Positions 1 to 45,377 of a DNA stretch of 45,377 bases are shown here, one piece after another. Every line of letters begins with the position of its first letter. Positions within the stretch are counted from its first letter, which is position 1. The stretch covers positions 1 to 45,377 of the forward strand of contig NZ_JACSWB010000297.1 in assembly GCF_016888135.1 (NCBI RefSeq), read 5' to 3'. The position numbers and the translations under genes were made by a program. The notes below the pieces were generated by a model. The model made no database searches, was not told the origin of the DNA, and worked only from the letters and a program-made list of their open reading frames with translations. The DNA comes from Leptolyngbya sp. CCY15150. GTDB lineage: Bacteria > Cyanobacteriota > Cyanobacteriia > RECH01.

Positions 1-2
1 AG

Positions 3-218
3 CGGCGCTGGGTCGATGCTCATTGGCAACGGGGTAACAGCTATTTCAGAATCGGGTGGAATTGGTTCAAAGGAGTCCTGCATCAAGGCTGGTCGTTGTT
101 TGCCACGGTTGCCTTGCAAGGGGGGCACGATCCTGCCCCTGCCTCAGCCTCGAAAAAGCAAGATAAGAAACGCCTCGAACGTGAGTTTACAGCCCGATTC
201 TACAGCTTTCAGTCATGA
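3..218 (+). CDS. IS4-type transposase, C-terminal fragment cut by window edge
   Basis: The frame is open from the window edge to TGA at 216-218 and gives about 71 residues. The segment reads HWQRGNSYFRIGWNWFKGVL followed by a basic stretch with SKKQDKKRLEREF. From memory this matches the C-terminal end of cyanobacterial IS4-family transposases, which carry a 'SYxRIGWxWxK' block and a basic Lys/Arg tail. The catalytic DDE residues would lie upstream, outside the window, so it cannot be judged whether the element is intact. I could not define its terminal inverted repeat in the following 120 bases. Another basic nuclease-like protein is possible. Confidence 0.55.
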   Translation, partial: RRWVDAHWQRGNSYFRIGWNWFKGVLHQGWSLFATVALQGGHDPAPASASKKQDKKRLEREFTARFYSFQS

Positions 219-316
219 GTTTTGTCAGTCAACCAGGGCTGTTATGATGCTAGCGTTTTACTAAACGTGATGCACAGCTTCATGTCTGTACTCAAGCACA
301 ACTACACTACACGCCA

Positions 317-334
317 CCCCAGGATACCCTGGGG
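317..334 (+). promoter_or_regulatory. Hairpin immediately upstream of the 343 start
   Basis: A 7-bp perfect inverted repeat (CCCCAGG / CCTGGGG) with a 4-nt loop ends 8 nt before the GTG at 343. It would cover the position where a ribosome-binding site is expected, and no other clear Shine-Dalgarno is visible. It may therefore damp translation. This is inferred from sequence complementarity only. Confidence 0.35.
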
Positions 335-342
335 CAAAAAAC

Positions 343-678
343 GTGAAAATTACGATTGTTCAGATCAAATGTGTCCATACGCTGATTTTCTGGCTGCTCA
401 GCTTGTGCGTACTGTATGCACTGTTCAGCGGCATTTCTGGTCAGATCACGAGATGGACGTGGGTTGCCGTAGGTTTGGTGCTGCTTGAGAGTGTTGTTCT
501 CATGGCGGCAGGCTGGACATGCCCGTTGACTCTGCTTGCTGAACGTCTAGGGGCTGAACGGGGGGCTGTAGCAGATATCTTTTTACCCAAGTGGTTTGCA
601 GATAGGATCTTTCCAGTGTGTGGCACGATGTTTGGGATTGCGATCGCTGCTCTTGTACTCAGAATACTGCTCAGATGA
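343..678 (+). CDS. Small integral membrane protein, DUF2784-like
   Basis: This 111-residue protein has three to four hydrophobic helices. One is near residues 10-30, one near 38-58 and one at the C-terminus around 90-110. Between the second and third helices lies GWTCPLTLLAERLGAE followed by FLPKWFADRIFP. The 'G-W-x-CPLT-x-L' signature after a helix is what I associate with DUF2784-type and related small bacterial membrane proteins of unknown role. The start is GTG, with a hairpin instead of a clear ribosome-binding site just upstream. The reading frame stays open for 36 more codons after the TGA (see findings). Function is unknown. Confidence 0.6.
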   Translation: MKITIVQIKCVHTLIFWLLSLCVLYALFSGISGQITRWTWVAVGLVLLESVVLMAAGWTCPLTLLAERLGAERGAVADIFLPKWFADRIFPVCGTMFGIAIAALVLRILLR

Positions 679-895
679 CCTGTCCTAGAACGCCATGCCG
701 ATTTCCAAAATCTCCTCCGGGAGATGCAAAAGGCTGCCGCTGAGCGTAGATCTATACTCAGATTGGGTCTCATGGAGGCAACCAGTTGATGCATTACGAG
801 GAAGAGCTGTACCAGGATAGGTGACTAGGAAGCAATCGCTCTCCATCTCCTAGTGCGTGTTTTCCATATGTGGTCTGTCAATGTTGAGCGCTAAG

Positions 896-1468
896 CTATC
901 TCTTAACGTATTGCCTAGTTGATTTTTTCAGGACTCGAAAATAGGTTCCAAAAATCGTCACCGACAGCAAAAGGTATAAAAATGAATACCTAAGATCAAA
1001 AGATATCAAGATTAAAACCGGTATGACAGTAGTTGCAAGTGCAAAGACTGAAAGGAACGCGGAAAACGTAGTTCTGTAGCTAACGAGGAGTTTGGTTTCT
1101 TTCTCAAGGTTTAAGTTGAAAACCCTCGAACTGTCCAGCTCATTCAGCTCTTTTCTAAGCTCTTCTTCATAACCCTGGAGATTATCTGCAAAGAAGATAA
1201 TAAACGATTGTTTTATCAGGTTCCAAAATCCGATAACCGCAATAACGAGCAAAAGACTCAGAAAACCTAAAAACAAGAGTCCACTATAATCAATTTCGGG
1301 GTTGGCAAGTACGATAACATCTACAATCGGCTTCCAAAGAGCTATTGTTGCGCCAATAACCCCCATCAACTTAAAGTCATCAAAAGCACTTCTGATGTAT
1401 TCTTCTGCCTGCTGGCTCAATCGAATATACTCTTTGTAAAGATAGTCCAGTCTTGGCTCAGACGTCAT
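896..1468 (-). CDS. Hypothetical four-helix membrane protein
   Basis: The protein has about 190 residues when started at the ATG at 1468 (MTSEPRLDYLYKEY). The frame is open upstream to a GTG at 1603, but that 45-residue extension contains a HIP1 site and reads like non-coding sequence, so the shorter start is preferred. The predicted layout is an amphipathic N-terminal helix, two hydrophobic segments (about residues 33-60 and 65-90), a charged Glu/Lys-rich central helix (LQGYEEELRKELNEL) likely in the cytoplasm, two more hydrophobic segments near 135-180, and a basic end. I do not recognise a family. The gene is more AT-rich than its neighbours, which may suggest a different history. Confidence 0.6.
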   Translation of the reverse strand: MTSEPRLDYLYKEYIRLSQQAEEYIRSAFDDFKLMGVIGATIALWKPIVDVIVLANPEIDYSGLLFLGFLSLLLVIAVIGFWNLIKQSFIIFFADNLQGYEEELRKELNELDSSRVFNLNLEKETKLLVSYRTTFSAFLSVFALATTVIPVLILISFDLRYSFLYLLLSVTIFGTYFRVLKKSTRQYVKR

Positions 1469-1637
1469 AGTTGTTCTTGCAATAGATTGCCACTGCTCAT
1501 ACAAGCCTTGGACTGTTGGTATACAAAATATACCAAAACCTGACTCAATAAACCTTAAGTGCGATCGCAAAGTAGGATTCGTTGTGGTCAGCAAATGCCC
1601 CACCTTTGCTGACGTTTAGTCCACTTCTGGTGTTGTA

Positions 1638-2675
1638 CTAAGGGCAGAGCTGGTTCGTCCAAGCTGGGGGCGCACTGCGGCGGCAGTAGCGTTGCTCTCC
1701 CACCCAAATGAGGTTCGTTTGGTCGTTATCAAAAAACTCAAATTCTAGGCGATAGCGCAGACCGCCAATGGAGTCATCCGCTGCGCCAAAGTTGGTGAGT
1801 AGCAGCACCTGGTAGGTGTCATAGGTAGCAATTAATTCGATTTCTGTGGGCTGTTCCCCTTCTTCAAGCTGGGTACGGCCAAAGGTTTCAAAGGCAAGGA
1901 CTTCAGCGTTGGGGTGAATCACAGGCAGTTCAGGAAACAGGGTCGCCAAGGGAATTTCGTCATACTGACGGCGGGCGGCTTCCTGCTCTGCGGTCAGACC
2001 CATGGAAACCTCAGCCCCAGGATACCCCGACCATAGGGCTAGGCGTTGGTCAATGGAGATCGCGCCGCCTTCTAGGCAGTGTCCTTGAAAGCAGGCTTCT
2101 CCTGTCGGCAAGCCGTAGGGACGGTTCTCGGCGTAGCCTTCACAGTTTGCAGCCTGCATGGCGTTTGTGGTGCAGGCATAGTAGTAGACCAGCAGATCAC
2201 CTTGGGCAACCAGGCTATCGAGGGTCGCGTAGTCAACCTCGGCGCTATCTAACCAGGGCAGCACATCTCCAGGCAGGGGTGTCAGCGGCTGCCCAGTGGC
2301 GGAGACGGCCTCATAGGCTAGGTCATTGCGCAGAATGTAAAGCGGATTGCTCAGCGCCATGCCGGTTTTAAAGATGCAGCCTTGCTCAAACCCAGGAGGC
2401 ATCTGCAAATAGGTAACGACTGGATCGCCTGATACCTCAGCTTCGTAGCCCTGAAAGTCTGACCAAGTGAGGCAGGTGGCTGGGTTGGCAGCTACGAGCA
2501 TGGACTCGTCGTCGGCTGTTGTGACGGTGTCGTTGGGGATGGTGTCGCTGGGGTTAGACCCGAGGTCAGACTCTGAATTTGGGGCGCTGACAGCTACGTC
2601 TGGGGAACTGCTACAGGCTGCGATCACTCCGGTAAGAGCTGCGATCGCAATGCTCCGGTAGAACTGAACTGTCAT
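1638..2675 (-). CDS. Secreted lipoprotein of unknown function
   Basis: About 345 residues. A short basic N-terminus (MTVQFYRS) is followed by a hydrophobic segment ending in the lipobox GVIAAC, then a Ser/Asp/Asn-rich linker. This predicts signal peptidase II processing and lipid anchoring. The mature part has regularly spaced cysteines in the middle and near the C-terminus (CRRSAPPAWTNQLC), which suggests disulfides and a periplasmic or surface position. The ATG at 2675 is chosen because AAGAAGAGGA lies 6 nt upstream. An upstream in-frame start at 2702 would spoil the signal peptide. I do not recognise a domain. Confidence 0.7.
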   Translation of the reverse strand: MTVQFYRSIAIAALTGVIAACSSSPDVAVSAPNSESDLGSNPSDTIPNDTVTTADDESMLVAANPATCLTWSDFQGYEAEVSGDPVVTYLQMPPGFEQGCIFKTGMALSNPLYILRNDLAYEAVSATGQPLTPLPGDVLPWLDSAEVDYATLDSLVAQGDLLVYYYACTTNAMQAANCEGYAENRPYGLPTGEACFQGHCLEGGAISIDQRLALWSGYPGAEVSMGLTAEQEAARRQYDEIPLATLFPELPVIHPNAEVLAFETFGRTQLEEGEQPTEIELIATYDTYQVLLLTNFGAADDSIGGLRYRLEFEFFDNDQTNLIWVGEQRYCRRSAPPAWTNQLCP

Positions 2676-2818
2676 GGCATTCCTCTTCTTCGTCTGGGAC
2701 AATTGGGTGAATGGCGCTGATTTAGGCCTTTTAGCTAACTACATGAGTTCATCGAGAAATTCCGTAAAGAGATCGGGATGTATGCAAATTTAAGGTTCAG
2801 TTTTGGTGAGACTGGAAG

Positions 2819-2855
2819 AGCGATCGCCTCCTATGTAACGAAGGGAGCGATCGCT
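2819..2855. terminator. HIP1-built hairpin downstream of the racemase gene
   Basis: Two inverted copies of GCGATCGC with flanks form a stem of about 13 bp with two mismatches (AGCGATCGCCTCC against GGGAGCGATCGCT) around an 11-nt loop. It begins 6 nt past the racemase stop. No U-run follows on the minus strand, so it is at best a factor-dependent terminator or an mRNA 3' stabiliser. Confidence 0.4.
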
Positions 2856-2860
2856 TCTGA

Positions 2861-3946
2861 TTAGGCAGCTATATAGCTATCCCGAAAGACGAAGTGCTTT
2901 TTCACAAAAGGAGACGTCATTGCAGAAAGTAGTCCACCATAATCTAGATTAAAAGTTACCTCATCTCCATTCTGGAGTCCTTGGTTTTCACCATTTAGAA
3001 TAATATGATCGCTACTTGCTCCAAGTATTTCTAGATTCGTAACAGACGTTAAACCAGAAACCAAAACATCTTGTCGTCCTAGAGCAATAATGACTCGCTG
3101 AAGAATTCCCTGATCCTGAAAAATCGGAACATTGCCGAACGCATCCTGACAAATCTGCCCAGTAGGAAACGATGGCTTTTTCTTGGATTCAATGACTTCA
3201 GCCACAATCTGGAATGCTTTTGTATGCAACCCTGGAATAGCTGTTCTTCCAACACTTTCACGCCCCAGAAGAATCGACTCTCCTAAACGTAGATTGTTAA
3301 CTCTTCCCTTGTCTTGGGTTGATTGACACCATTCATAATTGGCTGAGTTACCACCAGAAATGATAGCTAGACTAATATGAAACTCTTGTTCAATCGTATT
3401 AGCCAACTTAGATAGCTGACCCATATTGTTAGCATCTGGCTTGATTCCACCGTAGCAAGCCAAATTACAGCCAATGCCAACCAAAAGTATATTAGACAAC
3501 CCTAGGATGCTTCGGATAAATTGGGATAGATCACTCGGAAGAATGCCTTCCCGCAAATCTCCCAGCTCTACCATCAAAATAATTCGATGATATTTGTGAT
3601 GGGCCTTAGCATAGTAAGACAACTGTTTGATGGTCTCAATCTCAGTATTTAGACTAATATCGACATGTTCAACAATCAATTCAGCCTGACTCAAAGGAGT
3701 CCGTAGCAGTACAAACTGAGCTAATATGCCAGCAGCTTTCATCGTCTGGATATTTTCAAGGCGAGAGTCAGCAATAAATTTAACCCCGCCTTGAATCATC
3801 GCCTCAGCAACTAGGGGTGATCCCAAAACTGCCTTAGAAACTCCCATCAAAGAAATCCCTTGTTTCCCATAGATATCAGTTAAGATACGAGCATTATCTT
3901 GTATCTGGGAAAGAGAGATTTCTAACCTCGGCATCAATAATTTCAT
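2861..3946 (-). CDS. Alanine/ornithine-racemase-family PLP enzyme
   Basis: This 361-residue protein has the fold-type III PLP-binding barrel typical of the alanine racemase N-terminal family. The N-terminal block MGVSKAVLGSPLVAEAM carries the Lys (about residue 38) expected to form the PLP aldimine. It is followed by a second conserved block, ADSRLENIQ. A Gly-rich phosphate-binding segment (SGGNSANYEW) appears around residue 200, then NLRLGESILLGRE. The whole resembles 'alanine/ornithine racemase family' proteins related to clostridial ornithine racemase rather than cell-wall Alr. It probably inverts the alpha-carbon of an amino acid; the substrate is not visible. It lies 22 nt behind a DUF1611 gene, so the two form an operon. 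No good ribosome-binding site precedes the ATG. Confidence 0.8.
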   Translation of the reverse strand: MKLLMPRLEISLSQIQDNARILTDIYGKQGISLMGVSKAVLGSPLVAEAMIQGGVKFIADSRLENIQTMKAAGILAQFVLLRTPLSQAELIVEHVDISLNTEIETIKQLSYYAKAHHKYHRIILMVELGDLREGILPSDLSQFIRSILGLSNILLVGIGCNLACYGGIKPDANNMGQLSKLANTIEQEFHISLAIISGGNSANYEWCQSTQDKGRVNNLRLGESILLGRESVGRTAIPGLHTKAFQIVAEVIESKKKPSFPTGQICQDAFGNVPIFQDQGILQRVIIALGRQDVLVSGLTSVTNLEILGASSDHIILNGENQGLQNGDEVTFNLDYGGLLSAMTSPFVKKHFVFRDSYIAA

Positions 3947-3968
3947 GGATTATGTTGAGCGAGTGACG

Positions 3969-5114
3969 CTAGATCATCTCCAGGGCAGGTATTTTTCCTA
4001 CCCGAGCTGGCTGGGTTGTTAGATTGAGCTTTTGATTGAGTTTCTGGTTTAGTGTTGGAAAATGCTGAATTAAGGTTTGAACCAGTTTTTGGCAGCCATA
4101 GGTCAACACATCTGTCGTTGGTAGCTGAAATTGCTTTTCGTAATCTTCCATCACCCTAAAAACCTCTGCCTCTAGCATATCTTCGTGGCTTAAGGCGATC
4201 GCCATCACCCTGGCTGTAGACATAGACTCAATCAGCTTAATTTCACTTGCAAGCGTCGGCATCCTTAAGTTAGGAAAATCACAACGAACCTTACGCGCCG
4301 GAGGATGCTGAAGAATAATGCCGTCTGGCATACTTCCTTTGAGGATCCCAAGAGAGCCCATAAATGCTGGATGGCTTACAGCACTTTGTCCTTCAACCAA
4401 AATAATGTCAGGACTTTCGTGGTCAAACGCTTGAAGGACAGAGTTTTCGATTTCACCAATCACAAATTGAGATGTTAATGCATCAATAGAGACACCATAC
4501 CTGGCTCCCTGAATTAAACTTGTTTGCCCTGTTGCCACCAAGATAGACTTAAGACCAAGCCCATTGAGAACCTTATTAAGCTCTATGGCGGTGGTCATTT
4601 TTCCGCAAGCGCAATCAGTTCCCAAAACGGCAATCACCGGTACCGTTACCCTAGAAATTTGCCCTGTAAAAACGTGCAGATCCTTAAGCTGGGGAGGCTT
4701 TCGGATGTCTTTAATCTCAACATGATACTGGGCAGCCGCATGGACAAACTCGGCATCTTCCGAAAAGAATTGATGGAGACCATTAATGATCGTCATACCC
4801 TTTTCCATGGCATCTAAGATACTTTTCCGCTCATGAGGTGGTATGTGAGCTTCCAGAGGGGCTTTTCCATAGATGTAGCAATCCGGCACGGAGGGAAATT
4901 GACTCAATGCTTCATCTAGGCTGGCAAAAATAGGAATGCCATTGCAGACTCCTCCCAAAACTTCTCCTGCATCACCGCCAGCTCGCAAGCTATCAATAAC
5001 GCCAAGGATGGTATATAGCTCCGAGTGACGAACAAGTCCGGCAGCAGTTTTTCCATCTAACAAGCCAAATTGGCCTTCACAGTAGACTAAAGCCGTTTCT
5101 TTAATGATTGCCAT
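3969..5114 (-). CDS. DUF1611 (DgcN-like) P-loop protein
   Basis: About 381 residues. An N-terminal Rossmann-like half (VYCEGQFGLLDGKTAAGLVR, then GGVCNGIPIFASLDEAL) is followed by a P-loop NTPase-like C-terminal half. That half starts with VIAVLGTDCACGKMTTA, a Walker-A-like GTDxxxGKxTT around residue 170, and continues with ILVEGQSAVSHPAF. This is the DUF1611 layout. To my knowledge one marine member, DgcN, acts as a D-glutamate N-acetyltransferase beside a racemase of the enolase superfamily. Here the partner is instead a PLP racemase-like enzyme. The ATG at 5114 is chosen because GAAGGA lies about 10 nt upstream; an in-frame TTG at 5132 is the alternative. First gene of the operon. The substrate is unknown. 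Confidence 0.75.
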   Translation of the reverse strand: MAIIKETALVYCEGQFGLLDGKTAAGLVRHSELYTILGVIDSLRAGGDAGEVLGGVCNGIPIFASLDEALSQFPSVPDCYIYGKAPLEAHIPPHERKSILDAMEKGMTIINGLHQFFSEDAEFVHAAAQYHVEIKDIRKPPQLKDLHVFTGQISRVTVPVIAVLGTDCACGKMTTAIELNKVLNGLGLKSILVATGQTSLIQGARYGVSIDALTSQFVIGEIENSVLQAFDHESPDIILVEGQSAVSHPAFMGSLGILKGSMPDGIILQHPPARKVRCDFPNLRMPTLASEIKLIESMSTARVMAIALSHEDMLEAEVFRVMEDYEKQFQLPTTDVLTYGCQKLVQTLIQHFPTLNQKLNQKLNLTTQPARVGKIPALEMI

Positions 5115-5330
5115 ACAAATGCTTTCCTTCAATTTATTCTTAACTATTTAGAAGGCTTCTATCAACAAGCCCTCCCAATATCTAAGGTTGTATTTCCATG
5201 CGAAAACTGACACAGCATTTTTCCATATCAAAACCTGTTATGTTTTGATAATGTGCTAGAAAACTGTGCCGCAAATCTATACAGTTAGGTAAATTCTATG
5301 AGAGACCTAAAACTATTCACTGACAGCAAA

Positions 5331-5358
5331 GATCTCACGTCTTAGATCCTACGTCTTA
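5331..5358. repeat. 14-bp tandem repeat, two copies
   Basis: GATCTCACGTCTTA is followed directly by GATCCTACGTCTTA, matching at 12 of 14 positions. It lies about 220 bases upstream of the DUF1611 start. Confidence 0.6.
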
Positions 5359-5393
5359 ATTGAGTCTTAGCTTAAATCTAGGTCATGTCAATG

Positions 5394-5407
5394 GTAGCAT
5401 GTATTAC
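5394..5407. promoter_or_regulatory. NtcA-type box GTA-N8-TAC
   Basis: This is a perfect match to the core palindrome bound by the nitrogen regulator NtcA. It sits 280 bases upstream of the DUF1611-racemase operon, with a weak -10-like TAAGAC at about the activation distance on the minus strand. Six fixed bases recur by chance about every 4 kb, so the site is only suggestive. Confidence 0.3.
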
Positions 5408-5757
5408 ATTTTTGTGTTGGATGGTACAGGCTAACACAGCACTATCATCTTGCCTTGCTTGTAAAATAAATTCTCAGAACCAACTCGATATCCTTCTAGA
5501 ATTTCCAGACATCTAAGGCGATTGCCTCTCCCATAGCAAAAAGCGATCGCCTTCTTGCAAGTAAATCAAGAACAGCGATCGCCCTCATTTTAATGAGTCT
5601 TTAGGGTATTGACAAATGGTTTTTACGGCACACAACTCTATCTAACAGCCAGGTTGACCCATGAGTTATCAACGAAGCTGTACTCCACTAAGACTTAACT
5701 TAACTTGTTTCCCCTAAGCAGAAACCGCAGTGTAAGATCATGGTGGGTAAACGTTGT

Positions 5758-6444
5758 TTACGAATAGCGGCGGATATCTGAACCGTCGTGATTCGTGTGA
5801 TAGACCTGAACTGTACCATCAACATCGACCTCCACCCGCCAGCCAAAGATAGCAATCTCGGTGCAGACCCCATTGTCTGGCTCAATGCCCAGACAGCCAT
5901 TCCAGACGGCGCTGGTGGCATCGGTCACCTGCAGGCGATCGCGTTCTAGCCCTGTCTCGTCTGCCACCTGTTGCAATAGGCGATCGCTCAACGAGGGAGG
6001 CAGCGGCGAATGTAGATCCGTATCAATCCACCGTACCGCCTGCCCAGTAGCATCGGTGCGATAGAACCATTCTTCTTGCTCGTAGGATACATGCACCTGC
6101 CAGCCTTCGACTAGGGCCATCAGGCAGCTCTCTGCTGGGCCGCCCAACCCTAGGCAGCCGTCCGACCAGGTTTCGGCCGTTGCGCCCACCCAGGTCAGTT
6201 GATTGGCGTCGATGCCGGTGCGCTTCTCAATGTCTTGGAGAACACTATTGAGCACCGACGGCGGCATAGCGCTATCGTCGGGCAGCGTCAGATCGGCACT
6301 GGGTGATGAAACGGTAGAGTCTGGACTGTCGTTGGATTCGGCGATCGCTGATGGACTGGTTTGGCAGCCCATGATCAACAGAGTCAAAACCATCACGGCA
6401 ACGAGGCGGGGGGATTGCCAGCGATATGAAAGAAAACGAGTCAT
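5758..6444 (-). CDS. Lipoprotein with two tandem DGCLGL-type repeats
   Basis: 228 residues. A basic N-terminus, a hydrophobic helix and the lipobox LLIMGC at about residue 27 predict a lipid-anchored exported protein. After a Ser/Asp/Pro linker come two tandem copies of a domain of about 80 residues (about 62-141 and 149-228). Each reads 'L-x-x-V-L-Q-x-(I/V)-x-x-x-T-G', then 'W-(S/N)-D/N-GCLG', a second Cys, then GW-(Q/R)-V-x-V and a Tyr-containing strand. The paired cysteines probably form one disulfide per copy. The repeat occurs in other cyanobacterial exported proteins as far as I recall; its ligand is unknown. No strong ribosome-binding site is visible before the ATG. Confidence 0.7.
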   Translation of the reverse strand: MTRFLSYRWQSPRLVAVMVLTLLIMGCQTSPSAIAESNDSPDSTVSSPSADLTLPDDSAMPPSVLNSVLQDIEKRTGIDANQLTWVGATAETWSDGCLGLGGPAESCLMALVEGWQVHVSYEQEEWFYRTDATGQAVRWIDTDLHSPLPPSLSDRLLQQVADETGLERDRLQVTDATSAVWNGCLGIEPDNGVCTEIAIFGWRVEVDVDGTVQVYHTNHDGSDIRRYS

Positions 6445-6835
6445 AAGTGTTGAAGGGGGTGATGTACAAACGGAAGGTTCAGCATTGGCTTACGCCACAC
6501 ATCGATGCAGGGGGACAGATCCCAAGATCCCAAGAGCCGTCCATAGGCAATAGACCAGGCAATAAACCCTAGCGGCGTCGATCTACGACTTGGGATGGTG
6601 CTCTCACCTATGTCTACCCTAACGGGTGCGATCGCTCCCATGGGTCTGGTTACCAAAATGGATACAGCGATCGCGAGATTCATCCCAGACAGATGGGAAT
6701 CGACAACGAGTTTTGGGCATCCTGCGTAATAGGACACCTATTCATTTTCATTCCGTCATCACGCTTTGCACAACCTTACGCTTTGCACAACCTTGAGAAC
6801 TTGTGTTCTTGGGTGATTCCCATTTTTTGCACCCT
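6445..6835. other. Divergent promoter region
   Basis: A 391-base spacer lies between the leftward lipoprotein and the rightward histidine kinase. It contains HIP1 sites near 6630 and 6667 and an exact 17-bp tandem duplication at 6762-6795. I see no gene here. Confidence 0.6.
6762..6795. repeat. Exact 17-bp tandem duplication
   Basis: ACGCTTTGCACAACCTT occurs twice head to tail with no mismatch. It ends 41 bases before the ATG of the histidine kinase, so it lies in the likely promoter or leader. Confidence 0.85.
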
Positions 6836-9800
6836 ATGGTCGATTCCCTATTGCATACTGTCGTCACCGTGGCCCCAGACACCCCGCTCCTTGAGGTGCT
6901 GCGGTTAATGAGTTGCGTGCAGTCCGCACCGCAGTTTCTACCCGACTCCACTCCTCACTCTGATCTACCTTGGCGATCGCCCGACCCACGTCCCAACTGC
7001 GCCTTAGTCACCGATGCAGAGCGCCTGGTCGGCATCATTACCAGTAAAAATATCATTCAAGCCCTTGCGCCTGACCCAGCCTTTGCCGTGGTCTGTGCCC
7101 AGGATGTGATGACCACGCCGGTGATTAGCTTGTCAGAACTAGATCTGCGAAATCCAGAGGCGATCGCCCGCTATTTCCAACGCTACGCCATCCATCACCT
7201 GCCGGTCGTCAATGCGCAAGGACATCCCTTAGGACTGCTGACCTCCGAGCAGTTCTTGCAGTATCAACTCAACACCCAACTGCAAGATGAAATTACTCGG
7301 CACCACCAAACCGAAGAAGCGCTGCAGCAACGCATTCGCCTAGAAGAACTGGTGACAACGATTTCTGCCCAGTTTATTCCCCTCGAAGCCGCCCAAATTG
7401 ATGATGGCATCCGCCGGGCTCTGCAGGCGATCGCTGAATTTACCGGAGCCGATCGCGGCTATCTCTTTCGCGTCTCTGAAAACCAAAGCCAGATCTCGAA
7501 TACCCATGAATGGTGTGCCCCTACGAGTCTCTCTTTGCAGGCGAATTACCAACATCTACAGATTCAGGACTATGTCGATCGTCTAGACCAATTGAGACGC
7601 TTGCGTGGCTTTGCCATTGCCTCCCTGCCGCCCACGCCGCCCAGCGATCGCCTGCTCCATCGCCAACCGCAGATGAAGGCAGCTATCCAAGTACCTATTG
7701 TGCTAGAACAATCCCTTTTGGGGTTTGTGGGGCTGGATGCAGAGCGATCGCCCCGTCCTTGGGGGCAAGAGACGATTATGCTCTTGATCTTGGTGGGAGA
7801 GATTATTGCCAGCGCCCTCAAGCGGCAACAAACCGAAATCATCCTCAAACAAAGCATGGCCACCAATCGGGCCCTGCTAGGAGCCTTGCCCGACGCCATT
7901 TTACGCATCACCGGAGATGGCATTTTGGTGAACAAGAAGCCCGACGCCCATGGGGTGATTCCCGTGCCCGATGATGAATTTTTGGGCAAACATCTCACGG
8001 ATGTTTTTCCTCCCGAAATTGCCGAGACGACCTTGACCTATGTGCAACGGGCGCTAGAAACGAAGGCGATCCAGAGTTTTGAGTATCAGCTCAAGCTAGG
8101 CAATACGCTTTATGACTACGAAGCCCGTTTTGCCGTCAGCGATCGCCATGAAGTAATGGTGATTATTCGCGACATTAGCGATCGCAAACGTACCCAAGCT
8201 GAACTCCAGCGCGCTAAGGATCAACTGCGGGTGGTGCTCGATGCGGTGCCGGGTTTAATCTCTTGGATCCGCGATGATTTGGTCTACCAAGGCGTGAATA
8301 CGCGCATGGCGGCAGTCTTTGGGCGATCGCCGGAAGATTTTAGTGGGCAACCCATTGGTTTCCTGGGTGGACGGTTGGACTTTAACACCTTTGTGGAAGA
8401 ATTTTTCGCTAGTTCTAGCCACACCGCCACCCGTGAAACCTGTTTGGACATCAACGGCACTAACTATGAGTATCTGGTCGTTGCCCAAAAGTATGCCCAA
8501 GACCATGCCGCTGTCTTTGTGGGCATTGACATCACCGAGCGTAAACGGATGGAAAGCCAACTCTACGAATCCCAGCAGTTGCTGCAGTTGGTAGTAGACA
8601 ATATCCCTGAAGCGATTTTTTGGAAAGATCGCAACTCGGTCTATCTCGGCTGTAACTTGGCCTTTGCCCATGTGGTGGGGCTAGAGTCTCCTGCAGACCT
8701 AGGGGAGGGAAAAACCGACTTCGATCTATTTTCCTGGGCTGCCGATGCTGCTGAGTACTATCGCCAAGACGATCGCCGCGTCATGGAGTCTGACTGTCCC
8801 CAATACCATGTGATGGAGGCCCAGATCCAAGCCGATGGTCAGCAATATTGGATCGACAAGAACCTGATTCCGCTCCACGACAGCGATCGCCAAGTCGTGG
8901 GCATTCTCGGCACCTGTGAAGACATCACCGCCCGCCGTACAGCGGAGCAAAAGCTGCGCCAAAGTGAAGAGCAGTATCGCACTTTGGCTAAGAACTTTCC
9001 CAACGGAGCGGTGCTGCTGTTTGATCCCCATCTGCGCTACACCATCGCCGATGGCACCGGGCTGGAGTTGATGAATCTCTCCAAAGCCAGCATTGAGGGA
9101 AAAACCCTTTGGGACGTGTTCCCAACAGCCATTGCTGAACAGTTGGAACCGCACTACCGCCGAGCCCTGGCAGGTGAATCCAGCAGTCTCGAAATATCTC
9201 TCCGCGATCGCATCTATCTCGTCCAGGTTACGCCCCTCAAGGACAGCCAAGGCGACTGCTTTGCAGGCATGGTCACCACCCAAGACATCACCAAGTACAA
9301 GCGCGTTGAGCAGGAAATTCGCAATGCCTTGGAAAAAGAGAAACAGCTCAATGAATTAAAATCTCGCTTCATCAGCATGGCGTCCCACGAATTTCGTACC
9401 CCCCTGGCTACGATCCTGGGTTCATCGGAAATTTTGCGCCACTTTGGCAACAAATGCTCTGAAGAGAAGCGCTTGAAGCATTATGAGCGCATTCAAACCG
9501 GGGTGGAGCAGATGACCCGCCTGCTGGATGATGTGCTGCTGATTGGGCGTGCCGAAGCCGGTCGTGTGCCCTTCCAGCCCACTCCCATTGACCTGGTCCC
9601 CTTCTGTGAAAATCTCAGTGAAGAGCTGCAAATTAGCACGGGCTATAAGCGTAATGTGGTGATTCAAACCCAGTTTTTACCGGACGCGATCGCGTCCCTA
9701 GTGATTGAAGCCGATGAGCAGCTTTTACGGCAGGTGCTCACCAATCTCCTATCCAATGCAATTAAGTATTCTCATCCTGGCGGAGTGGTCGATTTTTCGA

Positions 9801-10066
9801 TCATGCTAGATGTACGGTCTGTTGTGTTTTCCATTGCCGACCAAGGTATTGGTATTCCCGATGCCGACCAAGCTCGACTATTTGAACAATTCCATCGCGC
9901 GGGCAATGTGGGCACCACGCAGGGAACAGGGCTAGGGCTCTCGATTGTGAAAAAATCTGTGGAGCTGCATGGCGGCACCATCACCCTAGTCAGCCATGTC
10001 AACCAAGGGACAACCTGTACCGTCACCCTGCCCCTCACCCAACCATCGCCCGTCGATCGATCCTGA
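6836..10066 (+). CDS. CBS-GAF-PAS4 sensor histidine kinase
   Basis: About 1076 residues with no transmembrane segment, so a soluble kinase. Order of domains: a CBS pair (about 1-155; a typical 'DVMTTPVISL' second-CBS entry), a coiled linker, GAF (about 175-340), four PAS domains (about 350-455, 465-580, 585-700 and 710-825), HisKA with SMASHEFRTPLATIL (phospho-acceptor His851), and HATPase_c with an N-box NLLSNAIKY, DQGIGIP and GTGLGLSIV. All catalytic motifs look intact. CBS domains normally bind adenine nucleotides, so energy status may be one input; this is inference. The ATG at 6836 is chosen over a GTG at 6803 because it begins just before the CBS fold. A response-regulator gene follows 82 nt downstream and is the likely partner. 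Confidence 0.88.
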   Translation: MVDSLLHTVVTVAPDTPLLEVLRLMSCVQSAPQFLPDSTPHSDLPWRSPDPRPNCALVTDAERLVGIITSKNIIQALAPDPAFAVVCAQDVMTTPVISLSELDLRNPEAIARYFQRYAIHHLPVVNAQGHPLGLLTSEQFLQYQLNTQLQDEITRHHQTEEALQQRIRLEELVTTISAQFIPLEAAQIDDGIRRALQAIAEFTGADRGYLFRVSENQSQISNTHEWCAPTSLSLQANYQHLQIQDYVDRLDQLRRLRGFAIASLPPTPPSDRLLHRQPQMKAAIQVPIVLEQSLLGFVGLDAERSPRPWGQETIMLLILVGEIIASALKRQQTEIILKQSMATNRALLGALPDAILRITGDGILVNKKPDAHGVIPVPDDEFLGKHLTDVFPPEIAETTLTYVQRALETKAIQSFEYQLKLGNTLYDYEARFAVSDRHEVMVIIRDISDRKRTQAELQRAKDQLRVVLDAVPGLISWIRDDLVYQGVNTRMAAVFGRSPEDFSGQPIGFLGGRLDFNTFVEEFFASSSHTATRETCLDINGTNYEYLVVAQKYAQDHAAVFVGIDITERKRMESQLYESQQLLQLVVDNIPEAIFWKDRNSVYLGCNLAFAHVVGLESPADLGEGKTDFDLFSWAADAAEYYRQDDRRVMESDCPQYHVMEAQIQADGQQYWIDKNLIPLHDSDRQVVGILGTCEDITARRTAEQKLRQSEEQYRTLAKNFPNGAVLLFDPHLRYTIADGTGLELMNLSKASIEGKTLWDVFPTAIAEQLEPHYRRALAGESSSLEISLRDRIYLVQVTPLKDSQGDCFAGMVTTQDITKYKRVEQEIRNALEKEKQLNELKSRFISMASHEFRTPLATILGSSEILRHFGNKCSEEKRLKHYERIQTGVEQMTRLLDDVLLIGRAEAGRVPFQPTPIDLVPFCENLSEELQISTGYKRNVVIQTQFLPDAIASLVIEADEQLLRQVLTNLLSNAIKYSHPGGVVDFSIMLDVRSVVFSIADQGIGIPDADQARLFEQFHRAGNVGTTQGTGLGLSIVKKSVELHGGTITLVSHVNQGTTCTVTLPLTQPSPVDRS

Positions 10067-10148
10067 GGCGGCTCCCCCCAAAGGGAAACACTGCCTCTGT
10101 TCCAATGCCACCCTACTGTATGACACCACTCCTCTGGAGTATTAACGC

Positions 10149-10844
10149 ATGACGACTATTCTTGTCATTGAAGACCAGCAACCCATCCGTGAAAACATTG
10201 CCGCTATTTTAGAAACCGAAGGCTACAACGTCATCGGAGCCAAAGATGGTAGCTTTGGGCTTCGCCTAGTACGCGAAAAGCAGCCCGACCTAATCGTTTG
10301 CGACATTATGATGCCGGGAATTGATGGCTACGGTGTTTTAAACGCCCTGCGCCACAATCCCATGACAGCGGCGATTCCCTTCATTTTTCTCTCCGCCCGA
10401 ACCGATAAGCTAGACCAGCGCCAGGGCATGAACCTAGGAGCTGATGACTATCTCACCAAGCCCTTCACGCGCCATGAATTGCTGGATAGCATCCGAGCCC
10501 GGCTGCAAAAACACACCATGATCATGAAGCGCAGCCAGTCGGCCCAGCGCCAAACCTCCTACCTAGAAGAAAAACTAACGGCTCTGGAAGAACATTCCAT
10601 TGAAAGCGATCGCCTCCTAGAGCAATTCTCCGACGAGTTCAGCGGCTTAATTTCCAATATCAACCTCGTGGTGCAACTGCTAAGCGATCGCACCGCCAAT
10701 GACGTGCTGGATCGCTACCTCAAGGTGCTCAAAGAAGAATGCCATCGCGGGGTAGAGCTGCTCAACCAGCATCGCGTTCTGCCCAAGCTGGTGGACGATA
10801 AAACAGCCAAGCTCCTCGATCGCTTCAACGAACTCATGGGCTAA
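10149..10844 (+). CDS. Response regulator, REC plus helical output region
   Basis: 231 residues. The receiver domain (1-120) has the acidic pair in VIEDQ, phospho-acceptor Asp52 (VCDIMMP) and Lys104 (LTKPF), so it should be phosphorylatable. The remainder (about 125-231) is predicted helical and charged, with no DNA-binding or enzymatic motif. It may dimerise or bind a partner. It lies 82 nt after the multi-sensor kinase on the same strand, which makes the pair a likely two-component system. TGGAG lies 9 nt before the ATG. Output is unknown. Confidence 0.85.
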   Translation: MTTILVIEDQQPIRENIAAILETEGYNVIGAKDGSFGLRLVREKQPDLIVCDIMMPGIDGYGVLNALRHNPMTAAIPFIFLSARTDKLDQRQGMNLGADDYLTKPFTRHELLDSIRARLQKHTMIMKRSQSAQRQTSYLEEKLTALEEHSIESDRLLEQFSDEFSGLISNINLVVQLLSDRTANDVLDRYLKVLKEECHRGVELLNQHRVLPKLVDDKTAKLLDRFNELMG

Positions 10845-10922
10845 CTCCCCCATAGGTTCGATGACAGTACGGCTCCAGCAGTCTCTTGTGGGCGGCGAGC
10901 CCGAACGGTCATACCTCTTCGT

Positions 10923-10954
10923 AGGGTCTGCCGTTAGGCGAAGCCGTAACGCCC
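10923..10954. repeat. Degenerate dispersed palindromic repeat
   Basis: The core GTTAGGCGAAGCCGTAAC, flanked by AGGG and CCCT, resembles the abundant cyanobacterial repeat built on 'GCGTTACGGCTTCGCCTAACGC'. Only this copy is seen in the window. Confidence 0.5.
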
Positions 10955-11267
10955 TGTTCCATGGCTCAGGTAAGGCCCTAGCCTTCCAGCTTGAGCCCAT
11001 CAACGTCCAAAGCGGCATCATCGTTGTCAAACTCCCATCCCGTAGCAAAAATTTGTGCCATCTCCGCCATTTTGGGGATAAATTTTACAAACGTTAGTGT
11101 TAGATTGAATGCAGAACGTATTACGGAAGGTTGAGAAGCGTTGAAACGTTTTGCCTTACTTGAGTACCCTTGGAGACCCCTGTGGTACTTAGAGCTGAAA
11201 TTGAAGCGTAGACGGCGGTGTGATCCAGCACTGTCCTGGACGGATCGGTGTGAAGGGCCTAGTATGG

Positions 11268-11370
11268 TCTGACCGGCTTGAGAACCCCTGAGATGTGAGT
11301 CAGCGATCAGTCGTGAGCGATCGCCTGGCTACCCGGATCTCAGACGCCGCAATGGGTTCAGCCGGTCAGA
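11268..11370 (+). ncRNA. Extended hairpin, candidate structured RNA
   Basis: Three nested complementary blocks make one long hairpin: a perfect 10-bp outer stem (TCTGACCGGC at 11268-11277 with 11361-11370), GAACCC with GGGTTC, and CTGAGAT (11289-11295) with ATCTCAG (11337-11343). Smaller internal complementarity around the HIP1 site lies at the tip. It sits about 400 bases before speY. It could be part of the leader or an independent small RNA. I cannot match it to a named family. Confidence 0.4.
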
Positions 11371-11528
11371 TAAGTCTTGGTAATCATTGAATAGTGCTGG
11401 GATAGGGAAGCAGATCGATGGGATCTCTGGGGTTCATGCTGTCTGAAATAGACAAGCTAGACCCAACTTTGGATTGGGCTACAACGCTCGTTCACAACGA
11501 GTCCCAACCCTGAGGGTGACCTTGATCG

Positions 11529-11548
11529 ATAGACCTCAATAGACCTCA
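11529..11548. repeat. 10-bp tandem repeat
   Basis: ATAGACCTCA occurs twice head to tail, exact, within the speY upstream region. Confidence 0.7.
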
Positions 11549-11616
11549 GAATAATCGTTGACCTAAGGTGACGAGCAGCTACGCACTGCCTGCCTTGGTA
11601 GACAACCATGGTCATG

Positions 11617-11650
11617 ATTCGAGTTTGACCAGTATTCGAGTTTGACCAGT
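11617..11650. repeat. Exact 17-bp tandem duplication
   Basis: ATTCGAGTTTGACCAGT is present twice in a row with no mismatch, about 115 bases before the speY start. The TTTGACC inside each copy is -35-like, so the duplication might multiply a promoter element. Confidence 0.85.
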
Positions 11651-11766
11651 CTGAGACAGTCTGGGGGCGATCGCTCCTGGGTCACTGGCCATGGCTGTTT
11701 CCCTTCCCAATGCCAATGCTCACCCCTTCGTCCACCTCAATATCTACTTTGCTTAGGAGGAGTCTC

Positions 11767-12951
11767 ATGTCTCAACTACTGAGTCATAAAATTGCACCCG
11801 TGCCCATGCCCGCTAGCATCAACGTAGTGGATCTCGTGGATGGGTATTTCACCGCCTACAATTCAGCGCGGCTGCGGGAAACCTGCCATCTGTTAAGTCG
11901 TGAGGTTCTGCAAGAGGGCGTGACCGTTGGGCTCAGCCTTTCCGGTGCCATGACCCCAGCGGGCTTTGGCGTATCGGTACTGGCACCCTTGATGCAGCAC
12001 GGTTTTATAGACTACATCATCAGCACCGGGGCCAATCTGTACCATGACATGCACTACGGGCTAGGGCTGAGCCTCTATGCCAGCAATCCCTTTGTAGACG
12101 ATATCAAGCTGCGGCAAGAGGGACGCATTCGCATCTACGACATCGTGTTTGACTACGATGTGTTGCTGGAAACCGACGCCTTCATTCGCGAAATTCTGCG
12201 ATCGGCTCCCTTCCAAAAACGGATGGGTACCGCTGAGTTCCATCATCTGCTGGGCCGCTATGTCCACGAAATTGAAACCCAGCTTGGCGTCACCCACCGC
12301 TCGCTCCTTTCGACCGCCTACGAATGTGGCGTGCCTGTCTACACCTCATCCCCTGGTGATAGCTCCATCGGCATGAACGTGGCAGCGATCGCCTTGGAAG
12401 GATCCCAGTTGATGATTGATCCCTCGATTGACGTCAACGAAACCGCCGCCATCGTCTACGGGGCGCGCCAGTCTGGCATTCCCGGCGTAGAAGGCAAAAG
12501 CGCTGCCCTGATCCTCGGCGGCGGCAGTCCTAAGAACTTCCTGCTGCAAACCCAGCCCCAGCTCCATGAGGTTCTGGGTCTTGAAGAACGGGGTCACGAT
12601 TTCTTCGTGCAAATTACCGACGCCCGACCGGATACCGGCGGTCTATCAGGAGCCACCCCTAACGAAGCGGTGAGCTGGGGCAAGGTCGATCCCAATGAAC
12701 TGCCTAGCACCATCGTCTGCTACACCGACAGCACCATTGCCCTGCCGATCATTGCCTCCTACGTGATCAACCAATGCCCAGGGCGATCGCTGAAGCGGCT
12801 CTACGATCGCCGAGGTGAGTTGATGGATAACCTAAAGCGCGACTATGAAGCCGCCAAGGCAAATCCCCAGAAAGCGGCTAACCCCTCTGATCTCGTCGGT
12901 GCCACCAGCGCCCCGGCCACCTATCCCTGCGGTACACCCATCCGCCGATAG
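11767..12951 (+). CDS. speY: Deoxyhypusine-synthase-like protein (homospermidine synthase type)
   Basis: 394 residues from the ATG at 11767, which has AGGAGG 8-13 nt upstream; an upstream in-frame ATG at 11710 lacks such a site. The protein is collinear with deoxyhypusine synthase. It has NAD-binding segments ([23 protein letters not shown]), the GGGSPKNF motif with Lys256 at the position that forms the enzyme-imine intermediate, and a C-terminal [16 protein letters not shown] block. Bacteria lack eIF5A, and in Anabaena the homologue is required for homospermidine synthesis, as I recall. It should therefore move an aminobutyl group from spermidine onto putrescine in the cytosol. The gene is monocistronic, with a long structured upstream region and a hairpin right after the stop. 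Confidence 0.88.
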
Positions 12952-12963
12952 ACTCTCACCGCT

Positions 12964-12995
12964 TGACCTTCGGCGGCAGCGATCGCCGAAGGTCA
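12964..12995 (+). terminator. Perfect 12-bp hairpin after speY
   Basis: TGACCTTCGGCG pairs perfectly with CGCCGAAGGTCA across an 8-nt loop containing part of a HIP1 site. It starts 13 nt after the speY stop. No U-run follows, so termination efficiency is uncertain. Confidence 0.55.
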
Positions 12996-13067
12996 GCCCC
13001 TGGCTCTAGGCAAAACCTTGTGTCTAGACAACTTTGATGTTAACCATCCAAATCTGTCCAATCGGCC

Positions 13068-13097
13068 AAAAAAATTAGCCAGAGATTACCCCTGGCT
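13068..13097 (-). terminator. Rho-independent terminator for the DUF2605-DUF2973 operon
   Basis: Read on the minus strand, AGCCAG, a 9-nt loop and CTGGCT are followed by AA and seven T residues. It lies about 330 nt past the DUF2973 stop, which implies a long 3' untranslated tail. Confidence 0.65.
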
Positions 13098-13276
13098 AGT
13101 CCTCACAACTGGATCATGTGTTTGATGACTTGACGCATCTATGGTGTAGATAGTTCCAACCCATGATCTAGGAGGTGGATCTCAATAAACCTTGTTGTCG
13201 CCTGCTGTTAGGCATAGCCACAACGCACCGTCTTGCAGGGCTTTGTGACGTTGCGCTGCATCCCAAAAATCAACAG

Positions 13277-13306
13277 GGCTGGCTGCTTAAGATGTGCCAG
13301 CCAGCC
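13277..13306. other. 9-bp perfect hairpin
   Basis: GGCTGGCTG pairs with CAGCCAGCC across a 12-nt loop. On the minus strand it falls within the 3' tail of the DUF2973 transcript. No U-run follows on either strand. Confidence 0.5.
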
Positions 13307-13423
13307 AGACATGACAAACCACCAGACCTCAGGAGCCACAAGCTACAACTCTCCTGAAGTTTGGGGTCTAAAATTCTAAGGCAGCGCTAGAGCAGCTCTT
13401 CCGTCTTTGGCGAAAACCCCAAC

Positions 13424-13735
13424 CTAAAGCGTTTCGTCCTGGGTCTCGTCTGTGTTGGGAGATGATTGATAGAGGGCGTCTAGACGCTTGCGCGCATCAT
13501 CAACCGTAATCGATCGCATCACCAAATAGGGCTCCTTAACCACAGCCCCCGTCTCATCCAGCAGTTCAGGATGGGATGACATCCGGGACGAGCCCATCGA
13601 ATTGCCATACCCCGACCGATTGTTGCTGGGCTCTTGACGGACTTCCGCCCCTAGGGTCATTAAATTTCGAATCAAATTGCCGACGGCCAAGAACGCCAAC
13701 ACTGCAAACGCAACAATATAGAGCAGATGTAACAT
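13424..13735 (-). CDS. DUF2973 family protein
   Basis: 103 residues. One N-terminal transmembrane helix (about 3-27, starting MLHLLYIVAFAVLAFLAVGN) is followed by a hydrophilic tail with a Ser/Asn-rich linker and the conserved HPELLDETGAV...EPYLVMRSI block. It matches what I know of the cyanobacterial DUF2973 family, whose function is unknown. The ATG follows TTAGGAGAAAGAA, a good ribosome-binding site. It is the second gene after the DUF2605 gene, 104 nt away on the same strand, and the pairing recurs in cyanobacteria. Confidence 0.8.
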   Translation of the reverse strand: MLHLLYIVAFAVLAFLAVGNLIRNLMTLGAEVRQEPSNNRSGYGNSMGSSRMSSHPELLDETGAVVKEPYLVMRSITVDDARKRLDALYQSSPNTDETQDETL

Positions 13736-13839
13736 TTCTTTCTCCTAAGAGCAAACCAAACCAAATCGCGAATTGACTCAGAAGGGGCGATCGCCGCTGG
13801 ACTCAAACCTTGGAAACGAAGCATTATCAGCCTGGCTGG

Positions 13840-14163
13840 CTATTCACCCTGGACGCGCGCCATTCGACTACGTCGGCTGACCTGCCAGCATTCAGCTACT
13901 AACCGATGCCAGGGCATCAAAATTGAGGTTTCAATCCCCACCTGACCATCGGTGGCACGCAGCAACATTTGAGCCGTGCTCACTTCTTGCTGGGCCGTCG
14001 TCACCCGCGCGAGTAGATCAGACTGCTCTTCGGGGGCCAAGAAGTCGAGCTCTTGGGCTTCAAGCAGCGATCGCGATCGCCCAAACCAATATTGAAAGTC
14101 GTCTAAAAGCGGCTCCAGTAATGCCTTCAATAATTCGGGCTCCGGTGCATTCGAACTAAACAT
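13840..14163 (-). CDS. DUF2605 family protein
   Basis: 107 residues, soluble, acidic and predicted helical. The segments PEPELLKALLEPLLDDFQYW, QQEVSTAQMLLRATDGQVGI and LMPWHRLVAECW are those of the cyanobacterial DUF2605 family. Function is unknown. It is the first gene of the leftward pair with DUF2973 and has a plausible promoter 38-66 bases upstream. No Shine-Dalgarno is visible before the ATG, so the transcript may have an A/T-rich, weakly structured leader. Confidence 0.8.
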   Translation of the reverse strand: MFSSNAPEPELLKALLEPLLDDFQYWFGRSRSLLEAQELDFLAPEEQSDLLARVTTAQQEVSTAQMLLRATDGQVGIETSILMPWHRLVAECWQVSRRSRMARVQGE

Positions 14164-14200
14164 GTGTTTATTTAATCTAGATTATTAGGCTACTACATTA

Positions 14201-14229
14201 ATCTTAATAGAATTTACGTTTCGTAACAA
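14201..14229 (-). promoter_or_regulatory. Candidate sigma-70 promoter of the DUF2605 operon
   Basis: On the minus strand, TTGTTA (14224-14229) and TAAGAT (14201-14206) are separated by 17 bases. Both match vegetative -35/-10 hexamers at four to five of six positions. The predicted transcript start is about 30 nt before the ATG. Confidence 0.5.
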
Positions 14230-14391
14230 TTTTTGATATTTTTCCAGGACACTCTTCCATTGTACCAGTCCAGTTTAGAGCCGTCGTCAGGAGGCGATCG
14301 CTCCTCAAAGCCTGACGTCATCTAGTCTGTAGACCAAAATTAGCCGGGGACGACAGGGACTTTCGCAAATCTAGCTGAATTCTCCCTGAAT

Positions 14392-14432
14392 GAGAGTCTC
14401 CGAATCCCGCCGACTCTCGATAAGATAGAGAG
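14392..14432 (+). promoter_or_regulatory. Competing hairpins in the thrS leader
   Basis: GAGAGTC (14392-14398) pairs perfectly with GACTCTC (14412-14418). The same CTCTC can instead pair with GAGAG at 14428-14432. The two structures exclude each other, a layout seen in leader-controlled genes. No terminator U-run is attached, and part of this may be promoter rather than RNA. Confidence 0.3.
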
Positions 14433-14504
14433 CAATCCTAGGGTGATCCATGGAGCGATCGCATGAGATTTTTCTCCTTGCCCTAGTAGCCCGCATTTTG
14501 TTTC

Positions 14505-14537
14505 GTGACCGATTAGTGACTGATTAGTGACCGATGC
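14505..14537 (+). repeat. 11-bp tandem repeat, three copies, overlapping the thrS start
   Basis: GTGACCGATTA, GTGACTGATTA and GTGACCGATGC lie head to tail. The last copy contains the thrS ATG. The array occupies the ribosome-binding position, and no Shine-Dalgarno is visible. Confidence 0.75.
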
Positions 14538-16357
14538 CTCAAGACGCCTCTTCCGATTCTATGCAAGCTCAGCCCGCCGAACAGCAGCCCATTCGTCTGC
14601 CCAAAACCAGCGAATCCGATCTCCTCAAGCGCATTCGCCATACCACCTCTCATGTCATGGCCATGGCGGTGCAGAAACTCTTTCCCAAGGCGCAGGTGAC
14701 GATTGGCCCTTGGATTGAAAATGGTTTCTACTACGATTTTGACAGTCCTGAACCGTTCACGGAGCAGGATCTCAAGGCCATTAAAAAGGAGATGGTGAAA
14801 ATCATCAAGCGCAAGCTGCCGGTGATCCGCGAGGAGGTCAGCCGGGAAGAAGCAGAGCGCCGCATTCAGGCGCTAGGGGAACCCTACAAGCTAGAAATCC
14901 TCCAAGATCTAAAGGAACCCATCACCCTATATCACCTGGGCGATGCTTGGTGGGATCTCTGCGCCGGGCCCCACGTGGAGAATACTCAGGATCTCAACCC
15001 CAAAGCCTTTGATCTGGAAAGTTTGGCCGGAGCCTATTGGCGCGGCGACGAAACCAAAGCCCAGCTCCAGCGTATCTACGGCACCGCTTGGGAAACGCCG
15101 GAGCAGCTAGCAGAATATAAGCGCCGCAAGGAAGAGGCCCTGCGCCGGGATCACCGTCGTCTGGGCAAGGAGCTAGGGCTATTCATTTTTTCGGACTCCG
15201 TGGGCCCAGGTTTGCCCATGTGGACTCCGAAGGGGACGGTGCTGCGATCGCTGCTGGAAGACTTCCTCAAGCAAGAACAGATCCGCCGAGGCTACCAGCA
15301 GGTAGTCACGCCCCACATCGGACGCGTCGATTTGTTTAAAACCTCGGGGCACTGGCAGAAATATCGCGATGACCTTTTCCCGATGATGGGAGCATCGGAA
15401 GATGAGGGATTTGTCCTCAAGGCCATGAACTGTCCGTTCCATATCCAAATTTACAAAGCTAGCCTGCGCTCCTACCGGGAACTACCCCTGCGCTTTGCTG
15501 AATTTGGCACGGTCTATCGCTATGAACAGTCGGGAGAACTGGGCGGCCTCACCCGAGTGCGCGGCTTCACCCAAGACGATGCCCACCTGTTTGTCACGCC
15601 GGAGCAACTGAATGACGAATTCCTCAAGGTAGTGGATCTGATCCAGTCGGTCTTTAAGGCTTTGCATCTCACCAACTTTAAGGCCAGGCTGAGTTTCCGC
15701 GATCCCAAGTCGGACAAATACATCGGCAGTGATGATGCTTGGAATAAAGCCGAAGCCGCCATTCAGCAGGCAGTAGAAACCCTAGGCATGAACCACTTCC
15801 TTGGCATTGGGGAAGCGGCGTTCTACGGCCCCAAACTCGACTTTATGGTGCAGGATGCCCTAGAGCGGGAGTGGCAGCTTGGGACGGTGCAGGTTGACTA
15901 CAACTTGCCTGAGCGCTTTGACCTGGAATATGTCGCCGAAGACGGCACCCGTCAGCGTCCCGTGATGATCCACCGAGCTCCCTTTGGCTCCTTGGAGCGC
16001 TTAATTGGGATTTTGATTGAAGAATATGCTGGCGACTTTCCCCTGTGGTTGGCTCCGGTGCAGGTGCGCTTGCTGCCGGTGACCTCCGAGCAGCTTACCT
16101 TTGCCCGGCAGGTGGTGGAGCATATGCAATCCCTGGGCGTCCGAGCTGAGGTGGATCTCAGCGGCGAGCGCTTAGGTAAAATGATCCGCAATGCTGAGAA
16201 GGAAAAAATTCCGGTGATGGCCGTCGTGGGAGCCAAGGAAGCCGAGGGTAACTCCCTGAGTATTCGCACCCGTGCCTCTGGAGAACTGGGGGCGATCGCT
16301 GTCCCTGAGGTTCTCGATCGCTTGACCCAGGCGATCGCGGCCTATGGCAAGTTCTAG
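14534..16357 (+). CDS. thrS: Threonyl-tRNA synthetase
   Basis: 607 residues; a class II aminoacyl-tRNA synthetase that charges tRNA-Thr. The editing domain is present, with His36/His40 (HTTSH) and Cys143/His147 (CAGPH) as the deacylation-site residues. The catalytic core has the zinc ligands expected in AMNCPFH, DDAH and MIHRAPFG, with motif 3 in GSLERLIG. A C-terminal anticodon-binding domain follows (about 505-600). The N-terminal TGS domain found in E. coli ThrRS is missing, since the editing domain starts within 35 residues. This matches the shorter cyanobacterial form. The start overlaps an 11-bp repeat array and has no clear ribosome-binding site. Confidence 0.96.
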   Translation: MPQDASSDSMQAQPAEQQPIRLPKTSESDLLKRIRHTTSHVMAMAVQKLFPKAQVTIGPWIENGFYYDFDSPEPFTEQDLKAIKKEMVKIIKRKLPVIREEVSREEAERRIQALGEPYKLEILQDLKEPITLYHLGDAWWDLCAGPHVENTQDLNPKAFDLESLAGAYWRGDETKAQLQRIYGTAWETPEQLAEYKRRKEEALRRDHRRLGKELGLFIFSDSVGPGLPMWTPKGTVLRSLLEDFLKQEQIRRGYQQVVTPHIGRVDLFKTSGHWQKYRDDLFPMMGASEDEGFVLKAMNCPFHIQIYKASLRSYRELPLRFAEFGTVYRYEQSGELGGLTRVRGFTQDDAHLFVTPEQLNDEFLKVVDLIQSVFKALHLTNFKARLSFRDPKSDKYIGSDDAWNKAEAAIQQAVETLGMNHFLGIGEAAFYGPKLDFMVQDALEREWQLGTVQVDYNLPERFDLEYVAEDGTRQRPVMIHRAPFGSLERLIGILIEEYAGDFPLWLAPVQVRLLPVTSEQLTFARQVVEHMQSLGVRAEVDLSGERLGKMIRNAEKEKIPVMAVVGAKEAEGNSLSIRTRASGELGAIAVPEVLDRLTQAIAAYGKF

Positions 16358-16461
16358 CCTAAGGGTTCACATTGAATTTTTCACTTTGAGGGATCCAGGT
16401 GCGATCGCGGTCGAGTCCTCATGATTGAATAGGGATTGGCGACTTGTGAGGAAACCTATCT

Positions 16462-17397
16462 GTGCCCCCTAGTGTGACTGTGATTGTTCCGGCAACGACG
16501 GCAAATTTGGGTGCCGGCTTCGACTGCATTGGTGCATCGCTATCGATGTATAACCAATTTTTCTTTGACCTGCTGCCCCCAACGACGGAGCAGCAGGTCA
16601 CCATTCAGGTAGAGGGCACAGAGGCAGATCGGGTGCAGTCTGATCAGCGCAACTTGGTCTACCAAACCTTTTTGTCTTTCTTCCAGCACCTCAAGCAACC
16701 GCCGCCGCCGGTCGCCATTCGGATTCAACTGGGAGTGCCCCTAGCGCGTGGGTTGGGGAGTTCCGCCACGGCAATTGTGGGGGGGCTGCTCGGTGCCAAT
16801 GCCCTGGCCGGATCGCCCCTCAGCCAAACCGAGATCATGCATCTAGCGATCGCCCTTGAAGGTCATCCCGATAACGTAGTACCGGCGTTACTAGGAGGCT
16901 GTCGTCTAGCATCAGCGGATGACCAAGGACGGTGGACGGTGTGCGACGTTCCTTGGCACTTTGACATCATCCCAGTCGTCGCCATTCCCAACTTTGAGCT
17001 ATCCACCGAAGAGGCCCGCAGCGTCTTGCCCCAGCAGTACAGCCGCGCCGATGCCATCTACAACATTGCCCATATGGGGCTGCTGATTCGGGGGCTCTCC
17101 AATGGACGAGGCGACTGGCTGAAGAGCGCCCTAGGCGATCGCATTCACCAGCCCTATCGCCAAACCTTGATCCACGGCTATGAAGCGGTTGCAGCAGCAG
17201 CGGCCAGCGTCGGTGCCCACGGGGTGGTGATCAGCGGCGCTGGCCCTACCTTGCTGGCCCTGTGCCCACCCCAAGCGACCACAGCGGTGCAGGCTGCTAT
17301 TGAGCGGGCCTGGGTGGAACAAGGATTGATGGCCCGCGTTGAAGCGCTGCAGCTCGATACCCGTGGAGCGATCGTCACTCTACATACCCAGTCCTAA
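16462..17397 (+). CDS. thrB: Homoserine kinase
   Basis: 311 residues; a GHMP-family kinase that phosphorylates L-homoserine in threonine biosynthesis. It shows VPATTANLGAGFDCIG at the N-terminus, the ATP-binding loop PLARGLGSSATAIVGG at about residues 92-107, GHPDNVVPALLGG, and the C-terminal SGAGPTLLAL motif. The start is GTG at 16462 with GAGGAA about 8 nt upstream. It follows thrS on the same strand by 104 nt, so threonine synthesis and threonine charging may be co-transcribed. Confidence 0.95.
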   Translation: MPPSVTVIVPATTANLGAGFDCIGASLSMYNQFFFDLLPPTTEQQVTIQVEGTEADRVQSDQRNLVYQTFLSFFQHLKQPPPPVAIRIQLGVPLARGLGSSATAIVGGLLGANALAGSPLSQTEIMHLAIALEGHPDNVVPALLGGCRLASADDQGRWTVCDVPWHFDIIPVVAIPNFELSTEEARSVLPQQYSRADAIYNIAHMGLLIRGLSNGRGDWLKSALGDRIHQPYRQTLIHGYEAVAAAAASVGAHGVVISGAGPTLLALCPPQATTAVQAAIERAWVEQGLMARVEALQLDTRGAIVTLHTQS

Positions 17398-17510
17398 ACC
17401 GGATCGGCGATCGCCCCCGAAGTTGCACTCCTTCACCAATCCTGAGCTAGCCTCCCCAAACCAGCTATACTAATCACCGCCTGCCCATCTCCATTTTGCC
17501 CCAACCGCCT

Positions 17511-18968
17511 ATGACTTCAGTTTGGCAACAGGTTTTATTGGCCCGCCCTGTATCCCTAGAGTTTCTGGGGCGTTGGGCATCATCTAGCTATCTACTGCGG
17601 TGGCTGCCGCTCCTGCAAGCATGGCGATCGAGCAGTTGGCTTTTGCAGTGGAGTGAGGCGATCGCCCTTGTCTTGGCGGCTTTGGTCTATGTTCTTGCGC
17701 CGTTTGTCTCGACGACCCTCATCGGCATTTTGCTGATGGCAGCCTCTGCCTTTTGGCTTTTACGAGTTGTGTCGGAACCCGCCGACCTGCGCCGGATTAC
17801 GCCCATTCACATGCTGGTGGGTCTCTACTGGGCGATCAGCACGGTGGCCACGGTGCTATCTCCCGTGCGCAGTGCGGCTTTGGATGGCTGGGTGAAACTC
17901 ACCCTCTATCTGCTGCTGTTTGTGTGGATGGCGCGGCTGCTGCGATCGCCCCAGATGCGCTCTATTCTGATTAGCATTTACCTCCATGTTTCGCTGCTGG
18001 TCAGCGTTGCGGGGATTCGGCAATTTATCTTTGGTGCAGATGCCTTAGCAACCTGGGTTGATGTTGAATCGTCCCTAGCCGGCACCACCCGTGTCTATAG
18101 CTACCTCGGCAACCCCAACCTGCTAGCCTCCTACCTCATGCCCGCCGTCATGCTCAGCGCCGCCGCCATCTTTGCCTGGCAGCGCTGGCTGCCCAAAGCC
18201 CTAGCCAGCATGATGTTTGTCGTCCACACCGCCTGCCTAGTGCTCACCTTCAGCCGAGGCGGTTGGATTGGCCTGGTCGTCGGTGGATTCATATTTGTAC
18301 TGCTGCTGGTGCATTGGTACAGTATCCATCTACCGCGCTTCTGGCGCATTTGGTCGATTCCCATCGTATTGGGACTATCGGCAGGGTTTGTCGTTGTCGC
18401 CGTCATGGCCGTCGAACCGTTGCGCGATCGCGTTGCCAGTATGTTTGTCGGACGGGAAGACAGCAGCAACAACTTCCGCATCAATGTGTGGATGTCGGTG
18501 ATTGAAATGATCAAAGACCGTCCTATCCTAGGCATTGGCCCCGGCAATAGCGCCTTCAATCGAATTTATCCGTTCTACCAACAGCCAGGCTATACCGCCC
18601 TCAGCGCCTATTCCATCGTGTTGGAAGTGGCAGCAGAAACCGGACTGATCGGGTTAACCTGCATGGTGTGGCTGTTGCTCGTCACCTTCCACCAAGGCTG
18701 GACGCAACTACAGCGACTACGCAACCTCAGCCATATACAAGGCTTTTGGCTAATGGGCGCGATCGCCACCATGATGGGGATGTTGGCCCATGGCGTGGTA
18801 GACACCGTCTGGTATCGTCCCCAGGTCAGTACCCTCTGGTGGGGCATGGTGGCCCTCGTTGCTAGCTACTATGTTCTACCCCGTGCCGAATCGCCCAGCG
18901 GGGAGCAATTCCCCAGCGACAAGGATGGTGATTTAGGTCAAGATGCTTTCGGTGAACCGGGAGTTTAG
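17511..18968 (+). CDS. ictB: IctB-type membrane protein (O-antigen ligase/Wzy family)
   Basis: 485 residues with about ten to eleven predicted transmembrane helices. Recognisable IctB blocks include [45 protein letters not shown] and [14 protein letters not shown]. The long extracytoplasmic loop of the Wzy_C/O-antigen-ligase family is present. IctB was named for a role in inorganic carbon accumulation in Synechococcus, but the fold points to glycan polymerisation or ligation, so the true role is unsettled. The ATG at 17511 is preferred over an in-frame TTG at 17496. Its stop overlaps the convergent smpB stop by 4 bases. Confidence 0.88.
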
Positions 18969-19432
18969 TAATCCTTCAGCGCCCTGGCCGTCTCTCGTTT
19001 CTCCTGCTTCTGCTTCAGCGCCTCACGCTTATCGTGCAGCTTCTTACCACGACAGAGCCCTAGGTCTACTTTGACTCGCCCCTCCTTTAAGTAGAGCTTC
19101 AGGGGTACCAAGGTCAGCCCCTGCTGCTCCACCTTGCCCACCAACCGACGAATCTCGTCCTTGTGGAGCAAGAGCTTACGCACACGACGGGGATCATGGT
19201 TGAATACTTGACTGGCGCTTTCGTGGGGTGAAATATGCACATTGTGCAGCCACACCTCCGCATCCCGAATCAGGGCATACCCATCTCGCAGGTTCGCCTT
19301 GCCCAATCGTAGAGACTTTACCTCCGTGCCCTTGAGGGCAATGCCGGCTTCAAAGCGCTCTAATACTTCATATTGATGGCGGGCCTGGCGATTATCTGAA
19401 AGGATCTTCTGCCCGCTGCTGCTCTTACCCAT
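18965..19432 (-). CDS. smpB: SsrA-binding protein SmpB
   Basis: 155 residues. SmpB binds tmRNA and places it in the A site of stalled ribosomes for trans-translation. The beta-barrel core has the conserved [28 protein letters not shown] and KLLLHKDEI blocks. The basic C-terminal tail ([20 protein letters not shown]) is complete, as needed for decoding-centre contact. The ATG is preceded by GAGAGGAAAGAG. Convergent with ictB with a 4-base overlap of the 3' ends, so antisense contact between the mRNAs is possible. Confidence 0.96.
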
Positions 19433-19473
19433 AATGCTCTTTCCTCTCCACTACCCATGACAGATCTCACGTT

Positions 19474-19740
19474 CTACTGCACCACAATGCGCCATTCATG
19501 CAGCTCGTAGTCTACACAGTGGTTTTGAACTAAGGGATCATTGGCGACGATCGCCTCTGCTTCCTCCAGCGAACTAGCCTGGAAAAGCAGCATACCCCCG
19601 CCCCGCTCCGCCCAGTAGCCACTGCGTGCATCATGGCCGCGGGCGATCAGGGATTGGACATAATCAATATGGGCCGGGACATACTGGTCGAAGGTGGTCT
19701 TGTCCACAATACCCCGTTCAAGTTTGACAAACCAAGGCAT
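19474..19740 (-). CDS. YCII-domain protein
   Basis: 88 residues from the ATG at 19740; an in-frame TTG at 19758 would add six. The dimeric ferredoxin-like YCII domain fills the whole chain. It has FVKLERG at the N-terminus, a central His in PAHIDYVQSLIARG, the strand GGMLLFQASSLEEAEAIVANDP, and the closing ELHEW block. Family members have a conserved His and Asp in a pocket that suggests catalysis, but no general substrate is known. It is the gene upstream of smpB on the same strand, 41 nt away. Confidence 0.85.
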   Translation of the reverse strand: MPWFVKLERGIVDKTTFDQYVPAHIDYVQSLIARGHDARSGYWAERGGGMLLFQASSLEEAEAIVANDPLVQNHCVDYELHEWRIVVQ

Positions 19741-19837
19741 AGCTACTGCAGAGATCAACGTGAATCACTGGGATGAACCCAAACCCCTATCACGGGGGTC
19801 TTTTAGCATAGCGCGAATCCCCCTGCCCTTCCCATGA

Positions 19838-20428
19838 ATGCAACAGAGCCTCATCATGTCTAGCATGACCACCCGCCAATCGTCCCATCCTGGTGAATAC
19901 CGTTTCTTCGTGGCCCTAATTCCACCACCCGACGTGCAGGAGGCCGCCCTGCAGATCATCCAAGAGCTGGGCGATCGCTTCCAAACCAGCACCGCCAAAG
20001 CACCGCCCCATATCACCCTCTACCCGCCATTTTTATGGACAGATAGCGATCGCCTCCTAGAAACTCTCACAGCGATCGCCCAAACCCAAGCTCCCATTGA
20101 CATCACGCTGTCTGGCTTTGCCGCCTTTCCCCCTCGGGTGCTCTACCTGCATGTTGAGCCAGCTCCTGGTCTCATGACCCTGCAAACAACCCTCAGCCAA
20201 CAGCTTGAGCAGCGTTTAGGCATTGTTGATCCTGTTGAACAGCGGCGCGGCTTCACCCCTCACCTCACCGTCGCCTCTCGCAACGTCACCCGTTCCACCT
20301 TTCGCACCGCCTGGAGCGATCTCCAACCCCGTGAGTTTACAGCCAGCTTCAGGAGCGATCGCCTCTCGCTCCTGCGCCACAACCGTCGGTATTGGGAGGT
20401 TGTCGAGGATATCCCCCTCATCGCCTGA
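19838..20428 (+). CDS. 2H phosphoesterase / 2'-5' RNA ligase-like protein
   Basis: Up to 196 residues. Two His-x-Thr motifs define the active site, PPHITLYPPF (about residue 51) and TPHLTVASR (about 146), in the bilobal LigT/CPDase fold. It probably acts on 2',3'-cyclic or 2'-5' phosphodiesters in RNA or nucleotides. The natural substrate is not evident. The conserved part begins at EYRFFVALIPP, so the starts at 19856 or 19865 are as likely as 19838; none has a convincing ribosome-binding site. Divergent from the YCII gene. Confidence 0.82.
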   Translation: MQQSLIMSSMTTRQSSHPGEYRFFVALIPPPDVQEAALQIIQELGDRFQTSTAKAPPHITLYPPFLWTDSDRLLETLTAIAQTQAPIDITLSGFAAFPPRVLYLHVEPAPGLMTLQTTLSQQLEQRLGIVDPVEQRRGFTPHLTVASRNVTRSTFRTAWSDLQPREFTASFRSDRLSLLRHNRRYWEVVEDIPLIA

Positions 20429-20496
20429 ACTGGGAACGTTGGACAGGAACCCCCAATCTCACCAATGTAAAGTTTTCAAGACAAATTCAGTTTTGC

Positions 20497-20525
20497 TTGA
20501 CATTTAATCCAACAAACAGTAACAA
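20497..20525 (+). promoter_or_regulatory. Promoter of the DUF4278 gene
   Basis: A consensus -35 TTGACA (20497-20502) is followed after 17 bases by TAACAA(T) (20520-20526). Transcription would begin around 20532, just before the riboswitch. Confidence 0.65.
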
Positions 20526-20532
20526 TAGATAC
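20519..20532. promoter_or_regulatory. NtcA-type box overlapping the -10 element
   Basis: A perfect GTA-N8-TAC covers the -10 hexamer and the likely start site. This position is expected for repression by NtcA, as at the gif genes of Synechocystis, rather than activation. The support is the motif plus its position plus the glutamine riboswitch right behind it. Confidence 0.6.
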
Positions 20533-20540
20533 AGAAAGTA

Positions 20541-20632
20541 AATCGTTCATCTCCTGCGAATCGAAATTTAAGATACTTTAAGTTTAGAGAAAAGGAGACG
20601 GAAGTAAGGAGTAATCCTGAAGGAACGCGCCT
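20541..20632 (+). ncRNA. Glutamine riboswitch (glnA RNA / Downstream-peptide class)
   Basis: The element forms the three-way junction of this class. P1 is CGTTC (20544-20548) with GAACG (20623-20627). P2 is TCTCCT (20550-20555) with AGGAGA (20593-20598). P3 is AGGA-GTAA-TCCT (20607-20618). The conserved junction sequences GACGGAAGTA and TGAAGGAACGCGCC are present. L-glutamine binding to such RNAs generally raises expression of the gene downstream. Here the AGGAGG of the DUF4278 gene lies about 30 nt past the aptamer, so control of translation initiation is plausible. It was identified by eye. Confidence 0.85.
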
Positions 20633-20674
20633 CAAACCCAAACACTCGCATCAACTTGAGTAGGAGGCGAATCC

Positions 20675-21154
20675 ATGAAACTCACATATCGCGGCACCAC
20701 ATACAACTACACCCCTCCGGCTGTTGAACTAGGCGACTCGACGTCAGTTGGCACCTACCGGGGTGTTGACATCCGATTCCGTAACCCTAAGAAAGTTTTC
20801 GTTCAGCAAACCACGCTGGATCTGAAATATCGCAACGCTGCCTACACGTCCACTCAGCCCGTGATGGATGCAGCGATCGCTCCTGAGGTTGAAGCGACTC
20901 CCGTTGCCCAAGTTATGGCAGCGGTAGCAGAACCCGTCAAAGCGGCTGTTCTAGACGTACAAGATCGGGCACGGGCTTTGATGATGGGTCATCACCGCAC
21001 CATCAAGCAACGCCAGCAAGCCATGCTAACCCGCTTGGATGCTGAAGTCGGCGTACCTGTGGCTGAAGCTGCTAAGTATTGGAATCACGTGCAAGGCAAG
21101 GTTCATCCTTCCTTCCGGGCCAGCTACGACCGTAGCGGCGCAGCTCTGAGCTAG
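20675..21154 (+). CDS. DUF4278 protein, PirA-like, nitrogen-responsive
   Basis: 159 residues. The N-terminus MKLTYRGTTYNYTPP followed by GTYRGVDIRFRNP is the DUF4278 signature of cyanobacteria, with a second similar strand at LDLKYRNAAY. An Ala/Val/Glu-rich helical stretch (about 65-105) and a basic C-terminal part follow. As I recall, the PII-interacting regulator PirA of Synechocystis carries this domain and is much shorter, so the 95-residue C-terminal extension is unusual. AGGAGG lies 7-12 nt before the ATG. The promoter, NtcA-type box and glutamine riboswitch upstream indicate expression in nitrogen excess. It likely tunes nitrogen or arginine metabolism through a protein partner; that is inference. 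Confidence 0.82.
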   Translation: MKLTYRGTTYNYTPPAVELGDSTSVGTYRGVDIRFRNPKKVFVQQTTLDLKYRNAAYTSTQPVMDAAIAPEVEATPVAQVMAAVAEPVKAAVLDVQDRARALMMGHHRTIKQRQQAMLTRLDAEVGVPVAEAAKYWNHVQGKVHPSFRASYDRSGAALS

Positions 21155-21156
21155 GC

Positions 21157-21211
21157 TAACTGGGTCTGACATCGGTGTGAATCCAGTCAGAGTGCCTTGA
21201 AACCCAGGTTA
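21157..21211 (+). other. Nested hairpin directly after the DUF4278 stop
   Basis: An outer stem TAAC-TGGGT with ACCCAGGTTA (one bulge) and an inner stem CTGAC with GTCAG enclose a 15-nt loop. It sits 3 nt after the stop codon and just before the terminator. It may protect the 3' end. Confidence 0.5.
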
Positions 21212-21216
21212 ACAAG

Positions 21217-21258
21217 TCGGGTAGATGACCTCCTTCGGGAGAGCATCTGCCCGATTTT
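21217..21258 (+). terminator. Strong Rho-independent terminator
   Basis: TCGGGTAGATG pairs with CATCTGCCCGA (one G-U), with an inner CCTCC-TTCG-GGAG hairpin, followed by five T residues. It closes the DUF4278 transcript. Confidence 0.85.
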
Positions 21259-21305
21259 TGATGGGCCCTAATCTGGGACTCCCGTCCGCTCAATCTACCC
21301 TGAAT

Positions 21306-22610
21306 CTATCGATAGGCCAGATCTTCTGTTAGTTGAACATCAATGATTTGGTCAGGAGCGATCGCCCTAGAACGCCGCGCCGTGATCGTGGATGACTGTC
21401 CCGTAACCCGAATATTTTGCCCATCCACGGATAAGGCCTGAACCACAAAGCGGCTACCCGACGATGACGATTCAAAACGCCCTAGAACTTGACTATCCAC
21501 TGGCACCAGCACTTGCCCGGTGGTATCAATCACCGGTTGATTAACCAGGAGCACCTCTTGGCGAGGAACGGTCAAAGGTAAATCAAGCGATCGCTCCCCG
21601 GGATAGCGCAGGGTCAAAACCGTACCAGCCGGCAACCATACGGACGGACTGGCTGCCACAACCGTCGCTGGAGTTTCTGGCATGGCTGGGGCATCGGTGG
21701 GCAACGGTTGACCAAAGTCCACTGTATCGGCAGTACGGGAAGGTGCCGATGACGCAGGCGGCTCGACCATAACGGGTTCGACCACAACGGGCTGTGCTGC
21801 CACTGGATCTGTCGGGGCTTCCGGCTCCTCAGGATCCTCAACCCTATCCTCAGAGGCTTCTGTCTCTAACCTAGGCTCGATCACGGGCTCTAACGCCGGA
21901 GCCGGTTCCTGAACGGGAGCTGGTGAGGTAACTGGAGCTGGCGACGCTGGCGGTGGCACCATGACTTCAATGGCACCGGGCTCTAGCTCAGGTAGGGCAC
22001 TGGCGCTGGGCAGACTCGACGAAGTCGTAGGGACAGGCGGCGGCGATGGGCTAGGAGAAGCAACTGGGCTAGAAGCAGTCGGCGATGGTACGGAGAATTC
22101 CACGTCGCCACGACTAGAGTCCACGGATACATCAGGGGGCGCTGCGGCCACCGGCGGCGTATTGCCCTCCAACAACGGTCGAATCACCCAGCGATCGCCC
22201 TCCACGGGCCGCAATTCCACCTGTCCTGGCGCAAAAACTACATCTGGCGCTAGTTCTATGACAATGCGGGCCATACCCGGCTGAAACTGACCGACCCGAA
22301 TATGTCGCACCATGCCGCTATAGGACTGCTCCGTGGGCACATTGCCCACATCTGTGTCTGGTAGGTTAATGACAATTCGCGGTGGCTGGGCCAACAGGAA
22401 ATAGTCTGGGCTCTGTCCATTGGGCACCGTGACCGTCAAACTACGGCTAGACGCATCAAATGACCATTGGGTAAGTTGGGCCGCTTGCAGCGGTGCAGCC
22501 CCCAGCATCATAGGCAAGCCCAGTGCCACGCTGCCTAGGGCCAATCGTGATGCCACGGTGATCAGAGCGATCGCCGTGGGTCGAAGATGAAACCGGACTG
22601 ATTTTCCCAT
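21306..22610 (-). CDS. AMIN-domain secreted protein with Pro-rich linker
   Basis: 434 residues. A signal-type hydrophobic segment (about 12-44, ending QAAQL) leads into an AMIN domain (about 45-150), recognisable by WSFDASSRSLTVTVPNGQSP, PPRIVINLPDTDVG and VRHIRVGQFQPGMARIVIEL. AMIN domains bind the cell envelope, often peptidoglycan, and target proteins to it. Then follows a 170-residue Pro/Ser/Val/Glu low-complexity linker, which probably spans the wall, and a C-terminal beta domain (about 325-434; LPAGTVLTLRYPGERSL). No amidase or secretin domain is attached, so it is likely a scaffold or anchor. AGGA lies 8 nt before the ATG. Confidence 0.8.
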   Translation of the reverse strand: MGKSVRFHLRPTAIALITVASRLALGSVALGLPMMLGAAPLQAAQLTQWSFDASSRSLTVTVPNGQSPDYFLLAQPPRIVINLPDTDVGNVPTEQSYSGMVRHIRVGQFQPGMARIVIELAPDVVFAPGQVELRPVEGDRWVIRPLLEGNTPPVAAAPPDVSVDSSRGDVEFSVPSPTASSPVASPSPSPPPVPTTSSSLPSASALPELEPGAIEVMVPPPASPAPVTSPAPVQEPAPALEPVIEPRLETEASEDRVEDPEEPEAPTDPVAAQPVVVEPVMVEPPASSAPSRTADTVDFGQPLPTDAPAMPETPATVVAASPSVWLPAGTVLTLRYPGERSLDLPLTVPRQEVLLVNQPVIDTTGQVLVPVDSQVLGRFESSSSGSRFVVQALSVDGQNIRVTGQSSTITARRSRAIAPDQIIDVQLTEDLAYR

Positions 22611-22792
22611 GGCTACCGTCCTACTGTGATTCCAGCCGTTATCATCCAGTGGCTACAGCCAAGCCATCGATCCGCCAAAAAACTCTCAAAAAACTCTACG
22701 AGCTAGAGATGAAGATGAAACGGACAATCTAGCTAGATTTAGGCACAGTATAGCAATTCTTGCCGAAGCGATCGCTACATCTAGAGTTATCC

Positions 22793-22814
22793 TAGGCTAC
22801 GGTTAGGCTACGGT
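22793..22814. repeat. Exact 11-bp tandem duplication
   Basis: TAGGCTACGGT occurs twice without a gap, about 130 bases before the LOG gene. Confidence 0.8.
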
Positions 22815-22847
22815 GGCAGATAGTCTTTGATAGTTCCCTAGGAGCAT

Positions 22848-22864
22848 CGTTACGTCCTGTAACG
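22848..22864. promoter_or_regulatory. Inverted repeat, possible operator
   Basis: CGTTAC and GTAACG flank 5 bases. It lies 82-98 bases upstream of the LOG gene. Symmetry only; no known regulator is assigned. Confidence 0.3.
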
Positions 22865-22945
22865 TAGACCCTAGACACCTGATGAAATCAAGCCAGAGCC
22901 TAGCAAATCTCGATAGAATAGGATGCCGTCTTTCAGGATCCGGTC

Positions 22946-24013
22946 ATGACTGCCTATCCATCTCATCAGTCTTTAGACGCGCTTCAAGCAGAAATTAACA
23001 CTCTTCTCACCCAGCTTCCTGACCTTGACCATGGGGAGCTCATTCAGCGCGCCCTCATGACCCTAGTTCGTATGGCTGAGGTGGAAGCCGATCGCCTCGA
23101 TTGGAAAATCTTAAACTCCTCGCTGCAAGACATGGAGCGAGCCTTTCGGGTGTTCTACCTGTATCGTCATGTGCGTAAAATCGCCATTTTTGGTTCGGCC
23201 CGCATGAGCCCGGAGACGGCGGAATACCAAATGGCGGCAGCCTTTGCCCACCAAATCACCCAGCAGGGCTTCATGGTGATGACGGGCGGCGGCGGCGGAA
23301 TTATGCAGGCCGGCAACGAAGGCGCAACGGCGGCAAAGTCCTTTGGGCTGAATATTCAACTGCCCTTTGAGCAAACCTCCAATCCTTTTATTGAAGGTGA
23401 TGCCAAGCTGATTAATTTCAAGTACTTTTTTACGCGCAAGCTATTTTTCCTGCGGGAAACCGATGCGGTTGCCCTTTTTCCAGGTGGATTTGGCACCCAG
23501 GATGAAGCCTTTGAATGTCTCACCCTGATGCAAACCGGAAAATCTCCCTTAATTCCCGTTGTCCTAGTCGATGAGCCAGGACGGGGCTACTGGAAAAGTT
23601 GGGATGCCCACATTCGAGAGCACCTACTGAAAACCAACCTGATTAGCCCCGATGATCTCAGCCTGTACACGATCACCGACAATATCGACGTGGCCTGTGA
23701 CGTGATCATGAGCTTCTATCAGGTCTACCACTCCAGCCGCTACGTGAGCGATCGCTTAGTCATCCGCTTGAAGTCTGAGCTATCGGATGCGGCTCTTGAG
23801 GAACTAAATGAAACATTCCACGATATCTTAGTCCAAGGGCGGATTGAGAGAAGCCCGGCCGTGGTGTCGGAGCCCAACCCCGAACTAGACGGACTTCCCC
23901 GTTTGGTCATGCACTTCAATCAGCGAGATCTTGGACGGCTTTACCAACTCATTTGCGCTATTAATCGATTGGGTGCGCCCACCATCGCTGATGCACATCC
24001 TGAGAAAAAGTAG
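22946..24013 (+). CDS. LOG family protein (long cyanobacterial form)
   Basis: 355 residues, longer than the 180-200 of plant-type LOG. The nucleotide-binding Rossmann core has IAIFGSARMSPE (about 71-82), MVMTGGGGGIMQAGNEGA (about 110-127) and the catalytic PGGFGTQDEAFE (about 178-189), which is the PGGxGTxxE motif of LOG phosphoribohydrolases. Such enzymes remove ribose-5'-phosphate from nucleoside monophosphates, releasing free bases. An extra N-terminal helical region (1-65) and a C-terminal domain (about 265-355) are added. Cytokinin activation is only one possible role. AGGA lies 7 nt before the ATG. The Anbu gene follows 144 nt downstream. Confidence 0.85.
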   Translation: MTAYPSHQSLDALQAEINTLLTQLPDLDHGELIQRALMTLVRMAEVEADRLDWKILNSSLQDMERAFRVFYLYRHVRKIAIFGSARMSPETAEYQMAAAFAHQITQQGFMVMTGGGGGIMQAGNEGATAAKSFGLNIQLPFEQTSNPFIEGDAKLINFKYFFTRKLFFLRETDAVALFPGGFGTQDEAFECLTLMQTGKSPLIPVVLVDEPGRGYWKSWDAHIREHLLKTNLISPDDLSLYTITDNIDVACDVIMSFYQVYHSSRYVSDRLVIRLKSELSDAALEELNETFHDILVQGRIERSPAVVSEPNPELDGLPRLVMHFNQRDLGRLYQLICAINRLGAPTIADAHPEKK

Positions 24014-24157
24014 CGCCGCGATCTCTGCGAATGCATGAGCCATTCCCAACGACCTTACACAGGGTTGAGATACGACGTTGAGGTGCGTCCATCCGTGATG
24101 GGGCAGGCTCAACCTCTCAGGCGATCGCCAGATTTATGCCAACTGTTTTGAGCTGCT

Positions 24158-24928
24158 ATGACCTATTGTCTTGGTATTGTGACGCGCTACGGATTGGTGC
24201 TAGCGGCCGACTCTCGCACCAATGCAGGAGTGGACTATATTTCCACCTACCAAAAGCTCTTTGACTTTTCGGTGCCCGGTCAACGGGTGATTATGCTGTG
24301 TACCGCCGGCAACCTGTCGATGACCCAGAGTGTTCTCTACTCCATCGAGCAGGACCTGAAAAGCGACGAACTAGAAAATCTCCATACGCTGCCGACGCTG
24401 TATGAAATTGCGCGCTATTTGGGTGACAAAATTCGCCAAGTGCAGGAGCGCGATCGCCCCTGGCTGGAAAAAGACGGCATTGATTTCCGCTGTAGCTTTT
24501 TGCTAGCAGGGCAAATTTTGGGCCATCGCCCCAGCCTCTATCTGGTGTATACCCAAGGGAATTTCATCGAAGCCACCCCCGAAACGCCCTTCTTGCAAAT
24601 CGGCGAAACCAAGTATGGCAAGCCCATCCTAGACCGCACCATCACCTTTGAGACCCCTCTCGACGCGGTCGCCAAATGTGTCTTGCTGTCCATCGACTCC
24701 ACCATGAAGTCCAACATCTCGGTGGGGCCACCCATTAACCTGATGATGTACGAGACCGACAGCTTTGTCGTCCAAAACCAGCTCAAACTAAGAGTGGGGG
24801 ATCCCTATTTGGCAAAAATCCGTCGGCTATGGGAAGTGTCGGTACGGCAGGCCTTTGAGCAAATGCCCGATGTGGAATGGCAGCATTACCTCAACGAGGA
24901 TGCCCACGAAGAGGTTTTTACGGACTAA
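24158..24928 (+). CDS. anbu: Anbu, bacterial proteasome-like peptidase
   Basis: 256 residues; an N-terminal-nucleophile hydrolase of the proteasome beta-subunit type (COG3484). After removal of Met1, Thr becomes residue 1 (MTYCLGIVTRYGLVLAADSR). Asp17 and a Lys at position 32 of the mature chain occupy the positions of the proteasomal catalytic triad (Thr1, Asp17, Lys33). GNLSMTQSVLY and the conserved C-terminal half match the Anbu lineage rather than HslV. Anbu assembles into a helical or ring complex in other bacteria, and its substrates are largely unknown. The usual neighbours (ATP-grasp, alpha-E/DUF403 and transglutaminase genes) are absent here. Confidence 0.88.
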   Translation: MTYCLGIVTRYGLVLAADSRTNAGVDYISTYQKLFDFSVPGQRVIMLCTAGNLSMTQSVLYSIEQDLKSDELENLHTLPTLYEIARYLGDKIRQVQERDRPWLEKDGIDFRCSFLLAGQILGHRPSLYLVYTQGNFIEATPETPFLQIGETKYGKPILDRTITFETPLDAVAKCVLLSIDSTMKSNISVGPPINLMMYETDSFVVQNQLKLRVGDPYLAKIRRLWEVSVRQAFEQMPDVEWQHYLNEDAHEEVFTD

Positions 24929-24958
24929 CCGTATCCCGGCGATCGCCCCACTGTCTCA

Positions 24959-25002
24959 ATTCAAACTCGATTCAAACTCTATTCAGACTCTATTCAAACG
25001 AC
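24959..25002. repeat. 11-bp tandem repeat, four copies
   Basis: ATTCAAACTCG, ATTCAAACTCT, ATTCAGACTCT and ATTCAAACGAC are contiguous. The array lies between the Anbu stop and the convergent TPR gene and runs into the last codons of that gene, so it encodes part of its C-terminus or stop. Confidence 0.8.
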
Positions 25003-25859
25003 CTCCCGGTCAAGCTAGAAATAGCTCGACGGATCTCCGGCAAGGCTAAGAACACCTGAGTATCTTCGAGCAGGCGATCGCCCCATAGGTTGAGACGCAA
25101 GAAGTCTAGCTCTGCATAGCGTTGATCGAGGCGCAGGGCAGCTTCTCCCAATCGCAACCCTTCAACTTCTTGCCCTTGCTGATATAAGGCCACCGCGATC
25201 GCCAGTTGAGGTTCGGCTTGCTGGTCATCAATCTCCAACGTAGCCTGCCAATAATCAAGGGCTCCCTGCACATCACCCTGCTCATAGAGCACCAGGCCAA
25301 TGTTATTCACGGCGGGCCAAAAGGTTTCATCGAGAGCGATCGCTTTTTCATACTCAGCGATCGCTTCTTCATAGCGCTCAGCCATGTAGTAGGCGTTGCC
25401 CAAGTCAAATAGGGCTCCCGGCACCTCTGGTTCAATGCTTAGCCCAGCCTGTAGATAGGTAATGGCTTGGCTGTATCGCTCTTGCTGGATATAGGCAGAT
25501 CCTAGCGAAAACAAAATACCAGGATTGGCAGGCTCAATGGCTCGCGCCTGCTGTAGAGCATTGATACTGTTGTCGATGTCTTCTACTTGCCGGTACAGAT
25601 TACCCAGCAGGGCCCACACCTGAGCATTATCAGGCACGAGTTGGGTGGCGAGTTGGGCGCGGGGCAAGGCCAGGTCATACTGCTGAAACTGAGCCAATTG
25701 GGCCGCTTCTTGTGCAAGACCTAGCCCTTGGTTTTCTAGATAGTCAGCATCCAAGGTCAAAATATGCGGTGCTAGGGCTTGGCCATGGGCCGGCAGCACC
25801 GCACCCCATAACCCCAGGGTCAACAGCATTGGAACAAGAGAGGAAATACGCTTTGGCAC
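24990..25859 (-). CDS. Exported TPR protein
   Basis: 289 residues. A signal peptide (about 1-27, cleaved near AHGQA) exports the protein to the periplasm. The rest is five to six tetratricopeptide repeats from about residue 45 to 250, including PDNAQVWALLGNLYRQVEDI, PANPGILFSLGSAYIQQERY, PEVPGALFDLGNAYYMAERY and the next copies. TPRs form a superhelical scaffold for protein binding. The partner is unknown, and no enzymatic domain is fused. The start is GTG without a clear ribosome-binding site; an ATG ten codons later is an alternative. Its 3' end overlaps an 11-bp repeat array. Confidence 0.82.
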   Translation of the reverse strand: MPKRISSLVPMLLTLGLWGAVLPAHGQALAPHILTLDADYLENQGLGLAQEAAQLAQFQQYDLALPRAQLATQLVPDNAQVWALLGNLYRQVEDIDNSINALQQARAIEPANPGILFSLGSAYIQQERYSQAITYLQAGLSIEPEVPGALFDLGNAYYMAERYEEAIAEYEKAIALDETFWPAVNNIGLVLYEQGDVQGALDYWQATLEIDDQQAEPQLAIAVALYQQGQEVEGLRLGEAALRLDQRYAELDFLRLNLWGDRLLEDTQVFLALPEIRRAISSLTGRSFE

Positions 25860-25922
25860 AGGTCTATTAAGCTACAGGACGAAAACAACGAGGAACAGCG
25901 GGTTAGAGCCCACAGGGTAGCG

Positions 25923-25936
25923 CCATCCATGGATGG
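25923..25936. other. 14-bp perfect palindrome
   Basis: CCATCCATGGATGG lies upstream of the leftward TPR gene, 64-77 bases from its start. It could be an operator; no regulator is assigned. Confidence 0.35.
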
Positions 25937-26050
25937 GAGCGGCGATCGCTGACGATCGTTGACCAATCAGCCTGATGTTGAGACATCTGTCTTGAGCCAC
26001 CGGCATATCAGCCCCTAACAGTTTAATCGCTACCAGAATCATCCTGACAG

Positions 26051-26100
26051 AAAAAATGGCGATCGACCAGCTATCCCCAACCTACAGAGTCGTCGATCGC
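26051..26100 (-). terminator. Rho-independent terminator of the phospholipase-D-like gene
   Basis: On the minus strand, GCGATCGAC pairs perfectly with GTCGATCGC across a 24-nt loop and is followed by CA and six T residues. The stem is made from HIP1-related sequence. It begins 27 nt after the stop codon. Confidence 0.7.
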
Positions 26101-26126
26101 TTGCTGATTGTTTCCCACCTGGCATC

Positions 26127-27605
26127 TTAGCCCTCGCAGCGGGCGGCTTGCTCCTGCACTCGCTGCTGTAGCCAGTCGGGAATGCCTAGGGTAGCCTCTG
26201 CATAGAGCTGTTCAAACTCTCGCTGAAAATGGGCTGCCACCGTTGGATTGTCGATGACCAGCAAATTTTCATCGTTGCTTTCATTGGCCGTGAGAGACCA
26301 GTTTTGGGATCCGGTCACCACGATGCGATCGTCAACCAAGCCAAATTTATGGTGCAGCACATCACCATCGGCCAAGAGCGGTATCCCCACTGTGGTGAGC
26401 GGCGATGCCCAGGGACGGTTCCCCTCTCCATAGCGGCATTGCTGGTTAGGTAGCGCCAGCCCCAGCAGATCTAGCCCTTCGCTATAGTCGCGATACATAA
26501 AGCCTGGATCGATCAAGACGCGGATCTGAACACCTTGGCGATGTTGGGGTTCCAGGAGATTGCTCAGATTTTGGTCGGAAAAGACGAAGAGGGCCATGTC
26601 GATCGAACGCTGAGCTGTACTCAACGTGCGTCCAATCAACCCATTCACACTACGACTCCAGTCTTGAGACGACGATGTGGGGGAAAACTGTACCGTCACC
26701 TGGCTGCTGCCAACGGTCACTGTCTGGGGCGATCGCAGCGGTTTTTGTAGACCAAAGCGGCTATCGGGCTGCCCGCCGGGCCCATCGCCCCACATCAGGT
26801 CAAACTCTTCGGTATACAAACGCGCCAAGTCAGGGCTGGCGATCGCCACCAGATGATTCACATTACCCCGACTGTCGGGATTGAACGAGTCGCCATGGGT
26901 GCCGCTGGTGGTGAAGTTTGCCGATCCTGACACCACAAGTTGTCGATCCACCACCACAAACTTGTGGTGCATTAAGCTGCTGCCCTTGGATCCATCCGCC
27001 GTGTCGTCGATCCAGGGAATTTGCGCCGCTTGGATCATGACAAGGGCATCCCGTTCCAGAGCTTCAGCCTCAGAGACGCGACCATCGCTATCCAAATCAG
27101 CTAGGGCCAAAAACTCCTGGTACTTACCGCGATCGCGACTATCGAGCGCTTGCACCTCCGCTGACGAGAGGTCACTCCAAGGACGACTGTAGCTATTTTC
27201 CAACACCACCCGCACCTGCACCCCCGCCCGCTGCCGCTCCACCAAGGCTTGGGCCACCCCCGGCAGACGCAGTTCTTGAATGGCCACATCTACTGTGGAC
27301 TGAGCAGAAGCGATCGCCTCTATCAACACCTGTTCTAGGTCATCCCCCAAGCGCAGTTGCTGGCGATAGGGGTCGGTGTAGGATGCGGCTTGGGAATAGT
27401 TGAAATACACCTGAATATTCGGATCTTGAGGTAAGGGCTCAAGGAGCGGCAGGGACTCGGACGACGACTCTGGATTGAGACCTGGGGACAGTTGCCATCG
27501 GGCTAAACCAATGACCACAACCAGCGCTAGGCTAGCCAACAGCCCTAGACGAATCCACTTCGATAATGACCTGTTAGATGATGCTTTAGATGATGAGCGA
27601 TGCAC
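26127..27605 (-). CDS. Phospholipase-D-fold protein with inserted EF-hand
   Basis: 492 residues. An N-terminal transmembrane anchor (about 17-37) is followed by two phospholipase D-type domains. The first catalytic motif is H213-x-K215-x4-D220 (LMHHKFVVVD, then GSANFT). The second is H418-x-K420-x4-D425 (VLHHKFGLVD, then GSQNWS). Both HxKxxxxD motifs are complete, so the enzyme should be active as a phosphodiesterase, on phospholipid or nucleic acid. Inside the first domain lies a canonical EF-hand loop, D170-LDSDGRVSEA-E181, with Asp at positions 1, 3 and 5 and Glu at 12. This suggests calcium control. The start is GTG. The gene is monocistronic with its own terminator. Confidence 0.85.
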   Translation of the reverse strand: MHRSSSKASSNRSLSKWIRLGLLASLALVVVIGLARWQLSPGLNPESSSESLPLLEPLPQDPNIQVYFNYSQAASYTDPYRQQLRLGDDLEQVLIEAIASAQSTVDVAIQELRLPGVAQALVERQRAGVQVRVVLENSYSRPWSDLSSAEVQALDSRDRGKYQEFLALADLDSDGRVSEAEALERDALVMIQAAQIPWIDDTADGSKGSSLMHHKFVVVDRQLVVSGSANFTTSGTHGDSFNPDSRGNVNHLVAIASPDLARLYTEEFDLMWGDGPGGQPDSRFGLQKPLRSPQTVTVGSSQVTVQFSPTSSSQDWSRSVNGLIGRTLSTAQRSIDMALFVFSDQNLSNLLEPQHRQGVQIRVLIDPGFMYRDYSEGLDLLGLALPNQQCRYGEGNRPWASPLTTVGIPLLADGDVLHHKFGLVDDRIVVTGSQNWSLTANESNDENLLVIDNPTVAAHFQREFEQLYAEATLGIPDWLQQRVQEQAARCEG

Positions 27606-27966
27606 GGCTGATGAGGGAGGGTAAAGGACTGGGGAGGAGCTAGGCGCGGAGACTCGCCATGGATCAACAGGCCAGGAGGCTGCCCAAGATCGATGCCCCT
27701 AGAGCATCCCTAGCGTGACCTAGACGATCCAGCGATCGCATCCGAGGAATCTAGGAACCTGGCCAAGACTGTTTTGTCCAGGAACTGCTATCTAGACCCT
27801 TCGCCCTACTCCAGCCCTAGCTGAACGCTGGCGGAGCGCTACCAACGGGAGCAATGTTGCTATGATGCTCATAGCGGTCAAGCGCACTAAGAAATCTCGC
27901 CCCTACCAGCGATCGGGTTGAGAGGATATCAAATGCTGGAGATGCAGGAACGGTTAGCCAAGCGCG
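27606..27966. other. Divergent promoter region, PLD gene / cysteine desulfurase gene
   Basis: 361 bases without a supported gene. Besides one HIP1-like site near 27733 it holds a 17-base palindrome (27859-27875). A short open frame starting at 27933 (ATGCTGGAG) runs into the desulfurase gene out of frame and is not supported. Confidence 0.5.
27859..27875. promoter_or_regulatory. Palindrome upstream of the cysteine desulfurase gene
   Basis: GCTATGA-TGC-TCATAGC, 7-bp perfect arms, lies 92-108 bases before the start. Its size and place fit an operator. It does not match the SufR-type CAAC-N6-GTTG motif I know. Confidence 0.35.
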
Positions 27967-29133
27967 ATGCAAATTTACCTAGACTACAGTGCAACCACGC
28001 CCACCCGCCCAGAAGCGATCGCCCGTATGCAGCAGGTGTTCGCGGAAGAATGGGGTAATCCGTCTAGTTTGCACCAGTGGGGCAATCGATCGGCGACCGT
28101 CTTAGAACAGGCTCGGGTGCAGGTGGCTGAGCTGCTAAATGCCGTACCCGATGCCATAGCCTTTACCTCCGGCGGCACGGAGTCTAACAATATGGTGATC
28201 ATGGGCGTGGCCCGCCACTATGCCACCCCTCGCCATATGATCATCTCCAGCGTCGAGCATTCTGCCATCAGCGAACCGGTGCGGCTGTTGGAGCAATGGG
28301 GTTGGCGAGTGACGCGCCTGCCGGTGAATGCCCAAGGACGGGTGAATGGGCTTGATCTACAAGCTGCCCTGCGATCCGATACGGTGCTGGTGTCGATCAT
28401 CTACGGACAGAGTGAAGTGGGCACGCTGCAGCCCATTGAAGAGATCGGCAAGATTGTGCAGCGCCATGGGGCCCTGTTCCACACCGACGCTGTCCAAGTA
28501 GCCGGCCGCTTGCCCATCGATGTGCGATCGCTGCCTGTCGATCTCCTCTCTCTTTCTAGCCACAAACTCTACGGCCCTCAAGGCGTGGGCGCGCTCTATG
28601 TGCGGACGGGCGTTGATCTTGTGCCGCTGTTGGGTGGGGGTGGGCAAGAGTCGCAGCGGCGATCGGGTACCCAGGCCGTAGCGGCGATCGCTGGCTTTGG
28701 GGTGGCTGCCCACCTAGCCCGCGAGGAAATGGCTAGCGAAACACCACGGTTGATTCAACTACGCGATCGCTTGTTTGACTATTTAGCCGACGTACCGCAC
28801 CTCGCTCCCACGGGCGATCGCCTGCACCGCCTACCCCACCACGTCAGCTTCTACCTACCCCAAACCGATGGCGATACGCTGACGGGTAAAACCCTGGTGC
28901 GGCAGATGAACTATGCCGGAATTGGCATCAGTGCTGGCTCGGCTTGTCATAGCGGTCAACTGTCTCCCAGCCCCATTCTGACGGCCATGGGCTACAGCGA
29001 TCGCCATGCCAAAAGCGGCATTCGCCTTACCCTAGGCCGATTAACCACCGAAGCCGATGTGGATTGGACGGCGCTGGTGCTGCGACAACTGCTCTACCGC
29101 CTAGCCCCCACCCCCGCCTTATCCGGCTGCTAA
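27967..29133 (+). CDS. NifS/IscS-type cysteine desulfurase
   Basis: 388 residues; a fold-type I PLP enzyme that takes sulfur from L-cysteine for Fe-S clusters and other thio-cofactors. It shows LDYSATTPTRPEA, TSGGTESNN (PLP phosphate contact), SVEHSAISEP with the stacking His, HTDAVQVAGR, and the PLP lysine in SLSSHKLYGPQG. The persulfide Cys lies in AGSACHSGQLSPSP, on the longer loop typical of class I (IscS/NifS) enzymes. The usual NNE-x-G-T block reads GQSEVGT here, which I have seen in cyanobacterial paralogues. No scaffold gene is adjacent. No clear ribosome-binding site precedes the ATG. Confidence 0.92.
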   Translation: MQIYLDYSATTPTRPEAIARMQQVFAEEWGNPSSLHQWGNRSATVLEQARVQVAELLNAVPDAIAFTSGGTESNNMVIMGVARHYATPRHMIISSVEHSAISEPVRLLEQWGWRVTRLPVNAQGRVNGLDLQAALRSDTVLVSIIYGQSEVGTLQPIEEIGKIVQRHGALFHTDAVQVAGRLPIDVRSLPVDLLSLSSHKLYGPQGVGALYVRTGVDLVPLLGGGGQESQRRSGTQAVAAIAGFGVAAHLAREEMASETPRLIQLRDRLFDYLADVPHLAPTGDRLHRLPHHVSFYLPQTDGDTLTGKTLVRQMNYAGIGISAGSACHSGQLSPSPILTAMGYSDRHAKSGIRLTLGRLTTEADVDWTALVLRQLLYRLAPTPALSGC

Positions 29134-29145
29134 TCTGCCTCACCA

Positions 29146-29160
29146 CGAACGTTCGAACGT
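29146..29160. other. Overlapping double palindrome between convergent genes
   Basis: CGAACGTTCG and ACGTTCGAACGT overlap within 15 bases, 13 nt after the desulfurase stop. It may contribute to 3'-end formation. No U-run is present. Confidence 0.3.
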
Positions 29161-29208
29161 CTACCAGGGTTTCTGATGCCTTCACCCCTGGGATGCTAGC
29201 CGTAGCAC

Positions 29209-30738
29209 CTAGAACAACACAGACGAAACACCCAAGGACATGTTGGCTGTCTGATAGGCATTGCGACCCTTAGCCTTAGCTTCATACAGGGCGCGGTCGG
29301 CGACGGTAATCAGCGCTGTCGCTCCGTGGGTATCGGAGGGCACGAGGCTGGAAATGCCCAAACTCATGGTAATGATGGGAGCTGTGTTGGAATAGTCGTG
29401 ACGAATATGCAGGTTGGCGATCGCCTTCTGAATGGTTTGGGCGATATGCACCGCTCCTTCCCAGTCCGAATTGGGTAGAATTACGGCAAATTCTTCGCCA
29501 CCATAGCGAGCTGCCAAGTCGGCCGGTCGGCGAATGCTTTGGGTAATTGCCTGGGCAATTTGCTTGAGGCAGTCATCTCCGGCTTGATGGCCGTAGTGAT
29601 CGTTGTAAAGCTTGAAGTGATCCACATCGCACAAGATCAGCGATAGGGGCTGCTGTTCCCGTCGCGATCGCCGCCATTCCTGATCTAAGTATTCATCAAA
29701 GCGCCGCCGATTGGCTAATTGGGTCAATCCATCGAGGGAGACAAGACGCTGCAGTTCTAAATTCGCCCGTCGCAGCGCTTCTTCTGCCTGCTTTTGCTGA
29801 ATTAAGGTGCCCAACTGTAGCGCAACGGCGCTCACCACATCCAGCAGGCGTTGATCTAAGGCGCGATCAATCACGCTGTAAAATGCCAGCACGGCTAGGG
29901 AGCGATCGTGGAGCACCACCGGCACTGCAAACGCGGTTTTCAAATTTGCCTGATGGGCCGCAACACAGCGCACACAAGGCAATAAATCATGGCGATCAAG
30001 GCTGCTTTGCCATGCAGGCTGCTGGGTTTGCCAGACCCGCCCCACTAGCCCTTCTCCCTGTTGATACTGGGTATGCAAACTACAGTATTGAAACTGGTTC
30101 ATGTCTTGGGAGTCTAAGAGCAGATAGGGCTGGCGTAGGGTGAGAGCGTCTTCGGTGTCCCATTGCATCCAGGCTTCTCCATAGTCCCAGCCGATGGCAT
30201 CACAGACCTCTTGCAAGATGGCCCGCAGGGCCATGTCAATATCTGCGGCTTGGTTAGCTGCCTGAATGGTGGACAACAGGAGGCGGGTCTCAAGTTGCGA
30301 TCGCTCCAACTGCCGGTTGCGCTCTAGCAAAAGCTGCTGCTGCCGCTGAATCGTCAACTGCGCCTTGACGCGGGACAACACTTCCTGTTCTTGAAAGGGC
30401 TTGGTGATGTAGTCCACGGCACCCAGATCAAAGGCCTGCACCTTGTTTTGGGTGTGATCGAGGGCGCTGATGAAAATAACCGGGATATCCAGAGTCTTGG
30501 GATGGGCTTTGAGCTGGCGGCAGACCTCATAGCCATCCATCTCAGGCATGTTGATATCCAACAAGACTAAGTCTGGCGGTTCGATTTGAGATGCATGTAG
30601 CGCCATTCGCCCGCTAATACTCCGGCGAACTCGATACCCTTGCGATTCCAGCATCTTGGACAGCAGACGCAAATTTTCTGGGGTATCATCCACAATCAGA
30701 ATATCGCTCGATGGCAGGGCCAAGGATGATTGAGCCAT
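29209..30738 (-). CDS. Response regulator diguanylate cyclase (REC-GAF-GGDEF)
   Basis: 509 residues. REC (about 12-128) has phospho-acceptor Asp61 (LLDINMPEMDG) and LVAEDD-equivalent acids in IVDDTPEN. A coiled linker and a GAF domain (about 165-325) follow. The C-terminal cyclase has an intact active site G413-GEEF and the upstream inhibitory RxxD site R404-PAD, five residues before it, so product feedback by c-di-GMP is expected. It should make c-di-GMP from two GTP when phosphorylated. Its ATG directly abuts the stop of the phytochrome gene, and the GGAGG in that gene's last codons serves as ribosome-binding site. The two are therefore translationally coupled, and the phytochrome is its likely input. 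Confidence 0.93.
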   Translation of the reverse strand: MAQSSLALPSSDILIVDDTPENLRLLSKMLESQGYRVRRSISGRMALHASQIEPPDLVLLDINMPEMDGYEVCRQLKAHPKTLDIPVIFISALDHTQNKVQAFDLGAVDYITKPFQEQEVLSRVKAQLTIQRQQQLLLERNRQLERSQLETRLLLSTIQAANQAADIDMALRAILQEVCDAIGWDYGEAWMQWDTEDALTLRQPYLLLDSQDMNQFQYCSLHTQYQQGEGLVGRVWQTQQPAWQSSLDRHDLLPCVRCVAAHQANLKTAFAVPVVLHDRSLAVLAFYSVIDRALDQRLLDVVSAVALQLGTLIQQKQAEEALRRANLELQRLVSLDGLTQLANRRRFDEYLDQEWRRSRREQQPLSLILCDVDHFKLYNDHYGHQAGDDCLKQIAQAITQSIRRPADLAARYGGEEFAVILPNSDWEGAVHIAQTIQKAIANLHIRHDYSNTAPIITMSLGISSLVPSDTHGATALITVADRALYEAKAKGRNAYQTANMSLGVSSVLF

Positions 30739-33700
30739 TCAGCCCTCCAAAAAACCAGTAAGGTTAACGATCGCTTCTAGCTGAAAATTATCAATTAGGT
30801 ACGTCAGAGATACAGCCAAGTCCGACGATTGAGAAGGAATTTCAGCCACGAGATCGTATAGTTTTGCTTCATCGATAATAATTGCTGCTTCTCGTAGTTT
30901 AACCTGCCAGTCTCGGGGCATACAGCGCAAATCCTCGGAGTTTAGGGGGCGAATAGTACCCACATTTAGAGAATCAATCGCATCTGCGTAGATGTACTCT
31001 AAGTTCAGATGCTTGCCAATGCGCTGTAGCAGCACGTCGGATTGAAAGGGCTTGCTGAGAAAGTCGTCACATCCCGCCTCGAAGCTGGCTTTGCGGTCGT
31101 TGTGAAAGGCACTGGCCGAGAGTACTAGAATGACCGATCGCCTCTCAGTTCCTTCGGCTTGGCGAATGGCGCGCGTGGCTTCTAGACCATCCATGCCAGG
31201 CATTTGCAGATCCATGAGCACCAAATCGGGCTGACATTGAACCCAGAGGGCGATCGCTGCTTCGCCATTCACAGCCTCCCACACTTGAAATCCAACGCTC
31301 TCCAAGAGCTTCACCAGCAATAGACGGCTTTCCGCCACGTCTTCTGCTACTAAAATACGCACAGGCTGGTGGTGTGGTTTCAGTGCTATCACGGATTGTG
31401 CTAACGGCTCTAGCTGTTCGTCAACATCATGGGCCAAGCCGAGGGGCACCACACAGGTAAAGGTCGATCCTTGGCCAATCTGGCTTTGCACCGATAGTTC
31501 TCCTCCCATCATGCGGGCAAACTGGCGACTAATCGACAGCCCTAGACCGCTACCTTCCGTAAATTGGCGGGTGCGCTCAGTTTGTTGAAAAGCATCAAAA
31601 ATAGACTGTAGATCCTGGGGATGGATACCGGGCCCGGTATCGGTCACACAAAACTGTAGCCACACATGGCCGATCATGGTGCCAAGGGATGGCGCAGTTA
31701 AAACATGGGAGACATGAAGCGATACCCGACCCCGCTCCGTAAATTTCACAGCATTCCCCAGCAAGTTAATTAAGATCTGCCGCAGTTTACCCTGATCGCC
31801 ATAGACTAATTGAGGAACATCTGGTTCCCACTGCACCGATAGAGCTAAGCCTTGGCGCTTGGTCTTGAGGGCAAACATTTCTTCCGTGGAGCGGAGGGTG
31901 CGATGCAGATCAAAACTGACGTCATGCAGCTCAACTTGCCCCGCCTCAATTTTTGACATTTCTAGAACGTCATTAATGAGCGCCAGCAAATGTTCACCAC
32001 TGCGGCCAATGATGCCCAAATGCTCTTGATGCTCAAGCGACAGGGAGCGATCGCCCGACATCAGTTGGGTAAAGCCCAAAATAGCGTTCAATGGCGTGCG
32101 CAGTTCATGGCTCATTTTGGCCAAAAACTGACTTTTGGCTCGATTGGCCTGCTCCGCCTGCTCCGTCAGCTTCTGCATGGCGCTGTGGGAAAATTCCAGC
32201 GCCGCCAGCATCAGGGTATTGCGCAGTTGTCGTGCCGCTTCTAAATCCAAGGGTTGCCAGGGCAGAGAGCGATCGCGCACCACTTCCTTCCAGCGTTCAA
32301 AAGACCCCCGAGGTGACAAACGCAGCACCTGTTGGTCATCCAAGTGGGTGGGGTGTTCATGGGGATTGCCAGCCCAATGCACCGTTTGCACCTGCTCTTG
32401 GCGAAACCAAATCAGGTGGTAGGCGGTGTGTTTGAGGACAATGGAAATAGATAAAATACCGGCAGCTATGTCTTTAAACCGGATGGCCTCTGGATAGAGT
32501 TGCACCAAGCGATCGCTGCAAAAAATATCATCTTCCTGCTGGCGAATCCAGGCCAGTAATGCCAGCGTATCGGGTTTGTCGGGGGTTTCTCCAACCTGAT
32601 GCAGACGTTGATTGAGCCATAGGGCAGCTCCCTGGGCCTGCACCAACCTCAAAATATCCGTTTGATAATGCTGGAACATGGCGGCGATCGCCACGGGATT
32701 GGGCGATAGGTGCAGTTGCAATTGCCGCTGAATCTCTTGAATTTTGGCTTGGTGGGCCACAAAGTCCCGTTCCTGCTGCCGCACAAACTCCACCGAGAGG
32801 AATTGCCCCAACAGTTCACAGGCGCGGCGGGTTTCGTAGTTGACCCATTTGGGGGCATCGTGATGGCAGACAATCAGTCCCCAGAGCCGCTGCTCGTTGA
32901 TCAACGAAATGCTAAAGGAAGCAGCAACCCCCATGTTTTTGAGGTATTGCAGATGCCCAGACGACACACTGCGCAGCGTGGCACGGCTGAGATCTAGCGG
33001 TTCCTGAGTGTGGGGATGGCATTCGGGAATTAGACGCGCTGGCTGATAGGTAGCATCGGGAATCAACCGTAGCCAATGGTCATAGTAAAACCGGCGGGCC
33101 TGGCTAGGAATATCGGAGGCGGGGTAGTGCAGCCCTAGGTAGGTTTCTAGGTCAGGGCGTCTCGCTTCAGCAATGACCACACCGCTTTGATCCATCTCAA
33201 AACGGTAGACCATCACTCGGGCAAAGCCGCTCAGACGGTGAACCTCCTGGGCAATACCTTGGGCCAACTGGTCAAGCGTATGGGCGTAGCGCACCGAGGC
33301 GATCGCCTGTTTGAACTGCTGATAAAACTCGATGGAGCTGCGATGAATGGAGGTTTGCTGAGGTTCTAGCTCTAGAATAATGCGATCGCCTACCCGGTGC
33401 AGCGTGCCTTGAAACCGTCGCTGTCCCTTGGGAGCCGTGCGCACCACCACCAAAAAAGGATTGACCAACTCTAGCGGTTCCTGGGTCAACCATTGAGCGA
33501 TCGCCGATGTTTGTCGAGCAGACATCAGGCATGTGAGATGACGCCCAAGGGCAGCATCTGGTGTCAACCCCAAAAGGTCTTCGATATTATCGCTCACCTG
33601 CTGAATGATGAGACCAGGCTCCAAAACCAGCAAAACACCGTGAGGTTGGATACAGCCGGGACGATGCAGGGGTTCATGGTCACAATCAGCCGGATCAAGC

Positions 33701-33747
33701 GACGAGGGACGATGGATAGAATAATCCACAGAATCTATTTCTGACAC
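30739..33747 (-). CDS. Bacteriophytochrome hybrid histidine kinase
   Basis: 1002 residues. PAS (about 15-130), GAF (about 145-325) and PHY (about 335-515) make the photosensory core. HisKA follows with His547 (AKMSHELRTPLNAIL), then HATPase (about 650-770), REC with Asp846 (VLMDLQMPGMDG), and a tail of about 65 residues. In the PAS region Cys22 (DPADCDHEP) sits at the biliverdin-attachment position of BphP-type phytochromes. The GAF cysteine used by Cph1-type proteins is replaced by Gly264 (SVSSGHLQYLKNMG), while PASDIP (209-214) and His265 are kept. It should thus bind biliverdin and sense red/far-red light. Middle gene of a three-gene operon; 44 nt follow the upstream kinase gene. Confidence 0.93.
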   Translation of the reverse strand: MSEIDSVDYSIHRPSSLDPADCDHEPLHRPGCIQPHGVLLVLEPGLIIQQVSDNIEDLLGLTPDAALGRHLTCLMSARQTSAIAQWLTQEPLELVNPFLVVVRTAPKGQRRFQGTLHRVGDRIILELEPQQTSIHRSSIEFYQQFKQAIASVRYAHTLDQLAQGIAQEVHRLSGFARVMVYRFEMDQSGVVIAEARRPDLETYLGLHYPASDIPSQARRFYYDHWLRLIPDATYQPARLIPECHPHTQEPLDLSRATLRSVSSGHLQYLKNMGVAASFSISLINEQRLWGLIVCHHDAPKWVNYETRRACELLGQFLSVEFVRQQERDFVAHQAKIQEIQRQLQLHLSPNPVAIAAMFQHYQTDILRLVQAQGAALWLNQRLHQVGETPDKPDTLALLAWIRQQEDDIFCSDRLVQLYPEAIRFKDIAAGILSISIVLKHTAYHLIWFRQEQVQTVHWAGNPHEHPTHLDDQQVLRLSPRGSFERWKEVVRDRSLPWQPLDLEAARQLRNTLMLAALEFSHSAMQKLTEQAEQANRAKSQFLAKMSHELRTPLNAILGFTQLMSGDRSLSLEHQEHLGIIGRSGEHLLALINDVLEMSKIEAGQVELHDVSFDLHRTLRSTEEMFALKTKRQGLALSVQWEPDVPQLVYGDQGKLRQILINLLGNAVKFTERGRVSLHVSHVLTAPSLGTMIGHVWLQFCVTDTGPGIHPQDLQSIFDAFQQTERTRQFTEGSGLGLSISRQFARMMGGELSVQSQIGQGSTFTCVVPLGLAHDVDEQLEPLAQSVIALKPHHQPVRILVAEDVAESRLLLVKLLESVGFQVWEAVNGEAAIALWVQCQPDLVLMDLQMPGMDGLEATRAIRQAEGTERRSVILVLSASAFHNDRKASFEAGCDDFLSKPFQSDVLLQRIGKHLNLEYIYADAIDSLNVGTIRPLNSEDLRCMPRDWQVKLREAAIIIDEAKLYDLVAEIPSQSSDLAVSLTYLIDNFQLEAIVNLTGFLEG

Positions 33748-33791
33748 AAACGATAGAACAACGTCTCGCCTATGAGAACCAGGATTAACGG

Positions 33792-36371
33792 TTAGACGTA
33801 AGCCTGAGTCAATTCACTAATCAGGTCAAACCGAAACTGATGAGTTAATGCGGCGAGGGGGGTGGCAAGGCAAGAAGCGGTGACGGGGATCTGACCAATT
33901 AAGGCATAAATGGCGCGGTGGTCGCAGCGGAGAGCAGCTTGGTGCAGTTGATGGATCCAGTCCCTAGGCATGGCGGAGAGTGCCTCTGGATCAAGAGTCA
34001 AGAGAGCCATTCGGCCTGGATGACCGTGGCTAACGTCTTTATCATCTCCATCGTATAGGCTGACGATGCCCAAAAGTTCCGTAATTTTACTAAAGAGGCG
34101 ATCGTGGGCGAGGGGTGGATTCAGAACAGCTACGGTTTCAGGATACAGGGATGTCTGGGTATCTATGTCTGAAGGATGGCCAGGATCGCTTGTGAATACC
34201 TGCAGCACCTTGGGCAGCGAGGCATGTGGGTCAGCCAAGAGGTAGGACTGAATAATTTGGGCGGATAGCTCGGGAACCTCGCCCAAAACAACTAAGTGGG
34301 GCTGCCAATGGCGAATTTGCTGAAGACAGGAGGGGCGATCGTTGGCCATCTGCACCTGAAATCCTGCTTCCGATAGCCATTGGCTGAGCAGCAGCCGTCG
34401 CACTTGCGATGCCTCCACAACACCTACCCGATAGGTGGATAGCTCTGGTGAAAACTGCGCTGGATGATCGACGCTCTCGGTGGTTTCTGTCACCTGACGC
34501 ACCGGCACCGTCAGGCAAAAGGTGCTGCCTTGGCCCGGCTGACTTTCCACCGTCAACATGCCGCCCATCACCGTAGCTAGACGACGACTAAGGGCTAGCC
34601 CCACCCCAGTGCCATTGGGCATGAGACCATTTTGGGGAATCTGCGTAAACATCTCGAAAATTATGTCAAGCGACTCGGCTGGAATCCCGGCTCCTGTATC
34701 GATGATGTCAATGGCCAGCATAACCATTCCCGAGTCATTCTGGGTCGGCAAGGGTTCCCGAGATGGCATATCTTGCAGCCGGGCCCGTAGGGTAATGTGT
34801 CCTTGCGCGGTAAACTTCAGGGCGTTGTCCATTAGATTCGTGAGAATCTGCCGCAGTTTTTGGTGATCTACATAGATATAGTCGGGAAGATTGGCAGCTT
34901 GCTCTAAGCTGATGGCTAGATTTTTTTGGGTGGCTTGGAGCTGAAACGAGGCCTGCAGCGATCGCAACAGAGTTGATAAACTCACCGCTCGTTCAATGCG
35001 GGGCATATCTCCCGAGGTGGTGCGGGCCATGTCTAGAATATTGTCGATTAGCCCTAGCAGATGTTCGCTGCTCTGGATCATGATGTCGAGGTAGTCTTGA
35101 TGCTCATCACAGACCCATTCATCATGGCGCATCACCTGGGCAAAGCCCAAGATGGCATTCAGCGGCGTGCGCAGTTCATGGCTCATATTCGACAAGAAGG
35201 CGCTCTTGGCCTGGTTAGCTGCTTCCGCTTGGTTTTTGGAATACTGCAGCTCCAGCTCAATTTGCTTGCGATCGCTAATGTCCACCGAATGGCAAATGAC
35301 GCCCTTTACCTCCCCTTCCAAGTCTACAAAGGGGCTGAGGGTGGTCTGATACCAAGCCTGGGAGCCATCCATATAGGTAATCAGTTCATCAGGAATTTGC
35401 TTCGGCTGGCGCGATCGAATCACCTCCCGATTGTTCGATAACCATTGCTCATACTGATCTTCTTGAGGGACAGGCACCAGGTCAAGCTCCTGCTTACCCA
35501 CCAAGACATCGGGCGTGGTGCCATGGATCGCCGCCGCCGCGCGATTCACCTCTAGAAACCGTCCTGATTCGTCCTTGACCGCCACCAAGCTGGGCATACA
35601 ATCAAGCAACTGCCGTAGGAAGACCTTTTGCGCCTCGGTCTCCCGCTCCACCTGCCGCTGCTGGGTAATATCTCGAATGATAAACAGCACCTGGTCAGCG
35701 CCACAGGGCACCACCCGCACCTCCTCATAGCGCACCTCTCCCTGGAGCTCCACCTCCTGTTCATACATGTGCAGTTGCCCTGTGGCTAAAACTTGCTCAA
35801 TGCAAGCCAACTTTTGTGTGAGGAGCTTGGCTGAAAGGGGCGTTGATAGGCGTTGACCAACGGGTTTTTGATCTTGGGGCCAGAGGTCAATATGCTGGTT
35901 AGTGGGAATGTAGTCGAGGTAGATACCATCCCGATTTACCCGAAACATGAGATCCGGAATGGCCCGCAGGATGGCTTGATTGGTAATATCGCGCTGCTGG
36001 TACGTCGCTGTGGCTTGCTCCACTTCTTCCTGCACAAGCAGCGGCAGACGCTCAGCTAAATGATTCATAGCCTGGGCGATCGCCCCTAGGCCCAGGGAAG
36101 GCACCATTCGATAGTCAAACTGCCCCCGTGCCAAGGCCCGCAGCCCCGCCGTCACCGGACGTAAAGGCTGCACCCAGCACCATCCCAGCATTCCCGCCGT
36201 GAGCGTCAGCCCCAGGGTAAACAGGGCCGTCACTGGAGCGATCGCCCCAACCCATGCCTGATGGTGAACCAGGTACCCTACGGTATAAATGCTGAATATG
36301 GCTTGCCCCAAGAAAAGGATCAACCAGATGGTAATTGGAGCAAGGATCGGGGATGAGCGGTTTAGACGCAT
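33792..36371 (-). CDS. Membrane PAS histidine kinase with degenerate receiver
   Basis: 859 residues. Two N-terminal transmembrane helices (about 12-34 and 42-66) separated by a very short loop are followed by a HAMP-like stretch, a coiled coil, PAS1 (about 135-250) and PAS2 (about 255-375). HisKA carries His398 (SNMSHELRTPLNAIL), and HATPase has NLMDNALKF, DTGAGIP and GTGVGLALS. The receiver-like part (about 650-770) has lost key residues: the phospho-Asp position reads VVLGEVPE and the Lys position LNPPLAH. It is therefore a pseudo-receiver. The last 65 residues (AMPRDWIHQLHQAAL) resemble the phytochrome tail. First gene of the operon; with no sizeable extracytoplasmic domain, it likely senses through the membrane or cytosolic PAS domains. 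Confidence 0.9.
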   Translation of the reverse strand: MRLNRSSPILAPITIWLILFLGQAIFSIYTVGYLVHHQAWVGAIAPVTALFTLGLTLTAGMLGWCWVQPLRPVTAGLRALARGQFDYRMVPSLGLGAIAQAMNHLAERLPLLVQEEVEQATATYQQRDITNQAILRAIPDLMFRVNRDGIYLDYIPTNQHIDLWPQDQKPVGQRLSTPLSAKLLTQKLACIEQVLATGQLHMYEQEVELQGEVRYEEVRVVPCGADQVLFIIRDITQQRQVERETEAQKVFLRQLLDCMPSLVAVKDESGRFLEVNRAAAAIHGTTPDVLVGKQELDLVPVPQEDQYEQWLSNNREVIRSRQPKQIPDELITYMDGSQAWYQTTLSPFVDLEGEVKGVICHSVDISDRKQIELELQYSKNQAEAANQAKSAFLSNMSHELRTPLNAILGFAQVMRHDEWVCDEHQDYLDIMIQSSEHLLGLIDNILDMARTTSGDMPRIERAVSLSTLLRSLQASFQLQATQKNLAISLEQAANLPDYIYVDHQKLRQILTNLMDNALKFTAQGHITLRARLQDMPSREPLPTQNDSGMVMLAIDIIDTGAGIPAESLDIIFEMFTQIPQNGLMPNGTGVGLALSRRLATVMGGMLTVESQPGQGSTFCLTVPVRQVTETTESVDHPAQFSPELSTYRVGVVEASQVRRLLLSQWLSEAGFQVQMANDRPSCLQQIRHWQPHLVVLGEVPELSAQIIQSYLLADPHASLPKVLQVFTSDPGHPSDIDTQTSLYPETVAVLNPPLAHDRLFSKITELLGIVSLYDGDDKDVSHGHPGRMALLTLDPEALSAMPRDWIHQLHQAALRCDHRAIYALIGQIPVTASCLATPLAALTHQFRFDLISELTQAYV

Positions 36372-36781
36372 GGTTGACCAAAGCCTTTCAGCCTAAAGCA
36401 CAATAGTTGCCGGTATCGGGGCATTGAGACCCAGCCTCTTCAGCGTAATTGCTAAATGTACGGAGGTTTCTAATACACAACAGGTTACAAAATACTGACT
36501 ACACAGTCCATGCGGTAGACTTCGCATCCCAATCATCATGGAATGCAGGAGTTGCCCTTACTCAACACCATGGGTCTAGTGATTAGCATACCCAAACCAG
36601 TAAAATAAATCGGCCGGGCTATCCCATGGATATCGAAGGTTAGTCGTTGAACGATCGATGAACAAGGGGGTTCGACGATCGCGACTTAGATGAAGACAAT
36701 ACTTAGATGGTGACAACTCACCCCCAATGCCCCAGGGAGAATCACCGATTTGGTATAGTGGCGATCGCAACAGAGAGGACT
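36372..36781. other. Divergent promoter region, signalling operon / purM
   Basis: 410 bases without a gene. It must contain the promoters of both the leftward three-gene signalling operon and purM. I see a HIP1 site near 36762 but no confident regulator site. Confidence 0.6.
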
Positions 36782-37810
36782 ATGGATTATCGTAATGCAG
36801 GGGTTGATGTAGAAGCTGGGCGGGCCTTCGTGCAAACGATCCGAGGGCTAGTAGACAGCACCCGTCGCCCGGAGGTGCTGGGGCAATTGGGCGGCTTCAG
36901 CGGATTGTTTGAGCTATCGGGACAGTACCAAAACCCCGTGCTGGTTTCGGGTACCGATGGGGTGGGTACCAAGCTGAAGTTGGCGCATCAGTGCGATCGC
37001 CACGATACCGTGGGCATTGATCTAGTCGCCATGTGCGTGAATGACGTGCTCACCTGCGGCGCAGAACCGCTGTTCTTTTTAGACTACCTAGCCACGGGGC
37101 ACCTGAACTCCGATCAGTTGACCCAAGTCGTTGCCGGCATTGCCGCGGGCTGTCGGCAGGCGGGCTGCGCCCTCTTGGGGGGCGAAACGGCGGAAATGCC
37201 TGGCTTTTATGATGCCGGGGAATATGACCTAGCGGGTTTCTGTGTAGGTATTGTGGACAAGTCCCGGATTCTGGATGGCCGTCAGGTGCAGGTGGGCGAT
37301 CGGGCGATCGCCTTGGCCAGCAGTGGTGTCCATAGCAATGGCTTTAGCTTAGTGCGCAAAATTTTAGAGGTCTCGAATACAGCCCTCAGCGATCGCCCTC
37401 TTGGCCTAGAGAGCCCTATAGGCGACCTCCTGCTGACCCCCACCCAGCTCTACGTCAAACCCGTCCTAGCTGCCCAGAAAGCCGGTCTGGAGATTCACGG
37501 CATGGCCCACATCACCGGCGGCGGCCTACCAGAAAATCTGCCCCGGGCCCTGAATGGGGGACAAGCGATCGCCCTCCAGCCCCACAGTTGGCCCATTCCC
37601 CCGATTTTTGAATGGATTGAGCGCACCGGCTCCGTTCCCCACACCGACATGTTGAACACCTTCAATATGGGAGTTGGCTTTGTGGTGTTGGTGCCTCCCG
37701 CCGTGGAAGCCGCAGCGATCGCCCACTTCCAAGCGCACAACCTACCGGCCTGGAGCATCGGGGAGGTGATCGAAGGCGCTGGGGACGTTGTGTGGACAGC
37801 CGACTGGTAG
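36782..37810 (+). CDS. purM: Phosphoribosylformylglycinamidine cyclo-ligase
   Basis: 342 residues; AIR synthetase, which closes the imidazole ring in de novo purine synthesis with ATP. The N-terminus [18 protein letters not shown] is diagnostic. [45 protein letters not shown] and [14 protein letters not shown] are the ATP- and substrate-binding blocks, and [13 protein letters not shown] lies near the C-terminus. Length fits the family. The ATG at 36782 is chosen because the protein starts there in all relatives and GAGAGG lies 4-9 nt upstream; an in-frame ATG 25 codons earlier is not supported. Convergent with the phosphatase gene, 12 nt apart. Confidence 0.96.
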
Positions 37811-37822
37811 CGGTTGACCCAC

Positions 37823-38632
37823 CTACCCCTGCCCCAAAAACTGCACATAGGGCAAAAACTGCTCCCCCAACGCCGCCCCACTCGCCACCAAGGTGGGGTA
37901 GGGGTGGCGGCTGTAGTTGTGTCCAACTTTTAGGGGAAACGGCGATTGGCGATCGAGGGGGATCCAGTTCGCTCCAGCAGCCTGAGCGATCGCCCACACT
38001 GCCGCAATGTCCCAGATTTTTGGCGTAGCCTCCACACCGCCCAGGGCCGTCCCCGTCGCCACCGTCAGCACATTGTAGGTGGCCACGCCCAACATGCGAA
38101 TTTTGCAGGGAAACGGCGACTTCAGCACCGCTGTACTGCGGGCGCAGAGGTTGAAAAACTGATTGTTCGACGGTTCCGCCCCACTGGTGTGGATAGAACG
38201 ATGGTTGAGAAAGGCACCCTGGGGCATCTTTAACCCCGAGTCTCCTGGCCAAAAGCCATGAAACGCTTGGGCAATGGGCGGTAGATACACATAGCCAAAG
38301 ACCGGAGTGCCGCGATAGAGCAAGCCTAGGGAAATCCCCCAGAGGGGTACACCTCGGGTGAAATTGGTGGTGCCGTCAATTGGATCAATAATCCAACACC
38401 AGTCATTTTCAGGGAAAAAATGCTCCGCCTCTTCACTCAAAACGCCGTGGCTAGGAAACTCCTGAGCGATCGCCTGCCGCAACACCTCATCAGCCCAGCG
38501 ATCGGATTGGGTGACTAAACTACCATCAGCCTTTTCCGTTGCCTGAGCACGGCCAAAATCTTCCAGCAACGTGCGGCCAACGCGAGTGGTGGTGCGATCG
38601 GCAAACTCTAGCACAGTGGGCCAAAAATCCAT
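37823..38632 (-). CDS. Inositol monophosphatase family phosphatase
   Basis: 269 residues. The Mg/Li-dependent sugar-phosphatase fold is shown by the metal-binding SEEAEHF (about 69-75), the IIDPIDGTTNFTRG block (about 84-97) and the C-terminal PKIWDIAAVWAIAQAAGA (about 205-222). It should hydrolyse a phosphate monoester such as inositol-1-phosphate or histidinol phosphate; the sequence alone does not tell which. The ATG at 38632 has GGGAGG 8-13 nt upstream; the in-frame TTG at 38638 is too close to that site. Convergent with purM. Confidence 0.88.
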   Translation of the reverse strand: MDFWPTVLEFADRTTTRVGRTLLEDFGRAQATEKADGSLVTQSDRWADEVLRQAIAQEFPSHGVLSEEAEHFFPENDWCWIIDPIDGTTNFTRGVPLWGISLGLLYRGTPVFGYVYLPPIAQAFHGFWPGDSGLKMPQGAFLNHRSIHTSGAEPSNNQFFNLCARSTAVLKSPFPCKIRMLGVATYNVLTVATGTALGGVEATPKIWDIAAVWAIAQAAGANWIPLDRQSPFPLKVGHNYSRHPYPTLVASGAALGEQFLPYVQFLGQG

Positions 38633-38794
38633 CAACAAACCTCCCGATAACTATCGCCTATGCCCAACAAGCAAGCAACTAGGCGTCTTCCAGCATACCG
38701 CTGCGAGACTCAGCAATCTGTCAACCATTGCTCATGATCACAGCCACCGCCCGCAAGCCGCGCTAGGCTAAAGCCAAGCTCCGCTCGCAACCAT

Positions 38795-38818
38795 CATCAT
38801 CCCGACCATCATCCCGAC
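38795..38818. repeat. Exact 12-bp tandem duplication
   Basis: CATCATCCCGAC occurs twice in a row, about 165 bases upstream of the leftward phosphatase gene. Confidence 0.8.
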
Positions 38819-39066
38819 CACAATACTCTGACCGCAGGCAATCGATCGCGGGGCAGCACCCTGCGCCGACAGCAATCCATGGGTTGAGCGAAACGTTGTA
38901 GCTCCATCATCATGACCCACCGAGAGCGATCGCCTCCCCTCGTCTCTCCATAGCCAGCCTGCAGGCAGAAGACGATAGACGATAGGTGGCATATATAGTA
39001 AGTAGGGGCTAGAATCATCGCTGCTCCTCCACCCTCATTTCCGTCTAGGATGGTGGCACCTATCTG

Positions 39067-39080
39067 GATAGCCGACCGTT
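39067..39080 (+). repeat. 14-bp direct repeat, left copy
   Basis: GATAGCCGACCGTT, identical to 39888-39901. It lies 34 bases before the start of the gene at 39114. Confidence 0.8.
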
Positions 39081-39113
39081 GGTGATACAGCCGTACCTTG
39101 TGTTTCATTCACT

Positions 39114-39845
39114 ATGACCGACTTGGCACAGAAAACTGAAGCCCAGAAAATCATTGACCTGATTACCTGCTATAGCTTTGACCTAGGGGCCCAATCCGCA
39201 GAGCGGGCCGTGGCGGAATGGTTGAGTCGCTATTCACTCGTGTGGGTGCGGTTAGCGATTATTGAAGCTCTCTACCAAGGACGCTATAAAGCCGTTTCTG
39301 TTCAACAAATCTTGATGCTCTGGGAGCGCCGTGATGCGCCTATTTATCACTTCACCAGCGAGTTTGCTCGGATTGTAGCCAGTCCGGTACCGCGCAACCT
39401 CAATGCAGCAGAGCATCCAGAAGCAGAAGACAGCGATCGCCCCCCCAGTGACCCCACGTCCGAGGACTTGACTCTGCGGGCCAAACTGCAAAGCCTGCGA
39501 TCGCAGCCCGCTCAGCGCCATAAGCAACCGGCACCAGCCAACCTAGAGCCAGTCCAGGGCCCTACGCCCACCTCGATGACCAGCGCTGCCCCAGCGATCC
39601 TAGACAGCAGTCCGGAAGCAACCAGCCCAGAGCCAAGCTACGCGCCTCCATCTGTTCCCGAACCATCCTCCCCAGCCCACCCAACAGAGCTGATCCATCC
39701 CATCCAGCAGTTTACGCCCACCTCCGGCACAACGCCGTTCTATACAAGGCTTCAGGCTGTGGCTACCAGCGATCGCTCCTCCCTGATCTCAACCGAAGAA
39801 GAGCTGGATCGATCGACCCTACTCATTCCCGACAGCGACGACTAG
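39114..39845 (+). CDS. Conserved cyanobacterial protein with disordered Pro-rich tail
   Basis: 243 residues. The N-terminal 90 residues form a compact helical domain (TEAQKIIDLITCYSFDLG, then AVAEWLSRYSLVWVRLAIIE and ALYQGRYKAVSVQQILMLW) that I have seen in other cyanobacterial proteins without a named function. The remainder (about 95-243) is low-complexity Pro/Ser/Thr/Ala-rich and likely disordered, ending in an acidic stretch. No transmembrane helix and no catalytic motif are visible. It is soluble and may be an adaptor. No clear ribosome-binding site. A 14-bp direct repeat flanks the gene on both sides. Confidence 0.75.
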   Translation: MTDLAQKTEAQKIIDLITCYSFDLGAQSAERAVAEWLSRYSLVWVRLAIIEALYQGRYKAVSVQQILMLWERRDAPIYHFTSEFARIVASPVPRNLNAAEHPEAEDSDRPPSDPTSEDLTLRAKLQSLRSQPAQRHKQPAPANLEPVQGPTPTSMTSAAPAILDSSPEATSPEPSYAPPSVPEPSSPAHPTELIHPIQQFTPTSGTTPFYTRLQAVATSDRSSLISTEEELDRSTLLIPDSDD

Positions 39846-39887
39846 CTCTGCGGTACCTACCTGTACATCGATGGCCGGTAACCGATT

Positions 39888-39901
39888 GATAGCCGACCGT
39901 T
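39888..39901 (+). repeat. 14-bp direct repeat, right copy
   Basis: Identical to 39067-39080. It lies 43 bases after the stop of the 39114 gene and overlaps the last two bases of the convergent lyase gene. Confidence 0.8.
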
Positions 39902-40433
39902 AGGCACTAGGCTTTGCGCCACCCATGCGGATTTCGGAACAGAAGGAGCCAAACTGGGTGCCATCCTGCTGCTTAATCACACTGGTGCGAAAACGCAGAC
40001 TCGGGCTTTCAAACCAGACCCGCTCGGTGGTGGTGGTGGCGGCGGTTTCGGTGGTTAGCGTCAGGGCGTCATCGGCACCTAGGCTATAGTGGCTGAGGGT
40101 TTCCAGCGCTATGGAATCATGATGGTGGCGCAGCAGTTGCCCGGTGCGGGATTGGGCATCAGGGGCGATCGCCACCCATAGGGTAGAGCCGTTGTGGCTT
40201 TGGGTTTGACCATCCAGCTTGCCTTCCCAGCGAATCTGGACGCCAATCAGCGCCGTCGCTACATCAACGCCATGCTGCTGGCATAGATCCACCACTGCCC
40301 CATCAGTGACCGGGATGACCTCCACCCACAGATCAGATTGTCCAGTAATCGATTGGTTGCCATTAATATCGTGGCTGGTGCGTTGGGAAAACCATTTGCC
40401 AACACTTTGTTGAAAAAATTCGGTGATATCCAT
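39900..40433 (-). CDS. cpcS: CpcS/CpeS-type phycobilin lyase
   Basis: 177 residues; a lipocalin-like barrel of the CpcS/CpeS family that attaches bilins to phycobiliprotein cysteines at the Cys-84 type site. It shows MDITEFFQQSVGKWFSQRTS at the N-terminus, HNGSTLWVAI in the middle, LTLTTE and ERVWFESPSLRFRTSVI, and the strongly conserved closing FCSEIRMGG. Which phycobiliprotein it serves cannot be told; CpcS, CpcU and CpeS are close relatives. No other phycobilisome gene is adjacent. It lies 87 nt downstream of the membrane-protein gene on the same strand. No good ribosome-binding site is visible. Confidence 0.85.
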   Translation of the reverse strand: MDITEFFQQSVGKWFSQRTSHDINGNQSITGQSDLWVEVIPVTDGAVVDLCQQHGVDVATALIGVQIRWEGKLDGQTQSHNGSTLWVAIAPDAQSRTGQLLRHHHDSIALETLSHYSLGADDALTLTTETAATTTTERVWFESPSLRFRTSVIKQQDGTQFGSFCSEIRMGGAKPSA

Positions 40434-40520
40434 CGAGGGGCGATCGCTGAAATTTTGACCTTTTCTATTTTACGGGATTAGGGCCAACCCCTCTCACCTG
40501 GTCTGCCTGAAACGCTGCCC

Positions 40521-41402
40521 CTAAAATCCTCGCCATAGATATTCCGTGAGTTGCTGCCCCACCCGCCGCTCTTCGGTGGGGTCAGTCGGTTGCCGCCAGC
40601 GCAGAGATTGGTAGAGCAGATGACGGTAGAGATCAAAGGTGGCTTCAATCAAGTCGCTGTAGGTCACCGCCGCCGCGATCGCCCAATAGTAATAGGTCAA
40701 CAATGCCGCCAGAATGCCCAGGGGCAGGGCCCACCAAGCGCCCACCAGCACCCAGCCGATAAACAGCACACTCCATAACCAAAACCGGGCCGCTGCATCG
40801 AGGTCAGCGCGGGCGGTTTGTAAATCTTGCTTGACGCCATCGGGCAACATCAGCCACAGCCGCGACCAGCAAATGACCGCGTCTAGCCCATATTTTTCCA
40901 GAGATTTTTGCTCCGCCGCCCGCAGAATATTACCCAAGCGGGTTGGCATGAGCTGGTTGCTCAGGGGCATATGGTGTTGCTGCCAGTCGAGGAAAATCCA
41001 TTCCTCCCGTTGCTCCACCGGCAGTTGATCGGGACTGTATTGGGCTAGCTCCTGCCAGCGATCGCCTACCCGTTGACTGCGCTCAGCCTGGCGGGCCAGA
41101 CACCAGTGCCGCAAGGGCCGTAGCCAAGGATGCCAATAGCCTTCTAGGGCCCGCAATGCCGGTAGATCAAAGCGTTGCACCACCACCGATGAGGCCGCAA
41201 TCAAACAGAGGGCCGCAATCACAATGGCAATTTGCAAAAACTCAGGCTGTTGGCCAAACCAATCTATCGGCGCTTGCCAGCCAAAGCGTTGGAAGAGAGC
41301 GATCGCCCCTCCGGCCCAGAAGATAAACGCGGGGGTGAGCAGAGTCGCTGCCCATTGTTCGGCGAGTTTTCCACCTAGACTATCTAAAAATTTTGCTGAC
41401 AC
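40521..41402 (-). CDS. Hypothetical four-helix membrane protein
   Basis: About 293 residues. Two hydrophobic helices near residues 20-40 and 57-75 are followed by a cytoplasmic helical region rich in Gln, Arg and Trp (about 85-205). Two further helices lie around 212-235 and 238-260, and then a soluble end. I do not recognise a family. The start is taken as GTG at 41402, because GGAGG lies 7 nt upstream within the last codons of the Uma2 gene. A TTG at 41420 would overlap that site. The gene is therefore translationally coupled to the Uma2 gene. Confidence 0.65.
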   Translation of the reverse strand: MSAKFLDSLGGKLAEQWAATLLTPAFIFWAGGAIALFQRFGWQAPIDWFGQQPEFLQIAIVIAALCLIAASSVVVQRFDLPALRALEGYWHPWLRPLRHWCLARQAERSQRVGDRWQELAQYSPDQLPVEQREEWIFLDWQQHHMPLSNQLMPTRLGNILRAAEQKSLEKYGLDAVICWSRLWLMLPDGVKQDLQTARADLDAAARFWLWSVLFIGWVLVGAWWALPLGILAALLTYYYWAIAAAVTYSDLIEATFDLYRHLLYQSLRWRQPTDPTEERRVGQQLTEYLWRGF

Positions 41403-41404
41403 CG

Positions 41405-41968
41405 TTACTCCTCCAGCCAACTAAAGAGCTGGCCGACAGTGAGAAGTACAGGCTCGGCAAAGGTGGGAACGGGGAGGCGATCGCCGGGTTCTTCAAAGGC
41501 GGAAATGGTGCGATCGCCCCCATACACAAACACCAGTTTTTCGTCAGGGTCAATCAGCCAGCCCATTTGAGTGCCGTGGGACAAACAGTGGAGGATGTTG
41601 CGAACCACGTTGGTTTGGCCTTGATCAGGGGAGAGAATTTTGATCGTCCAGTCAGGGGCAAGGGCAAAGATATTCGACACGTCGCCATTCGGATCGCGAG
41701 GAATCCGTTCCCAGGTAAACACCGTGACATCCGGGACGATGGAGCGATCGCCGAAGGTACAGCGCAGTTCAGGATAAGCACGGGCAATATGTTGGGGTTT
41801 TAGAATGCTATTGATGGCTGGCACAAGATCGCCTTGAATTGTGCTGTGTTTTCCTTGAGGCATGGGTTTCTGGATGATTTTCCCGTCCATGAATTCGCTG
41901 GCGGGTTTGGTTTCCGGCAGCGTCAGGAATTCAGCTAGGGTGATAGGCTTGGCGGAGGTTTGAACCAT
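41405..41968 (-). CDS. Uma2 family endonuclease
   Basis: 187 residues. The PD-(D/E)XK-type core of the Uma2 (DUF820) family is present: ITLAEFLTLPETKPASEFMDG carries the first acidic residues, RSIVPDVTVFTWERIP supplies the central Asp, and TIKILSPDQGQTNVVRNI is the 'x-x-IxSP' block. In most relatives this block reads 'xE(I/V)xSPxxxxxxxxxK'. Here Glu is replaced by Lys (TIKIL), so activity may be altered. The family is hugely expanded in cyanobacteria with no settled function. It lies 44 nt behind the zinc-ribbon gene and 2 nt before the membrane gene. Confidence 0.85.
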   Translation of the reverse strand: MVQTSAKPITLAEFLTLPETKPASEFMDGKIIQKPMPQGKHSTIQGDLVPAINSILKPQHIARAYPELRCTFGDRSIVPDVTVFTWERIPRDPNGDVSNIFALAPDWTIKILSPDQGQTNVVRNILHCLSHGTQMGWLIDPDEKLVFVYGGDRTISAFEEPGDRLPVPTFAEPVLLTVGQLFSWLEE

Positions 41969-42012
41969 TGCCGTCGGGGTGAAATAGGAATGGGCTTATT
42001 GTACCGTTCTGG

Positions 42013-42414
42013 TCAGGAGATTAGTTCAAGAGGAATCTGGTGGGTGGGACAGAGGGGGGTCGGACGCCCCACGCGATCGCGCGACCATGTATGGTCACAC
42101 AGAGGACATTTGAATTGACGATAAGAAACAGACGATATATCTCCAGGCAGGTTGGTGCTGCCTTTGGCACCTTTTTCACGAGCTAGGCTGGGCTGAAACT
42201 GGGTGCTCCAGGCTTGGGTAGCTTTGTGGTCTGTTAATAAATCCCAGATTTGATCGGCGATCGTATCTTCACTGCCATGGGTTTGTATCTGTTGAAGCAG
42301 TTGATCTAGAAGCTCTTGAACGTGAGCAGCCGTCTGAGGCTCTAGTAGATCAGAGAGATGGGGACGGATAGCAAGGGCTGTTTCTAGAACAACTAGGTTA
42401 TCAATATCACTCAT
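42013..42414 (-). CDS. Small protein with C-terminal zinc ribbon
   Basis: 133 residues. An N-terminal helical part (1-65, Leu/Gln-rich) is joined by a flexible linker to a C-terminal treble-clef-like zinc ribbon. Its ligands are in FKCPLCDHTW and PLCPTHQIPLE, that is two CxxC/CxxH pairs 19 residues apart. I know similar Cys-Pro ribbons beside CHAT and other caspase-like effectors in cyanobacteria, where they may act as adaptors. That reading is inference. It sits 29 nt downstream of the CHAT gene on the same strand, so co-transcription is likely. Confidence 0.65.
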   Translation of the reverse strand: MSDIDNLVVLETALAIRPHLSDLLEPQTAAHVQELLDQLLQQIQTHGSEDTIADQIWDLLTDHKATQAWSTQFQPSLAREKGAKGSTNLPGDISSVSYRQFKCPLCDHTWSRDRVGRPTPLCPTHQIPLELIS

Positions 42415-42443
42415 AGGGTACTCAAATGGGTGGGGAAAAATCG

Positions 42444-43319
42444 TTACACGCCAGTGTAGCTGAAGGCTGACCAGTGGTAGGGATGGGAATAGTCATACTT
42501 GAGCGATCGCTTCAATTCTTTGTGACTATCAAGGTCTGGTATGAAGGTTCGGCAATGGTCAACAATATCGGTGGGAGAGGCATCCCGCAACCATTGCTGG
42601 GCATGACGCAGGGCTATGGCGGGTGACATAGTCTGATTCTGCCAGAGGGTATAAAAGCGACTCAGTAAGATCATGGTGCTGAGGTCGGAGACCGACCAGA
42701 GGGAGGCGACCACGCCAGCAACCCCAGCCTGGAGCAACCCTGTCGGTAGACTAATGGCTTCGTCGGCATTTTCGATGCCGGAGAGTCCGGTTTCGCAGGC
42801 GGAGAGGATGGCGAGGCGAAGACCGCCCTGATCGCCCAAGTTCAGCGCAAAAATATCCCGCAGCGTGAGGAGGCCATCACTCATCACCAGGCCGCTGTTG
42901 AGCGGGTCGTTGAGGTTGGCAGTGCCGTGGCAGGAGAAGTGGGCGATCGCCATCTTCGAGAGTTGCGATCGCACCCCTTCCACCGTTGCTGCTCCGTGTC
43001 TAAGAACGGTGTTTTTGGGGAAACTGGCGATCGCCGCATTCACCTCCCGTTCGGAGTTAGGCAGGTCTTGAGTGGGATTGTCGATCGCCAAGATGGAATC
43101 TGCCCCGGTGCGCTGGTCAATGGCTTGGGCGGCGCTCAGGGATTTGGCGTTGGGGGCGTAGGTGAAGTGGATATCATCGAGGGCGTAGCGGCGACCCGTG
43201 GGGGTGCTGGGGTCTTCTATCCAGACGGCATGGAGCGGGAGGAAGCTGAGAAGTCCAGTGGGGATGAGGGTGGCTTGATCGCAACTCATTTTTTTAAGTT
43301 GGTGGACAAGCTGCCCCAT
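42444..43319 (-). pseudogene. CHAT protease domain, separated from its TPR half
   Basis: 291 residues from the first ATG. This is a caspase-like CHAT domain with catalytic His131 (AHFSCHGTANL) and Cys175 (LSACETGLSG), plus TGLLSFLPLHAVW and SLPTGLLQAGVAGVVASLW, which are standard in TPR-CHAT proteins. Homology continues 25 codons upstream of the ATG in the same frame (to 43394; SAWCEEIDRTTRQLWNLF), so the true protein once extended further. That extension overlaps the end of the TPR frame in another phase. The linker of roughly 200 residues normally between TPRs and CHAT is missing. The catalytic domain itself looks intact and could still be made as a separate protein. Confidence 0.7.
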
Positions 43320-43350
43320 GAAAAGATTCCAGAGTTGGCGAGTGGTGCGA

Positions 43351-44664
43351 TCAATTTCTTCGCACCAGGCTGAGAAGTTGGCTTTGCTGATTATTCATCA
43401 ATGCTGCCCAATCAATGGGCATCGACTCCCGCGTCATAACCTGCAACGACTGCTCATAGGCATTGATCGCCTCCTCAATGTTTTGCGCTCGGTCGCCTTG
43501 GATGCGGTTACGGTGAGCGTTTGCCAAATTCATCATTGATCCTGCCCAATCAACGGGCATTGCCTCTCGCGTCATAACCTGCAGCGACTGCTCATGGGCC
43601 GCAATCGCATCTTCGATGTTTTGGGCTCGGTCGCCTCGGATGCGGTCAGCATAAGCAAGTGCCAGATTATTCATTGATGCTGCCCACTTGATGGGCATCG
43701 ACTCTCGCGTCCTCACCTGCAACGACTGCCCATAGACATTGATCGCCTCCTCAATATTTTGCGCTCGGTCGCCTTGGATGCGGGAATAGTAAGCGGCTGC
43801 CAGATTATTCATTGATGTTGCCCATTCCACAGGCATCGCCTCCCGTGTTATCACCTGCAACGACTCCTGGTACGCATTGATCGCCTCCTCAATATTCTCT
43901 ACGCGATCGCCTCGGATACGTTCAGCGTAAGCGTTTGCCAGATTCATCATCGATATTGCCCAATCGACGGGCATTGCCTCCCGCGTTCTCACCTGCAACG
44001 ACTGCCCATAGGCATTGATCGCCTCCTCAATATTTTGCGCTCGGTTACCCTGGATGCGGTTACGGTGAGCGTTTGCTAGATTATTCATTGATTCTGCCCA
44101 ATCGATAGGCATCGTCTCCCGCGTTCTCACCTGCAACAACTGCTGATAGGCCGCGATGCCCAACTCCAGATTGAGCCAGCGTATTCCCAAGGGAAACTGA
44201 TTAATCAAATTGCCAAATTCTTCTAAAACCGCCGCTATGGAGATACGCTGCTCTGTATCCCCCTCCAATAGTTGAGCAGCGACAGTGGGTAAGACTGCTA
44301 GTAGATCTGCATTGAACTGTGTCTGCTGCTGTCCCCATAGAGGATAGATCTGCTGTGGATCAAAATGCTTATCCACAATCAGTAGCAACGTCTCTAGCAA
44401 AAACTGGCGGACGGCTTCTGTCTCTTGTTGAGAGCTTATCTCCAATCCCAATGACGGTGCCAACTGTGCTGCAAAGTCATGCAGCCGTTGGGCTTTGCCA
44501 CTTCCCTGACTCTCCAAATATGTCGCAACTTGCTCCATGGCTTCCAGTAGCCCCGCATCGAGCAGGTCTGAATGGGCTTGCAACAGTTCACCCTCTTGCC
44601 CTTGAGGACAGTTCAACAGTTGCTCAATCAACGCCACATAGGCCTGCGATCGCTGCTCATCCAT
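43351..44664 (-). pseudogene. TPR sensor half of a broken TPR-CHAT protein
   Basis: 437 residues. The N-terminal 175 residues are helical (AYVALIEQLLNCPQGQEGEL) and match the usual head of cyanobacterial TPR-CHAT proteins. Then come five full and two partial TPR-like repeats of 46 residues, each with NNLANAxxxRIxGDRAQNIE and AIxAYxQSLQVxTREAMP. The sixth repeat breaks off after WAALMNN and runs into an unrelated 14-residue tail (QQSQLLSLVRRN) in the phase opposite to the CHAT frame. The junction near 43385-43397 marks a deletion that removed the linker and shifted the frame. It may still give a TPR protein. Confidence 0.7.
43411..44100 (-). repeat. 138-bp tandem repeat encoding TPR units
   Basis: Five consecutive 138-bp units (starting at 44100, 43962, 43824, 43686 and 43548) and a partial sixth encode near-identical 46-residue repeats. 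DNA identity between units is high, for example in the blocks GGGCAT-CG and GCATTGATCGCCTCCTCAAT, indicating recent expansion or gene conversion. Confidence 0.85.
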
Positions 44665-44752
44665 CCTGGGTTCCCCAAAGTTGCTGCTGGTTGCTTCTAC
44701 ATTCTCTATTCATCCCTTTTCGGGGGCTTTTCTCTGCATCCTGGCACATTTC

Positions 44753-44784
44753 AGAAATCCGACGTTTTGAAAAGTCGGACTTCT
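44753..44784. repeat. Inverted repeat between divergent genes
   Basis: AGAAATCCGAC and GTCGGACTTCT form an 11-bp stem with one mismatch around GTTTTGAAAA, whose ends can also pair. It resembles small palindromic repeats found between cyanobacterial genes. It lies upstream of both the TPR gene and the DUF4160 gene. Confidence 0.6.
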
Positions 44785-44856
44785 CAGGAAAACTCTGGGG
44801 TGGAGCGATCGGGGTCAGGGATAATAGCCATATCTCTAATCGGGTGATTCGCAGCA

Positions 44857-45099
44857 ATGCCAACACTTTTAAGACAAGATGGATTTGAGATTCGGATGTA
44901 CTTTAACGACCACGATTCACCGCATGTCCATGCATTTAAGGCAGGTGGGCAGGCAAAGGTTGAACTTGGTAGACTGGGAATAATTCCTAGTCTCTTGCTA
45001 GTTCAGGGAATGAGCGAAAAAGATACGAAAAAGGCGATCGCAATCGTAACGGAGCACCAAGCAGAACTCTTAGCAAAATGGGAGGAATTCTATGGTTGA
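44857..45099 (+). CDS. DUF4160 family protein, putative toxin-antitoxin component
   Basis: 80 residues and the whole family domain. MPTLLRQDGFEIRMYFNDHD is followed by SPHVHAFKAGGQAKVELG, which has the conserved His-x-His, and then a C-terminal helix pair with HQAELLAKWEEF. DUF4160 genes often sit directly before DUF2442 genes, and the pair has been proposed as a toxin-antitoxin or regulatory unit without firm proof that I know of. Here the DUF2442 ATG overlaps its last 8 bases. No Shine-Dalgarno is evident before the ATG. Confidence 0.85.
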   Translation: MPTLLRQDGFEIRMYFNDHDSPHVHAFKAGGQAKVELGRLGIIPSLLLVQGMSEKDTKKAIAIVTEHQAELLAKWEEFYG

Positions 45100-45377
45100 A
45101 CCCAGCGTAGACAATTCAGCTTTCCAGCAACAGTTTGAACGGGCGCAATCGGCAGCCAGTCAAGCCAATCGCACCGAACCCAGAGCCATTTCTGCGGCCT
45201 ATGATTCAGCCTTAGGTCTGGTGACCATTCAATTGCAAAGTGGGGCGATTTTTAGCTTTCCAGCGGCGATCGCCCAAGGCTTAGCGGGAGCCGAGCCAGA
45301 CGCCTTAGCCCAAGTGGAAGTAACCCCCATGGGAGATGGGTTGCATTGGCCAACCCTAGATGCCGATTTCAGCGTGA
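45092..45377 (+). CDS. DUF2442 family protein, cut by window end
   Basis: 95 codons are visible and the frame is still open at the window edge. The N-terminal region is Gln/Ala-rich (FQQQFERAQSAASQANRTEP), followed by ISAAYDSALGLVTIQLQSG, IFSFPAAIAQGL and VEVTPMGDGLHWPTLDAD. The last is the typical DUF2442 block 'xxGxGLHWPxLDxDxSV'. The ATG overlaps the DUF4160 stop (ATGGTTGA), with GGGAGGA about 5 nt upstream, so the two genes are translationally coupled. Only a few residues are likely missing. Confidence 0.82.
   Translation, partial: MVEPSVDNSAFQQQFERAQSAASQANRTEPRAISAAYDSALGLVTIQLQSGAIFSFPAAIAQGLAGAEPDALAQVEVTPMGDGLHWPTLDADFSV

Follow-up and report, generated by a model that had tools for sequence, protein, structure and literature searches.

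A mobile gene pair of a divergent DUF1611 protein and an Orr-family PLP racemase in Leptolyngbya sp. CCY15150 and other bacteria, with a putative role in N-acyl-D-amino acid formation

The window, meaning the whole stretch of DNA analysed, comprises 45,377 nt of Leptolyngbya sp. CCY15150 (GTDB lineage Bacteria; Cyanobacteriota; Cyanobacteriia; RECH01), at positions 1 to 45,377 of the forward strand of contig NZ_JACSWB010000297.1 (GCF_016888135.1). Its minus strand carries adjacent DUF1611 and PLP racemase genes, 22 nt apart, and both open reading frames were indeed intact at the coordinates given for them in an earlier, sequence-only reading of this locus. The ATG of the DUF1611 gene at 5114 agrees with the start in relatives. 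The features of the locus are as follows.

3969..5114, minus strand: DUF1611 gene, first of the pair, encoding 381 aa (Rossmann-like N domain and P-loop C domain)
4590..4622, minus strand: Walker A motif (P-loop) GTDCACGKMTT, DUF1611 residues 165-175, recognised by sequence; invariant at nearly all positions in the paired clade
4446..4469, minus strand: motif QFVIGEIE, DUF1611 residues 216-223 (Q216, E221), diagnostic of the paired clade
2861..3946, minus strand: racemase gene, second of the pair, intact, encoding 361 aa (Orr-family fold-type III PLP amino-acid racemase)
3833..3835, minus strand: codon of racemase K38, the PLP Schiff-base lysine predicted from alignments
3947..3968, minus strand: spacer of 22 nt between the two genes
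5115..5757, minus strand: intergenic region 5' of the pair, with a G+C content of about 0.39

The genes flanking the pair on the left and on the right gave no Pfam match, and no further obvious member of the unit was seen. Both genes of the pair are under purifying selection, with dN 0.056/dS 0.72 and dN 0.057/dS 0.99 relative to the copy at locus L007 (dN/dS of about 0.06-0.08). Elsewhere in the window, a match to the glutamine riboswitch aptamer was detected on the plus strand at 20542-20631 (Rfam, 54.2 bits), as was a deoxyhypusine synthase-family protein at 11710-12951 (PF01916), a polyamine-type enzyme in a bacterial host.

The racemase belongs to the fold-type III PLP racemases (PF01168, 1.1e-22), by its fold and by its Schiff-base lysine. 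The presence of this lysine, on which the sequence-only reading depended, was confirmed, K38 being aligned with the PLP lysine of the alanine racemase of the same genome (Alr, L003) and invariant in all aligned racemases. The profile alignment to Alr spans the N-terminal 173 columns only, and the second Alr catalytic residue was compared by eye; in this comparison, the catalytic-tyrosine segment VGYADG of Alr appears as ALGRQD. The AlphaFold model of the racemase (mean pLDDT 80.9) matched alanine racemase over its full length (Z 27.5, rmsd 2.9, 326 aligned). The two-domain fold-III structure (Z 24-27.5) and the PLP lysine are shared with Alr, BsrV and Lyr, whereas identity to these enzymes is about 16%, the VGYADG segment appears to differ, and Alr is encoded separately in this genome. 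The NCBIfam Orr model (NF040742) was matched over its full length (residues 6-351) at 391.8 bits, below its cut-off of 480, which places the protein, as judged by sequence, in the wider Orr family and outside the curated Orr group. With Orr of the Clostridium/Acetoanaerobium oxidative ornithine pathway it shares, besides this match and the PLP lysine, residues D293, D313, H314 and Y336, which are common to Acetoanaerobium orr (L082) and nearly all other Orr relatives. By contrast, true orr lies in an oraS/oraE operon without DUF1611 (L082), ornithine aminomutase genes are absent near the pair, and the DUF1611-paired racemases form a clade of their own. Orr relatives elsewhere occur in settings of basic amino-acid metabolism, either in the ornithine aminomutase operon or as arginase-domain fusions next to genes for D-amino acid dehydrogenase and guanidino-oxopentanoate decarboxylase. 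On plasmids of Roseateles, Shinella and Sinorhizobium (L077, L079 and L076, about 4700-8140), the Orr-type racemase is part of a protein of about 595 aa, whose gene adjoins a D-amino acid dehydrogenase gene; the arginase domain was detected in the Roseateles copy, and genes for RidA and guanidino-oxopentanoate decarboxylase are annotated at the Roseateles and Shinella loci. These plasmid loci are likely arginine/ornithine catabolic operons.

The partner protein is a member of the DUF1611 superfamily, with PF07755 (6.1e-64, 215.6 bits) and PF17396 (4.1e-21, 75.6 bits) both above their gathering scores (25 and 22.6, respectively) and the P-loop intact. Its AlphaFold model (pLDDT 77.6) matched the DUF1611 structures 2obn (Z 33.8), 2g0t (Z 31.1) and 7xrj, which is DgcN (Z 28.0), and, beyond the DUF1611 entries, BioD-like P-loop enzymes with Z no higher than 13.6. 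The NCBIfam DgcN model (NF041892) reached 153.9 bits, over residues 82-348 only, against a cut-off of 480. The paired clade is marked by the motif Q[FY]xxGExE, whereas canonical DUF1611 proteins of cyanobacteria read D[FY]xxGAxE at this site (29 of the 29 readable loci); residue 216 is thus Gln in the paired clade and Asp in DgcN and other DUF1611 proteins, and Glu221 replaces the Ala of the DgcN type. The gain of Glu221 and the loss of Asp216 would fit an altered acceptor, and acetyltransferase activity may be gone if Asp216 is catalytic. An apparent charge change at residue 279 was set aside, the alignment being ambiguous at that site. The paired DUF1611 protein could act on the racemase product not as an acyltransferase but as an ATP-dependent amide ligase, kinase or cyclase of the P-loop type, in line with its intact Walker A motif, with the exchange of the conserved Asp for Gln together with the gained Glu221, and with the best matches after the DUF1611 entries, which are dethiobiotin synthetase (Z 13.6) and further nucleotide-dependent P-loop enzymes, among them cyclic 2,3-diphosphoglycerate synthetase (Z 12.4). 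We regard this as improbable, as the N-acetyltransferase DgcN is the nearest characterised relative in both sequence and fold.

The pair was clearly conserved in the neighbourhood survey of cyanobacteria. Among 386 cyanobacterial genomes, the racemase was found in 13 (at least 294 bits) and the paired-type DUF1611 in the identical 13 (at least 218 bits), every other DUF1611 scoring at most 163 bits; 12 of these 13 genomes also contain a canonical DUF1611. Outside the window, DUF1611 preceded the racemase in the same orientation in all 27 intact relatives on genome contigs, drawn from cyanobacteria, Nitrospinota and one MAG labelled Planctomycetota, a gene of the M20 deacylase family being inserted between the two at L011. 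The same order was found on seven plasmids, from four Vibrio species and three roseobacters, and the two reading frames overlap by 4 nt in most Vibrio, roseobacter and picocyanobacterial copies. A third gene common to the cyanobacterial and Nitrospinota loci was not found among 28 of them. An apparent "giant fusion" of DUF1611 at L070 was rejected, its upstream part being masked N. The idea that the genes are unrelated, as chance neighbours or an annotation artefact, deserves practically no credence: nothing in its favour was found, and it is refuted by the exact co-occurrence in 13 of 386 genomes, the spread over several phyla, the overlapping frames and the congruent trees. The sequence-only reading, in which a DgcN relative stands beside an Orr-family fold-III PLP racemase, holds across phyla; its remark that this would be unusual in a cyanobacterium is right as to frequency, but the module is recurrent and mobile, and not a cyanobacterial one.

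A different arrangement characterises the second DUF1611 gene of this genome (L065), which lies directly downstream of an enolase-superfamily racemase gene with DgcA as its best NCBIfam match. At canonical cyanobacterial DUF1611 loci, of which roughly 1.5 kb was available, an enolase racemase was found on the same strand in 24 of 30 and a PLP racemase in none of the 30. The DgcN-DgcA D-glutamate pathway (NF041892, NF042940) is known from Pseudoalteromonas, marine Proteobacteria and haloarchaea, and in it the N-acetylated product of DgcN is racemised by the enolase-type DgcA. To our knowledge, DUF1611 proteins are widespread and DgcN is the single branch with an assigned reaction. Like dgcN-dgcA, the pair is a tight two-gene unit of a DUF1611 protein with the DgcN fold and an amino-acid racemase. 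It differs in that the neighbouring racemase is a fold-III PLP enzyme, the enolase-type DgcA-like enzyme being encoded at another locus, and in the lack of an adjacent DgcR-type regulator. These look like two functional DUF1611 branches, each with its own type of racemase partner. In a literature search that omitted many subscription papers, we found no published account of a DUF1611 and Orr-type racemase pairing, no assayed enzyme of the paired subfamily and no mention of COG3367 or COG3457, DUF1611 appearing only in papers on other subjects.

DUF1611 genes also occur in jumbo phages of Erwinia and Dickeya. In Erwinia phage pEa_SNUABM_1 (L099, 2869-5706), a DUF1611 gene is followed, with a 4-nt overlap, by a gene for an Ala_racemase_N protein and then by an Asn-synthase-like gene. 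The order and the overlap recall the pair; however, this racemase is of another subfamily (1.2 bits against the Orr-type profile, so that it was rejected as an Orr homologue) and the phage DUF1611 groups with DgcN. This is apparently an independent pairing. A scan of viral contigs with the racemase alignment returned no relative.

Phylogenies of the two proteins agreed with one another. In both the DUF1611 and the racemase tree, the paired genes formed one clade (support 1.0), with a congruent deep split between cyanobacteria/Nitrospinota on the one hand and picocyanobacteria/Vibrio/roseobacters on the other (support for the latter 0.97 and 0.96), and racemase relatives without DUF1611 fell outside the paired clade. 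In the racemase tree, the Nitrospinota copies were nested among cyanobacterial sequences. The pair has a G+C content of 0.433 against 0.536 for the window, which is close to the lowest values of the sliding-window distribution, and it forms an A+T-rich island together with its 5' intergenic region. Most of the other cyanobacterial and Nitrospinota hosts that were checked likewise showed a pair poorer in G+C than the DNA around it. The low G+C content and the position of the Nitrospinota copies indicate that the pair is a horizontally transferred two-enzyme cassette.

On the mobile elements of Vibrio and roseobacters, the neighbours of the pair include stress genes, namely hflK/hflC and nhaA in Vibrio parahaemolyticus, groES/groEL in V. 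europaeus and hflKC in Ruegeria, which hints at a stress-related metabolite as the product of the module. In picocyanobacteria and Gomphosphaeria, SPFH/Band_7 genes are likewise located in its vicinity; in the former, such a gene lies directly 3' of the racemase gene and in the same orientation (L066 5103-5960, L068 4584-5414, L071 4644-5501 and L072 5117-5974). On roseobacter plasmids L081 (3191-4697), L078 and L085, short conserved hypothetical genes and one for a repeat-containing, secreted-looking protein lie directly 5' of the pair. On a V. coralliilyticus plasmid, a DUF1611 of the paired clade adjoins hflK-hflC without an adjacent racemase, and seven P22-portal-type proviral contigs likewise carry one without racemase, beside nhaA and a cold-shock gene (csp). 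The Q[FY]xxGExE motif was present in the V. coralliilyticus copy and in the two proviral contigs checked. DUF1611 is thus not strictly dependent on a racemase neighbour, and that of the paired clade may function on its own. In the proviral contigs (L100-L106, IMG/VR), the csp/nhaA/DUF1611 cargo lies at about 3400-7060 and is followed by a umuC-like gene in five of the seven. A V. nigripulchritudo plasmid (L093, 4896-6062) carries a divergent DUF1611 that groups with the paired clade, has no racemase beside it and shows a degraded Walker A motif (DDTTISRLST). SPFH/Band_7 genes accompany the pair in picocyanobacteria, Gomphosphaeria, V. parahaemolyticus and Ruegeria, either adjoining it or close by, and follow the unpaired V. 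coralliilyticus DUF1611; this could also mean that the pair builds a D-amino acid-derived part of the envelope or of an SPFH/HflKC-linked stress complex, instead of a soluble metabolite. Such a role seems very unlikely, since no SPFH gene lies by the pair in the window or at most cyanobacterial and Nitrospinota loci.

From a mechanistic point of view, a PLP racemase needs the free alpha-amine of its substrate for the Schiff base and therefore cannot use alpha-N-acetylated substrates, unlike the enolase-type DgcA. Racemisation must then precede alpha-N-acylation, the inverse of DgcN->DgcA, except if the DUF1611 protein acts on a side-chain amine. The proposal that a PLP racemase takes the partner position beside DUF1611 is correct as to the partner, but a simple swap is not, as the reaction order must differ. 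In a first step, judging from its family, the Orr-type racemase would interconvert the two enantiomers of a free, most probably basic amino acid (ornithine, lysine or arginine); in a second, by homology with DgcN, the DUF1611 protein would N-acylate the D enantiomer with an acyl-CoA, drawing the racemase equilibrium toward the N-acyl-D-amino acid. A basic substrate (ornithine or lysine) is likely, since the Orr family holds ornithine racemase, arginase-fused members by D-amino acid dehydrogenase and the ornithine aminomutase operon. With this order, the module would more likely produce or capture an N-acyl-D-amino acid than channel D-amino acids to the L pool. The M20 deacylase-family gene inside the L011 pair speaks for this explanation. 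Against it speak the scores of both proteins below the NCBIfam cut-offs for characterised enzymes, the loss of Asp216, the racemase-free DUF1611 copies of the paired clade on Vibrio-type mobile elements, and the lack of a recurrent third gene that would point to a substrate. We give roughly even chances to a mobile module in which a PLP racemase and then DUF1611 yield an N-acyl-D-amino acid, its substrate, direction, product and role all being inferred.

The opposite direction, scavenging or detoxification of environmental D-amino acids (e.g., D-Lys, D-Arg or D-Orn), with the racemase feeding the L pool and DUF1611 N-acetylating the D excess, has a low probability in our estimation. Release of D-amino acids is known for marine Vibrio, the hosts of the pair are mostly marine or saline, judged by name, and its sporadic and mobile distribution suits an accessory trait; DgcN itself is catabolic, according to PMC12363236, which cites Yu et al. 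(2023). However, genes for a transporter, deaminase or oxidase are not a regular feature of the surroundings of the pair, and a racemase and a D-specific acetylase would jointly deplete the L pool.

Returning to the N-acyl-D-amino acid module, its product might, as a tentative and rather doubtful extension, serve as a stress or osmotic protectant, made by a mobile pathway from an L-amino acid (probably ornithine or lysine) in cyanobacteria, Nitrospinota, Vibrio and roseobacters, and in part accompanied by chaperone, protease-modulator and Na+/H+ antiporter genes. The function of the second DUF1611 branch is directly testable, given the strict conservation of its PLP partner, the motif that sets it apart and the presence of a canonical paralogue in one and the same genome. 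If true, this pathway would give marine and saline bacteria a so far overlooked source of modified D-amino acids, partly plasmid- and prophage-borne.
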